The notes beneath the pieces were generated by a model that was not told where the DNA came from, did no database searches, and saw nothing but the letters and a program-made list of their open reading frames with translations. From contig JASXTE010000017.1 of NCBI GenBank assembly GCA_030280995.1, positions 10,874,498 to 10,938,497 of the forward strand: a stretch of 64,000 nt of DNA. Reading direction: 5' to 3'. The position numbers were made by a program, and so were the translations under genes. The stretch is from Hemileia vastatrix. Lineage: Eukaryota > Basidiomycota > Pucciniomycetes > Pucciniales > Zaghouaniaceae. Shown piece by piece: positions 1 through 64,000 of the stretch (position 1 is its first letter; the number at the start of each line of letters is the position of its first letter).

Positions 1-156
1 GGCGATATCAGTAAGGTATTGGACCCAAAAGGGGAACTTAAAGAAGCTGAGAGGAAGAGACAAGCAGATAATGGGCTATGTATGTATTGTGGGGGTAAGC
101 ACACACTAGAAGATTTTGTGAAGTTGAAGAAAAGAGAAGGTACTAGTTCAAGGTAA
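1..156 (+). pseudogene. G1 gag C-terminal end with decayed zinc knuckle
   Basis: Frame 1 reads a basic, Lys-rich tail with CMYCGGKHTLEDF at about residues 33-45 and ends at a TAA (154-156). A retroviral-type knuckle of this subfamily has C-x2-C-x3-H-x4-C. The first two Cys and the His are present, but the last Cys is Phe (TTT, one base from TGT), so zinc binding is probably lost. This is the nucleocapsid-like end of Gag that packages the element RNA. It is truncated at the window edge and out of frame with the protease ORF downstream, as in elements that shift frame or through decay. Confidence 0.75.
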
Positions 157-179
157 AAAAACCAGTAGATAGTTTACTT

Positions 180-950
180 GTGTGCAAAGCAAACTATCTT
201 ATCTCTCCCGGTGCACAGAACTTCCATGTCTTAAGGACTGGAGTCGCCTTAAACCGCTTGAGATTCATTCTTTTTAAGGAGGATACCCCCTTCAGTTGTC
301 TTATAGACTCTGGAGCTTCAATTTCTTTTGTCAGTTTATCTTTTGCCGAGAAGTTAAAAATGACATTTACAGATATTTACCAAACTCCAATTTATTTGGT
401 CGAATCAGAGGAACCCAAATATTGGGTAAGTAAGAAAGATTTATGGGTTCTCAACTTTCTGAATTTTCCCCCCTTCAAGTGGGAATTATCAGTCTTGGAC
501 GCCCCAAGAATGGAAGATACCATTCTTGGCCATGACTTTTTAACACATTGGAATCCTGAAATTGATTGGTCATGGGGATTGATCACCCCACACGCTAAGT
601 ATATTTCTGATTCTTCAATGCAGTTCAATAGGGAGTTAAACAACCCACCTGACAATGTCCTGCTAGAGGAAAAATCTCTGCCAGATGAATTGCAAGCATC
701 TGATCTTTCTCTAAATGAGCAATTGGCTAACCCTTCTAGCTTGATCACTTCACTTGAAGAGGATTTAAATTGCCTCATAGTAGTTGAATTATGCTCTCTC
801 AATTCTGGTCTTCCCTCAAAAGATTCTATCAAAGAAGATGAGGATGACCAAATCAACATTGAAGCTATTAAGTCAACTCTACTGGAAATCTATCATGATT
901 TCCTTGATGTTTTCTCAATCAACAAGGCTGATAAGTTACCACCTTATTGA
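180..950 (+). pseudogene. G1 aspartic protease region and start of RT
   Basis: The 256-codon open stretch contains the retropepsin active-site motif CLIDSGAS at about residues 40-47, followed by a hydrophobic strand and ILGHDFL near residue 115, the second conserved protease strand. The C-terminal part (DFLDVF near residue 243) is the usual lead-in to a Gypsy reverse transcriptase. The ORF begins with GTG and has no convincing own start, so it is a segment of a pol polyprotein. A TGA at 948-950 cuts it. The protease would process Gag-Pol inside virus-like particles. The catalytic Asp-Ser-Gly is intact, but the polyprotein around it is broken. Confidence 0.8.
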
Positions 951-2225
951 CCCTATGACCATCAAATAGAGTTAATAGGTCCAGCACCTCCGGCAGGTCC
1001 TGTCTATTCTTTGTCAAAGGACAAATCTCAAGTTCTTCAAGACTAAATTTTAGAGAATGTAGCCAAAGGTTTCATCAGAGCCAGTAAATCTCCAACCGGC
1101 TCCCCTGTTCTTTTTTTAAAGAAAAAGGATGGTAGCCTTAGGTTGTGTGTTGAATATAGATAGCTCAACACATTCACTAAGAAGAATGCATATCCTGTTC
1201 CCCCTATGTCATTGCTTCTTACCCTTTTCAATGGTGCTAATTTCTTTTCTAAAATTGATCTTAGAGGTACTTATAATCTTATTCGCATTGCGGAAGATCA
1301 TGAGCCACTGACTGCAATGCACACTAGATTTGGTAGTTTTGAATATTTAGTCATACCTTTTGGATTGTGTAATGCACCATCTACTTTTCAAACTTTTGTT
1401 AATGACATCTCTCAAGATGTTGTCTATTTACACAATATTTTAATTTTCTCAAAGACACTTGATGAACACATTCATCATGTTTGAGAGGTTCTAAATTGCC
1501 TTTGGGATCACAGTCTCTACTCCAAGCACAATAAATTCAAATTCCATCTTAAATCTATTGATTTTTTGGGGTTTATGTTGTCCACTGATGGTCTAGTCAT
1601 GGATGAAAAAAAGGTCCAAAAAGTCCTGGAATGGCCTGAGCCCAAAACCGTTAAATCCCTCCAAGGATTTTTGGGTTTTTCAAATTTCTATAGAAGATTT
1701 ATTAAAGATTACTCTAAAACTATTTCCAATCTTAATTCTATTCTTAGAAAAGATATTACTTTTGTTTTTACTTCTACAGCACAAAAGGAATTCAAAGCAT
1801 TGAAGGCTGCATTCACCACAGCTCCAATTCTTTGTCATTTTGGTCCTTCTGCTTTGACAATAGTCAAGACAGACGATAGCAATTATTCTATCACAGGGGT
1901 CATCTCTCAATTCAATCCTGAAAAAAAATTGTTTCATCCTGTTGCTTTTGAGTCATGCAAACTCATTGCGGCAGAATTAAATTATGAAATTCATGACAAA
2001 GAGCTTTTATCTATCATTCATTGTCTTAAAAAATGGCACTCTTTTCTTCTCAGCAAAGATAGTACTTTTTAGATCCTGACTGACCATAATGCTTTAAAAT
2101 ACTTTATGTCTTCCAAAGTGTTAACTAGGTGTCAGGCCAGGTGGGCTGAATTTCCTTTTTCTATTTCCTATCGCCCAGGTAAGAACTGTATTGTCCCAGA
2201 TATCCTGTCATGTTGGGACAACGTT
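951..2225 (+). pseudogene. G1 reverse transcriptase and RNase H, inactivated
   Basis: Readable blocks include [20 protein letters not shown] (about 1102-1160), the fingers motif; FSKIDLRGTYN (about 1245); FGLCNAPSTFQ (about 1360); then FLGFSNFYRRFIKDYS (about 1670) and an RNase H region ending in ISYRPGKNCIVPDIL near 2210. The catalytic box, normally Y-x-D-D, reads YLHN at about 1430, so both metal-binding Asp are gone. Stops interrupt the frame near 1045, 1160, 1482 and 2070. Most could derive from CGA, CAA or CAG by a C-to-T change. The order and spacing are typical of chromovirus pol. Confidence 0.85.
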
Positions 2226-3782
2226 TACCCACAGTGGGGGGACGCATTTGCTGACAAGAACCCAGCAAATGTGAAATCAATCTTCAACGAATCAATTTTA
2301 ACAACTCATCAAATTAATTCGATTACAATTCAATCTTTTCAAAATCCACTATCCAGCATCCTCAAAGCTCAGTCAAAGGACAATTATTGTTTAGGGTTAA
2401 AAGAAAAAATACTCTCAAAGCAAGGGGCCAAAAGATTTAGTATTAAATCAGGTCTATTAGTCTTTGAAGGTAGAGTAGTCATACCCAACAACAATGAAAT
2501 AAAATTATTGATTTTCAATAGTCAACATGATTCTCCATTAGCTGGTCATTTTGGTGTTGATAAAACCTACCAGTTAATAGCAAGGGATTTTTTCTGGCCA
2601 GGAATGACCAGAGAGATCAAGGCCTATATAAGATCTTTTTACAAGTGTAATAGGAATAAGGCTCCCTGTCACCGGAAGCATGGGTTGCTTCAACCACTTC
2701 CTATTCCCTCTAAACCTTGGGAATATTTATTGATGGATTTTATTTCTCAACTTCCTCTTTCTAATAATTTTGATGCTATATTAGTAATAGTATATAGATT
2801 TTCAAAAATGTCTATTTTCATAAAAACCACTACTACTGCTACAGCAGAAGATTTGTCAAAATTGTTTCTAGAATATGTATTTGCCAAAAATGGCTTACCT
2901 AATGATATTATTTCAGATAGAGGCTCATTGTTTGTATCCACATTCTGGAATCAATTGTTTTGACAACTCAATATCACGAGGAATCTCTCCACATCCTATC
3001 ATCCTGAAACCAATGGGAAAATGGAAAGGGTCAATCAAATCCTTGAGAAATACCTCCAAATGTATGTCAGTTATAAAAAAGACGATTGGACCACATGGTT
3101 ACCATTGGCCGAATTTGCTTATAATAACTTGACTCATTCTTCAACACAACAATCTCCTTTTGAAACTGTTTATGGAAGACATCCTTGATTCAACTCAATC
3201 CATGTAGGAACTAGTCATCCTGCGGAACATTATCTTCAAACCATATCACGACTCCAAGAAGAACTTAAATCAAACTTGGAATTAGCAATTTGAAGGTACA
3301 AGGAACAGGCCGAAAAACATCGACAATCTGCTCCTTCCTTTAAACCAGGCAACAAAGTATGGCTCAACGCACGAAACATTTGAACGACTTGACCATCTAA
3401 GAAACTGGCCAAAAAGTGCTTGGGACCATTTGAAATCAATTTCTAAGTTTCTAAAACTGCATTTCGACTCAAGCTAACTCCTAAATGGCAGGCTATTCAC
3501 CTGGTTTTCCACGTATCTCTCCTGGAACTGGCTTGAGAAACATTCCCGGGCAGGAACCAACCTCCTCCGGAACCGGTCAAAGTAGAAGACCATCTAGAGT
3601 GGGAAGTAAGCCGTATCCTTAATTCAAGAATATGCAAGGGGAAACTTCAATACATTGTGGAATGGGAAGGCTACCTCAATGACTCAGACAAAACATCCTG
3701 GGAACCAGCCATCAATGTTTCTAATGCCCCTGAACTCCTAAAATCTTTTCATCTTAAATATCCTTTAAAACCAAAACCTTAA
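2226..3782 (+). pseudogene. G1 integrase and C-terminal chromodomain, broken by stops
   Basis: The N-terminal H-H-C-C finger is visible at about 2527-2660, but its first Cys is Phe. The catalytic core Asp is in LLMDFISQLP (about 2733), the second Asp in ISDRGSLF (about 2920), and the Glu in ETNGKMERVNQ (about 3010-3040). Near the end, 3591-3760 reads a chromodomain with EWEVSRIL, YIVEWEGY and TSWEPAINV, followed by a natural stop at 3780-3782. Chromodomains steer chromovirus integrases to methylated histone H3 in heterochromatin. At least seven in-frame stops, mostly TGA, fall between 2961 and 3535. Confidence 0.85.
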
Positions 3783-4786
3783 AACTCTCTTTTATTTTTT
3801 CTTTTTCTTCTCTTTTATTTCCTTTTCTTTTCTTAAAATTCTAAAACTTTTTCTCTTCTAAAAATCCTTACTCTGTTTCTTTTTTTTCTTCTTCTCTTTC
3901 AAAAAAGTTTTTTTCAACCTTCTTTAAAATAAATAAAATAAAATAAAATCAAGTCAAATCAAATTAAAGATAATTTAAAATTAAAAGAATAAAATAACAA
4001 AAAACAAAGACTTAAAAAATTCATTAAAATAAAATCTTAAAAAATCAATAATTCCTTTAAATTTTCTTTCTTTTCTTCTTTCAAACTTTTTCTTCTTTTC
4101 AAAATACAATTTTTATTTCCTTATTTCTTTTTCTTTGAACTATCAAAATTTTTCACGAACTCAATATGACAACCTTTCTCAAACTTCACTTCCACCTTTA
4201 AATCTCTCTTTTAAAATTCTTCAAACAAATTACTCTTTTCTTTCAAATTCTTTTTTTTCTCAAAACTATTTTTTTTCCCTTTCTCATCAAATAACCAAAA
4301 TTCCTCAAAACTTCAAAAATAACCTCAAATAAATTTTCACAAATAACATTTTTCCTTTTTTCTTTTTTCTCATTAAATTTTTATTTAAAACATAAAACCA
4401 AAATTTTCAATCAACTATTTTTTTTACTAAAAAAATTATCCTCAGTTAAATATTCTCTCTTTTCTTCTTTCATTCAATTTTCTTCTTTCAAAATTTAAAA
4501 CAAGATTATATTCAAATATTTTTCTTCTTTCTTTTTTTTTCCTTCCCTTTCAAAATCTTTTAAAACATATATTAAAATTTCAATTAAAACAACAAAACCA
4601 ATACAATAAATAAATACACAATTTACATTTGCTTTCTACTTTTCTTTTTTCTCTACCCATTTCAAATCTTCTCCTGCATTTTCTCCTGAACCGATTTCTT
4701 CATTTTCTCCAACACCACCCTTATTTCATTTCTGCATTTTTCAAATACCTCCTCCTCTCCAATTTCAAGTAACTCTTCTGCCACAT
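3783..4786. repeat. Pyrimidine-rich, AT-rich low-complexity DNA of the G1 3' region
   Basis: This kilobase is dominated by TTTTCTTC-type runs on the plus strand, with short AAATAAAAT blocks around 3930-4060. I see no protein similarity. It lies between the chromodomain stop and the purine tract, so it is most simply the 3' untranslated region of G1. The small ORF at 4135-4332 is compositional (Phe, Ser, Asn, Leu) and not annotated as a gene. Confidence 0.7.
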
Positions 4787-6240
4787 CAAAGGAGGAGGCA
4801 TTGTCAATCTTTCAATCTCGTAACTTAAGATTTTGACGAATCAAACTCGTTGACCCTGCCAAGGCTTCTTTGACTACACCTGGTCAAGGATTTCTTCATC
4901 CTCCTCCTTTGAATCAACTGCCGGTTGACTGGCCTCAACTGGAAGAAATAGAATAGCTTCCACAATTGGAGCTTCTTCAATGACGTCTGAATTCTAAAAA
5001 CTATAACATATAGTCATCAGTGTAAATTAAAGTCTTGAAACAAGGAAAAGGTAAAACTCACCTCAAAAACAGGATCGGGTTCTAAAAACAGCCTCAAAGT
5101 GACCTCTATTGTCATTCCCTTCTCATTCTCATCATCATCCTCGATGATCATCTGTTGTTTTTTCGGAGTACGGTTTGAGATGGTAACCTCATCCTCATCC
5201 ACCTCTTCTTCTACCCCTTGTTTTTGAACTGTGGCCTGGGCTACCCAATTCACCACAGTATCTTCGACCTTGTTCTCCTCTTCTTCCACAGATCAATCAT
5301 CCCCAACTGATATGTCCCAAAGATCTTTGACCACCTCTTCGGTCTTAGGGATCACCCGGTACTTAGTCCCCGTTTTTTGTAAGGGCATCACAGGTCACCC
5401 GTCTCCAGAAACAAAATTCACATTTCTGGTGAGGTCCTCATGTGGCCATGCTTTTGATGCAGAAATACTCCATTGATGCACAAGCCATGCAAGCATGTGT
5501 ATATTGGCGAGTAAAAATACTGCCATCAGCTTTGGGGTGTGGAGGTGTGGGAACAGGAGTGGGGCAGTTAGACATAATAAAAAATTTTAAAAGAAGGAGT
5601 AAAGAAAATTATAGTGCGGGGAGAATGTGTCTCAAGCTCAACGGAGCTCGCGTCTTATACCCTGGCATCTGTCATGCGCCATGTGACACTCAAGGCAAAA
5701 GCAGCTCATTAAATCAATAATAATGAGGTCTAAATCCATATTTGAAGCTCAGAAGCAATTCTACATAGCAACTGCAACTTTCCTTTGTGTACTAACTATT
5801 CAACCGCGCTAATATAAAACTTTAAATCTAAATTAGTTAATCTCTCAATAGTGTGTTCAGTCTTTTCTTTGATAGGCAACACACAGCATAACGGCCAATG
5901 CAATATTCCTCTAAAGGTTTATTGTGTGTCTGTGGGTTATTAACAGGGGTAGTGAGCATGGACAGGATGGTTAGTGGAGGGTCAAAGGGTTAACGGGTGT
6001 TTTTCGGAGGTCTGTGGTGTGCGGAATGATGGATGGGCATGAGGTCAATGCGAGGTGGAGAAAAGGGATGGGATTTTGGTTTGACATTCTTTAGAATTAA
6101 ATTATAAAAAGTATATATAGTTAATAGTGATAAAGCTTCATGTTAAATCATTATTATTTTACATTTCCTTATTTTCTCAGTAATCATTTCTATTACTTAA
6201 ATCTTTGATTATTGAGTTTCCAACCCTTTGTGAGATCCTA
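4787..6240 (+). other. Putative G1 polypurine tract and 3' LTR (right end not fixed)
   Basis: The purine run AAAGGAGGAGG at 4788-4798 is followed by a TG dinucleotide at 4802, the layout of a polypurine tract next to the 3' LTR of a plus-strand element. If so, the LTR runs right for up to about 1.4 kb, and the antisense gene at 4874-5575 lies inside it. The partner LTR is outside the window, so the right border near 6240 is a guess. Between 5576 and 6240 I see no coding signal. Confidence 0.35.
4874..5575 (-). pseudogene. Antisense spliced gene with Zn2Cys6-like motif and acidic C-terminus, broken
   Basis: Reading the minus strand from ATG at 5573-5575 gives a Pro-rich start, then C-x2-C-x6-C, 12 residues, C-x2-C-x6-C (about 5490-5385). 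This spacing matches the fungal Zn(II)2Cys6 cluster pattern. A TGA falls between the two halves. An indel near 5380 shifts into a second frame with two more TGA codons (5395-5397, 5293-5295), then a Glu/Asp-rich region. A GTGAG..TTTAG intron (4994-5061) joins in phase to an exon ending in TAG at 4874-4876. The intron and preserved frame argue for a once-real protein. DNA-binding or regulatory function is only suggested by the Cys pattern. It sits antisense in the presumed 3' LTR of G1. Confidence 0.55.
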
Positions 6241-6289
6241 AGGATATTAATATTACCTTTAAATTATATTAATATTCTTATCAAACATA
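5576..6289. other. No gene seen; AT-rich spacer, possibly right part of the G1 LTR
   Basis: No ORF in either strand shows recognisable motifs. The stretch 5900-6080 is locally GT/GA-rich, then becomes AT-rich from 6100. Confidence 0.5.
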
Positions 6290-7335
6290 TCTTGAAGAAG
6301 AAGCTCTTCCTTTGACTCATCTTTGAATCACTTCCTCAAATATTTCCTCTGTACTTCAAAGAAGTCTCTAAACTCCTTCCTCCATCTCACTTTCTAGGAA
6401 CACCCTCAACCTTGTGCGTAGGTCGTCTGGTGACAAGTTTTGACCAATGATGACCAGGAAGGATATATTCCATTAGCAAGATAGTAGGCATTTGAATATT
6501 TGTGTCAGTTAATTTTAAATTTTACATTGTCTTGTGTTCCTGAAAGAAGTTTATCAAGACTACTGCTCCAGTGAAGCACATTAATATCATTCAAAGAGCC
6601 TGGGGAGCCAAAAAAGCAGTGCCAGAAGCGCAAGCTTTTGCTGGAAATTGACTCTAAAATCATTGTAGGTAAAGCTTCTTTTCCCTGAAACTGACCTTCC
6701 CATGCTCCTGGAAAATTTTTCCAACCCAATGCATGCCATCTATTGTGCCAAGATATCCTGGGAAACCACATTCTTCATATTCTTGGAGAGTAATTTTCTT
6801 TTCTTGTTGCGTAGGTTCATGTAAGGACTCAATTTATATAGTGTAATAATATCTTTGATGAATATTTTGAGGTATCATAGGGCTGTAGTTTCACATATTC
6901 AAACATATTCATCAGTGCTATCAGCAGAGACTTCATAGGCCAATTGATGTAGAACAGAAGTAATTTTTTGTTCTGGTGATAAACAAATTTGGCCACAACA
7001 GTCCTGTAGAATAGCAAATTAGAGTCATAGAACTATTATATGTTAATTGACTTACACTTTTCCAAACCCAAAATCTATTATGTTCCTGTAAATCTGTAGA
7101 CAGCTTTTGAAAAATTTCTTTGCTGATTCTGAATCATCATTCAAAGAGATGGTTGTTGTATGTACAATTAATGTTGAAATAATCTTTCATCAAGCAATGA
7201 TGTCCTTCAACACAGTCTCTATTGATTAATTCTTTTTTTAGGCCTTGTTGTATTATATGAATTTAGAAATTCAGTAAATACAATTATTTCCTCTTCCATT
7301 GTGAGAAATTCATTAAGTATGAGTTGTTCCATCTG
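6290..7335 (-). pseudogene. PIF/Harbinger-type transposase remnant, copy A
   Basis: Translating the minus strand in shifting frames recovers an almost complete PIF/Harbinger nuclease. The N-terminal block EGHHCLMKDYFN (about 7185) is followed by LSPEQKIT and ADSTDEYV (about 6960-6900), then GFPGYLGTIDGMHW with the first catalytic Asp (about 6760-6720), NFPGAWEGQF, FFGSPGSLNDINVL with the second Asp (about 6600), and YYLANGIYPSW near 6430. The blocks are in the family order, but frameshifts and stops separate them. One base is missing right after the DGMHW block. Such enzymes cut and paste DNA at TTA/TAA targets, usually with a partner Myb-like protein that is not visible here. Confidence 0.8.
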
Positions 7336-7537
7336 AACAGTTGAGGAAAGTGAAATGAGTAGTGAGAACGCAAGAAAAAAAAGTAGAGTTTACTGAATGG
7401 GCAAGTTAACATGAGGGTGTGGAAATTTTCCCAATGCGTGTTTGCTAACTGAATCTGCATATGAGGGTGTGAAACCTCATTTCAGTAACAATGGATGCAG
7501 CAATTATGCAATTCTCTACTGAAATGTTACTGCAACG

Positions 7538-7553
7538 GAGGTAGATGCTCTTA
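7538..7553 (-). repeat. Terminal-repeat-like end of PIF/Harbinger copy A
   Basis: The sequence ends in GTAGATGCTCTTA, whose reverse complement begins TAAGAGCATCTAC. The form GAGCATCT is common at PIF/Harbinger ends and the terminal TTA fits the TWA target. The opposite end was not found left of 6290. Confidence 0.4.
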
Positions 7554-7559
7554 TGGATT

Positions 7560-7878
7560 ATAAGATATGTATAGAATTATTTAATAGTTATATAGAATTA
7601 ATTAATTATTATAATAATAATTTGAATTTTTAACCTATACTTATAATATAATATAATATTAATTAATTAATAATTTATATTTTTTAAATTCATAAAAAAG
7701 CGCTCATACTTTATAGAATATAATGTATTATTTATTTATTCAATTGTATATACAATCTATATAGTAATAAAAATCATATAACTTTTATTTTAATTTTATT
7801 ATCATGAGTTAGTTATGTAATTTTATTGTTCAATATAATAATTTGCCCATTTTGAGGTCCAATAAAATATTATAACAT
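7560..7878. other. AT-rich spacer, no gene
   Basis: Mostly A/T with ATTAATTAAT and TATAATATAAT runs. No coding or RNA signal was seen. Confidence 0.6.
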
Positions 7879-8205
7879 TTACTGGACTCCTGGTACAGCC
7901 TGGCTGACACTTACAGTCCTCTGTGTCCAATACACATTATGTAGCTGTAGATCATTAGAAATTTTAAGAAATAGAGTTTTACCAATGCAAAAACGACAGT
8001 GAAATATGGTTGAGTTGTAAGTAATATTAGTATTAAAGTAGTCTTTCATAAGCTGGTGATGTCCATCAATGTGATTGTGATTAATAAAAATTTTTTTGTG
8101 GGTTTTATTACTTGAATTCATTGACTCTAAAAGTTCTCTAAATATGACTTCTTCTTCTTCAATAGATTGTAGTTCATCTCTAATGTGCATGAATTTTTGT
8201 GTCAT
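7879..8205 (-). pseudogene. PIF/Harbinger-type transposase N-terminal fragment, copy B
   Basis: The 108-codon ORF contains DGHHQLMKDYFNTNITY and then RFCIGKTLFLKISNDLQLHN, the conserved N-terminal region that precedes the nuclease in PIF/Harbinger proteins. It matches the equivalent block of copy A (GHHCLMKDYFN, then TDLQEHN). The reading stops at 7879 without reaching any catalytic Asp, so this is a 5' fragment only. It has the same orientation as copy A, about 0.7 kb away. It is either a second insertion or a partial tandem duplicate. Confidence 0.7.
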
Positions 8206-8400
8206 GTTATTGGGGATTCGTTTGTATGAGTTGAAGTGTGAAATGGATGTGCTAGTAGTTATTGAATGAGTTACACAATGGATGAATATTTTTTTAACAC
8301 GTGTTTAGTTAAAGAATTTGCATACAGCTGATGAATATTGCAATTAAGTAACAAATGGCGCCAGTAAAATGCATACAGCTACTGAATATTTGCTGAAACA

Positions 8401-8416
8401 GCTGCAGATGCTCTTA
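8401..8416 (-). repeat. Terminal-repeat-like end of PIF/Harbinger copy B
   Basis: GCTGCAGATGCTCTTA repeats the end seen at 7538-7553 (shared AGATGCTCTTA) and lies the same way round beyond the N-terminal coding block. A third related end, GTAGATGCCCTTG, occurs near 8499-8511. Confidence 0.4.
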
Positions 8417-8519
8417 ATCCGAGATTTAACTTTCACCGTGCTGGAATATTCTTCCAAAAATTGGTTATGCATAGAGCGGGGCGTTACCCGCATCGTGGTA
8501 GATGCCCTTGGAATTAATA

Positions 8520-9093
8520 AAACATCAAAGATCATCCTCTTTTTTTTTTTTTTTAACGATAATTGTTCACGTTTTGCATTGGAAAATTATACATCGTATG
8601 ATCTAAATGATCTACACAATTAGTATCCTTGCGAAATATTGTACCTTCCGTCCTCCTTCCTTTTTCAAATAACTTCACAAGCACAAAAGGAAATAATAAT
8701 TAAAATTCTATCTAATCTGTATATCTAGAGTTACAAATTTTCATAATGTAAAATTTCGAATATGAAACTTTACAACTACGCATTGTATAAAAGTTTAGTT
8801 CACAACGGTAAGAATTGCATAAAGAATGTTACATCTTTATTTAGATGCCAAAGTGCCCATTCTTTTATTTTAGGAAGCGAAACTCCTACCACAGATTATA
8901 AATTTGGAAGGGGTCCTACTGCTTGCCGCAGCCCGTAAACCAAACATCGTTCTCCTCTTCTAATGTTTTAGTCCGCCCTAGGCTAGCCTTTTTTATTTAG
9001 TGGCACAAGTATTGCATCATACGAAAAAAAAGAAAAAAAGAATTTTTATACTTTAAAACTATTAAATATTTGTATTGGTGAAACCGTAAGCTT
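8520..9093. other. Intergenic, 3' side of the RhoGEF gene
   Basis: Contains a T run at 8538-8555 and otherwise unremarkable AT-rich DNA. No ORF with motifs. The 3' untranslated region of the minus-strand RhoGEF gene should fall near 8.9-9.09 kb. Confidence 0.5.
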
Positions 9094-12000
9094 TTAAAGA
9101 CTGGTAGATAACCCTAAATGGCACTTGACTTGAAGAAAACGACTGGACCACCACGTTGATTCTTCTTTTGAATTCATATCTCCGAAATCAGGTATCGCGA
9201 GTTTCTCCACTAAACCTGAATCACTAACAGATGTCTTGGTAGGAGATAAGCATCTGCGGCCACCATTGATCTGCCGTCCCGATGTTTGCTGAAATTGAGA
9301 TAGTTGAAAAGCGTCAACCCAACGCTGAAACTCTTGGAAGTTGGAATTCTTGGCTTGTTTAAACGTAAGTTTTCGATTGGCCGGTGAAACTGACCGAGAG
9401 TCAGCTAAGGTGAAAAATACAGGCATGGCTGCAGGCTTATTTCTTGAAGTCGAAGGTTGATGAACTGGGACTAAGTTGATGCGTAACAGTAGCTCATAGC
9501 CTGGTTGAATTATATCAAAAATGGCTTTAGTTATTTTGCCACTCATTTTTAAGAAAAGAAATTTAAAAAAACCAACCAGATTGACTAGATACATCTTGGA
9601 CTGACTTGACTTCTGAAATGCCAATTTGTTTAATTACCTGGTAGCACTCTTTAGACTGTTTTGGGAAATCCACATTACGGCTTGATGACAGAAATGAGTT
9701 TATCCTTTTCTTTCTTCGGGTGAGGATAACTATGTCCGAAAATATATGTATATCAATTAGTGCTCCTGCAGGCTTGGAAAGCCATGGCCGGTTAATCGAT
9801 TCAGGTAGCTTTACAGACCACAAGTGCTTTTTTTGACATCGGGATAATGGATTATGATCACGTCGTAATGAGGGAGAAGACGTTTTGAGAGCATTCGAAA
9901 CATCATTGCCAAAACGAAAAGACTGTCTGAATTTTGAAGAATCGCTGGTTCCAAATATTGAGTTGGATTTTGCGTTTTCGTTTGGAGAACTAGGAGTTGA
10001 GGCACAAGCAGTATCTAGAGACCATGGTGAAAAAGTAGAACATGTACCCCAAGTAGGCGAGGTGTGGCTAGAAAATGTTGGAGAGCTTCGATCAGACGGC
10101 ACTATGTGACTAGCATCACTTTCGTCGGAAATTTGTGAGTGAGGACGCAGTGTCGAAGTTTGGCGTCTAGAAAAAGATCCCACAAAAGCCAAGGTTCCGT
10201 GATTTGTTTGAGCTAATTTTCTTATGCGTCTAAGTTCCATGTTTACTTGCTCCTTTGGTGATATTGGAATCTGACGTAATCGTCCCTGGAGCAGGAGACG
10301 CCGATCAACCTCGTCTAGATGAAATGTTTTGGGTAATCCATCCATTTGCTGAGAGATTGACTTGAGTTTCTGACGTTCGTCCTCTCTTCCTTTAACTTCT
10401 TGCATGACTTTAATCGATGTATCAAATATTTCTAGTAGCGCTTTAGTTTCTGAGTGATCTGGGTGTTCAAAACAAGTTAAGTCACAAAGTTGCTAGAAAG
10501 AAATAACAATCAGACTCAGAGACAACTTTGGAGTAATTTTGGAGTAATGAGAATTAGACAATCAACATACCCTAAAAAATAAAGGATACTTCATCAAACG
10601 CTGCACAGGTTTGAGAAGAAAGCTTGTCAAAGGTAGCCTGCCAAAAGTTGGTAAACAAGCTCTTTTGCGAATATATTCTCCAAATTTATTTTTAGGATTA
10701 GATTTCAAAGCTTCTAACATTAAATTCACACGTTCGAATCGGACCAAGTAGACTTGATATATAGTTAGTTTGGAAATAAATTGTAAAAATATAGGTGCCA
10801 CCCGCACAACAACTTTTTTGGATGATTGAAGATTGCGACAATCATCCAGAGCGGAAGAAATGTCGGAATGAAATTGAAAAATCTCATACAGCCAATTCAA
10901 GATTTTTGATATCAATGGAGGCACAATTGGATGCCATTCATGGTTAGCCATTCGAAGAGGTTCAGCAAAAGTAGCTAGAAAAATCTTTAATCCTTCCACA
11001 AAACTATACTCAGTTTGACATAATTCCCAAATCACTTCTTGACGCTTCATCTCATCCAAACCGTGTTGCATCACAAGATTTATGCTATCTTCATCCGATA
11101 AGGTAGATTTCCATGTTTGTGCAGTGCTTTCTAATGGTGAAAGATTCAATAAATCAGGGCAACTGACATACCGATGATGCAAAGATTCTACCGGAAAATC
11201 ATCTAGTTTTTTTTTATCAAATTTTATTGAAGCAAAAACATTGGATAATCTATGAAGACGAGAGTGATACTTTCTAGCTCCTGCATGACTCTCTTGGCGA
11301 GGTAAGAAGGACATTGATTTTCGATTTGGACAAACTGTTGGCACAGAGCTGGTAGAAGTGTCGTCTATGGAGAGGTTCTTCTCATTATTTTCCGTTGGAC
11401 CCGTGCTTGATATTAGCGAACTACTGCTTGCTTTTTTGAGCTTCAAACAATGACCTGAAGAGTTAATTGTTGCCGGAAGATTTTTTTCTGGTTGGTCTTT
11501 TAAGCTTTCAAAATCAACTTCAGGATCCCATGTTACCAAACTTTTTTTCGCTTCATTTCGGGCGTTGGATCCGATGGCTGTGCGCAAGCGGAATTGATTG
11601 TTTAGACCCTTGGGACTGCTAAAACATTTTCTGAGAGTGCCTGATATGCCACAAGAGGGCGAAGTAGGCTGAGATGACAATTCGATTGGTTTTCTATTTA
11701 TACAGTTGCTAGTCCTCACTGAAAAGGGAGACTGGTTGTTGCTATTCCAGATCTCCAGTTTGGGGGATTGTGATGGAAGTGAGGGAAGTGATGAATTGAC
11801 ATGATAACGGGTGACAACATAAGATGGAGCCCTAATGGGGACATTGTCTTCAGAGTGGTGAGCAAAATTTCGAGCCTGATATGAGGACTTGTAGTCACCG
11901 TATTGATCGTTAGACATTTGATTTACAAAACTCAAGTCTTTTTGGGAAGAGGATACGATCACTTTGGATGTCTCCATTTCATTGCTAGAGATAGGCGATA

Positions 12001-13299
12001 GAAGAGCATCACCTTCTTCAGTGTATTGAAAATCATAATCTACTAGCAAAGTTGACCGAGAATTTTGACAATTGCTCTGTAATTCAGTCGATTTTCCATC
12101 GGATATCTTTTCTTCCAGCCGAAAACTTTCATCATCGTCATTGGCAACATTTTCAACCCCCAACCCTAACGCAGATATTAAACTGGCAAGGCGATGACTC
12201 AACACAGGAGAACCCTTTTGATCTGATTGTGAATTGTTTTGTTGACCCCTGTATTCATCGTTGGAAAATCTATGGGAACTTTGAGTGTTATCAACCGAAA
12301 GTAGATCAGTTAGACTTTTCACCCAAGAAAACTCGGAAAAAAATTTCTGGTACAATTATACGTACGTTTCCACACATTTACGCCTTGGTCTTACGTAGCG
12401 GCTTTTGTCAACACTCCCAAAAAGCCAATCTTTCTCTTCTCGTCCAATGGTTACACATGTGATCATTAGTCAATAAAGAACCCCCAAGTTAGACAAACTA
12501 GTTTAGATTTCTCACCATCTCCTAAATCAGTAATTAAGTCCCATTCTGCAGTGTCAGGTTGACTTCGTAGATCTAGTTCCTCTAAAAAGTTGTTTAAGAA
12601 AAAAACATGCAACATGAAAATTGGAAATTGAGTCAAATCAGCCCATCAACTAAGATACTGATCAGAAATGACTCACCTTTTAATTTATCATCTGAGTATT
12701 GATCCACTGGCATTCCTGTGGAGTGCCACTTGCAATTAATATTTTGTGGAGAAGCATTTCTATTTTACCAAAAAGAAAAATAGAAAAAAAAATAGAAAAA
12801 AAAGGACATGGGTGAAATCAGATCATATTTCATGCGATGTATGAGTAAGCTATTCAAATTAGTACCCGCTAGGAAATGGCAGGAGAAAATTTTGAGACGA
12901 GGGGGCGGGGCTGTCATGAATAGGAACACGGCAATGAGCTCCAGTTGAAGAACAAGATTGTGTTGTACAAGATTCCCAAGCACCAAAATCAAAGAATTCA
13001 GGTGTGGTGCAGCCAGAGTGAACTAAGCTCAAAAAAGGTAAAACTGGATCATTTTTAATATTGGGTATGGGTTTAGTGGCAGCGGTAGTATATTGATCAG
13101 TTGAAACTGGTTAGTAAAAGTGATATTTTTCCAAAATATATAAATATAAGCAAATGCACTTCGTCAGCAACATAAGTCAAGCAAGAAACTGTTTAGAGAT
13201 TGGTTCGGCAGTAAAAAGAAAAAAAAAGTGAAGTGTACCTTGGTTTATATAGTTATCACCAGATTTTTGTAAATTAGAAGGTATCATGATGTCTGACAT
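9094..13299 (-). CDS. Rho-type guanine nucleotide exchange factor, DH-PH protein, 8 predicted exons
   Basis: Predicted exons (minus): 13299-13239, 13106-12866, 12759-12677, 12581-12516, 12438-12366, 12314-10571, 10492-9577, 9500-9094. They sum to 3591 bp, 1196 residues. All junctions have GT..AG and keep one frame, although the last intron (9501-9576) has a weak donor and could move. The ATG at 13297-13299 was chosen because it opens the first in-frame exon. A long Ser-rich N-terminal half is followed by a DH domain at about 595-800, with QEVIWELCQTEYSFVEGLKI and the typical LLKPVQRLMKYPLFFR helix, then a PH domain split by a Ser-rich insert, with strands DIHIFSDIVILT and YELLLRINLVPV. DH domains open Rho/Rac/Cdc42 GTPases for GTP; PH domains bind lipid or assist. 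Likely role: polarity or actin signalling at the membrane. Confidence 0.85.
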
Positions 13300-13509
13300 A
13301 ATTCGGATTTGAATAATTGATTTGATGTCCAAGTTAAATAAATAAATGAAAGTTAGTAAATAATATCAACATGAGTGAGAAATAGAACATCTTGAGTTGT
13401 AAAAACCGACCTAATCTAAAAATTGAGCACACTAAAAATCGCTCGGCTCCAACAGGGATACGTCTCGACAAATTCGCCAGAGATCTCTTAAGTATATCCC
13501 AAAATCTTG

Positions 13510-13620
13510 ATGAGAAAGATTGAAGAATTAAAATCCCAGAAACGCAAGTTCGTGTCCAAGGAAAATGCCCAGTTGAGAGATTTGGTGGCGCAACTAGAAA
13601 TTGAGGACACTAGAATATAA
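13510..13620 (+). other. Short coiled-coil-like ORF upstream of the RhoGEF gene (weak)
   Basis: From ATG at 13510, 36 codons read KIEELKSQKRK, then ENAQLRDLVAQLE, a heptad-like Lys/Glu/Leu pattern resembling a leucine zipper, before a TAA. The upstream in-frame sequence is closed by a stop, so it would need splicing. It could be an exon of a divergent gene or a decayed one. No full gene can be built. Confidence 0.25.
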
Positions 13621-14721
13621 GGAGCTTTTAAGTCAGTATTCCAGTTCAGTAGGGATTCACCTGACAAACGCCTTCTCATCACATCACAGTTTCTTGTCTC
13701 AATTTAGTTATTACCCACAGGATATTAAAGGAATAGCAACACACACAAAAATATTTCTGAAGTGGCGCTTCGACAATGGTAGCGAAATTCAATTGAGATA
13801 CATTGCATTCCCTCGATTTCAGCCCTCGGCATTTGTGGGCTTTTCGGTATACTACTAGAGGCTTAGGAAGTTTACTCAAGCCTAATACATGCGCTTGCGA
13901 ATTTCCGAGTGAAAATACCACTGAATCTACAAGGTAATCAAAAGCGTGAGAAGTTGATTAATTGCGCTTCAACGAAGTTATGTTCAAAAAGACTGGATGA
14001 TAATAATTGATTGATTACAATAGCCAAAAATTCGTTAAGTATTTGCTCTACACATGTCGTATAGTATAATATCACGTCTCATCTAGATGTTTGTTATGAT
14101 TATAATCAATCAAAGTGTTCTATTAAGTATGAAAATTAGTATTATGGCATAGCGGTCAGAATTTGAATTACTAGTGGCGTCGCCAGTTGAGCAATTAGAT
14201 AACTCAGAACGAAATCACCTCAATATATTATTGCAAGCTGTAAGGAGGAAGATTTACAAGAACACGAAGGAAAATGAAAGCAAAAATATGCCAAATAAAA
14301 CAGTGGACTTGCCAAAATATATCAAAGACTTTGAAATATTGAAAAAAAGATAAAAACTTACATCTCTTCATTGTAGTCGAAATCCATGGCCTGAGTGAAA
14401 TCGGTTTTGCAATTTGTTTGGAAGAAAAATTCGCGTGGTAGCGAGCGATAATGATCATCTATAATTTTTGAGATCTTGAGCTGAGAGGGAAAATACCTGC
14501 TATATATATCAGACAATAATCAACCTTCAAAAAACGCTACACAGGAAGAGAATTTTCAAATCATAGTGACTGGCAAGGCTGTGGAGGGCTTGGGAGGGCA
14601 GTACAACTGATAGGAAAAAATGAATTACAATTTGAGAGTGTGAATTAGCAACGGAAAAGTTGTATGGCAAGGAACGGGTGCCTGCAACATAGATAACAAT
14701 ATTTAGAGCTATACGGTAAAC
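13621..14721. other. Gene-poor interval with only weak spliced-ORF candidates
   Basis: On the minus strand a 32-codon stretch from ATG at 14456-14458 ends at a clear donor, GTAAGT (near 14361). Two acceptors further down would give short products of about 40-60 residues with no known motif. I do not call a gene. The rest is AT-rich without recognisable features. Confidence 0.3.
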
Positions 14722-15140
14722 ATGTTTATTTACTGCAAAACCTGTCTCCGATTCCCCGCCAAAAACATGAGTTTAAGTCGCTTTTGGCAGGGAATAAGTG
14801 GCGAGAACACCGCAAGCTTTTCCAGTTCAGCTGTAAAAAGATCAAATCTAAGAAAAACTGTGAGCTCAAGCAAGAAACGTCCAATTGATGAACTGTCAGT
14901 GCAAAAGGTGGGTGACAAAATAGATAGGATTTAAAATTTTCCCCATTTAAATACTTTAACTTTGATAAGGATAGCAATACAAACATCCTCCGTTTAAAAA
15001 ATGAAACTTCCTTTCCCAGCACCTTTGTTGTCCTTGAGCATGTGCTTGGTGATACATGTGGTAAACCTGACACAGCATTGAGGAAGTTACAGACAAACAA
15101 CTCCCAAACCCTCAACCTGGCTGCTCCAGATCATTTTTGA
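14722..15140 (+). CDS. Small two-exon orphan protein, about 103-118 residues
   Basis: Exon 1 runs from ATG at 14722 (or the second ATG at 14767) to 14907. A 62-bp intron (14908-14969) begins GTGGGT and ends TAAG, with CTTTAAC as a possible branch point near the acceptor. Exon 2 (14970-15140) continues in phase 0 for 56 codons to TGA. The joined protein is basic and Ser-rich in its first half (KRSNLRK, SSSKKRP), then mixed with Leu, Asn and Thr. I do not recognise a family. The uninterrupted exon 2 and matching phase are the support. A minus-strand ORF overlaps, so the strand is not certain. It lies divergently from the RhoGEF gene. Confidence 0.45.
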
Positions 15141-15254
15141 ATTGACACCAGACTTTCATGAGTCCTTAATTTTCTTGATCGGCGGCTCTTATAAGAACAT
15201 AAGAGAAAAAAAGTTGAAACTTGACAGGGATATAATTTAAACAGAGGGCGGCTA

Positions 15255-15413
15255 CAGCTGTTTTTGGAAAGTTTGTCGTTAAAATGCAAAAGCTTCGAAA
15301 AACTTGGCATATTATTGGTTCAAGCAATATAATTTTTCTGTCAAACATCATATTTATGTCTAGAAAATGCAAACATTTTTGCGTTTTGGTGACTACCTTT
15401 CCAAGTACAGCTG
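15255..15413. mobile_element. MITE-like element with TA target duplication (159 bp)
   Basis: The left arm starts CAGCTGTTTTTGGAAAG and the right arm is its imperfect inverse. The first 37 bases match the inverted right end at roughly four in five positions. TA dinucleotides flank both sides (15253-15254 and 15414-15415), the signature of Tc1/mariner-type insertion. It is non-coding and so would have been moved by a transposase from elsewhere. Confidence 0.6.
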
Positions 15414-15812
15414 TATTAAAAATGATAAAAGCTAAGAAAAACAATAAGCAATTGTGGTGAATGCCAGAAATAGCAATGATGATAATCTGACGCTTTTATG
15501 TCTATAGTACCCATTAACTTTTATCCAGAATCACATTTTGGTTGTAGCTAAACTTATAAAATACATTGGACTATGGATTATGTTATCTCTCTGACTTGTG
15601 CTTATTGTATTATTCCGGACTCTTATTACAACACCACTTTGGATGAGGAGAAAAAGATTTTGATCCATTTTTAAGCGGGACGTATCAAGGTCTCACATCT
15701 GCCATTAATTTTGGCCGGATATGCCCATTTTAATGGTGGGTGATTCTAATACACTAGCCCTGGGACTGGTGATGAGTAAATGAAAATAACCCTTCAAATG
15801 GAAGTACCCCCG

Positions 15813-15909
15813 CCCTATCCTCAACCCTTTTGAATAGGCAAATCATTTTTTGGTGAGAACAACTTTTATTTTTTCGTCAAAAATTCCGCAAGCTTTTATG
15901 ACTTAGCTG
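15813..15909. repeat. Lone right end of the 16.29-16.48 kb MITE family
   Basis: About 97 bp, including TAGGCAAATCATTTTT and TTTTTCGTC, match 16384-16480 and end in a CTG followed by TA. No matching left arm is found before it, so this is a truncated copy. Confidence 0.55.
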
Positions 15910-16003
15910 TACCCCAACTTATGGTCCTAGTTGTGGATTTGAGTTCTAATTATATGCATCAAACACTAAATAATCTTTTTATTTTCCAAAAAAATAACAG
16001 ATA

Positions 16004-16289
16004 CAGTTAAACCCGTAAATATTGAGACAAAAATGAAAATTTTCAAATTTTAATGACAGCCCAAAAATTGAGCAGCAGTATTTTTTTTGACAGAACCAGT
16101 TCATTCTATGACAATTAGGTTGAATCCACGTTCAACTCAGATGATGAAGAGCGGCGAAACAACAGAGAAATCAACGCGATTGCCTAAAAATGAATTGTGG
16201 ATGTCAAAAAAAATACTTCATCTCCACGTTTGGGCTGTCAATAAATTTAAAAAAAAATTCATTTTTGTCTCAATGTTTACGGGTGACTG
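16004..16289. mobile_element. MITE with about 65-bp terminal inverted repeats and TA duplication (286 bp)
   Basis: The left end CAGTTAAACCCGTAAATA and the right end are inverse copies over about 65 bp, including GAGACAAAAATGAA and GACAGCCCAAA. TA flanks both sides (16002-16003, 16290-16291). CAGT..ACTG ends with a TA target are typical of Tc1/mariner-derived MITEs. The 155-bp centre has no coding potential. Confidence 0.75.
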
Positions 16290-16291
16290 TA

Positions 16292-16480
16292 CAGCGAAGT
16301 CACCAAAGCTTGTGGGATTTTGGACGAAGAATTTAAAGTTTCACACAAAAAAATGATTTTCCCAGTCGAAAGGGGGATCTCTAACCTATCCCTGTCCCTA
16401 TTAAATAGGCAAATCATTTTTAGGTGGGAACAACTTCGATTTTTTCGTCGAAAATTCCGCAAGATTTTGTGACTTTGCTG
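16292..16480. mobile_element. Second MITE abutting the first, sharing one TA (189 bp)
   Basis: The left end CAGCGAAGTCACCAAAGC pairs with the right end as an imperfect inverted repeat of about 70 bp. TA lies at 16290-16291, shared with the neighbouring MITE, and at 16481-16482. Either one element inserted at the terminal TA of the other or both used the same site in turn. Confidence 0.65.
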
Positions 16481-16598
16481 TATTAGTTGAGATATTTATT
16501 TTCTTATCTGTCATTAATTTAATGGCAGATATTTTACAATTCAAATATTAACTTCAGTATTGTTTCATCATAAAGCTATATCGAAAATGGTTTGTGCG

Positions 16599-16711
16599 TG
16601 TTGCGCGGTGTCAGCCAACAGAACTCCGGAAAGAACCGGAGAACTGGAGATGCCGCAACAACAGTATATCTACATCATGACTAAGTACATAGGGTGCTTA
16701 AGCACATAACA
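16599..16711 (-). repeat. C1 3' LTR (113 bp) with adjacent polypurine tract
   Basis: On the minus strand it begins TGTTATGTGC and ends GCGCAACA. The purine tract GTGGGGGGG (minus strand, about 16713-16722) lies immediately before it on the internal side. LTRs hold the promoter and the poly(A) signal of such elements, but I do not place exact boxes. Confidence 0.9.
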
Positions 16712-16840
16712 TCCCCCCCACTTAGTCATTCAAACTATTCCAACACCAACTCCAAACCAATAAATAAAATAAAGTAGAAGAAAAATGTATATAAAAAAAA
16801 TATCCCCCCCAGTTACTTAAAAACCTAATAACCTCTGCTA

Positions 16841-19432
16841 TTAACCCACACATACATCTTTCCTCCTTAACATAGTTAGAGATGGGCCCAGTGCTTTAGT
16901 GAGAATGTCAGCACGCATTTGAGCTGTTGGAACCCATTCTAAGATAGCTTTCTTGAGGAAAAGTTGTTCATTCACAAAGTAGTGACATCTGTCTATGTGT
17001 CTAGTCCGCTTGTTTCCAGGGTTGTCCTTTGCATTAGCCACTGCTCCTTTATTATCACAGTAAAGTTTGTCAGGTGGGAAGTCGGGGAAGAGATCCTTGA
17101 GTAAATTTGAGATCCAAATTGCATCTTTCATTCCACCACTGAGAGAAACATATTCAGCAGTCATAGATGAGTCACTAACTGTGAGTTGACGCCTTGAAGA
17201 CCAGACAACAGGGCAACCATTAAGAAGTAGGAGATGACCACTCTGAGCTCTTGCAAATTCCTTGTTATTCCAAGTGGAATCAGTGAAAGAAAGTAATTCA
17301 AGAGGGCTATCTCTGTCAGGATGAAGATGTAAAGAGAGTTTTGCAGTATGTTGAACATAGCGCAAAAGATGATTGAGGGCAATCCAGTGTTTTGAAGTTG
17401 GTTTAGAGGAGAATCTAGCAAGAAAATTAACTGGAAAAGAAAGATCTGGCCTTGTTGCAACCGCCACATAACTGAGAGCGCCAAGTATGGAGAGATATTT
17501 GGTGGTGTCAATTGCATCTTCTTCATCCTTTGCTGTTTCTATGACCAATCCATGAGGTAGAGGTGACCTAGTGGTGAGGCCAGAAGGATTGTGTGTCCTC
17601 AAAATCTTCTCAATAAGTTGAAAATTGTTGAGATTGAAACCCTCTGGGACTTCCTTGATACTGACACCAACAATTCCATCTACCTTCTCATTCCATTTCA
17701 CTTTCAAAGAACAATCCAAGCCATCCTCCAATTCCTTCAGAACCTTCTCACTACTACCAGTAACAATTCCATCATCTACATGAATCCACACAACTCCCAA
17801 AGAATCCTTCTTTCTAAGAACATAAAAGCTTTTGTCATACTGACTAGCTTTATAACCAAGATCATCAAGCTTGCTGGCAATATGAAGCCACCAACATCTT
17901 GCTGCTTGCTTTGTACCATAGAGAGCTTTCTTGAGGCGTAGAGCATTGTCTTTATCCTTCAGTTGATAACCTTCAGGAGGACGTACCCAAATTGCTTCAT
18001 CAATAGGGCTATGAAGATAAGCTGCTGTAACATCAAAAGATTTGATTGGCCATTGGTGATAAGCTGCAAGAGTTAGAAGGACACGTTGGGAGGCAAAAGT
18101 AGCAGTGGGAGCAAATGTCTCAGTAAAGTCAATCCCATATTTCTGAAGAAAACCTTTTGCCACATAGCGAGCCTTGTAAGTAGGAGAAGGTGAAGAAGGA
18201 TTTTTGATGGTGAAGACCCATTTCGCATTAGTGATCTTGGTGCCAGGAGGCACTTTTTCTTCATACCACACATCCATGTCCTTCATGTTTTTCAATTCTC
18301 TTTTGCAAGCTTGTTCCCATTTTTGGCAATCAGAGGAAAGCATAGCTTGCAGATGAGTTCTTGGGATGATAGAAGACTGAGTCATACCATTTTTTGCAAT
18401 AACAGAGACATCTTTTTCCTGAGCAAGAAGAGTTTCTTCATCTTTGAAATCCCCTAGCTTTGTGTGGTTGAGGATGTGTTCAAGTGATCCTTTTGATGGT
18501 AATTCAGATGGTGATGGAGGTGGTGGAGTATGATAGGCAGCATTGTGGGAAGGAAGATTGTCACCAGGGAATTTTGCCATTGCAGATTCGAAGAAGGTGT
18601 TTGTCTCTTCATGCCAAAAGATCCATCCAGCATTGTTCAAAGAATAACCTACACATCTACAACTCAAAGCACGTTGATCCAGTTTTCGGCGAGTTTCTTT
18701 ATGGATGTGGACATAAGCAGTTTCACCAAAAATCCTGAAGTTGGAGTAGTTTGGGTCACAGTTGTGCATCAGATGAAGAGGAGTCTTGTTGCCAGTTTTG
18801 ACATTAGGGAGCCGGTTGTGGACATGAGCTTCCCATTTGTAAGCAAGACCCCAGAAACTTTCAGGAAGATCACTAGCAAGAAGGATAGTGTTGGCCATAT
18901 CTCCAACAGTGCGGTTGAATCGTTCAGCAGTGCCATTTTGCTCATGATGGTAGGGACAAGTAATTTCGTGAGTTGCTCCAATTTCGTCCAGTATTTGAGC
19001 CATCTGTTTACTATGCATTTCACCTCCATCAGTGCGCAGAGCTTGAAGTTTCTTGCCAGTGACATTTTCTAGCTTTTTATAAAAGGAGACAAAAGCCAAA
19101 GTAGCATCAGATTTAGCTTTGAGCAGAAATACTTCACCATATGAGGTTGAAATTTCTCTAAACAACGCTGCCCATCTAGCACCACCAATAGTGGGATCTT
19201 TAGGACCAATCAAGTCGCCGACAATAAGACTCATCAAAGATTCTGGTTGTGTTTCTCGTGATGCTGTTGCTGTTCTTGTACTTTTTGCTATGGCACAGTC
19301 TTCACAGTTGATTGAACCAGGTGGAATTGACTGGGGAAGGCCAGGTCCCAATGATTGACGAATGGCTTGTTTAATAATTTTTTCGCTGGCATGCCCAAGT
19401 CGTCTGTGCCAATCCATGAGAGATCCTTTCAT
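16841..19432 (-). CDS. C1 Pol: pre-integrase, integrase, reverse transcriptase, RNase H (uninterrupted)
   Basis: The 863-codon ORF has no internal stop. A GAG-pre-integrase block (WHRRLGHAS .. CEDCAIAKSTR) at residues 8-55 precedes the integrase core, with Asp in VGDLIGP, Asp in LRTDGGE and Glu in HHEQNGTAERFNR. The Copia RT follows (WVFTIKNP, KSFDVTAAYLHSP, LYGTKQAARCWW), with the catalytic box HVDDG near residue 550, then RNase H with SFTDSTWN, SMTAEYVSL and YCDNKGA. Residues needed for integration and reverse transcription all appear present. The frame is open a little upstream of the first Met and lies +1 relative to gag. It is missing the protease that Copia Pol normally has at its start. 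Confidence 0.9.
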   Translation of the reverse strand: MKGSLMDWHRRLGHASEKIIKQAIRQSLGPGLPQSIPPGSINCEDCAIAKSTRTATASRETQPESLMSLIVGDLIGPKDPTIGGARWAALFREISTSYGEVFLLKAKSDATLAFVSFYKKLENVTGKKLQALRTDGGEMHSKQMAQILDEIGATHEITCPYHHEQNGTAERFNRTVGDMANTILLASDLPESFWGLAYKWEAHVHNRLPNVKTGNKTPLHLMHNCDPNYSNFRIFGETAYVHIHKETRRKLDQRALSCRCVGYSLNNAGWIFWHEETNTFFESAMAKFPGDNLPSHNAAYHTPPPPSPSELPSKGSLEHILNHTKLGDFKDEETLLAQEKDVSVIAKNGMTQSSIIPRTHLQAMLSSDCQKWEQACKRELKNMKDMDVWYEEKVPPGTKITNAKWVFTIKNPSSPSPTYKARYVAKGFLQKYGIDFTETFAPTATFASQRVLLTLAAYHQWPIKSFDVTAAYLHSPIDEAIWVRPPEGYQLKDKDNALRLKKALYGTKQAARCWWLHIASKLDDLGYKASQYDKSFYVLRKKDSLGVVWIHVDDGIVTGSSEKVLKELEDGLDCSLKVKWNEKVDGIVGVSIKEVPEGFNLNNFQLIEKILRTHNPSGLTTRSPLPHGLVIETAKDEEDAIDTTKYLSILGALSYVAVATRPDLSFPVNFLARFSSKPTSKHWIALNHLLRYVQHTAKLSLHLHPDRDSPLELLSFTDSTWNNKEFARAQSGHLLLLNGCPVVWSSRRQLTVSDSSMTAEYVSLSGGMKDAIWISNLLKDLFPDFPPDKLYCDNKGAVANAKDNPGNKRTRHIDRCHYFVNEQLFLKKAILEWVPTAQMRADILTKALGPSLTMLRRKDVCVG

Positions 19433-19454
19433 AGCTGGAGGGCGTTTAATTACT

Positions 19455-20027
19455 TCATTTTTTTACAGTACGCAAGAAGGAAGGATGAAATAAATAGGTG
19501 GAAGAGTGAGAAGAAGGAGAAGAGGAAGTATTTGTTGAGATATTCAAGTCAATCTTATCAGCATATGCCTGGAGTGCTTTCAAGTTAGCAGCTTCTATTT
19601 CAGACATTTGGAAGTTGCTGTCAAATTTACGCTGCAGGGTGTGGTACAATTTGTGTGGTTGCCAATGAGTTTCAATGTCACATTGCAAGCTGGGAGTACA
19701 GGCATAGTACATGAGGTTGAATGATATCATTTCGGCATCCTGGTTTAGTGTGTCGTCATTGGTTGGCGTGTATTCACAACCCACAGCATAATCAATAGTT
19801 CCCACAACATTTTTGACTAGAAAAAGGATGGTTTGGTTCCATTCATCCCATTTGGTGTCCATCATGCCCAGTTTAGGAATTTCATTAGTAGCATCAGATA
19901 CCAGACGTAAGATCTCTAGGCATTCTTTCATCCTGCTTAGACTATTTACAGGATTCGGAATGTACAGGGAATGATTCAGACAAGAGGGGGAAGATAAAAG
20001 AGAGGGAGAAGAAGGTAGCACAGCCAT
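19455..20027 (-). CDS. C1 Gag, shortened, without zinc knuckle
   Basis: From ATG at 20025-20027 the ORF gives 190 residues. The middle (WDEWNQTILFLVKNVVGTID, then TLQRKFDSN) matches the capsid-like domain found in Copia Gag. The protein ends at a TGA that directly follows seven A residues, in a Ser-rich tail. No CCHC knuckle exists, whereas C2, C3 and C4 all show one. Pol starts only about 20 bp later in the +1 frame, so roughly 250-300 codons (knuckle plus protease) have been lost from this element. Confidence 0.75.
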   Translation of the reverse strand: MAVLPSSPSLLSSPSCLNHSLYIPNPVNSLSRMKECLEILRLVSDATNEIPKLGMMDTKWDEWNQTILFLVKNVVGTIDYAVGCEYTPTNDDTLNQDAEMISFNLMYYACTPSLQCDIETHWQPHKLYHTLQRKFDSNFQMSEIEAANLKALQAYADKIDLNISTNTSSSPSSHSSTYLFHPSFLRTVKK

Positions 20028-20340
20028 AGTTGGGTGCACTAAAAGTTGCAGTAGAGGGGACACAAGGGTGGGGGGAAGTTTCTGAAGTAAAGGGGTGATT
20101 TCCGAGAGGGTGGGGCAGGTAAGGGAGAGATTTTAGGGAGTGGGGGGTTTTCAAGGCAAAAGTAGTGGGGGAGAATGAGTAATGAGATGATGATGATGAC
20201 GATGATGATTTTTTTGTTTAACCAGTGCAAAAATAGATAAGTCGTTAGACTACGCTGGGGGTCTTTCGGCTACTAGCTCTGCGCTTGTGCTAAACGCTGT
20301 GGAGTAACTAGCGACTGACGTTTCAGTGCCCGCGGGAACA

Positions 20341-20350
20341 GCCCATAACC
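20341..20350 (-). promoter_or_regulatory. C1 primer-binding site for a half initiator tRNA-Met
   Basis: On the minus strand GGTTATGGGC directly follows the 5' LTR end (..GCAACA). It is complementary to the anticodon loop of initiator tRNA-Met (GCCCATAACC), the primer mode known for Drosophila copia. Confidence 0.75.
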
Positions 20351-20423
20351 TGTTGCGCGGTGTCAGCCAACAGAACTCCGGAAAGAACCGGAGAACTGGA
20401 GATGCCGCAACAACAGTATATCT
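20351..20423 (-). repeat. C1 5' LTR, part 1 (part 2 at 25508-25547)
   Basis: These 73 bp match the first part of the LTR at 16599-16711. The remaining 40 bp lie at 25508-25547 beyond C2. The joined halves equal the intact LTR, which proves C2 landed inside it. Confidence 0.9.
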
Positions 20424-20593
20424 TATAGAGACAGGATCAGATACACTACTCCGAGAGGAACCCATAAGATGCATTGCTTACCTATAGAGACAGGATCAGA
20501 TACACTACTCCGAGAGGAACCGGAGTTAAGTGTAAGTGTCTCTACAGGTTTAAATAGTAACTCGCTAAGTACATATGGATTAAGTACATAACA
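20424..20593 (-). repeat. C2 3' LTR (170 bp)
   Basis: On the coding strand it begins TGTTATGTAC and ends CTCTATA. A 38-bp block (TATAGAGACAGG.. on the plus strand) occurs twice within the LTR, at 20424-20461 and 20482-20519. Confidence 0.95.
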
Positions 20594-20707
20594 CCCCCGC
20601 CCTTTGCGAGTTAAAAAGAAAAATGGAATCGTAGGAAAAAAAGAAAAAAAGAAAACAAAACATAAGATCAGAAAAAAAAATAAAAATAAAAAGAAAAAAA
20701 TTATATA

Positions 20708-23700
20708 TTAAAAAACGGATAGAGTCTTTCTCTTCTCCGACCATATATTTGCCCCCAAAGATTTTGTGAGTAAGTCAGCAATTTGTAATGCTGAAGGTAC
20801 CCAGGATATCTTTATTTTACCAGCCCTTAACTGCTCATTTACAAAGTAGAATGACCTTTCAATATGCCTAGCCCGTTTATCGCTTGGATTGTCTGTCGTG
20901 GTAACAATAGCACCTTTGTTGTCGCAATACATTTGGGTAGGGTCAAGCTCATTGAATAGGCCTAATAATAAATTTCTTAACCATAAAACTTGTCTCGTGG
21001 CATTAGCAAGGGCAATATACTCTGAGTCAAGAGAAGCCAAGGCAACCATAGATTGTCGTTTTGACTGCCAAAGAACAGGACATCCATTCAACATTAAAAT
21101 GTGACCATTCGTAGATCGCTGAAATTCCCCACCCCATGTGGCATCAGAGTAAGCTTCAGTAAAAACACTGCCTTTTGATGGAAAAAGATTCAGTTTTACA
21201 TCTTTAGTAAATTCAAGATAACGAATTAAATGGTTTAAGGCTCTCCATTCCTCAACGCCAGGAGCCGAAGCAAACCTGGCCAAGAAATTAACAGGGAACG
21301 CTAGATCAGGCCTGGATCCTGCCACCAAATAGCTGAAAGCACCTATTATTGATAGGAATTTTGTCGACTCATAGCTACCTTCAGTTTTTAATGATGAAAT
21401 TGACATATTGTTTGGAAGTGGTGATGTCGCCTTTAATCCACCATAGTTGAAATCTCCCAATATACGGTTGGTGAGAGCTGGTTGTGAGAGAGAGAAACCA
21501 TCAGTAGATCGTTCAACCTTGAGACCTACCACGGACTCGAGGGTATCATTCCATTTAATTTTCATTTTATCACCCAGATCCAACTCCAACTTTTTTAACA
21601 TGCCCAAATCACTACCAGTCACAACCCCATCATCCACATGAACCCAAACTATACCCACTTCCTTATGTTTTTTGAGTATATAGAAACTTGCATCATGTTT
21701 GCTGCTCACATACCCCAGATCCTGAAAAATGGATGCTAAGTGTTTCCACCAACATCGGGCTGCTTGTTTTGTTCCATAAAGTGCCTTTTTTAATTTACAC
21801 ACTTGATTGTTGTTGCCGTTAGTGAAACCTTCAGGTTGTTTGACATAAATCGTTTCTTCTAGGTTGCTGTGTAGATAGGCCGCAGTGATATTGAATGATT
21901 TGACAGGCCAATTATTTTTTGTGGCTAGAACTAACATGACTCTTAAAGAAACAAAAGTGGCGGTTGGGGCAAATGTATCAGTAAAATCAGTGCCTTCTAC
22001 TTGTTTGAAGCCTTGGGCAACATAACGTGCTTTAAATTTTGACACACTGCCATCTTGATTTCTTTTCTTTGTAAAGACCCAACGCGCACCCAGAGTTGTT
22101 GCACCATTAGGTAAGTCAACAATGTCCCATACCTCCATCGTAGCTAGGTTTTTTAATTCTTGTTCGCATGCTAACCTCCAATTTTCGGCATCTGGACTTT
22201 TGCATGCTTGGGCATAGGATTTAGGTAGGCGTTCGGCTATGGATTGGGCATTGGCTTCAATGTGATCAACCAAAGTGTCTTGCGCATCAATAGTTTCTTC
22301 AGCAGAGAAATCCCCAAGGACTAGTCGATTCAGAATGTGTGATAAAGACCCTTTATTTAACACTGTATCATTTGAAGGCGTGACAGTTGTTTGAGTATCA
22401 CTAGGGAATTTGGCCATGGCAGAAGCAACAACTTTTCCTGTTTCTGGGTGCCAGAAGATCCACCCATTTCCTCCATTGCTAAATCCCACCACTCGACATC
22501 GTAAACTCCTGTGATCTAGTTTGTTTCTTTTTTCTTTTGGAATGTGGACATATGCCCACTCACCAAAAACTCTGAAGTTGCCAATAGATGGTTTCTTGTC
22601 AAATATAAGCTCGTAAGGTGTTTTGTCGTTGGTGTTTGTGTTGGGGAGGCGGTTGTGAACATATGAAGCCCATAAATAAGCAAATCCCCACATATTGTAA
22701 CTTAAGCCGCTGCCAACCAGAATTGAACGGGCCATGTCTCCTATAGTTCTGTTGAACCGTTCAGCCATGCCATTTTGCTCATGGTGATAAGGCATGGAGT
22801 GCTCGTGAATAATTCCAGCAGAGTTCAAAAAATCACTAAAACGTTTGTTATAGTATTCATTGCCATTGTCGGTGCAAAGAAATTTGATTTTCTTTTCAGT
22901 GACATTCTCTAATCTGTTCTTAAAAACAATGAATGCATCTAGAACTTCAGTTTTAGATTTAATAATATGAACTTCACCATAAGTGGAATACTGTTCGCCG
23001 AATAATACAGCATAAACTTCTCCATTAGAAGTCATATCTGGTAAAGGTCCAATCACATCCGACACCACAAGCTCCATGAATTTAAAGTGACGGTTAGAAA
23101 TTATACTTGTTTGGTGTCGGGTTCCTTTTGCCACTGCACAGACATCACAAAAAAAATTACCTTCAGGTAGGGTATTGGGAATGTTATCACAACACTGTAC
23201 TTTGATAATTCGCCTTAAAGTACGTATGCTTGCATGAGCCAAACGTCGGTGCCAGTATAAAAGCGAGTTGGGTTTAGCTGGAGGATAAGGTACTTTAGAA
23301 TGGTCTGGTAGGGGAACAAAAGGAGCAGTGGAAACATGACATGAAGAGGATAATAGACAGTCTACATTGCTTTGATCAGAAGAAAGATTATTGTTTTTAT
23401 TTTTTATATCATTAATACCTTTATTGACAATGCTTTTAATTTTAATCGACCATTTTCTTTGTTTATGAAAAATATTTGCTAATAGAATAGGAATAGAATC
23501 TTTAAGAATAATGGCATTATGATTGGAATCAAAACGTATTGTAAAACCCTTTTTAATAAGGTCATATAGAGAAATAAGTGTGTGACGGGCTTTATCACAA
23601 TAGAAGACGTCGTGCAAAACTACTACTTCTCCTTGTATGCCAGAGAGAAGCATATCACCATATCCAGTAATAAAAGCAGGGGATCCATCAGTTGCCACAT

Positions 23701-25174
23701 TAACTTTGATTGGGGAAATTTTTTTGAAGTTAATCAGGAGACCTACATTTCCTGTAACGTGATGTGTAGCACCTGAATCAAGTATTCCATCATCCAGTTC
23801 TAGTAAATGATCTGCAAGCCATTCCACATTCCCGAGATCTAAACCATCCAATGTGGTAGCTAGTGCCTCAATAATTGTAGGATCCAATTCAGTGAAGCAA
23901 GCAGATGATGTTGCAGGTAACTTATTTCTAGAACGGCCATTCCTGACTAGTTTATCTAAAAGAGGTCTGGCCAATTTCAGTTTTGCCTCTCTTAGCGTCC
24001 AAACTTCTACATTGAATGCAGGGCAGTTAGGATTGTAAGGACAAGCCGAGGAAAAATGTTCGGTACTAGAACAAGTGAAGCAGGTGTTTTCCTTGGGTCG
24101 TGCATACGGAGGACAGTATGAATCCATCTTTCTTTTTTGGAAAGCCAATGCTTGAACATCAGTATTAAGGGCTGTGGATGTGGGGAGTTCATTGGTAATT
24201 GTAATGGCCGATGCTGCATTGTTGAGCGCTTTAATCATGGAATCATTGGAAGGTTGAGTGATTACTGATTGTGCTTCAAAATGTCGATTTACCGCATGGA
24301 AGATTTCATTGGCACTGTTAGGTAGAAGGATATGTGACCAAACTGATTTTGAAGTCTCATCCGAAAAAGAGAAATTGGAACGTTTTATCTTTTGAAGAAT
24401 GGAGTCGACTTTTGAGAGGTGGGAGGATATATTGGTGAAAGGTTGGGATTGTATTGCGATGAGGTCTCTAAAAAGGGAAGCACGAAGGGTATGCGTAGAT
24501 GCTTCGAATTTATTCATCAAGACATGGAAGGCTGTGAAACATGAGGCATCTTCATCTATATCAGATTGAAGTTTTCCCGGAATTGCATTGAAGATTATAG
24601 TCCAGCCAAGTTGGTCTTCAAATTTAGCAATTGAGGTGTTCAATGCAACATTGTTAATGGCGTATCTCGTAGTGCCTATCCATTGACGCATAGTGACCAG
24701 AATAAGTTTTCGCCAATCTTGCCAATTGGAACCATCAGTGTCAAGTTTTTCCAATTTAGAGGCTACGTTGAAAACTCTACCCATGTAGATGTGACTTAAT
24801 TCGCCACGATAGTTGTCAGGTGGTGGAAGGTCGGTGGGATCCATTGTTTGTTCAAAGTGAAAATTAGAATCAGATTCGGATGTGGATAATTCGGATTCCG
24901 GAGTGTTAGCACGGGGGGTAGAGGAGGATTCTGAGTGAGAATGTTGAACAGTCGAATGATAGGATGACTCCGTGTAAGAGTGTTGAGAAGTCGATTGGTA
25001 AGGTAGGGGTTCAGGTGTAGGTTCAGGAGTATATGTAGAGGGTGATGTTTGTTTGATGTTTGACAGGGAAGATGAAGATTTAGAGGCACGGTGAAGAATA
25101 GGGTGGTCACGTTGGATTTTAGGTTTTGGTTTGAAGGGATCAGGTGTACAGATACGCGGAGGAGGGGGGGTCAT
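20708..25174 (-). CDS. C2 Gag-Pol polyprotein, 1488 residues, all Copia domains intact
   Basis: ATG at 25172-25174 opens a single ORF. A Pro/Ser/Thr-rich N-terminus is followed by the Copia capsid domain (LDTDGSNWQDWRKLIL, near residue 145). The zinc knuckle CFTCSSTEHFSSAC is at about 359-372. The protease ILDSGATHH is near 460. The pre-integrase finger (HRRLAHAS .. CDVCAVAKGTR) is near 640. The integrase core has Asp in VVSDVIGP, Asp in LCTDNGNE and Glu in HHEQNGMAERFNR. RT carries HVDDG near 1180. RNase H has YSDATWG, LDSEYIAL and YCDNKGA near 1415. The protein would form particles, copy the RNA and integrate the DNA. No stop, frameshift or missing catalytic residue was seen. Gag and Pol are one frame, so their ratio must be set after translation. 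Confidence 0.95.
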   Translation of the reverse strand: MTPPPPRICTPDPFKPKPKIQRDHPILHRASKSSSSLSNIKQTSPSTYTPEPTPEPLPYQSTSQHSYTESSYHSTVQHSHSESSSTPRANTPESELSTSESDSNFHFEQTMDPTDLPPPDNYRGELSHIYMGRVFNVASKLEKLDTDGSNWQDWRKLILVTMRQWIGTTRYAINNVALNTSIAKFEDQLGWTIIFNAIPGKLQSDIDEDASCFTAFHVLMNKFEASTHTLRASLFRDLIAIQSQPFTNISSHLSKVDSILQKIKRSNFSFSDETSKSVWSHILLPNSANEIFHAVNRHFEAQSVITQPSNDSMIKALNNAASAITITNELPTSTALNTDVQALAFQKRKMDSYCPPYARPKENTCFTCSSTEHFSSACPYNPNCPAFNVEVWTLREAKLKLARPLLDKLVRNGRSRNKLPATSSACFTELDPTIIEALATTLDGLDLGNVEWLADHLLELDDGILDSGATHHVTGNVGLLINFKKISPIKVNVATDGSPAFITGYGDMLLSGIQGEVVVLHDVFYCDKARHTLISLYDLIKKGFTIRFDSNHNAIILKDSIPILLANIFHKQRKWSIKIKSIVNKGINDIKNKNNNLSSDQSNVDCLLSSSCHVSTAPFVPLPDHSKVPYPPAKPNSLLYWHRRLAHASIRTLRRIIKVQCCDNIPNTLPEGNFFCDVCAVAKGTRHQTSIISNRHFKFMELVVSDVIGPLPDMTSNGEVYAVLFGEQYSTYGEVHIIKSKTEVLDAFIVFKNRLENVTEKKIKFLCTDNGNEYYNKRFSDFLNSAGIIHEHSMPYHHEQNGMAERFNRTIGDMARSILVGSGLSYNMWGFAYLWASYVHNRLPNTNTNDKTPYELIFDKKPSIGNFRVFGEWAYVHIPKEKRNKLDHRSLRCRVVGFSNGGNGWIFWHPETGKVVASAMAKFPSDTQTTVTPSNDTVLNKGSLSHILNRLVLGDFSAEETIDAQDTLVDHIEANAQSIAERLPKSYAQACKSPDAENWRLACEQELKNLATMEVWDIVDLPNGATTLGARWVFTKKRNQDGSVSKFKARYVAQGFKQVEGTDFTDTFAPTATFVSLRVMLVLATKNNWPVKSFNITAAYLHSNLEETIYVKQPEGFTNGNNNQVCKLKKALYGTKQAARCWWKHLASIFQDLGYVSSKHDASFYILKKHKEVGIVWVHVDDGVVTGSDLGMLKKLELDLGDKMKIKWNDTLESVVGLKVERSTDGFSLSQPALTNRILGDFNYGGLKATSPLPNNMSISSLKTEGSYESTKFLSIIGAFSYLVAGSRPDLAFPVNFLARFASAPGVEEWRALNHLIRYLEFTKDVKLNLFPSKGSVFTEAYSDATWGGEFQRSTNGHILMLNGCPVLWQSKRQSMVALASLDSEYIALANATRQVLWLRNLLLGLFNELDPTQMYCDNKGAIVTTTDNPSDKRARHIERSFYFVNEQLRAGKIKISWVPSALQIADLLTKSLGANIWSEKRKTLSVF

Positions 25175-25322
25175 TCGATTAGAACAATCCAGATGAAGTC
25201 GGTTGGGAGAGTAACACTGTCTAAGCGGGGTTCAGGAGGGGAAAACTCGGACAATATACTACAATGCTTTCGTGTGGGACTAGCACAGTACGGCAAAGGA
25301 TCTGCGTCTAATAAGCGGGAAA

Positions 25323-25332
25323 GCCCATAACC
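25323..25332 (-). promoter_or_regulatory. C2 primer-binding site, half initiator tRNA-Met type
   Basis: GGTTATGGGC on the minus strand lies immediately inside the 5' LTR (..CTCTATA), complementary to the tRNA-iMet anticodon loop. Confidence 0.75.
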
Positions 25333-25502
25333 TATAGAGACAGGATCAGATACACTACTCCGAGAGGAACCCATAAGATGCATTGCTTACCTATAGAGAC
25401 AGGATCAGATACACTACTCCGAGAGGAACCGGAGTTAAGTGTAAGTGTCTCTACAGGTTTAAATAGTAACTCGCTAAGTACATATGGATTAAGTACATAA
25501 CA
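25333..25502 (-). repeat. C2 5' LTR (170 bp)
   Basis: Same sequence as 20424-20593 with no difference found by eye. It is followed by TSD TATCT and the second half of the C1 LTR. Confidence 0.95.
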
Positions 25503-25659
25503 TATCTACATCATGACTAAGTACATAGGGTGCTTAAGCACATAACAGTGCGAAGTCAGGATTTTCCATAAATTTTCAGACTTAGTTTTTGTCAGTAGCT
25601 GTCACCTGCTGCAAATCCTCACTATTGACTGAGCATCTACTCAAGAGACACATCAGCAC

Positions 25660-25776
25660 TGTTAGGTTTTGACTACGCCGCAGTATCATCATGTATATAT
25701 ATATTGACTAGCATAGAAACATTCAATAATAATAATAGAAATATTAACAACGAACATCACGGAATAGCAGCCAATA
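25660..25776 (+). repeat. C3 5' LTR (117 bp)
   Basis: Begins TGTTAGGTTTTGACTA and ends CAGCCAATA. It contains a TATATATATATT stretch that could serve as a promoter box. Confidence 0.9.
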
Positions 25777-25788
25777 GGTTATGGGCCT
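25777..25788 (+). promoter_or_regulatory. C3 primer-binding site, half initiator tRNA-Met type
   Basis: GGTTATGGGCC follows the LTR without a gap, complementary to the tRNA-iMet anticodon stem-loop. Confidence 0.75.
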
Positions 25789-26322
25789 TTAGTGCTCCTT
25801 TTTTTCTTTTTTCTTTCTTCATAAACCAGACTGCTTGGGCTTCATCTGCCTCTCTCTGCCTTGTCAGCACTATATACCTTTTTCTCTCTCAAATTAGACT
25901 ACTTGGTCCTCATCAGACTGTCTCTGCTTCTTCAGCCTTTTTCTCTGTTTTCTCTCTTTGCCATATTCTTTCTGTTCCATCACTCTACTTTCTCTTTCCA
26001 TTTCCTTAAAGCTCCTCATTTGTTTCAATTTTCTCCAATTTTTTTCTTTTCCTTCTTCTTCTCCATTTCTCTACTTCTTCACTTTCAATTCCACATTTCT
26101 ATCTTGCTTCCCACAGGTGATTAGGTAAGGATTCTCGCAAAATCCTGATATTACGTGAGGTGGGCGCACCTTCACCCGAAAGCCTTTTTTTCTTTTCTCT
26201 ATTTTCCCTCTCTTTATCTTTTCCTCTCCTCTATCATTATTTTTCCATTTCCTTTTTCTTTCCAAACATCAATCTTATAATAACCATTTAATCAAATAAT
26301 AAAAATAAAAAATAACATAAAA

Positions 26323-27720
26323 ATGAACACAAACAACTTCCCCCGACAGCAAAATCTGACCGCCACACCAATTGCCACATCGACATCGAATCCGGTCCCT
26401 CCATCCTCAAGCACAACCAACACCAGGCAACGATCAGCATCTCAAGCACCCTCTGCACCACCAAACTACCCGGACAAAGAGATGGCCGACGACAAAGACT
26501 TTGACCCATACGTGGAAAACAGACGTGTACCAGTTCCTTCGGATGACGACAAAACCATCGATCCTAGAGTCGCATCAAGAAATGCCGCAAGGAAAGTAGT
26601 CACCGACACAATAAGAGAAGTTTGAAAGGAACTAATGAATTGGCCAAACAAGCTCAAAGATGATGGATCTAACTTTCGAGTCTGGTATAGAGAGCTCCAA
26701 CTTGTCCTAAGTGACTATGTTGGTGAAGCAAACTTCCTCACGAGATCAAATCCATCCAATGGGTCTGCTCGATAAAGAATTGGTCGTTCCATCCTAATTA
26801 ACTCAGTTGAACTTAACATCAAATCCCAGATTGTGTCAATGGTACCCAGCATTGCTGCATTCAAACACCTCTGACAGCAATACAACATTCTTTCTAGGTC
26901 TGGTCAAATGAATGCTCTAGAACAATTTCTAGACATACGCTCAAAAGATTTCCCCAACCCAATTGCCATGCTGGCCCACATGAAAGACTGCTACGCAGAC
27001 ATCAAAGCCCAAAATCTAAAATTCACCGATGACATGCTAGCCATATTTTTCTAACGAGCCATCAAAGACAATCGGCGATACAGCTCTGAACTCATGAGGG
27101 AAGTCAAACTGCTTGTCAAGATATCACGGGAAAATCCTTTGACAGTAACCATTCAACATGCAATCACTGCTATCTGGGATAGACTTCAGAACGAAGACAC
27201 CTACAGACTCCATGAGGAAAGGCATGTCACCCCCACTGCCAACAGGTTCAGCGAAATCAGCCAAAACGCGATGAAAGGTGACCACATTGCCATCCCGGAT
27301 ACCTTGATGCCCATCCAAACTAACGTCCAGGCAACTGCTGAAATCCCTTTAGCAGCTGCAACCAGGCCAATCCGCCAACCTACCTGCTGGAACTGTAACT
27401 CTCTGGACCACATGCAATCCCAATTTCCACTAGCGCCGTCCTTTACTCAACCCACTCGCAATCTGACATATGTACCCAGTGGGCTTCAGCCAGTATATCC
27501 AATGGTCATTCAACCTTCTTTCCTCCCACCAACACAAAACCACAGCAGACTATTTAACACCCCCACACCCTCTGCCCCACGACAAATGGACTCCTACCGT
27601 CCTGCATATCCTCCGAGACAACCCAATGCTCCAGCAAGAAACATTCCCCCAATGCGTGCAAAAGCAGTAGAACTAACTGACGACTCAGCTGAAGCAACCG
27701 CAGAAGCTTTCCAACACCTC
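26323..27720 (+). pseudogene. C3 Gag, interrupted, zinc knuckle damaged
   Basis: From ATG at 26323 a Pro/Thr-rich N-terminus leads to a TGA near 26623. The same frame continues with the capsid-like domain (KDDGSNFRVWYRELQLVLSD) and further stops near 26774, 26872 and 27052. An open stretch from 27094 includes CWNCNSLDHMQSQF at about 27382-27423. This is a CCHC knuckle whose last Cys is Phe. Apart from stops the frame is largely preserved, so decay is by point change more than by indels. Confidence 0.8.
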
Positions 27721-30700
27721 AACATGGGTCAAGATACCACATACCCCAAAGCCCCTCTATTTGACACGGGAGCCACCCACCATTTCACTGGAAACATGAA
27801 CAAGTTAGTTAACTTTGTCCCTTTCAGCTCACCTATGCCACTGAGAGTAGCTACTAATGGCTCTAATCCTTTTATTACAGGGAAGGGGACAGCGCAATTC
27901 ATTGGGGCGACTGGGCAAACTATCAATATTAGTCCTGTTTTCTACTGCAAACAGGCCAGTGGTACGCTCATCTCACCAGCATCTCTCATCAAAAGTGGAG
28001 CTAAAATAATAACAACAGCCTCACAGGATATTCATGTGACTCTCAACAACGAAATCATTCTAACGGCTACATTTGACAGGCTCAAACACATCTGGACCAC
28101 TCCACCCATAATAAGATCTCCCAATGTAATTAGTCTACATGTAAATAGTGTTCCGAGATGTATACCTGTTGAAATGCATAACACTGCTGTTAAAACATGT
28201 ATTTTTCACCTAGATCTGCCAAAGAACTTTCCTGAGCCATGCAAAAGGACACCCAATGAAGAAACTCTGTACCAATGGCACTGCCTTCTAGGCTATGCTA
28301 GCCTCCGACAAACAAGACGCATGGTAAATCAGAGAATGGCTCTAGGCTTACCAGAATCCCTACCCCCTGGGAAAATTATCTGTGATGCCTGTCAAATGTG
28401 CAAAAGCAGAAGAGAGACCTTCATGCAGTCCACCAGAAGAAGTCCACACAAACTTGAGTTAGTCACAACAGATCTAATTGGGCCACTTGAGATAGAATCA
28501 ATAGATCATGGCTTATATGCTCTTACATTTTGTGATTTAGCCACCTCATACAGTGAGTGACACATCCTAAAGTCCAAAAACGAAGCAACCAACAGAGTTA
28601 TTGACATTGTAACAAGACTAGAAAAACAAACAGCTAACCCGGTAAAAATACTAAGATCCGACAATGGCGGAGAATTCAACAACCAAACATTGGATGCCTT
28701 CCTGACATCAAAAGGCATCATCCACAAAAAATAACAACCATACTACCACCAAAAAAACGGGAATATTGAACAATACAACAGGACAGTCACTGAGACTGGG
28801 AGAACAGTCCTCTTTGCAAGTCAACTCCAAAAACCGTTCTGGAGCTTTGCGTTCAAATGGGCTTCATATGTTCTGAACAGAATTCCCAATAAAGTATCTA
28901 CCAACATGACCCCATACAAAGCAATGTTTGGCCAGAAACCTCAACTAGACCTAATAAAAAGGTTTGGAAAAATTGCCTATGTGCACATACCAGAAGAAAA
29001 GCGGAAAAAACTAGACAATTGTGAAATCAAATGTTATGTGGTAGGTTTTCCGGCAGGCATGAAAGGTTGGCTTTTCTGGGACCCTACCAATAGTAAGGTA
29101 ATCACGTCGGCGTGGGCATCTTTTCGCCATCTTCCTAACGAAACACCATCCACTCCTGGAAACAAAATGGGTATTGACTTCCTAATCAATCAGACGGTAG
29201 TCCAAAGCAATAATGCAACACATAAACTAGGGGATTTCAGAGACGAGGAACTAATGCTGGATCAAGAACGCACCATCATGCAAATACAAAACAACTGCGG
29301 ATTCTTTGTATCCACTGCTCCAAAATCCTTCTAGGAAGCCATGAACTCAGAACAAGGCAAACTCTGGAAAGAAGCATGTGCCAATGAAATCAATAACCTA
29401 CTAATTATGGATGTATGGTCAAGAGAAAAACCCCCTGACGGTGCGCGAATCCTAGACGCAAAATGGGTGTTCTCAGTTAAAAAGGACCAAACTCAAAGCG
29501 CAATATGTTGCCAAAGGCTTCAAACAGATTAAAGGCATTGACTACTCCGCCACCTTTGCCCCCACAGCCTCGTTCACTGCCCAACGGATAATTCTCACCA
29601 TTGCGGCTACCAACAACTGGCCGGTACATGCTTTTGATGTGACAGCTGCGTACCTTCATAGTCCCATCAGCGAAGGGGTATGGGTTCAAGATCCACCTGG
29701 ATTTGAACAAAATGATGGAAAATCATACAAATTAAAAAAAAATTATATGGTACCTGCCAAGAAGCAAGATGCTGGTGGCAGCATTTCAGCAAACAGCTTC
29801 AACACATAGGATACACACTTTTGACCTACGATAACAGTGTGTATTTCTTGTCCAATAACACCACTAAGGATATGATATGGGTACACATAGATGATGGTCT
29901 AGTCACCGGTGACAGCATTGACACTCTGAAATGTCTCAAAATTGATCTCAAACAAACACTCATCATTAAATGGCAAGAATCCCTAGATGGCATTGTAGGA
30001 GTCAAAATAACAAGAAACAGCCTAGGCTTCCAACTCAGTCAGCCAGCCCTTATAGACAAAATAGTTTCCCAACATCATCCAACAATGCTCAGACACCATC
30101 AACCACTACCCAGCAATATTGATCTCAACACTTCACCCAACAACGAACCTCCCATAAAACCAACTGAATACCTGTCAATCATTGGCTCTCTTACATATGT
30201 AGCCATGGCCACTCGTCTGGACATTAGCTTCACAGTCAACCAGCTAGCTTGACATGCCAAACATCCCAATCAGGAACATTGGTGTGCCCTGCGACATCTA
30301 CTAGGTTACCTCCTCTATACTATCAACAAGAAACTGACCCTTTACCCAAAAATCAATACTCACTTGTTACTCATGGTATTCTCTGACGCAAACTGGGGCA
30401 GGGAATTCTCAATATCCACCAGTGGTATGGTCATCACACTCAACAAATGCCTCCTATTTTGGTCATCCAAACGCATGCCTTCTGTTGCGACTTCTACCTG
30501 CCATGCTGAATATATGGCTTTGGGAGAAGCAACCCGCATGGGTTTATGGATCCAGAACTTACTCAATGACCTAGTAAACTATAACAGGCCATTCATTATC
30601 AAATGCAACAACAAAGCCTCGATTAAGGTATCAACAGACAAAGCATTGAATAAGCAAACAAGACACAGAGACCGTGAATTTTATTTCATTAACAAACAAC

Positions 30701-30822
30701 TTCACAAAAGGAAAGCAGTAATAGAATGGGTTTCAACAAATGAACAAAAAGCCAACATCATGACAAAACCACTAAACAAACAATGCCATGAGAAAGGTTG
30801 TGGCAACCTGGGATTAGTCTAG
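27721..30822 (+). pseudogene. C3 protease, integrase, RT and RNase H, interrupted
   Basis: The protease motif LFDTGATHH is at about 27757. The pre-integrase block (WHCLLGYAS, CDACQMCKSRR) ends near 28420. The integrase shows TDLIGPL, RSDNGGEF and a changed third motif (YYHQKNGNIEQYN), with stops at 28558-28560 and near 28734. RT blocks follow with a TAG near 29334 and a frame change between 29500 and 29820. The catalytic box VHIDDG (about 29880) survives. RNase H shows FSDANWG, CHAEYMAL and KCNNKAS. The final stop is at 30820-30822. The catalytic residues mostly remain, but the polyprotein cannot be made. Confidence 0.85.
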
Positions 30823-31023
30823 TATAAATCTGACCCTCACCTTGTTACTTCTCCCCATATAATAAAAATAAAAAATAAAAAATAAAATTAAAACAACAAA
30901 AATAAAAATAAAAAAAGAGAAAAATGAACGTTTTTTTCTTTCCTTTTTTTCTTTCTTCATCTCTTCTACCTTACATTTTATATATATAAGCATCACATGT
31001 AAGCGTCTAGTCGAAGGGGCAGG

Positions 31024-31140
31024 TGTTAGGTTTTGACTATGCCGCAGTATCATCATGTATATATATATTGACTAGCATAGAAACATTCAATAATAATAAT
31101 AGAAATATTAACAACAAAAATCACAGAATAGAAGCCAATA
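31024..31140 (+). repeat. C3 3' LTR (117 bp)
   Basis: Matches 25660-25776 with about five substitutions, three of them G/C to A. It is followed by TSD AGCAC. Confidence 0.9.
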
Positions 31141-31145
31141 AGCAC

Positions 31146-31743
31146 CAGCCAGGCTCTCTGCCCCATCATTTCCTGCTCGCTCGTTCACCGCCGTTTCCTC
31201 CTTGCTTCTGTTTCCCAATTTTCTGCTTGTTTCATCACCATTCCACGATTTCCTCCTTCTGCTCAACTATTCGGCATATCATAAGTAAATGCCACCCATT
31301 TTTAATTTGTATTTTTGCATTTGAATCTGTTTTTTTTGATTTTTTAAGACAAACAAAATTCTCATTTGCACCCTTTTTTTCAATATTCAAGAGTGTAGAA
31401 TATCATGCTTCATGCTTAACTCTTTCTCCTAATATTCCAGAGGACAGGGATTGCTTTTTTCGCTTATGAAAATACTCTTAAAATTAATAAAATATATTAA
31501 TTATTTTGCTACACTTTTTTTAATTGTAATCTATTGGTGAAACTAGACATTAGAAAAAGTGGAAAAACTGAGAAACAAATTTTTTTCAAAAAATATGAAT
31601 TTGAAACAAATTCAAGCCTTTCTCTCAAACTTCACTAAAAATTGAGGAATAATCAGCAGCAAAACCAAAGTAAAAAATCAATCATAAGTGAAAGAATTCC
31701 AGATAAAGATAGGAGATCCAAAACAACATTAAAAAAACTTGAC
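31146..31743. other. Spacer between C3 and C4, no gene recognised
   Basis: The left part (31146-31290) is C/T-rich, the rest AT-rich. A 148-codon ORF starting in the C3 LTR is compositional and is not called. Confidence 0.5.
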
Positions 31744-31748
31744 AAAAT

Positions 31749-31857
31749 TGTTGAATACTCAACTGCGCCACAGAAGCATGTATATAAATAGTTAGAACAA
31801 CCTAGAAATATAATTATCTAATTGTGACCCCAAACCACCAAGTGAGCCTGCCTAATA
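31749..31857 (+). repeat. C4 5' LTR (109 bp)
   Basis: Begins TGTTGAATACTCAACTGC, with a short inverted repeat GAATACTC/TGAATACTCAA-like start, and ends GCCTGCCTAATA. TATATAAATAG is a plausible promoter box. Confidence 0.9.
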
Positions 31858-31869
31858 GGTTATGGGCCC
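31858..31869 (+). promoter_or_regulatory. C4 primer-binding site, half initiator tRNA-Met type
   Basis: GGTTATGGGCCC gives the longest match (12 nt) to the complement of the tRNA-iMet anticodon stem-loop among the elements here. Confidence 0.8.
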
Positions 31870-31900
31870 TTAAAGAATTCCCACCTCAAAAAAAACAAAT

Positions 31901-32075
31901 ATCGACCAGTTTCCGTAGGCAATTTTCCTTTTCTCTTTATCGACCAGTTTCCGTTGGCAATTTTTTTTCCTTTTTCTCTTTATCGACCAGTTTCCGTTGG
32001 AAATCTTGCTTTTTTCTCTTTCCCATTCAACTACATAAAAAAAAAATAAATAAAAAATAAGACCAATTTCTGTTG
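31901..32075 (+). repeat. C4 leader tandem repeat, about 40-bp unit
   Basis: ATCGACCAGTTTCCGTWGG starts at 31901, 31939 and 31982, each followed by a T/C-rich filler. A decayed fourth copy (GACCAATTTCTGTTGG) starts near 32061. The array lies between the primer site and gag. A separate (AAT)n microsatellite occupies about 32286-32317. Confidence 0.8.
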
Positions 32076-32283
32076 GATTAAATCCTAAATAATTTCCTTT
32101 TCATTTTTTTATTCTCTCCTTTTCTTTCCTCTTCTTCTTTACTGTTTCTCTCCTCGTTTCATATATTTTTTTTCCAAGACTACCGCGCTAATCCCCTTAC
32201 GGGTGCCGATGTTGGTTTGAGGGAGACGTCCCAACAGTCTTTTGAGTAGTTCTTTTTCTGCGTAGATTTATATACAAAAAACA

Positions 32284-32317
<34 letters not shown>

Positions 32318-32328
32318 TTTTAACCAAC

Positions 32329-33630
32329 ATGGAATCCGGACAACCTCCTCGAGTAACAACCTCAACCCCACAACCTACACCTCCCCTGACTTATGCAAGT
32401 ACACAACAAACCTGACCACCTTCCCAAGCGCCAGATGATGGCAATAACTCTCCCAATGAAGACAATGACCGACTAACTAGAGAAGCCAGAAAAAAAATGG
32501 CCACTGCTCTAGCAAATGTCAAAGCAGAAATGAAAGACTGGCCTCATGCGCTGAAATCCGATGGCTCCAACTATCGCTCATGGCTGCAAGAATTGGAACT
32601 CGTCCTCATCGACTATATTGGAGATGAACATTTCTTCATTCGATCTCGACCCTCATGTAGCTCTAACCCCAAAAAAATAGGAAGAACAATAATACTCAAC
32701 TCTGTCAGTCAAAACCTCTGAAAACAAATTTTAGACAAGCGACCTACCACTGTTGCTTATGCACACCTTCATGACCTCTTCTCCTCAGCTTCTTGTGCTG
32801 CTCAAATGAACATCATCAATAAAATCTGGAACTTAAAACTGAGCGAAACAAAAGACCCATCCCTTCTACAGTCGAAGATGAGAAAAATATTTGATGACCT
32901 AAAAGACCAATCTTTCAAATTCACTGAAGACAGTTTTTTCTCCATAATGTTACAGCATGCTGTAGATGACAACACAAACATACGGCACGAAGTCCTTCAA
33001 GAATCTGAATACCACATGCAAATTGATGGTCAGCCTCCGAATGGTATTGAAATGAACAGACTTATTTCAACGTCATGGGAAAGAGTACACATACACGGTG
33101 CCAAACCAGACAACTACCCAACAACTCCACCAATTGCAAACATGGTAGTAACTGATCCTACTATGCCTACACAATGCCCTGAATCACACAAAAAACACGA
33201 GGCAGATGCGTACGGACAAATGAACTGCTGGAACTGTAACTCAACAAGACACATACAAAAAAACTGTCCTTATCCTCCATCAATCAACCTATGCCCTTAC
33301 TTTCCTCAAAACACATTTCAATCCGGATCAAGATTAAATCCGCAACAGTTTTATCAAAATCCTCCCCCCTCTACCAACTTCCAAATGTCCTTCCAAAACA
33401 CTCTTCACCCATTCCCCATACCTCGCAACCCTCAAAATCATCCCCCTCCTCATTTCTTTGAAAACACACCACCTCAGAAGATGGACTCTTATCGCCCTAT
33501 ATACCCAAGTCAAGGACAAATAAGAGACACCCAGCGACAAGCAAAACCCGAACCTAGATTGGCTAAAATCATGGATCTGGATGACTCTCACGAAGCAGCA
33601 GCAGCTGACTTTGAAAAGCTCAATCTGTAA
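32329..33630 (+). pseudogene. C4 Gag with intact zinc knuckle, interrupted
   Basis: ATG at 32329 starts a Pro/Thr-rich segment interrupted by a TGA near 32416. The capsid-like domain (KSDGSNYRSWLQELELVLID) follows, with a TGA near 32721. From 32806 the frame is open to TAA at 33630 and includes CWNCNSTRHIQKNC (about 33226-33267), a complete CCHC knuckle. The two TGA codons are where Arg would fit, consistent with CGA to TGA. Confidence 0.8.
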
Positions 33631-35757
33631 AATCATGCAAGTACCCCAAGCAGTCAACCTGTTTATGACACAGGAGCAACGCACCACCTAACTGGCTCAA
33701 AAAATGAGTTAGTTGATTTCATTGAACTCCATACACTGATATCTTTAAAAGTTGCAACTAAAAATAGCCCCAATTTCATCACAGGGAAAGGGACTATGCG
33801 TTTCATTGGACTGGCTGGGACAACAATTCTCATTAACAATGTTTATTTCTGTGACAAAGCAAACTGTACGTTGATATCACCCACATCACTTGTATGAGCA
33901 GGTGATAACATGTCATTTGATGAACAGAATAATGTGTACATATTTTTTCAAAGTGAATATATACTAAAAGCAACTTTAACAGTCCGACAATGGCTACTTC
34001 CATTCCCAAAAACTGACAAACATATCCCAACAATCTCACCCATCACAATAAACAAGATTTCTCTACCAGATCCCAACCTAATTTCCGCCACGCCATCCAC
34101 ATCACTAATAAAACCCCACAAGAAACTTTCCAACAAAGATCGCGACACACTCTTCTACTACCATAAACTCTTTGGCCATGCAAGTCTGAGACAAATAAGA
34201 AAACTAATGAGCTCCAGTCTCGCAATAGGACTCCCATCCACCCTTCCTCCAGGCGATATATCTTGTGAAATTTGTCACATATCCAAAAGCACAAAAACTG
34301 CCTCTACATTATCAACAAACCAAACGTTTGGTAAATTAGAACTGCTTACTGCAGATCTAATCGGGCCACTTGAGGAAGTAACCTTCGACAATGGTTTGTA
34401 TGCATTGACTATCGAAGATGTGTGTACAACATACACTGAGTGTCATATTCTTAAACAGAAATCTGAGGCAACCAAAAAACTAATGTACACAATTGAACGA
34501 CTTGAAAATCAATTCCGAACCAAAGTAAAGATATTCCGATCAGACAATGATGGGTGAATTTGTCAATAATAAACTGGAATCCTACCTATCAAACAAGGGC
34601 ATCATTCACGAGCTATCCCTACCTCACTATCATAAACAAAATGGAAAAATTGAAAGAAAAAATCGTTCAGTCTTGGACATAGGCCGCACAATCCTACTTG
34701 ACAGCCAACCCCCAAAATTCTTTTGGGGTTTCTCTTACAAATGAGCTGCATACATTCTCAAACGCCTTCCAAATACAAACTCACCCAACGTCACCCCTTA
34801 TGAGTCACTCTTTGGAACAAAGCCTTCACTCCACCTAATCCGTCCCTTCGGCTCCATAGCTTATCTTCACATACCAAGAGAAGCAAGGCAATAACTAGAT
34901 GATTGAGAAACTAAATCCATATTAATTGGATTCCCAATGGCATCGAAAGGTTGGCTCTTCTGGAACACAGAGTCAAAAAAAGTAATAGCCTCTGCCTGGG
35001 AAACATTCCCAGACAATCCAATCACACCAAAGAAGATGAACATTGATTTCTTGCTCAACAACTGTGAAATACAAACGCCTTCAACTATTCTGTCAACTTG
35101 CATTAATTCTGCACCTCCAGTGGTTCCAACCAAACTCGGTTACTTCACTGCTGAATTACTAGTACAATACCAGGAAGAATTGATTGACACCATTGAAAAA
35201 GCAGCCACCCACCTAGCATCATCAGCACCTAAAACCTTCAAGGAATAATCAAAACTGCCTGAAAGAAAACTATGGCAGCAGGCATGCATTGAAGAAATGA
35301 AAAATTTGAGTAGAATGGATGTATGGTCAAGAGAAACTCCACCTCCTGGCACAAGAATCACAGACACCAAATGGGTGTTCACTGAAAAAACTGATGAAAA
35401 TGGGAACATTATAAAATAAAAAGCAAGGTATGTTTCCAAAGGATTCAAACAAATAGCAGGTATTGACTATAACAAAACCTTTACCCCAACCGCCACATTC
35501 AAATCACAGCGCCTCATGCTAACAGTTGCCGCATTGAATAAATGGCCGGTCCACTCCTTCGATGTGACAGCCGCTTACCTCCACAGTGATTTGCAGGAAA
35601 ATATTGGGGTGAAGGATCCCCCCAGTTTCACCAAAAATGACGGAAAAGCACTAAGGCTAAAAAAGGTGCTTTATGGCACATGCCAGGCAGCTAGGTGCTG
35701 GTGGCTCCACATCTCCTCAAAACTGTGTCTAAATGGGTATACGCTCTCAACTTACGA
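33631..35757 (+). pseudogene. C4 protease, integrase and first part of RT, interrupted by G2
   Basis: The protease YDTGATHH is at about 33663. Pre-integrase (YYHKLFGHAS, CEICHISKSTK), integrase TADLIGPL, RSDNDG (with a one-base shift near 34550) and HKQNGKIERKN follow. RT blocks include TKWVFTEK, HSFDVTAAYLHSD and LYGTCQAARCWW. Stops occur near 33898, 34741, 34892 and 34907. The reading ends at STYD, where the Gypsy element G2 begins at 35758. Confidence 0.85.
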
Positions 35758-36925
35758 TGTGGTAGCCTAAAGTTTAGTACGGCACCTAAATATGTAAATG
35801 GATTTTTTACGGAATGCAAGATTGGTGTTATTATTTTTTATAAAAGGGTTTTATTTAATTTATTGGAGTTTAAAATATGAAGAAATTGGTCACAAGCGAA
35901 TGCCTACACAAAAACAATTTATTTTACGGAGAAAACTTATTTTTACGGTCTGAAAAATTTATAAGTATTAAGTCCAGTCACTCAAGAACCTTGGGAAATT
36001 TTCCCAGAATTTTTACTATTTTTCTTATATTTTTAAATGAATTTTAAAGTTTTATAGAAATATTTACGTTTTCAAAAATTACTTAACTTTGATGAATTTT
36101 CACGGGGTAATTAGAGCTGCGCAGACTACGAAAATTAGTTTGGTATGTAAAGGGGAAGTAGCTCTATTATGTGTAATTTTTCTAGATTTTTTATTATAGT
36201 TTTAAGGTTCTAAATTGAGTCCGGAAGTCCGGACGGACTCCGTTTCGACTCCGTACGGACTCCGTACGGACTCCGCTTTGACTCCGTACGGACTCCGTTC
36301 CGGCTCCGTACGGACTCCGTACGGGCTCCGGATTGACTCTGGAAGAGCTCTGGAGGGGAAAATTTAGGCACGTGACTAGGAATACTTAAGCGCTTCTCAA
36401 ACTCGAAATTGAGGGGGGGGGATACATCATACAGCTTAATCATTGACCACCACAATCTCATTTTTTATTACTCAACAAATTAAAATAACTTGTAATACCC
36501 TTATAACATTATTATTTTTTACATAACATTTTAGAAATACTACTCAACAATTAAAATAACACTTCATACAGGGTATCTTTAGAAAGGTCTTCATCACTGG
36601 GACTTGATTATTGCTGTCTCATAAAAATTCAAATTATTATAAAAACATAAAAGTCAATCTTTACAGATCTTTCACTGGTACACCTTAATTGTTGTTATCA
36701 GTATTTCTTTCTCAACAGCCACTTTCATTAAATCTCAATAAGCGTTAATTATTTTAGAGTTTCATTATTTTCATCAATCAGATCCAAGTAGATTGGTTAG
36801 CTTAGTGATTTAGAATTCCCATTTTGTTATTTTTTATTGGAAGGACGGGGTTTTTCGGCTAAATCCACATATCTCCTCCGGATTCTGCTTACAGCAAGGC
36901 GACTGTAAGAGTTTACCTTACCATA
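35758..36925 (+). repeat. G2 5' LTR (1168 bp)
   Basis: Starts TGTGGTAGCCTAAAG, ends TTACCTTACCATA. It contains the CCGTACGGACT array at 36220-36340. The short ORF 35695-35880 crosses its border and is not a gene. Confidence 0.95.
36216..36345. repeat. GTAC-centred short tandem array in the G2 5' LTR
   Basis: The 11-12-bp unit GACTCCGTACG recurs about nine times with variants (CCGTTTCGACT, CCGGCTCCG). TCCGTACGGA is self-complementary. The 3' LTR counterpart (about 45978-46090) has about one unit fewer, which explains part of the LTR length difference. Confidence 0.9.
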
Positions 36926-36927
36926 GT

Positions 36928-36944
36928 TGGCGCCCAACGTGGGG
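36928..36944 (+). promoter_or_regulatory. G2 primer-binding site, tRNA-Lys type
   Basis: TGGCGCCCAACGTGGGG starts two bases after the LTR. It equals the first 17 bases of the site known to pair with the 3' end of tRNA-Lys(1,2) in several retroelements. Confidence 0.8.
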
Positions 36945-36995
36945 TTCAATTTCTCTAGCTTTCTTTAAAGACTTACTTGGATCAAGAACGTTCTT

Positions 36996-37057
36996 AGCCT
37001 GCAAGAGGCTTATTTTCTGGAACTCTAATTGGATTTTGTTATTGGCCTGCAAGAGGC
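36996..37057 (+). repeat. G2 leader: two copies of the hairpin motif
   Basis: AGCCTGCAAGAGGCT (36996-37010) and GCCTGCAAGAGGC (37045-37057) form perfect short stems with a GCAAG loop, the first followed by TTATTTTCTGG. They lie 50-120 nt after the primer site and just before gag, where packaging signals are often found. Confidence 0.7.
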
Positions 37058-37099
37058 TTGTTATTTTAACGGTTGTTAACGCTTTTCTTATGTTTTGGG

Positions 37100-38287
37100 A
37101 TGTCTTCTACTATTGGAACTGCTGTGTTGGCTGCTGGTGTACCTGTTAGGGCATCAGTAAGGATTGTATCTTGGGTTGGGCCCAAGTTTTCTGGAGATGA
37201 TTTAGAAGGATTTTTACATAGGTATGAAACTGCAGCTGCGATTGATGGTGCTTTACCTTTGGATATGGTGAAGCAGATTAGGTTCTTTATTTTGGACAGA
37301 GAGGTGGAAAAGGAGGTTATTTCTATGGATGGTTATAAAGATCAAGATTGGAGAAAGCTCAAGATGGAAATGGAAAAAAGGTGGCCAAAAGTTTATTCAT
37401 TGGAGGATCTAAAGGATATAGCTAGGAAATGGGAATCAAAAGGTGGTGTAACATCTCTGCATCAGTATCATCAGTTTATGGTTGAATTTCAGGTGGTTCT
37501 GGATTATTTGTTGGAGTATGAAATTTTATTTCATGATAATGCATCAAAGTATATTTTTTGGGATGCTATGGGGGAAAAGGTTAAGAAAGATGTTTTGATG
37601 GTGCTTATTAATGGGAATTTAATGAAGGATCTCCCAGATGGAGAAACTAGGATTCCTGGTATGGAGGTGCTAAAGAAGGTTATTTTGGAACATCTGGATA
37701 CTCATAACTCTGTTGATTTGGACTCTGGAGAAGACACTTTGGTCACTCAAGAGATAGAAGAGGATGGTGTAAAAGAACTAGTTACTGATGAAATTCCGGA
37801 TTCAGCCATTCCTGAAGATATTATTTTTGTTGACTCTTCTGTTTGGAAAGAAGAGGTTTCTGAAGATGAAGATATTATTGTCACTGATGAAGAAAATTTG
37901 GATGTTGGGGATAATTTTGTTTTGGATAATTTGGAATTTTATTTAGAGGAATATTTACCTCAGGTTTTGTCTTCAAAAGCGGAGACTGTCTGCAATTCAG
38001 ATGTGGATATGGTTTATGAATCTGGTATATGTATGGTGGATTTGTTTCAATCTCAGGAAGAGATTTTTATGGAGGATATGGTTTTTCCTGCACTAATAGA
38101 GAGTGTAGTGCCATTGGACAATAGGGTGCATAAAGTGGATGCACTCATATTTTGGAAAAAGGTAGTTTATTTTTTATGTCCTTTTATAGGACAAATTCTG
38201 GGAATTTATTTTTGGGTTTTATGGAATCGGTGGATAAGCCCTTGGGGCAAAATTATGGATTATTTCCAGGGGATATCAAGAATATAA
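37100..38287 (+). CDS. G2 Gag-like protein, 395 residues, no zinc knuckle, hydrophobic tail
   Basis: ATG at 37100 is the first ATG in frame; the ORF is open upstream only to a TTG. The N-terminal half (KFSGDDLEGFLHRYE, DWRKLKMEMEKRW, YHQFMVEFQVVLDYLL) has the helical pattern of a Ty3/Gypsy capsid and matches the G4 fragment at 62834. The centre is very acidic (EIEEDGVKELVTDE and similar). The last 45 residues contain VVYFLCPFIGQILGIYFWVL, long enough for a membrane segment. No C-x2-C-x4-H-x4-C exists. The ORF ends at TAA 38285-38287, three bases before a hairpin copy. Frame -1 relative to this ORF leads to pol. Confidence 0.8.
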   Translation: MSSTIGTAVLAAGVPVRASVRIVSWVGPKFSGDDLEGFLHRYETAAAIDGALPLDMVKQIRFFILDREVEKEVISMDGYKDQDWRKLKMEMEKRWPKVYSLEDLKDIARKWESKGGVTSLHQYHQFMVEFQVVLDYLLEYEILFHDNASKYIFWDAMGEKVKKDVLMVLINGNLMKDLPDGETRIPGMEVLKKVILEHLDTHNSVDLDSGEDTLVTQEIEEDGVKELVTDEIPDSAIPEDIIFVDSSVWKEEVSEDEDIIVTDEENLDVGDNFVLDNLEFYLEEYLPQVLSSKAETVCNSDVDMVYESGICMVDLFQSQEEIFMEDMVFPALIESVVPLDNRVHKVDALIFWKKVVYFLCPFIGQILGIYFWVLWNRWISPWGKIMDYFQGISRI

Positions 38288-38289
38288 TT

Positions 38290-38311
38290 CCTCCGAAATG
38301 AGGATAAACTA
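38290..38311 (+). repeat. Hairpin motif in the gag-pol gap
   Basis: CCTC-CGAAAT-GAGG followed by ATAAACTA begins 3 nt after the gag stop. It might influence stop readthrough, reinitiation or frame change. The position is seen; the role is inference. Confidence 0.6.
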
Positions 38312-38657
38312 CCTAAACTCGGCTGAAATTTTTTTTTATTGTTATGTCTTCAATTTATTCAGGATTCAAATTATTATGGATGCCCTCATTTTTTGGGGTA
38401 GCAGGGGCTGATCGCTCTAATGTTGTAATCTCTCCTCAGGATGAGATCCCGGATTGCAATAGGTCAGCTCACTTGGAGATAATTCAAGTGGATTCTCAAT
38501 TATTTTCTGTTAATATTACTTTCGAGTGCAAATACTTTATGGACTTTTCTATATGTTTATTGGATTTACCCTGTTTTTCTATAAAATTTAAAAATGGTAA
38601 AAAAGGCAACATGGGCCAAATTAGGTTGGATAAAAATTGGAAGGGTATGTTTTATGA

Positions 38658-38875
38658 CCTCCAGCAAGAGGTTAAACTGCAATTATCTCCTTCTATTTTG
38701 GACCTCCAGCAAGAGGTTAAACTGCAATTATCTCCTTCTATTTTGGACCTCCAGCAAGAGGGTAAACTGCGAAAATCTCATCAAAATCAAATAAAAAATC
38801 TCGGTATAATTAAAACACAAAAAAATAATTTTTGTGAAAATTCAATTCCGGTTCTCCAGCAAGAGGGTAAACTGC
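38658..38875 (+). repeat. Four hairpin copies inside the G2 pol coding sequence
   Basis: Copies at 38658, 38703, 38748 and 38853. The first three are 45 bp apart as a direct repeat. Each has CCTC-CAGCAA-GAGG then K TAAACTGC; the fourth has a T·G outer pair. They encode the LQQE[VG]KL repeats. Confidence 0.85.
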
Positions 38876-40853
38876 CAACTTTCTTTACAGGTGATTTACT
38901 GTTGGATAAGGGAAGCAAAGGTGTTGGAAAATCTGTTTATAAATTAGACGAGGGAAAGGAGAAAAGGGTAAAATTTAAAAATGAAATAAAATATTTTTCT
39001 AATTTTTATTATTCTGATTCTGTCGATGAAGAAGATTCATTTGATGAAAGTTTTAATGGCAATACAAAAGTAAATGATTTACCTCAAGCTTATTTAGATG
39101 TGGACGCAGCCAAATATAAGAAAGTAGCAAATAAAGTTCGACCTATTAATGAACCGCTACCTGCTGAATTAAATCCACCTTTGAGAAGACCAAGGTTATC
39201 AAGAGATCCTTATGAAAGTCCCTTGGTAAAGAATCCGCCTGAATTTTCTGAGACGTCAAGAATCACTTTTGAGAGACTGGGTGTTGTTAATTTTGGACCT
39301 GATGGTTGGTTGTCTGGAGAAGAGAAGAAGTTGTTGTTGGATGTGATGGTCAAGCGAGAGAAGGCCATTGCTTTTGTAGAAGAGGAGAGGGGTGTGTTGA
39401 AGCATTCCTATGGGGAGCCTTACAAGATTCCTGTGGTATGTCATGAACCTTGGCAGCAGAAACCGATTCCTATTCCGGCTGCATTGAAAGAAGCTTATAC
39501 CGAAGTTGTCAGAGAACGGATACGCACTGGACTGTATGAGCAATCAACGTCAAGTTATTCTAGTCCGGTATTTTGTATCAAGAAACCGAATGGCAAGCTT
39601 AGAGTTGTTCATGATCTTAGGGAATTAAATAGGGTTACAATAAAGGATGCTGGGATACCACCTAGTGCTGAGGAGTTTGTTGAAGCGTTTGCAGGGAGAG
39701 TGTGCTATGGTTTGGGAGATATTATGGGTGGATATGATGAGAGAGAGTTACATCCAGACTCAAGGCCTCTCACTACATTCGATACACCACTTGGACGTTT
39801 ACAGTTAACAAGATTACCTCAAGGAGCAACAAATTCGGTTGCAGTTTATCAAGCTCAGATGGCTTGGATCCTTCAAGATGAAATTCCACAATACGCTGGA
39901 ATCTTTATAGATGATGGAGGAATTAAGGGACCAACAACCGACTATGATAACCAGGTGTTGGAAGAGAATCCCGGGATACGCAAATTCATTTGGGAGTTTG
40001 CAATTACTTTAGAAAGAATCTTGTTTTGAATTGAAGAGGCTGGTTTAACTATTTCAGGTTCAAAATTTTCATGTTGTGTGCCAGCCTTAGAAATATTAGG
40101 CCATGTGGTATGTAGAGAGGGTAGGATTATGTCCAAGAAGAAAGTTAACAAAATTCAGTCCTGGCCAAGACCCAAGAATACGACCGAAGTTAGAGGGTTT
40201 TTAGGCGTTTGCGTATATGTTAGAATGTTTATCAAAGACTTTTCTTCATTGGCAGCTCCATTGAGGCGGTTAACGAGAAAGGATGCAGACTGGGAGTGGG
40301 ATGAAGAGTGTGAGAAGGCGTTTGTGAAGTTGAAGGAGGTTGTGGGGAAGGATTTAGTCCTGCACAAGTTAGATTATGGAAAAGATGCTGGTAGAATTTA
40401 TTTAGCAGTTGATTCAAGTCAGGTTGCAGCTGGGGCGGTTTTGTCTCAGATGGATAAAGCTGGTTACATCAGGCCAGTTAGGTATGAATCTGTAGTATTT
40501 ACTGAGGTCGAATCAAGATATTCTCAACCGAAATTGGAATTATGTGGTGTGGCGAAAATACTGAAGAAACTTCAGCATATTTTGTGGGGGCAACATTTTG
40601 AGTTGCAAGTGGATGCGAAATCGTTAATCCAGATGATTAATTCCCCAAGTTTACCGAATGCACCCATGACGAGATGGGTAGCTTTTATTCAACATTTTTC
40701 GTTTGATTTAGTTCATAAGCCTGGCAAAACTTTTACTATGCCAGATGGTTTATCAAGGAGACCACCCACTGAAGAATATTCAGACTCAGAGGAGTTCGAT
40801 GAAGATATACCTATTATCAAAGCCAGCACTAAAGGAGCTGAAGACTTTCCATA

Positions 40854-40933
40854 CCTCCCCCATGAGGTTAAACTTGCAGGACTATTGTGTTTAGATTATG
40901 GTGTTGATGACCTCCACCAAGAGGATAAACTGG
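40854..40933 (+). repeat. Two hairpin copies in the RNase H-integrase linker of G2 pol
   Basis: CCTC-CCCCAT-GAGG-TTAAACTTG at 40854 and CCTC-CACCAA-GAGG-ATAAACTGG at 40911. They are read as LPHEVKL and LHQEDKL, so the coding frame is kept through both. Confidence 0.8.
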
Positions 40934-42554
40934 AAAATAGTTTTTATGTTAATAAAGGTGTAGATAAATTCGGCAGAGAGGAGGTAGAAGAAGATGTGGT
41001 GTATGTAGAGGAAAATGGATTGGTAGTGTGGGATAGTAGTAAATTAAGGAATGGTGTATATGTTGGAGAGTTAGAGAATATAAATAAAAGGGTGGATAAA
41101 GAGAAAGTGGTATTTTCAAATACGGTTTTCGAAGGATCCAAAGGTTCAGAAGAAAAACGTCGACATAGCTCTATTAAAGATTTATTTAGGGGTCAACGAT
41201 TATTGGCTCATTCATGTGCAGGTGATATTGGTGATAGAGAAGTCCCTATTGATGTTATATTAATCGATTTTCAAGATGAAGTCTGGGGTCAGACTGGTTT
41301 TTATTTTTTGTTAGTCAAATATTTGTTGACTTTAGAGAGGCCAGAAGATTGTGAAGACGATGAATGGGTGGCTATCAAGAGGAAGTCATCTACGTTTTAC
41401 CTATCTGGTCGACGTTTAATGAGGAGGAGGTATCCAAATCCTCAAGTAGTTATAACTCAACAGAAGGGACAAGAATTAGTTTTGAAATCACTGCATGAAG
41501 ATCTTGGGCATAGAGGTGTTGGAGAAACGTTTAGAAGAATTTCTGATCAATTTTGGTGGCCTGGCATGAAGATGGCTGTTAAACAGTGGGTTCAGTCATG
41601 CGAAGAATGTCAAAGACGAAGTTATTTAAGGCCAAAAGAACCTGGACGCGCGACCGGTGAATATACGCTCTTTGGAAGAGTTAGTTTAGATGCCGTTCAT
41701 ATAAAAGAGGGACGGTATAAATATTTAATTGTGGCCAGAGATGATTTATCTGGTTGGGTAGAGGCAGCGCCTCTTATTAATTTAACTGCCAAAAATGTGG
41801 CAGAATTTTTTTTGAATAATTGGGTATATAGGTATGGGGTGATGAAGTTGGTGACGGTAGATGGAGGTCCTGAATTTGGGACAGAGTTTAAAGAGGCCGT
41901 ATTGAAAGTTGGATCAAAGGTTAGGGTAGCAACCCCATATTATCCTGAAGCTGAAGGCATGGTGGAAAGAGGGCATCAAGTTATTAAGGATGCTTTAGTT
42001 AAAATGTGTGGGACAAGTGCTGAAAAGTGGAGGCACTATTTACCTTTAGTTTTATTTGCTGATCGAATCACTGCCAAAAGGACGACCGGATTTTCACCTT
42101 ATGAACTTGTTTTTGGACAGAAAGCAGTTTTACCGGTTGATTTAGAAGCTGAATCATATCTTGGAGTTGACTGGGACACGGTCAAAACTACTGAAGAATT
42201 ATTGTGTGCAAGAATGATGCAGCTAGAAAAGAAAGAAGAATATTTAGAAAAGGCATATTCGCGGATGATGAAGATCCGAAATCAATCAGTTAGATATTGG
42301 GATGAGCGGTTGGCACATCGATTAAGGAAACCTTTGAACCCAGGAGATATGGTCCTGGTGTATAATAGGAGTTTGGAAAGTCAGTGGGGAAAAATGTTTG
42401 CAGATAGGTGGAATGGACCGTATAAAATCAAGGAGCAAGTTTCCGGCGGTTCATATGTGCTAGAAGAGTTGGATGGAGTAGTATTGAAGAAGAGGGTAGC
42501 GGCCGATCAAGTGAAACGGTTCTATCCTAGAGGCACCAGGAGTGCCGAAGTCTT

Positions 42555-42811
42555 CCTCCGCAATGAGGATAAACTATGAAACTTCTTAAACTTTACGGAT
42601 TCCTCCGCAATGAGGATAAACTATGATATTGATGAAATTTTACGGATTCCTCCGCAATGAGGATAAACTATGAAACTTCTTAAATTTATGACGTCCTCCG
42701 CAATGAGGATAAACTATGATATCTACGAAATTTTATGGATTCCTCCGCAATGAGGATAAACTATGATGTTTATAAAAATCTTATGACGACCTCTGCAACG
42801 AGGATAAACTA
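42555..42811 (+). repeat. Six-copy hairpin tandem array starting at the pol stop codon
   Basis: CCTC-CGCAAT-GAGG-ATAAACTATGA starts at 42555, 42602, 42649, 42695 and 42742. A sixth, CCTC-TGCAAC-GAGG, starts at 42790. The 46-48-bp spacing and conserved ATGA tail suggest duplication of the pol 3' end, since the first copy contains the pol stop codon. Confidence 0.9.
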
Positions 42812-43946
42812 TCTTCTTTTTTTTTTTTTTTTTATCAAAATACTTTACTATTGTTACACTGTATATGGTCAACGAAACTGTGATGAAACATAACGAAATA
42901 CGAGAAAACCTTCATTGAAAATTTTCAAAATTTAAAATTCTTAAAATATGGGTGAAGATAGTGTTGGAAAAATTTTAAAAATTTATTGGAAGAAGTGTTC
43001 ACAGGGGAACCTTCTTAATTAAATATTGGCAAGTGTGGGGGTAATTGATGGGCTGGCTGCTCTATACACAATTACCCCATAATGTTCGTTTCCAAAATTT
43101 TTCCCTGTTTCTAGTTGAATCCTGGCTTTGTCTTTTAATTTTAGGAAGTCCACTAAGACTATAAACTGGAACGAATCAAGAGACACCGCTCTCAACGCCG
43201 GATTCAAGATTTTTTTTATTTTATTTTGTTTTTGTTTTTTTTATGTTAGATTGTGATTTCTTTTCTTTAATATATATTATGAATTATTGTAAAGGTGATG
43301 CTCACTGGTGGTCTCTAATCATTTTTATAAATTGGAGGGAGCCCACCCAGTGATCATCATTATAAAAATTATCTTTTAAAAACTTTCATTTATTTTCTTT
43401 TCTTTTCAATTTCTTAAAATTGTGTAACCACATCAAGTTGCACTTGGATGTGGGTATGATGTCGAGGGTACGGCTCATCAAATGGCCGGGGGGCATCTTT
43501 TAAAATTTTATTTTAAATTTTTTTTTTATTACTTTTTTTATCTTTCATTTCACACTCAATTATCCTTCTTTAAAAATTAAATTTTAACTTTTATTTCAAA
43601 ACTATCTTTTCTAAAATCTTTTATTTTAAATTTAAAAAAAAAAAATAAAAAATAAAAAAATAAAATTAAAAAAAAAAAAATAAAATAAAAATAAATAAAA
43701 AAAAATAAAAAAAAAAATAAATAAATAAAAATAAAATAAAAATAAAAATAAAATAAATAAAAAAAAAAAAATAATAATAATAAAAAAAAAAAAAAAAAAT
43801 TATTAAAATTAAAATTAAAATTTATTAATTAAATCAAAATCATTATTATATTTCTTAGTTTTATTTTTTTAGTTTTCATTCTTTTTAGTTTTATTCATTT
43901 AGTTTAGACAGGAAACAGGGTCTAGGGGAACTCAATACCTATGGGA
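42812..43946. other. G2 3' non-coding region with A/T simple repeats
   Basis: After a T run (42815-42832) the DNA is AT-rich. A perfect 10-bp inverted repeat GGGGTAATTG/CAATTACCCC lies at 43037-43046 and 43069-43078. One hairpin copy AGTC-CACTAA-GACT-ATAAACTGG is at 43147-43169. A long A-rich (TAAA)n-like tract fills about 43625-43805. No gene is seen. Confidence 0.7.
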
Positions 43947-43967
43947 TTTTACTTCAAGACATCTGTT

Positions 43968-44846
43968 AGTCCTCCAAGACTTTAAACTGGCTACTTTTCA
44001 AGACGTTCTTTAAGACATCTGTTAGTCCTCCAAGACTTTAAACTGGCTACTGTTCAAGACATTCTTTAAGGTTTTTTACACGTATTTTGGATCTGTTAGT
44101 CCTCCAAGACTTTAAACTGGCTACTGTTCAAGACATTCTTTAAGGTTTTATACGAATTTTGGAGCTGTTAGTCCTCCAAGACTTTAAACTGGCTAATTTT
44201 CAAGACTTTCATTAAAGATTTTATATTGGAGCTGTTAGTCCTTCAAGACTTTAAACTGAATTTCAAGGATGTTCAAGATTTTATGGATATTCTTGGAGAC
44301 GGATTTTTTTAAATTTCTTTTATATAAATCAAATGTTAGGTCCACCAAGACCTTAAACTGGAGTGTTATCAAATGTTAGGTCCACCAAGACCTTAAACTG
44401 GACTATTATCAAGTGTTGGGTCCACCATGACCTTAAACTGGATTTCTTATCGATTAAATGTTTGGTCCACCATGACTTTAAACTGGTAGTTCATTCATTG
44501 TTTAGTCCACTATGACTTTAAACTGGAAAATTAATATCTGCAGGATAATTCAACATTCATTGGACCACTATGGCCTTATACTGGATTACTTGTCGATCAA
44601 ATGTTTGGTCCACTATGACATTAAACTGGATTATCAAATTTATTCAATCTTTGGTCAAGCCTAGGCCTTACTTAGGAATATATCAAGATATTTATGCACT
44701 TAAACGATCTTTGGTCCACCAAGACCATAAACTGGCAATCGATTATATGTTTGGTCCACCAAGACTTTAAACTGGAATTTCAATCTTGTTTGGATAACTC
44801 AATTCAATCTTTTAATTTATCACTGTCCACTAAGACTCTAAACTGG
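43968..44846 (+). repeat. G2 3' hairpin array, about 16 copies with changing stems
   Basis: AGTC-CTCCAA-GACT-TTAAACTGG recurs at 43968, 44024, 44098, 44170 and (CTTCAA loop) 44237. GGTC-CACCAA/T-GACC follows at 44339, 44379, 44419 and 44713. GGTC..GACT wobble forms are at 44464 and 44753, and AGTC-CACTAT-GACT is at 44504. Decayed copies are near 44572, 44607 and 44824. All keep TAAACTGG (TATACTGG at 44572). Confidence 0.9.
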
Positions 44847-45250
44847 TTATTCAATTATTTCTGGAATTGGGTGCTGATAAGCTTTAGGAGGTTAAAATTT
44901 TAGGTGGTGATGATGCTAATGAAAGCATAATGTTTAAGTAGGTGAAATTTGTGGCGCTTTAACATGGTCTAAAGTTAATATTATTATTGGAAGCCTGGCA
45001 AAAGTATTTTATGGGTTTGCTGTATAGCAAAGTTTGAAAATTGTGATGAAGGAATCAGAAGTTAGGATGGTAGTTGGATTTTAGGGAATGATTTTTTTTA
45101 GTGCCTCATAGTTAGGCCATTTTTTTTTTGGTGTGAAGCTTGGAGGACCTTATGGCGAGATTGGAATCATAGAATTCGGCTCAGTGGGGGGCCCTATGAG
45201 GTTGGAATCAGGAGTATTCGGCTCATAGGAAGATCCACTCTCTCAATGCT

Positions 45251-45526
45251 GTGACAAGAAGGAAGACTGGTATATGGGAGTCTGAAGGGATTCAAACCTT
45301 GCTCTCAGTAGTGGAATCATCACAAGATTTATATTATTTTATTTTATGTTATATCAAGCCAGAGAAGAAGAAACAACGTTTTTATTATAAAGATTTAAAA
45401 GAAGACCAGCTAAAACAAATTTATCAAATTATTTTATTAGAAAAGATAATTCTTTTGGAATTGCTCAACCACTTATGCAAAGTTTTAAGAATGGGGACAT
45501 TCTCGATTGGAGGGAGGATGTGGTAG
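45251..45526 (+). other. Short ORF just before the G2 3' LTR, function unknown
   Basis: ATG at 45251 gives 91 residues, Lys/Leu/Ile-rich with a possible amphipathic helix (DLKEDQLKQIYQIILLEKII). It ends within the polypurine tract (GGAGGGAGGATG) at the LTR border. An env-like or accessory role cannot be claimed. It may be chance. Confidence 0.25.
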
Positions 45527-45528
45527 CC

Positions 45529-46677
45529 TAAAGTTTAGTACGGCACCTAAATATGTAAATGGATTTTTTACGGAATGCAAGATTGGTGTTATTATTTTTT
45601 ATAAAAGGGTTTTATTTAATTTATTGGAGTTTAAAATATGAAGAAATTGGTCACAAGCGAATGCCTACACAAAAACAATTTATTTTACAGAGAAAACTTA
45701 TTTTTACGGTCTGAAAAATTTATAAGTATTAAGTCGAGTCACTCAAGAACCTTGGGAAATTTTCCCAGAATTTTTACTATTTTTCTTATATTTTTAAATG
45801 AATTTTAAAGTTTTATAGAAATATTTACGTTTTCAAAAATTACTTAACTTTGATGAATTTTCACGGGGTAATTAGAGCTGCGCAGACTACGAAAATTAGT
45901 TTGGTATGTAAAGGGGAAGTAGCTCTATTATGTGTAATTTTTCTAGATTTTTTATTATAGTTTTAAGGTTCTAAATTGAGTCCGGAAGTCCGGACGGACT
46001 CCGTTTCGACTCCGTACGGACTCCGTACGGACTCCGCTTTGACTCCGTACGGACTCCGTACGGACTCCGTACGGGCTCCGGATTGACTCTGGAAGAGCTC
46101 TGGAGGGGAAAATTTAGGCACGTGACTAGGAATACTTAAGCGCTTCTCAAACTCGAAATTGAGGGGGGGGGGGATACATCATACAGCTTAATCATTGACC
46201 ACCACAATCTCATTTTTTATTACTCAACAAATTAAAATAACTTGTAATACCCTTATAACTTTATATTTTATATATAGCATTTTAGAAATACTACTCAACA
46301 ATTTAAATCACACTTCATACAGGGTATCTTTAGAAAGGTCTTCATCGCTGGGACTTGATTATTGCTGTCTCATAAAAATTCAAATTATTATAAAAACATA
46401 AAAGTCAATCTTTTCAGATCTTTCACTGGTACACCTTAATTGTTGTTATCAGTATTTCTTATATCAACAGCCACTTTCTTTAAATCTCAATAAGCGTTAA
46501 TTATTTTAGAGTTTCATTATTTTCATCAATCAGATCCAAGTAGATTGGTTAGCTTAGTGATTTAGAATTCCCATTTTGTTATTTTTTATTGGAAGGACGG
46601 GGTTTTTCGGCTAAATCCACATATCTCCTCCGGATTCTGCTTACAGCAAGGCGACTGTAAGAGTTTACCTTACCATA
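45529..46677 (+). repeat. G2 3' LTR (1149 bp)
   Basis: Starts TGTGGTAGCC after the purine tract GGAGGGAGGA and ends TTACCATA before ACGA. It differs from the 5' LTR by scattered substitutions and a shorter CCGTACGGACT array. Confidence 0.95.
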
Positions 46678-47678
46678 ACGACCCAAGTCTTTACTTCCTA
46701 CATGAAAATCATAGCTCAACTGTCATATGGATTCATGTAGACGACGGGCTAGTCATGGAAGACAGTGAAACAGCACTAAAGAAACTCCAGATGCTATTGA
46801 ACAAGGAACTTACTATCAAATGGCAATACGGTATCGACTCAATAGTTGGAATCAACATAACCCGCAACTGCCACGGATTTATTCTCTCTAAAAAACAACT
46901 AATAAACAAGATTCTATCCAAACATCACCCTTCCAACACCACCAGATCTGCACCTCTTCCACATTCTTGCAACCTAACTTCTGCAGACCCTAAATCTGTC
47001 CCAATTGAACCAACAAGATTTCTATCCATAATCGGATCACTGAGTTATGTTGCAAGCAGAAGCTGACCTGATCTCTCCTTCAGTGTGAACTACCTGGCAC
47101 GTTTATCAAAATCACCGACAAATGAACATTGGCAAAGCCTAAATCACCTGTTAGGATACCTGTGCCTCACAAGAGATCATCGTCTACACTTATATCCTAA
47201 GAGAAGTCTGTCCTCCACAATGTCACTAACGGGTTATAGCAATGCTAACTGGGGAGGCGAATTTTCTAAATCAATGGGCGGGACACTCATCACACTGGAA
47301 AAATGCCCAATCAGCTGGTCTTCAAGACGACTACCATGCGTGGCAAACTCAACAAGCTATGCAGAGTTAATGGCACTAAGTGCCACAACTCGCACAGGTA
47401 TCTGGATCAAACATCTACTAGAAGACATGGTTCAGTTCAAAGGTAAACTAGACTTACGATGCAACAATGAATCAACCATTAATATCTCCTCCGACCAATC
47501 ATCAAATAAAAGAACGCAAAATTGTGATAGGGAATTTTACTACGTCAACGAGCAATTGTTTTGCAAGCAAGCAACTCTAACATGGGTAAACTCAGGAAAT
47601 CAGCTCACAGATCTACTTACAAAACCACTCACTCCTCAACTACACAACAAATCAATGGATAGCCTTATGATTACATAA
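46678..47678 (+). pseudogene. C4 reverse transcriptase (3' part) and RNase H after the G2 insertion
   Basis: The frame resumes directly at the TSD with PSLYFLHEN and the intact catalytic box IHVDDGLV (about 46730). ILSKHHPS and a TGA near 47066 (SRS*PDLSF, where Arg is expected) follow. RNase H shows GYSNANWGGE, SYAELMALS, RCNNEST and NCDREFYYVNEQL, ending at TAA 47676-47678. It is continuous with 33631-35757. Confidence 0.85.
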
Positions 47679-47840
47679 TATTTTTTCTTCTCTCTCTACT
47701 TCCGCCTTCTTCCTTCTATTTCATTTTTACATTTTTTCTTTTTCATTATTATATAACAACAAATTTTTTGAGAGATACAAAAAAAATATATATATTTTTT
47801 CTCCATCACACACATCGTCAGCGTCTTGTTGAGGGGCAGG

Positions 47841-47949
47841 TGTTGAATACTCAACTGCGCCGCAGCAGCATGTATATAAATAGTTAGAACAACCTAGAAA
47901 TATAATTATCTAATTGTGACCCCAAACCACCAAGTGAGCCTGCCTAATA
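47841..47949 (+). repeat. C4 3' LTR (109 bp)
   Basis: Matches 31749-31857 except about two positions (ACAGAAG against GCAGCAG). It is preceded by GAGGGGCAGG and followed by TSD AAAAT. Confidence 0.9.
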
Positions 47950-48159
47950 AAAATGAGCATCAGGGAAAATCACATGAAACTTTTATCAACTCTAAAGGAA
48001 AATAACTGGTAAAAATTCTTCATATTTGATCACATATCTTAAGAGATTTTTCTATCAAGCACTATGAATCATTTTTGCTGTGCCTCAAAATACATTTTTC
48101 AAATTTGTCCAACTAATGTTTTCTATTTGTTATGTGAAGTACAGTAATATCTTAGTGAT

Positions 48160-48308
48160 TGTTATGTACATAATGTGTATATAGCCTATGGTGCAGCTGA
48201 CGTGTCTAACTCCGGTTCACTCCGGAAGAAGCGCCGACACTGCTACCATAGGTGAGTTTATGAAATGTTACGGTTCACTCTTGCAGAAGCGCTGACACTG
48301 CTACCATA
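48160..48308 (+). repeat. C5 5' LTR (149 bp) with internal end duplication, and primer site
   Basis: Begins TGTTATGTACATAATG and ends ACTGCTACCATA. The block GTTCACTC..CACTGCTACCATA occurs twice, the first copy followed by GGTGAGTTTATG and the second by the primer site GGTTATGAGC (48309-48318), one base off the consensus. Confidence 0.7.
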
Positions 48309-48460
48309 GGTTATGAGCTGTCCTTGATTTGTTACTAGCAGTAATATCAATCTTGTATTTTCCTGTAAAATTTTGTGTGCCTTGTGCTTGCCTCATGTTA
48401 AACGTGTCTATCACCAGGTGTTGAGGCTCCTCCATCTTTTTTTTATTGGACATCTAATTC

Positions 48461-49318
48461 ATGCCGACATCCCCTCAAATTCCTAATCCCTTTCAATCCT
48501 GTCCTTGCATAGCTTGCAAGCATCCACAACCACTTAGCCGTGAATTGAGGAATCTTAATCTCCCTCCCACCCTGAATACTTACATGAGGCGCCGATTGTG
48601 CTTGTTCTCAGGTACTCCCTCTTTTTCTACTTCTTCTAGCAATAGCGTAAGTACTGCTTGCCAACCAACTTTTACCCCCCCAATATACAACTTGGAAACG
48701 CTCCTGAAACCACATCTTCACCTCCCCTTTCTTCCCTCCACCACTTTATCCTCTAATTCTCTACCACCGCGCACACGTTGCATAGTATCTTCTTGAGACC
48801 CTCCTCCCCGTTTGCACACAGGTTTTGTGCCCCCTCCAATGGCATCACATAACAACAGTGGTTTTCTGTCACAACAATTGAGACACCATTGTGCACGTGC
48901 CTCATTTTTGCAGCATGCAGGAACAAGTTGTGCACACAGAACTGGCTCTGATTCTTCTCTCAGCAGTGATTCTTTTATTTCTGACAATTAAAATCATACT
49001 TTTGACACTTACAAAGGAAAGGACAGTGCCAATGTCATGGATGAAGTAATACAGAGAACTAACAAGATGTCTAAATTGAAACCTGATGGCTCTAACTGGA
49101 AAAATTGGGTAAAGAATATAAATATTTTCTTAACACACCATGTATGTTCCACTAAGTATATCTCAAACTCCACTGCCATTAAAGATGATATATCAAAATT
49201 TGAAGATGAGATGATCTGGCACACAATCTACAACACCATTGATGAAAAACTTCAAGCTTTCATTGACATTGGCATTACCAGCTATAAGGCGTTTAGATGG
49301 AAGAAGAATGAGATTTGA
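48461..49318 (+). pseudogene. C5 Gag fragment, interrupted
   Basis: ATG at 48461 starts a Pro/Ser-rich segment with CPCIACKHPQ, ending in TGA near 48796. The downstream open part (49037-49318) has the Copia capsid signature KLKPDGSNWKNWVKNINIFL followed by FEDEMIWHTIYNTIDEKLQAFID, and stops at TGA. The typical C-terminal knuckle is missing. Confidence 0.7.
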
Positions 49319-49329
49319 AGCTTGAGGGA

Positions 49330-50835
49330 TGAAAGTACTTGTAAGGAACATTTTGAAAAAATGTAAGCACAAAAATTATATAATATATTTTGTGACTTCA
49401 AACTCATAATTGCATGAAAAATTCCAAAAAACACTCAAAAATATTTTTCAATATTTATTAACCATAGATTTTATTCTCATAAAAATTGGATTTTTTATTC
49501 TTTTGATATAATGAAGATCATGGTAATTTATATTATTTATAAATTTAGGCCCATTTCCTGTTTTAACTTATATAAATATGGGATGTAAATGAATCTTAAA
49601 AATTGTTCTATTCACTAAATTCAATGTCAAATTATTTTAAAGAGTTTTTCAACTTCCACAAATGTTTTAGAAATGGATAAATAAATTATAATATTGATTG
49701 ATATAATGAGAAAAGGCGTTTATTTCTCAATTTTTTACTGATAAAAATTTAATGAAATATAGAAATTCAATAAATATTTCTTAATGAATAATTTCTCAGA
49801 ATATTGGATGTTTCATCTATATATTCATAGGGTAAATACCCTATAATTTTTTGTGAAATCTCTTATAATTCAAATTATCTGAGAGTTTCATTAGATTCAA
49901 AAAATGAAAAAAATTATAATTTTTCAAAATCTTATGGAGCCAAAAGGCTAGATTGATAGTGGGGCTCATTTATTTTTTTATCCCTTCAACAAATCCTCTA
50001 ATTCTAATATAAATATTTTTTGAACTATTAATCAACTGTGGTTCAATGAAGATTCAAATTAGTTTCAAGGTGTTTTCAAAGTAAATTCACTATTTCTTCA
50101 TGATTGTTTCATCACTGCTTCAATGTGTACTCAATAAGATATAAATTAGGGCTCAAGGTTGTGGACTTGCTAGCAAGTCCGCCCCCATATTGTGTGTTGT
50201 ATTAAATTGGAAACCAAAAAAAATATCCATTTCCTCATAGAGAAGATACATGACATTGAGCTTTTTGTAAACAGTAGTAATTCCATTCTCCAAATCATAA
50301 TAATCAATACCAAAGCCAGTGGAAGTTGAAGATAAATGAGCCTTTTTATGTTTTGATTGATAGCTTTTGAACCTCTACTTCATTTACTTAGGATTGATGT
50401 TGATTCTACCTTTTGTTTTCTTTTTAATTCATTTTCCATTTAAAAAAGCAATTGACCTTTGATGAAGGTGAAATTTTGATTTGGGGAGGTTGAAAACATA
50501 AAAAAAAAAGGAAAAAAACATAACTGGTTAAAATTTCACAATAAGATGTTTCAAATCTCAGTGAGGGATGTGTGCTGAGGATTGATGAGAGGATTTAGGT
50601 CTGAGTGTCACATCTGACAGGGATGGAGTTGGCAAGGAAGCAATGATGTGGCCAACATGTGGTTGTGAAAAAAAATTGGGAAAAAAGTGCTGATTTGAGG
50701 TCATAACTGAGACCCATTTTTGAAATAAGTGACTTTTTTGCAAAATTTAAATGCTGATTTGGTTTGAAATCCGCATGTAAGTTAAATGCAAATTTTACAG
50801 AACTGAAACCACCTAATATGTCATACCAATACACA
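49330..50835. other. AT-rich spacer without recognisable gene
   Basis: No protein motif, RNA gene or repeat family was seen. Small ORFs near 50558-50834 (minus) lack motifs. Confidence 0.5.
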
Positions 50836-50840
50836 ATAAA

Positions 50841-50963
50841 TGTTGGGACATAAGGATTTGACTTAAATATTAAGTACTCAACTACATAAGAATGTATATA
50901 AATATGATATAAATGAAATTCTAGAACCTATCTGTGTTTGCAATAAAATACCACTTCACTACA
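50841..50963 (+). repeat. C6 5' LTR (123 bp)
   Basis: Begins TGTTGGGACATAAGGATTTG, ends CCACTTCACTACA, with TATATAAATATG as a possible promoter box. The primer site GGTTATGGGC follows at 50964-50973. Confidence 0.85.
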
Positions 50964-51320
50964 GGTTATGGGCTTGTCCTGCTAAAACTAAATTTTTTTC
51001 TTTCTTTCTTAATTTTTTCCATGCTTCTTCCTGTTTTAATTATCTCGCTCTGTGCTTCTCTCTCTTGCTTTGTGCTCTGTCTTGTTATCACTTGTGCTGC
51101 ATCTTAATATTGCTTACCTCCTTTTGTTTCTTCATGCCTCTGTTTTCTGTTCTATCTCTCTTTCTCTGTGCCTGTGATTTCTCTCTTTTGTTTCCTTTCT
51201 TCTTTTCTCATCCATTTTCATTATACTTTCTTTTTCTGACTCAAAAAAATTATAATAAAATAATAATAATAATAACAATAAATAAAAAATAAATAAAATA
51301 AAATAAAAATAAAAAGAAAA

Positions 51321-51655
51321 GAAATAAATATATAATATAGTATAGTTTTTGTTAATTTCCTTCTTCTATAAAATTGAAAAACCAATTTAGATAGATTAGG
51401 TCTCTTTCCTGGCCAGGAAGAGAATTTAATTTTTTGGAAGCGGTGGATAAAAATAAAAGGAAAAACAAAGGAAAAGAGGGGAAGAAAAAAATCTAATTGG
51501 CACAAAAAAGATTTTGGAACAGAAGTGTATCCACTGCTGCCAAAAAAGTAAATTATTTTCTTGGCCAGGAAAGAGACCTAATATATTAAATTATTTTCTC
51601 AAGTTTATAGGAGAAGGAAAAGAACAAAAATTATACTATATTTTATATTTATTTC
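51321..51655. repeat. Large inverted repeat in the C6 leader
   Basis: Arms 51321-51449 and 51528-51655 are inverse copies (for example CTTTCCTGGCCAGGAAGAG against CTTGGCCAGGAAAGAG inverted, and GGTGGATA against TATCCACT). About 78 bp lies between them, and further AT-rich pairing extends outside. RNA would fold into a long stem before gag. Confidence 0.8.
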
Positions 51656-51754
51656 TTTTTTATTTTATTTTATTTATTTTTCATTTTTTATTTTTCATTC
51701 ATTTTTCTTCTTCTTCTGTCTCCCTTTTATATAAGAGCATTTTTTTAGAGCACT

Positions 51755-53230
51755 ATGGCAGATAGAAACCCTATATTAAACAGGGTAGAGCAAGCAAGGG
51801 ATCATGAAAGGCAATGTGCACAATCTTCACCAGAAACTTGTGATTTGCCCACCCCTCAGGCTTCTGTGGAACCCAACACAGCTAAAGAATTTGCACCACC
51901 TCCTCCAAGTGAAGACAATGCAACCCCAATGAATGCAGGAAGAAATCGAGGCCCAGAAGACAATGAGGAGCTACCATATGCAAACAAACTTCCCCCAGAT
52001 CTTTAGGAGGTATGGGACTCACAATAATTTTTCCTGCACTTTTTGAAGGCCAATTCAATGATTGATTTTGTGCTGAAACTGGTTGATAATGGAAAATATT
52101 TTCAATTATTGCATCAAAAACTCAAACAACTGTTTGGAAGAGTCATAAGTGAGCCTTTGTACCTTGCTAATTGGCCAACTTGTGGAAATTTCAACTGATA
52201 CAAGCACGATTTTTATAGGGAAATGCTTGTAGAAACCATTGATGATTCTCTCCAAGAAATAATTCAGTCAGGGGGTTTTCCTCTTACTAATGACTTTTGC
52301 CAGTATCTCATTATGCAATTTAAATAGGGTACCCATTCTTGGAACTACACTTGCTGGTGTGAGGCAATCAAAATGCACAGGGAGAACTTCAGCAGTCCAA
52401 TTGAGTTCACTTCAGCTCTCAATGCTAAGTGACTGACACTAAAATCTTTGGGCCTTGTTCTCACAGCCAATAATCGGCTTGGCCTACAACTTCCTTATGG
52501 CTCACAAAGAAGCCATAAACTTCATGAAAATGTAATGCTGAAAATCAATCATGTCTACTGATCAAAAAAACTGTTTCCTACCTCACAAGAAATAGCTTGT
52601 ATAATTATTGATAGTGATCAATAAATAACTGATTCTGAATGTTTTCATGATTGCTTTGTCACTGTGAATTCATCATCCCTAACGCATGATATCTCTGACC
52701 CTGCTCTTGACTCTATTACTGTGGTTATCAAGACTAATTCTTCTAGACAAATACAAACCTGCTATAAATTTCAAAGACCTGGCCATCTAGCAGAAAATTT
52801 CCATAATCCCCCTATAAACTCATTCTCTCAATGAAATCAAAATTTCTTGGCCCAACAAATGCCCTTTTTTGCTGTTTGCTATCCAACACCATGGCCACCC
52901 CAAAACTCTTCTCCTGTTCCAACCCAGCCTGTTCAATCTACCTCTAGGGTACAGAATAAAGACAGAAAACCTGACCTGTACTCACCCAATCACAAAAAAT
53001 ATTTCAAAGTGAGGCAACCAGTCTATGCCAGGCTTCTTGAACTAGGTATAACTGAAAAACCTGACAAAGTGCAAATTGACCAGCTTCAAATATCTAATTC
53101 CTTTCATCAACCCATACTGGGGACTAAGATTTATTTGAAACGTTATTACCTCTATCTCATCCTATTCCTCTGAAAGTAGCCACTAATGGTGAGTCCAATT
53201 TCATTACAGTGAAGTGCTCAATGATATTCC
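51755..53230 (+). pseudogene. C6 Gag and start of protease region, heavily decayed
   Basis: ATG at 51755 gives 83 codons (Pro/Asn/Glu-rich) to a TAG. Gag-like pieces continue in changing frames. CYKFQRPGHLAENFHN near 52752 is a degenerate CCHC knuckle with the last Cys as Phe. The protease active site cannot be recognised with confidence, but PLKVATNGESNFIT (about 53168), part of the protease fold in the sister elements, is present. Confidence 0.65.
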
Positions 53231-56188
53231 CAGCCCTGGATGGGCATAACCTGCGCATCAAAATTTTTTATTATTTTTAAAAAACCTAATGGAACCCTGA
53301 TATCACAATCTGCACTCATACTTGAAAAATGTAAGCTATCATTTGTTAATGCCAATATAACCATCAATTCTGAATCTGGGTTACCTCTTCTCATAGCAAC
53401 TTTTGACAAGCAATGCTGGGTGCTACCTTGGCCATTTCCACAGTTGGTATTACATGCTATTGTATATCCTTTGATTTTTATATCCATGAAATGCATAATG
53501 AGAAATATTTCCTGCCTACTATTAATTTTTCATCCCGTCCCATTTTCCCTGCCACTGATTTCCAAAAATTAAAACTTGAAATTGGTACTGAGGAAGCTCT
53601 TTTATATTTGCATCAAGTTTTTTTCTCATTGTAGTCTGAGAAGCATACAAAAATTTATAAATGGTAAATTAGCTTTGGGCCTACCTGAAGACATACCTAC
53701 TGGGAAAATAGACTGTGAGGATTTCAGAGTAGCCAAATCAGAAAGAAGAGATGCTCTTCTGGTATCTGAAAAAGTGCATGAAGCAACTGAGATGCTTGCT
53801 GTTGATATCATGGGACCCTTTGAGATGTCCACCACAGATGGAGGTTTGTACTTACTCACCATGCTAAATGTAGGCTTGAGTTATGGAAATGTTGAATTTC
53901 TTAAAAACAAAAGCCAAGTGGCTAAAATCATACAAGAAAATATATGCTGGACTGAAAGCATACTGGAGGTAAAGTAAAAAAGCTAAAGTCGGACAATGGT
54001 GGAGAATTTGTGAATTATGACATGACTGACTTTCTGAAATCTGCAGGCATTTCTCGCAAGAAGACACTTCCCTACAATCATAGAAAATATGGTGACATTG
54101 AAAGGTTCAAAAAAACAATTTATGATATGGGAAGGACACTCCTGTTTGATAGATGGTTTCCTAAATCTTTCTGGGGCCATGCCTTTAAGTGGGAAGTGTA
54201 TGTCCACAATTGACTTCCAGCACTTGTGCCTTAAATATCACTCCATATGAGAAGCTGCTCAAATTCACACCTAATATGAAAAACTTTCACATTTTTGGAT
54301 TTATGGCCTATGTTAATTTTCCAAATGAGGCCTGCAAAAAACTAGATTCACAAGCAAGAAAGTGCAAAGTGATTGGTTATCTGGAAGATAGAAAGGGTTG
54401 GCTATTTGTTGATGATAAATTGCAGAAGTACTATGTTTCTTTGTGAGAACCTTTCTCATGCCCAAAAACATTGACTGGCCTTCCTGAAGATTTTCTTACT
54501 CACGGCAGAAGCAATATTGAAAAAATGGAAATTGAATACATTAAAAACTTTCTATGCAATGGAAATTTCACATCAGAGCACCTGCTACTGGAACAGGAAA
54601 CACTTTTTGATACTATTGCGATGAAGTATAAAATCCTAGCTGATGGCTCCCCCACCACATATAAACAAATTTTGAATTCCTCCAATAAGGAAGACTTTCT
54701 TGAAGCTTCCCGCAACAAGTTCAAAATGCTTGCAGATATGCAGGTATGGGTGGAGAATACACCCCCAGCAGAAACTTCAATCACTGATGGAAAATGGGTC
54801 TTCACTACAAAAACGGACCAAGATGGAAACCTTCTTAAGAGGAAAGTAAGATATGTGGCAAAGGGCTTTACTAAAATTTAAGGTGTTGAATATGAGGAAA
54901 ACTTTACCCAAACTTCCACCTTCACATCTCTTCATATCATTCTGAACTTAGAAGATGTCTACAACAGGCCAGTACATTGTTTTGATGTAGTACTTGCTTA
55001 TTTGAACTCACCTCTAAATGAGAAACTTTGGGTGAAAGCTCTGGAAGGCTTTGGAAGAGACAAAGGTAAAGTAATGTTACTTAACAGAGCACTTTATGGT
55101 ACAAAGAAGGCAGTGAGATGCAGGTGGAAACATCTGGAGTCTAAATTAGCATCTATGGGTCACATGGAAAGTACCTACAACAGTTACTTGTATATTTTAA
55201 AGACTTCTGATACTGGACTCCAATGGATCCATGTGGATGATGGGATTATAACAGCATCATCTATCACTCTCTTGACAGAATTTCAACATAAATTGAATAA
55301 GTTAGCTGAAATTAAATGGACACTAAAATTAATGGTATAGTTGGTATGAAAGTTGTCCATGAAAATATTGGTTTCAGTCTGTCTCAACCAGTACTGACAG
55401 AAAAAATAAGAACTAAGCTGGATATTAACCATTACCAAAAGGCTGCAACTTGAGGAGTTTAAATGACACTAAAGTTAAATCAAAAATAATATCTCAGTGT
55501 CATTGGATCTCTTAACTACTTGGATATAGCTACATGACCCAATATATCCTTCTCCGTGTACTACCCTGCAAGATTTGCTAATAATCCTGGACACACTCAT
55601 TGGGAAGCTCTTGTAAACTTGGTCCAATATGTTATTACAACAAAAGAATATCTCTTTTGTATTTAATCAACTCTCACACAGGGTTTGGAAACATAAACAA
55701 ATGCTAGTTGGGGAGGGGAATTTGATAGATAAACCAATGGAAGCCTGATTGTTTTACATGGAGTACCAATCAACTGGTCCTACAAATGACAAAAAATAGT
55801 GGAACTTTCCACTTTCAAAGCTTAATCGATGGCTTTAAGCGTGGAAGACAAGATCTAAATGTGGGTTTGGATTATTCTGAAAGATATTTTGAATAAAGAA
55901 CTTAAAGTGATAATCAATTGTGACAATAAATCAACAATTAAAATTGTGAAGGATCAACCAGCCTATAAGTGCATAAGGAATATGGAAAGAGATCTGTATT
56001 ACATTAACTCACAGTTATTCAATAGAAAGGCAACCATTAAATGGGTCAATACAAAGGAACAAAAAGCAGATATTCTTACAAAGAACTTAGGGCCAAATGT
56101 AATGGAAAAAAGGAGAAATGGAGTAGGAGTAGTACTGAGAAGGGATGGATGGCTGAATGTAGTCAAGGGAGGAAGTGTTGGGACATAA
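53231..56188 (+). pseudogene. C6 integrase, RT and RNase H, heavily decayed
   Basis: Blocks in order: pre-integrase (GLPEDIPTGKIDCEDFRVAKSE, Cys lost) near 53690; integrase AVDIMGPF and KSDNGGEF (about 53990); NHRKYGDIERF with Glu; RT TDGKWVFTTK, HCFDVVLAYLNSP, LYGTKKAVRC and the catalytic HVDDGI near 55235; RNase H NCDNKSTIKI and RDLYYINSQLF near 55915-56010. The last stop falls just before the 3' LTR. More than ten stops or shifts are present. Confidence 0.75.
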
Positions 56189-56298
56189 GGATTTGAAATA
56201 AATATCAAGTACTTGACTACATAATAATGTATATAAATATGATATAAATGAAATTATAGAACCTATCTCTGTGTGCAATGAAATACCACTTCAATACA
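56176..56298 (+). repeat. C6 3' LTR (123 bp)
   Basis: Matches the 5' LTR with scattered substitutions. It is preceded by the purine-rich GTCAAGGGAGGAAG and followed by ATAAT. Confidence 0.85.
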
Positions 56299-56304
56299 AT
56301 AATA

Positions 56305-56869
56305 ATACTCTTGTATTAGAGTCTAGGATTCAATGCATACTATGATGTAATAGTTCTGTATTCATTCTCTATATAGACACTATGGAATTGTAGTTATTAA
56401 CTTAGCAAATATTCTTTGAAATTCATTTTATTAGGTTTAGTTTTCTGAAAATTAGGATTTGCTCATTTCTTTCTTTATCTCTCTCTCTCTTTTACAAAGC
56501 TTCAGAATAATAGTCATACCTTTTTTTCTAATAAATTATTCTTTCTTTATTGACTATCACAAGAAAATTTTAGAATCACTTGGATATACTCGGTTTGACT
56601 ATCTTTTTATCTTGAACCATTAAATTCTGCTTGACTATCCTTTAAAACTTTATCTCTTTCTAATATTCTTACTCTAAAAAAACTTCTCAGGAACATGTCA
56701 AATATCTTTTACTTAATTACTCTCTGCATCTATATTCACCATAAATCTTTAGTTTAATTTTTCTGCTGGCTATATTCACTAAACATTGTTTAGAATCAGA
56801 TTCTGATTTAGAATCATTGTATCATAACTCTTCTGATTTTTGTCATCTTCCTTGGGACTTCCTTGCTCT
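56305..56869. other. Spacer, possibly leader or LTR remnant of G3
   Basis: AT- and T/C-rich DNA without ORFs. It precedes the gag ATG of G3 directly, so part may be its 5' region, but no partner LTR is available. Confidence 0.4.
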
Positions 56870-58420
56870 ATGTCTAACCCACAGGTTTCACCTCCTCCAT
56901 CCCTATTAGAGCTAGCTGCATTATCTCAATAAATTCAATTACTGCAAGATATGGTTCAACAACTCCAAATGAAGAGCCAATCATTTCGTCAACAGATCCC
57001 TGCTTCAAATCTGCCTGAATGAAGAACTTTGGAGGGAGTAGGAAATTCAAATGGTTCTGCCAGGAAACCTTTAGTGGTTGCTATTAGTGCTATCCCTAAC
57101 ATTTTATTTCACAGCAATTCACAGTCACTTCCATTCTTTCTTGAAAAAATTGATAGGCATTTGAGTTTACACTCACACCTTTTCTCTTTCACTACAGATA
57201 AAATTTTATGGATATCTTTAAATTTCAACCTGCCACCTGGAAAACCTACCTCTACTTCACAATATTGATGGTGCTCAGTTTTTACCCGAAATTCATCCAA
57301 ATTGGGACTTTTACATTTTACCCAAGCTTTAGTAAAATTGAAAGAAAACTCCCTTTTCTTGCCTCTGTGGATACATTAATTTCAAAGATGATCAAGTTTT
57401 TCAGCAATAAATCAGCTAAATCTTCTGCCCGACAACTCCTCAATAATTTTAACCAACAAAAAAGAACAGTTGAAAAATATATTAACAAATTTTACTCCCT
57501 TGTATTTGCTATTAACTCTTTAAAGGAGGACCAAGCTAATTTTTGTATGGAAGGACTTCAGCCAGAACTCCATAAGCGTATTTTTCCACAAAGCCTATTA
57601 CTTGAAAACCAACCTAAGCCTATCCATTTTAATTGAATGGGCACAAAAAGAAGGTCATCAACTTTATCTCTTGTCACTTGTAGATAATCCACATAAATGG
57701 GTGGGTCCTTTAATTGAAATGAGGCCATCAAATTATAACACAAACCATGTTCCAATGCAGTTGGATGCAGTACAACTATCACAACTTAATTCCTTCAAAA
57801 ATTTTGTGGGTACTATTTCACCAAAATTATTTGCACCACTAACACAAAAAAAAGACAGCTTTGTCAAGAAAATAAGTTGTGTTTCTGATGCAGAAAATCA
57901 TATCAGGCTTCCAATCATCATTTAGAGTTTACAACTTGTCCATATTTTTCTAATAATTGAACCAAACAATCTACTTTTGTTGAAATAAATACAACACCTG
58001 CACCAGATACGACTCCTTCCACAGCCCCTGCTTCCATCTCAAATCCCTCCCCTTCAATTCCTTTAGCCTCAATGGAATTATATATTTTTACAGAAATTTT
58101 TACTAATTCCAGAGTCAAAGAAATAAACAAAGAGATCTCTGACACCTTCAATAATCTTTTGTAGGAGTATTCCACTACCCTGGCTTCCATATTTATGGGA
58201 AAAGGTTTAGGAGATCCTAATCATTCTCTTACATCTATTTCCTCACCCTTCCACTTTACTAAACATCCTTTTTTTCTTAGAAAAATCAGTCTTTCATTCT
58301 TCTTTCTTTAAAATCAGAAATGGAACGAATAAAGGCATTGCATTAATTGATTCTAGGGTGGCAGAGAGTTTCATTGATCAAACATTGCAGCATAGGAAAA
58401 AAGTAGCACTGGTAGGAAAG
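56870..58420 (+). pseudogene. G3: Ty3/Gypsy gag and protease remnant, truncated
   Basis: ATG at 56870 is followed by a Gln-rich coiled segment (LLQDMVQQLQMKSQSF) with a TAA, then, in shifting frames, a Gypsy capsid (STSQ, FFSNKSAKSSARQLLNNF, VEKYINKFYSL, FCMEGLQPELHKRI) up to about 57600. VPMQLDAVQLS near 57750 resembles the tail before a knuckle in fungal Gypsy Gag. Near 58340, IALIDSRVAESFIDQ is a protease site in which Gly-Ala after Asp-Ser has become Arg-Val. Similarity ends near 58420. RT and integrase are absent. Confidence 0.7.
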
Positions 58421-58438
58421 TAGAGTTTGAGTACTTGT

Positions 58439-58502
58439 GGACCAATCTTTGTTGGACCTTGGGACCAATTCTTGTTAGACCTGTGAACCAATCTCTTTTA
58501 GA
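58439..58502 (+). repeat. Short imperfect tandem repeat
   Basis: Three copies of a GGACCAATCTTTGTTGGACC-like unit of about 25-28 bp follow the end of G3. Their origin is unknown. Confidence 0.6.
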
Positions 58503-58519
58503 CACATGTGGGAACAGGA

Positions 58520-59510
58520 TATCTCAAAAAAAACATCCAATATAAGGAAAATTTCAAGATACATATACATGCCAAGTTTTTGTAAACTGATTTTATGAAA
58601 CCTCAATGAATAGTGATTGATTCATCATCTCCAACATGTATTATATCAAATGGATATATTTTTCAAATATATAGAATAATAATGAAATATAATTATATTG
58701 TTGAGATATATAAAACAAGCTATAGCTTCAAAAATTACATAATTCATGTGGATTGACAGCTTTTGAGATATTTCAAACAACAGTCTTACCTCAATCCATC
58801 TCACCCACAAAAAAGTTTGATAAAGAGGGAAGTTTATCAGTGAATTCATCTGTAAATAGCTTTTTCCAAATTCAATTCCAAGACTACCTTCACAAATATA
58901 TCTCACTTCATCATTCTAATTGCATGAGAAAATAAAGGGTATTAAGATGTGGAAATAGCCAGAGCCTTATGTATGTGGTAGGTGGAGGTAAAATTGGATA
59001 ATAACTACAAAATTTAATGAGAATTACTAATGAGACAAAAGACTTCAAATATCTGTCAATAAAAAATATTCAATAATAAAATATAAAAAAAGGGAGGGTA
59101 TGTGGGAAATTCATTAAAAAATATTTTCTTTGATGAAAAGAAGCCTTGAAAAGATATATCCAATATATTGAGTAAATAAATATATTAAGATATTCCATTG
59201 AAGAATTAAGGAAGTATTAAAGGGATGTAATTAAAAATACTTTAAAATATAACAAGAAAAAGTTTAACTAACACTCCATTTACCTACAGGTGTAAATTAC
59301 AGATTCAGAACCAGGTCAACCAAGGTTTTTTGAGAGTTCCAAAATGTAATTTATAAAGGCTCCAAACTATTTTAATAAGAACAGGAGCCTTATTCCTAAT
59401 TATAAGAGTAGGCTTCTTAAATAAAGAATATTAAAATCTGTTAATTGTCCTGTCTGATTTGAGCAGACTGATGCAGAAAGAGCCCCCAGATGAAATGGTT
59501 GACAGGATGA
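58520..59510. other. AT-rich spacer, no gene recognised
   Basis: A 60-codon ORF at 58753-58935 has no motif and is not called. No other signal. Confidence 0.5.
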
Positions 59511-59534
59511 TTTAAAATAATTTCAAAAGATTGA

Positions 59535-59880
59535 GAGGTGATGTTATTTTATTTTATATTTTTCATATTTTTTATATTTTTTATATTTTTTATGTTTTTT
59601 ATATTTTTTATATTTTTTATATTTTATTTTATTTTATTTAATTTACTTTCATTCAATTAAATCAAATAAAATTAATTATATTATATTATTATATCTTATT
59701 TCATATTATTTTATTTTATATTTAATTTAATTTAATTTTACTTTATTTTACTTTATTTCATTTCATTTAATTTAATTTATTCTATTTTACTTTACTTTAA
59801 CTTATATTATATTATTGTATGGTATTATATGTTATTAAATTACATTACATTATATTAGAATTTAAGATTAATATATTAAG
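59535..59880. repeat. A/T simple-sequence block
   Basis: TTTTTTATAT repeated about ten times (59560-59625), then TTTAATTTAATTTTA- and ATTATATTAT-like runs. Confidence 0.9.
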
Positions 59881-60175
59881 AATTTAGTGTTCTTGACATG
59901 TGCCATGAACACTAGCACCATAGGCCTGCAAATGGAATTTTTGTGTGTGTGACGTTGTAGACAATCCTATAGTACTAGCTATAGGCCTTGACCAAGGGAG
60001 TTGGAGAAAAACCAGAGAGAAAATCCCCTGTCCCTTTAGAAAAATAGAGTGAGATTTACTTGCTAAAGTAAGTTGGTTCCTGTTTTGCTAAAGCTCCTTT
60101 TCAACACACTTGACTGCTTGATGAGCCAAGAAAGTAGTCCCCTGATAGACTACCAGACCAAAGAACTGAAATGTA

Positions 60176-60275
60176 GAACAAAGTCCACACCAGAGACAGC
60201 AAAGATACTTGATGTAGGCTGCAAATCCACACCAGAGACAGCAATAATACTTGCTATAGCTTACAAGACTATAAC
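60176..60275 (+). repeat. Two tandem copies of a 48-bp unit
   Basis: TCCACACCAGAGACAGCAA starts at about 60182 and 60229, each followed by TACTTG-like sequence. The unit is a multiple of three, so the local ORF stays open. This alone is not evidence of a gene. Confidence 0.75.
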
Positions 60276-60544
60276 AGAGAAAACAGTTGCCAAAGTTAAG
60301 TTAAATGAAGAACTCACTTGCAACAAACACAGCCAATTGTGGCCAGAAAACAGTGAAAACTGAGTGAGGAACAATGAGATCACCTCCGGATGGTTGTATG
60401 ATGATTAAGGTTGCCCCAAACTGTCTTATTCACTATGTACACACAGACCACTAACTAAGAGCCCATGTGCACCCACCAATCTGGCGCCTGTACCTGCCAA
60501 ATTGCATAAAAAACCCTCCTGGAGCGCTCCCCAACCTCCTAAAA

Positions 60545-60612
60545 CAGAGGCGGGCGGGCCGCCCGACGTCGGAGATGCCGCCTGAAGCGGCCTGGCCTCC
60601 CTGAAGCCAGAA
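60545..60612. repeat. GC-rich inverted repeats in an AT-rich setting
   Basis: GGCGGGCGGGCCGCCCG and GCCGCCTGAAGCGGC form strong stems. This is the only markedly GC-rich patch in the right part of the window. It could be an end of an unrecognised element. Confidence 0.6.
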
Positions 60613-60654
60613 AACCAATAAAAACCACTAATCTACTTTGAAAAATTAGCTACA

Positions 60655-60960
60655 ACTACTAAAACCTTTAAAACACGGAATTTCACTATAACAACATTGA
60701 GACATGAAATATAGAGAAGAATTAGCTCTATCCAATGGTACTAAGCACTTAACCCTAAGACTTAAGGTTAGCCCGTAAAACACGAAAAACAAAATTAAAC
60801 AGCAATCTTTTATAAATGAAAAATGAGGAAATGACCCCTTAAAACTCAGAATATGAAAAATGTCTTCAAGACATAAAATATAGAGAAAAACCAGGGCTAT
60901 CCAATGATAGTACCCACATACCCGCAAACCCAATATCCACGGAATAAAACCAGAAAAATA
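60655..60960 (+). repeat. Imperfect direct duplication of about 130 bp
   Basis: Both copies contain CTTTAAAACTC/ACACGGAAT-like starts, AAATATAGAGAA and CTATCCAATG (60660-60790 and 60835-60955). They are diverged and non-coding. Confidence 0.6.
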
Positions 60961-61029
60961 CCCTATTCCTTAACAGATGTCAATTAAGACATGCACAAAC
61001 CGCGCCAAATAACACAACAAAGGCCCCTG

Positions 61030-61385
61030 CCAATGTTGGAAGACCACAACGTGTGACACTTCTTTTGTGCAAAAGAAGCTTCACATGTCACACACCTCTT
61101 CTGTGGCCATTGAGCGCATGTGGACCCTCCATTTGGCTGTGTCAATGACTGGTGCACATGTGCCAAGTGTCTAAAAAAGAGGTGTGTGATGCATGGCACT
61201 TCTTTTACACCAAAAAAGTGTCATGTGTCACACACCTCTTCTGTGTACACTGGAAAAATGTATTCCACTCATGGATACAGCCTGGTCAATGGTCCACATG
61301 TGCACAGTGGCAACAGAAGAGGTTTGTGACGTGTGACACTTCTTTTGTACAAAAAAAGAGTAACATGTTGTGGTACACATCTTGA
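61030..61385. repeat. Inverted repeat with a third related copy between the arms
   Basis: 61035-61125 is the inverse of about 61285-61375 (for example CACATGCGCTCAATGGCCAC against CACATGTGCACAGTGGCAAC, and GACACTTCTTTTG). A third related block lies near 61165-61250. ORFs on opposite strands give similar peptides only because of this symmetry. Confidence 0.75.
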
Positions 61386-61389
61386 AGTA

Positions 61390-62615
61390 ACGCAGAAAAT
61401 GTATTAGATAGCAGGAAGCGCAACAATCAGGTTGTCAGGTAGGATGTTTATGGAAGCACTACAAAGGGGTTTTCAAAAGTGCAGAGAAAATAAACTCTCT
61501 GCAAAGAGTTTTTTTTGTGTGCTATGGAATTATGAGCCACAGCAAGAAAAAGGTCAAGGGGAAGTAAATAATATGGACTATAGGACAAGAAAATATGGTA
61601 TGTACTTGCAAGAGTCATGAGAAGCACTAGACACATACTACAGAGTTAAGGAACAGTGATAAGAAATGGCATCAAAAATCATGCCTAGATAAGGATGATG
61701 CCTTTTATGTAAAGTGGTGTTCACCCATTGAGATGAAAAAAGTGTCAAAGAAGGAAGGTAGTGCTAGAAGAATAAATAGGTTTCAAGTAGTGCTCAAAGA
61801 AAGGAGTAGCAAGTAAGATGTGAAATAGAGAATTCATTTTCTTAGCATGGACTGTTTCACTATTAGAAAAGACTCATGGGGTGAGTGTGGGCTATACAAT
61901 AGGTATGAAGGTGGTACAGTACCTATTATTAGGTCAGAAATCTCAGAAAAATTTAGGGTATTTACAGGAGAGTAGATGTTTCAGGCACTATTAGAACCAA
62001 GACTTATGCTAACAATTGTACATAGACTAGTGAGATATTTAGATACTGTTTGATATTCTTGTATAGCGCTAAACTTATGTAGGAAAACCAGTAGGGGAAA
62101 GGAGCGTAGGGGTAGGGCACTGAACATACAGGTGTATGTAAGTAGCACTCATCTTTTAGAGAGAGGATTATAATAGAGGAGATGAGCGTATAGACTACAG
62201 TATAGAGTGTAATAGATAAAAAGAAAAAAAAGATATTTTTTTTTACATAACAGGTGTGAATACCTGAAGTAGCACTGTAGAGTTATTAATTGCTAAAGTA
62301 AGGATAGAATTGAATAGAGCACTTCAAAAGAACGTGACTGAGGATAATGGCGCTTACTGAGAATAGATTTAGCCAACAGATTGATTACTTATATTAAAAT
62401 ATATATTTCCCTTTTTCTTAACTAAAATCTCTTTAAGTTTACTCCATTTTCTTCTCCAACAAAGTTAGATAACCATACTTATAATATGTGCTTTCACTGT
62501 ATTTAAATTAAAGTGGCAGACACTTCTTTTTAAATAGTTTTCTGTTTGATAAAAAAGAACCAATATATTGTGGACTGTATCTATAGATAAGTATTATAGA
62601 ACTGTTTCTCTCTAA
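61390..62615. other. No gene recognised; may include the G4 LTR
   Basis: AT-rich DNA with a 62-codon ORF at 61432-61620 lacking motifs. The part just before 62619 ends at a primer-site-like sequence and so may be a 5' LTR, but no partner is in the window. Confidence 0.4.
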
Positions 62616-62618
62616 AAT

Positions 62619-62641
62619 TGGTGTCCCAACAGTGACAGCCA
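62619..62641 (+). promoter_or_regulatory. G4 primer-binding-site-like sequence
   Basis: TGGTGTCCCAACAGTGACAG resembles the G2 site TGGCGCCCAACGTGGGG with changes and sits about 215 bp before the gag ATG. Confidence 0.4.
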
Positions 62642-62833
62642 GATTTTAAGTAGGGTTATTACTACTTTTTTCAGGGTTTTGTCAAAGATGACATAATCAA
62701 GCCTGTGCTTCAGAGGAAGAGTCATAGGGTCCACAACAAGTGGATTGAGATTGTATCAGAGGATAGCGTAGGACTGTATTTACAGAATATATTTGGTATT
62801 TATTTTTTTATTTGTTTTTATTGAAAAGGTAGT

Positions 62834-63893
62834 ATGGAAACTACAGCTACTACTTCTAAGGTCACTCAGAAGAGTGAAAAACTTCCCATTTATAAAGCTT
62901 AATTACCACCTAGGGTTTTGACAATTATTAGGTGCAAGGATGAAAGCTTGCAATTTACTGGAATAAAAAACTCAGAAGTTTTTGAAAAGTATTGAGCAAG
63001 AAGCAGAGGTACATGGAGCATCAAATTATGATATGTTGCGTCAAGTGTTACTTTTTTTTGAAAATGAATGTAAAGACAATCTAGAGGAGCTTGATGGTCA
63101 CAAAAATCGCAACTGGATGGTGTTAAAAGTGCAGATGTTGAAAAGATGACCTAAACTTAATGAGGAGAAAGGGTATACAATTAAGGATCTAGATGTCTTG
63201 TTAAACAGAGTAAAGGCTAGAGGGAGTATCAGAGACCCTAAAGAATTTACAAATTTTTGACAAGAATTTGATCAGGTAGTAGATTATTTGGTTAGTAACA
63301 AATATTTTAGTGATTCTAGTGTGTAGTTACCTTGGTTTTGTGAGGTGCTAGTGCCTGAGGTTCAATATTGGGCAAAGAAGCACCTTGATAAAAAAGGCAA
63401 GCTGGTTAGGAAGAAAAATGTGGATTATAAGTAACCAGGATTGGAGGCTGTGGAAACAACGGTGGAAGCCAAGATGAATTTGCATTGGGTAAAGTGCAAA
63501 GCAGCTAGAGTTTCCTCGGAGGATGAAGAGGAGGTAGAGGTTTTGCCTAATACTGGATCACCTTAATCAACGGCAACCCCAAAGGCCAAGACAATATCAC
63601 AGGATTCAAGTTCAGTAATGGCTAGGATCAAAGAATTGGAGAAGAAATTAAGGGAAGCGGCTAAACACAAGCCTATATTTACTCCTCAACCATCACCATT
63701 TTCTTCAATGATATGTTATTACCATAATGAAGAAGGTAATACATAGATGAGGTGTAATGCACTTCAAAAAGACAAAGAAGATAAAGTTGTTTTTGAAGAG
63801 GGTACAGCAATATTCAGCCTAGATATCCCTAGGACTAAGTATTTTTTATACTTAAAAAAAGATAACCTTAAGTACATTAAGCTTATATCTTAA
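62834..63893 (+). pseudogene. G4: Gypsy Gag related to G2 Gag, with a decayed knuckle region
   Basis: ATG at 62834 and the following frames give blocks matching G2 Gag: EVHGASNYDMLRQVLLFFE, GHKNRNWMVLKVQMLKR, YTIKDLDVLLNRVKARGSI and EFDQVVDYLVSNKYF. A coiled segment (MARIKELEKKLREAA) leads to CYYHNEEGNT*MRCNALQKD near 63706, which looks like a damaged Cys/His knuckle absent from G2. At least nine stops occur, including near 62902, 62993, 63150, 63260, 63328, 63434 and 63567. The end at 63891-63893 is a TAA. Pol, if present, lies outside the window. Confidence 0.75.
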
Positions 63894-64000
63894 AAATAGG
63901 GTTAAAACAATAATATATATGATTATATTACATATATATATAATTATTACACTATTATATAAATTATAGTAGTTTAAATAGCTTATACATAGGCTAATAA

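What the first reader, a model, noticed from the sequence alone, without database searches (positions are those of the whole stretch)
36996..44846. A covarying hairpin plus TAAACTGG motif, about 30 copies, spread through one Gypsy element
Across the G2 leader, gag-pol gap, pol coding sequence, pol end and 3' region the same small unit recurs: 4-bp stem, 6-nt loop, stem partner, one base, TAAACTGG. The inner pairs TC/GA are constant while the outer two pairs vary in a matched way: CCTC/GAGG (12 copies), AGTC/GACT (7), GGTC/GACC (4), GGTC/GACT with a wobble (2); the leader pair has AGCCT/AGGCT. Loops are related (CAGCAA, CGCAAT, CACCAA, CTCCAA, CACTAT). Matched change is what selection on RNA pairing leaves. 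Since G2 Gag has no zinc knuckle, the hairpins may serve as an RNA code for packaging, dimerisation or Gag/RT binding. The pairing is seen; the function is inferred.
Basis: partly seen in the sequence, partly recalled or inferred. Interest (0 to 1): 0.88.

Follow-up and report, generated by a model that had tools for sequence, protein, structure and literature searches.

The report
Exonuclease-stalling-like RNA motifs in retrotransposon
A jumping element in a fungus, probably a rust, carries 29 copies of a 23-letter RNA fold that closely resembles a viral signal known to stop an RNA-destroying enzyme, which suggests, though no experiment has been done, that fungal retrotransposons may use the same trick as RNA viruses.

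Summary
29 units of one 23-nt motif (4-bp stem, 6-nt loop, one base, TAAACT plus two letters) lie on the sense strand of one Gypsy insertion. The 748-Mb host genome, rust-like, has 147,825 relaxed matches against 2,180 for the reversed control.

Seven units form a second class; six match the published hexaloop consensus (YGNNAD, UAAACUAY) of coremin, a viral RNA that stalls Xrn1 and scanning ribosomes (PMC10520033). That consensus occurs 14,786 times in the genome, control 1. These units lie in the gag-pol gap and at and just after the pol stop. The larger class lacks coremin's G2 and has the covarying pseudoknot instead.

My reading: coremin-like stall elements rather than a packaging code. 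Against it: coremin's required second hairpin is not enriched, loops like class I failed in published assays, and nothing was tested. My paper searches listed no such motif in an LTR retrotransposon.

The parts
35758..36925 (+). 5' LTR of the element; flanked on its left by ACGA
   Evidence: self-BLAST and printed ends, 97.7% to the 3' LTR
37100..38287 (+). gag ORF from ATG to TAA; no Pfam domain, no homolog at E <= 0.001
38290..38312 (+). class II unit (loop CGAAAT, tail TAAACTAC), 2 nt after the gag stop, inside the 56-nt gag-pol gap
38344..42579 (+). pol frame from ATG to TGA, with an in-frame stop at 40027-40029 in this copy; RT, RNase H, integrase domains
38658..38680 (+). class I unit, loop CAGCAA, tail TAAACTGC, in the pol N-terminal coding part
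38703..38725 (+). class I unit, loop CAGCAA, tail TAAACTGC
38748..38770 (+). class I unit, loop CAGCAA, tail TAAACTGC
38853..38875 (+). class I unit, stem TCTC/GAGG with wobble, loop CAGCAA, tail TAAACTGC
40854..40876 (+). unit in the RNase H-integrase linker, loop CCCCAT, tail TAAACTTG; five other copies have TAAACTGG here
40911..40933 (+). class I unit in the RNase H-integrase linker, loop CACCAA, tail TAAACTGG
42555..42577 (+). class II unit, loop CGCAAT; the pol stop codon starts on its letter 23
42602..42812 (+). five more class II units at 42602, 42649, 42695, 42742 (loop CGCAAT) and 42790 (loop TGCAAC, outside the YGNNAD consensus), each 23 nt
43147..43169 (+). class I unit, first after the pol-end cluster, loop CACTAA, tail TAAACTGG
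43968..44259 (+). five class I units with AGTC/GACT stems, starting at 43968, 44024, 44098, 44170 (loop CTCCAA, tail GG) and 44237 (loop CTTCAA, tail GA)
44339..44846 (+). ten class I units starting at 44339, 44379, 44419, 44464, 44504, 44562 (degenerate), 44607, 44713, 44753, 44824; mostly GGTC stems, loops CACCAA, CACCAT, CACTAT, CACTAA
45519..46677 (+). 3' LTR, followed by ACGA
36995..37061 (+). two leader hairpins around CCTGCAAGAGG, without TAAACT; kept apart from the units

Best explanation
The units are coremin-like RNA stall elements (xrRNA-C type) built into the sense RNA of a Gypsy retrotransposon. Each folds as a 4-bp hairpin whose 6-nt loop is held by the downstream UAAACU-RN tail. 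Class II (YGNNAD loop, tail UAAACUAY) is the known hexaloop form. Class I (loop CxyYAW, tail UAAACUGr) is a variant in which loop letters 3-5 pair with the last three tail letters. Likely working: a 5'-to-3' exonuclease such as Xrn1 entering a decapped element RNA is held at these sites, and ribosomes may pause there; the gag-pol gap unit and the pol-stop units would guard or trim the RNA at the ORF borders, and the 3' array would give a series of fail-safe stops. SHOWN: motif, abundance, both helices by covariation in class I, the class II match to the tested consensus, placement. INFERRED: any stalling, benefit to the element, and that class I works like class II.
For: Six of 29 window units fit the published functional hexaloop consensus and 14,786 genome sites do, control 1; loops CGCAAU and CGAAAU were themselves tested Xrn1-resistant (PMC10520033). 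Same architecture: 4-bp stem, loop, one base, UAAACU; the spacer C and U that are essential in coremin are fixed here. Loop length is six as in that form: 202 units with 6, one each with 4 and 7, none with 5 in 21 stretches; genome pentaloop 3,474 against 2,372. Blind ranking of 253 column pairs puts loop-tail pair 7-23 first and stem pairs 2-13 and 1-14 third and fourth. Genome-wide 95,043 of 111,368 class I sites of the form tested have C-G, G-C or T-A at 7-23. The stem mismatch GTC..GAG is 333 sites beside 147,825 in all. Placement in an ORF gap, at a stop codon and in the 3' region parallels viral coremin. All 202 units in 14 stretches run in one direction within their stretch.
Against: hp2, required by coremin, is not enriched after the units in two tests. 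Class I loops lack the required G2, and published loops CAGAAA, CAAGAA and CCGAAA did not stall Xrn1. No covariation of G2 with the tail in class II. At 7-23 the commonest mismatch is C.A (5 of 53 distinct) while U.G is 1, which does not favour sense-strand pairing at that pair. Folding without pseudoknots gives all four stem pairs a probability of 0.5 or more in 7 of 29 units, and in 6 of 29 on the antisense strand. Permutation tests treat related units as independent, and two of five pair measures do not exceed shuffles. Relatives in other species do not encode the motif (120 listed proteins). No expression or enzyme data.
Confidence: 0.55

Rival explanations
1. One reading: a dispersed RNA code read by Gag or RT for packaging or dimerisation, many copies giving avidity.
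For: Many copies along one RNA, one strand only; matched pairs; the Gag has no Pfam domain, so genome recognition is unexplained.
Against: No binding data; no homolog of Gag found. The fixed TAAACT tail and the two loop classes match coremin, which is not known to me as a packaging signal. The leader, where packaging signals often sit (recalled), has a different hairpin.
Confidence: 0.2
2. A binding site for a host RNA-binding protein (decay, export, localisation or silencing), with the resemblance to coremin a coincidence of small folds.
For: hp2 is lacking; paper PMC5869530 itself suspects a recognition role for coremin beyond stalling (passages).
Against: The class II units fit a functional consensus letter by letter.
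Confidence: 0.15
3. Neutral tandem duplication of a few parent units with chance matches.
For: Arrays with shared flanks exist.
Against: Flanks are near random between units while the 23 nt persist; core differs less than flanks in 6 of 6 segments, though gaps in core cells are as common in two of them; units persist in families 74-85% alike in pol.
Confidence: 0.04
4. A repeated peptide motif (L-x-[QHN]-E-x-K-L) selected in Pol, with noncoding copies as by-products.
For: The coding units share one frame.
Against: 17 of 29 units lie after the first stop of pol or in the gag-pol gap with spacings that are not multiples of 3, or more if the later class II units are counted; only 7 matches to the peptide pattern in the 120 listed relatives against 8.6 in shuffles.
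Confidence: 0.03

Closest known systems
Coremin (xrRNA-C), hexaloop form, of plant and fungal RNA viruses (PMC10520033; PMC5869530)
   Same: 4-bp stem, C-G and U-A at its top, 6-nt loop YGNNAD in class II, one base, UAAACU, letters AY in class II; found in gaps, 3' UTRs and at stop codons
   Different: Sits in an LTR retrotransposon; up to 29 copies in one element; most copies (class I) lack G2, end UGG/UGC/UGA and have a covarying 3-bp loop-tail helix; no enriched hp2
Flavivirus and tombusvirus-like xrRNAs (passages of PMC12191101)
   Same: Pseudoknot-based block to 5'-3' exonucleases, sometimes in tandem (tandem: recalled)
   Different: Larger folds, no sequence likeness
Dispersed packaging-signal hairpins of RNA viruses (recalled)
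   Same: Many degenerate hairpins along one RNA
   Different: Here the single-stranded tail is as fixed as the stem, and no binding protein is known

Membership tests
Coremin (xrRNA-C), class II units | 4-bp hp1 | tested here: met
   7 of 7 window class II units have CCTC/GAGG; in other families several have A.G at the outer pair
Coremin (xrRNA-C), class II units | loop YGNNAD (hexaloop form) | tested here: met
   6 of 7 window units; 14,786 genome sites against 1
Coremin (xrRNA-C), class II units | spacer with UAAACUAC-like sequence directly after hp1 | tested here: met
   TAAACTAT or TAAACTAC after one base in 7 of 7
Coremin (xrRNA-C), both classes | second hairpin hp2 right after the spacer | tested here: not met
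   no enrichment over shuffles or random places: 43 class I, 21 class II downstream sequences; 46 and 25
Coremin (xrRNA-C), class I units | loop YGNNAD with G at position 2 | tested here: not met
   letter 2 of the loop is A, C, T or G
Coremin (xrRNA-C), both classes | stalling of Xrn1 | not testable with these tools
   needs an enzyme assay
Gag-binding packaging signal | selective binding by the element's Gag | not testable with these tools
   no binding assay; no Gag homolog
Any Rfam family | score above the curated threshold | tested here: not met
   0 matches in the window; 4 weak unrelated matches at E up to 10 in 36900-45600

The most novel reading that the evidence does not exclude
Fungal Gypsy elements carry a new class of exonuclease-resistant RNA (class I) that does without hp2 because of its 3-bp loop-tail helix, used in series along the genomic RNA, and the class II unit in the gag-pol gap lets host decay itself make a 5'-trimmed pol messenger. 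Retrotransposons would then exploit Xrn1 as some RNA viruses do, and one genome would hold over 100,000 such sites.
Probability: 0.22. Interest if true: 0.93.

Novelty: new variant of a known kind. Interest (0 to 1): 0.82.

Why it matters
Exonuclease-stalling RNAs of this kind are described from RNA viruses; four paper searches listed none in an LTR retrotransposon. If these units work, the mechanism extends to another great class of RNA-based parasites and would explain how an element RNA survives among decay enzymes. The genomic copies are a large natural mutational series of the coremin fold, whose structure was unsolved when PMC10520033 was written, and class I gives covariation evidence for a loop-tail contact.

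Tried and rejected
Did not explain the units: a protein motif, neutral duplication, Rfam families. The excess of 4-nt-loop matches was, at the four sites looked at, a coding repeat of another element. Matches with loops 2, 3, 8 and 10 all share their TAAACT with a 6-nt-loop unit, and 23 of 24 with loop 9 do. The 20-nt BNYVV motif is absent from the window at up to 3 mismatches. Viral contigs gave no relative of pol and no exact match to one class I pattern. The stem table is incomplete: CTC..GAC and GTC..GAC did not complete. Leader regions of three copies were missed by coordinates; leaders were then found in L023 and L025. Alignment A2 of relatives was not used further.

Rows dropped: units near a stretch end (201 of 202 kept); L001-L008 and, L029-L040 not counted; flank de-duplication kept 42 of 201 and 50 of 210 units. 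About four of those 50 are probably not true units: they break the otherwise fixed pairs and drive pair 9-22. In one search a column counted as core if any copy matched the motif there. The 20 stretches were picked around TAAACTGG hits on C1 and C2 only; 13 of 20 hold units.
Full report
WHAT IS THERE. The finding lies in one LTR retrotransposon, 35758-46677. Its LTRs are 97.7% alike and flanked by ACGA on both sides. RT, RNase H and integrase zinc-binding domains are found, the integrase core just under its Pfam cutoff. The pol frame has an in-frame stop at 40027-40029, so this copy is damaged. Of 239 pol relatives 120 are listed; the fungal names near the top are Puccinia coronata, P. striiformis and Austropuccinia psidii, and one row is labelled a bacterial metagenome bin. 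The host is therefore probably a rust fungus; I did not identify it further. The window lies in contig C50 of a 748-Mb assembly.

THE UNITS. 29 units of 23 nt lie on the sense strand between 38290 and 44846. Layout: stem 1-4, loop 5-10, stem 11-14, one base 15, TAAACT 16-21, two letters 22-23. I split them by letter 22. Class I (21 units) has G and loops such as CACCAA, CTCCAA, CAGCAA. Class II (7 units) has A and loops CGCAAT (5), CGAAAT (1), TGCAAC (1). One unit (40854) has T where five other copies have G.

ABUNDANCE. TCN6GAN3TAAACT occurs 147,825 times, the reversed control 2,180 times. A loop of 5 gives 3,474 against 2,372, a loop of 4 gives 5,112 against 1,913. The four 4-loop sites looked at were one coding repeat of another kind. 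In 21 stretches (20 loci and a window slice) there are 202 units with loop 6, none with 5, one each with 4 and 7. They lie in 14 of the 21 stretches, and within each stretch all run one way.

SELECTION. In 42 units with flanks less than 55% alike, information is almost confined to the 23 letters, with weak signals at a few flank positions. In six segments aligned among six copies, core against flank differences are 1.7 and 4.4%, 8.6 and 11.8, 9.4 and 17.0, 0.7 and 3.7, 2.1 and 12.4, 0 and 5.0; gap cells in the core are as common as in flanks in two segments, where unit number varies. Families 74-85% identical to the window in pol (L010, L013-L018, L027) carry units at the pol linker, the pol end and the 3' region. 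In contrast, relatives from other species show no enrichment of the encoded peptide (7 matches against 8.6 in shuffles, 120 proteins), so the trait may be confined to this host's elements.

TWO HELICES. On 20 distinct window units the stem is 96.3% paired, covariation score 0.536 against 0.160 in shuffles, 0 of 500 as high. The loop-tail helix (7-23, 8-22, 9-21) is 88.3% paired, score 0.289 against 0.159, 6 of 500 as high. The counts of pairs with double changes and of pair types do not exceed shuffles in either. On 50 flank-distinct units, ranking all 253 column pairs gives 7-23 first, then 13-14, 2-13, 1-14, 2-14, 9-22, 8-22. Pairs 13-14, 2-14 and 9-22 are not helix pairs. In class I, 7-23 is paired in 82% of 34 units against 58% in permutations, P 0.0002 (relatedness not corrected). 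Genome-wide, among 111,368 sites of the form TCNNBYANGAN3TAAACTGV, C-G is 61,487, G-C 19,642, T-A 13,914, together 85.3%. The stem mismatch GTC..GAG has 333 sites; the other mismatch did not complete. Wobble evidence is mixed: in 53 distinct class I units, 8-22 is C-G 36, U.G 13, A.G 4 and C.A 0, as sense RNA predicts, but 7-23 has C.A 5 and U.G 1.

WHAT IT RESEMBLES. I recalled coremin and checked it in print. In PMC10520033 (main text parts 1-5 of 6 read; figures not held) the motif is GUCCGAAGACGUUAAACUAC; hexaloops CGCAAU and CGAAAU stall Xrn1; the consensus is YGNNAD; the tested pentaloops fail; the spacer C and U are needed; a second hairpin of at least 2 bp must follow; the motif slows scanning ribosomes; it occurs in 3' UTRs, gaps and across stop codons, also in fungal hypo- and chrysoviruses. 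Six of 29 window units fit the consensus, as do 14,786 genome sites against 1 control. In PMC5869530 (passages only) yeast Xrn1 and plant XRN4 give the stalled product.

PLACEMENT. The class II unit 38290-38312 starts 2 nt after the gag stop. The pol frame is open only after a stop at 38314-38316 and its ATG is at 38344 (read), so no simple frameshift joins the two. A gap unit is also in L023, but not in L013, the family-B stretch that reaches this region. At the pol end the stop codon starts on letter 23 of the unit in 5 of 5 copies with a long frame there (window, L009, L011, L023, L025); in 8 further stretches with a pol-end unit no long frame reaches it. L029-L031 hold YGNNAD-like units in arrays; I did not determine what carries them.

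AGAINST. hp2 is not enriched: best-hairpin energy -1.06 in class I against -0.84 shuffled and -1.54 at random places; -0.40 in class II against -0.59 and -1.16; a second score agrees. Class I fails the published loop rule, and loops CAGAAA, CAAGAA and CCGAAA did not stall Xrn1 in the BNYVV context. That its continuous loop-tail helix replaces G2 and hp2 is inference. I found no covariation for a G2-tail contact in class II. Folding without pseudoknots supports the stem at 0.5 or more in 7 of 29 units, and in 6 of 29 on the other strand. Nothing here shows transcription.

WHY AN ELEMENT WOULD WANT IT. Passages of PMC4589538 and PMC5053509 state that Ty3 associates with P-body proteins including Dcp2 and Xrn1 and that loss of Xrn1 lowers Ty3 and Ty1 transposition. 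An element RNA gathered among decay enzymes could gain from stall sites. This is inference.

LITERATURE. Searches for xrRNA with retrotransposon, three of four terms around exoribonuclease-resistant RNA, transposable element, LTR and Xrn1 (20 of 52 listed), Xrn1-resistant with LTR retrotransposon (zero papers) and a broader set (10 of 242 listed) showed no report of such motifs in an LTR element, by listings only. The library holds open-licence papers, so others may exist; Dilweg 2019 was not held.

VERDICT. Coremin-like stall elements with a new covarying variant explain it better than a packaging code, at about even odds for function, which is unproven.

Noticed in passing
36228-36330 and 45989-46080: Both LTRs hold an array of an 11-bp palindromic unit, TCCGTACGGAC.
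   Followed up: no
36995-37061: Two leader hairpins around CCTGCAAGAGG, kept in the window, L023 and L025; in L023 one stem keeps pairing through a wobble.
   Followed up: partly
38130-38287: The C-terminal part of the Gag frame is rich in hydrophobic residues, and pol begins with a signal-like stretch (read from the translation).
   Followed up: no
40873-40880 and 36998-37005: CTTGCAGG after one pol unit is complementary to CCTGCAAG of the leader hairpin; may be chance.
   Followed up: no
L029, L030, L031: Arrays of YGNNAD-like units with GTC/GAC stems in stretches without alignment over 150 nt to the window element.
   Followed up: partly
L037-L040: A coding repeat with TCCATAGAYRATAAACT makes a false excess of 4-nt-loop matches.
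   Followed up: yes
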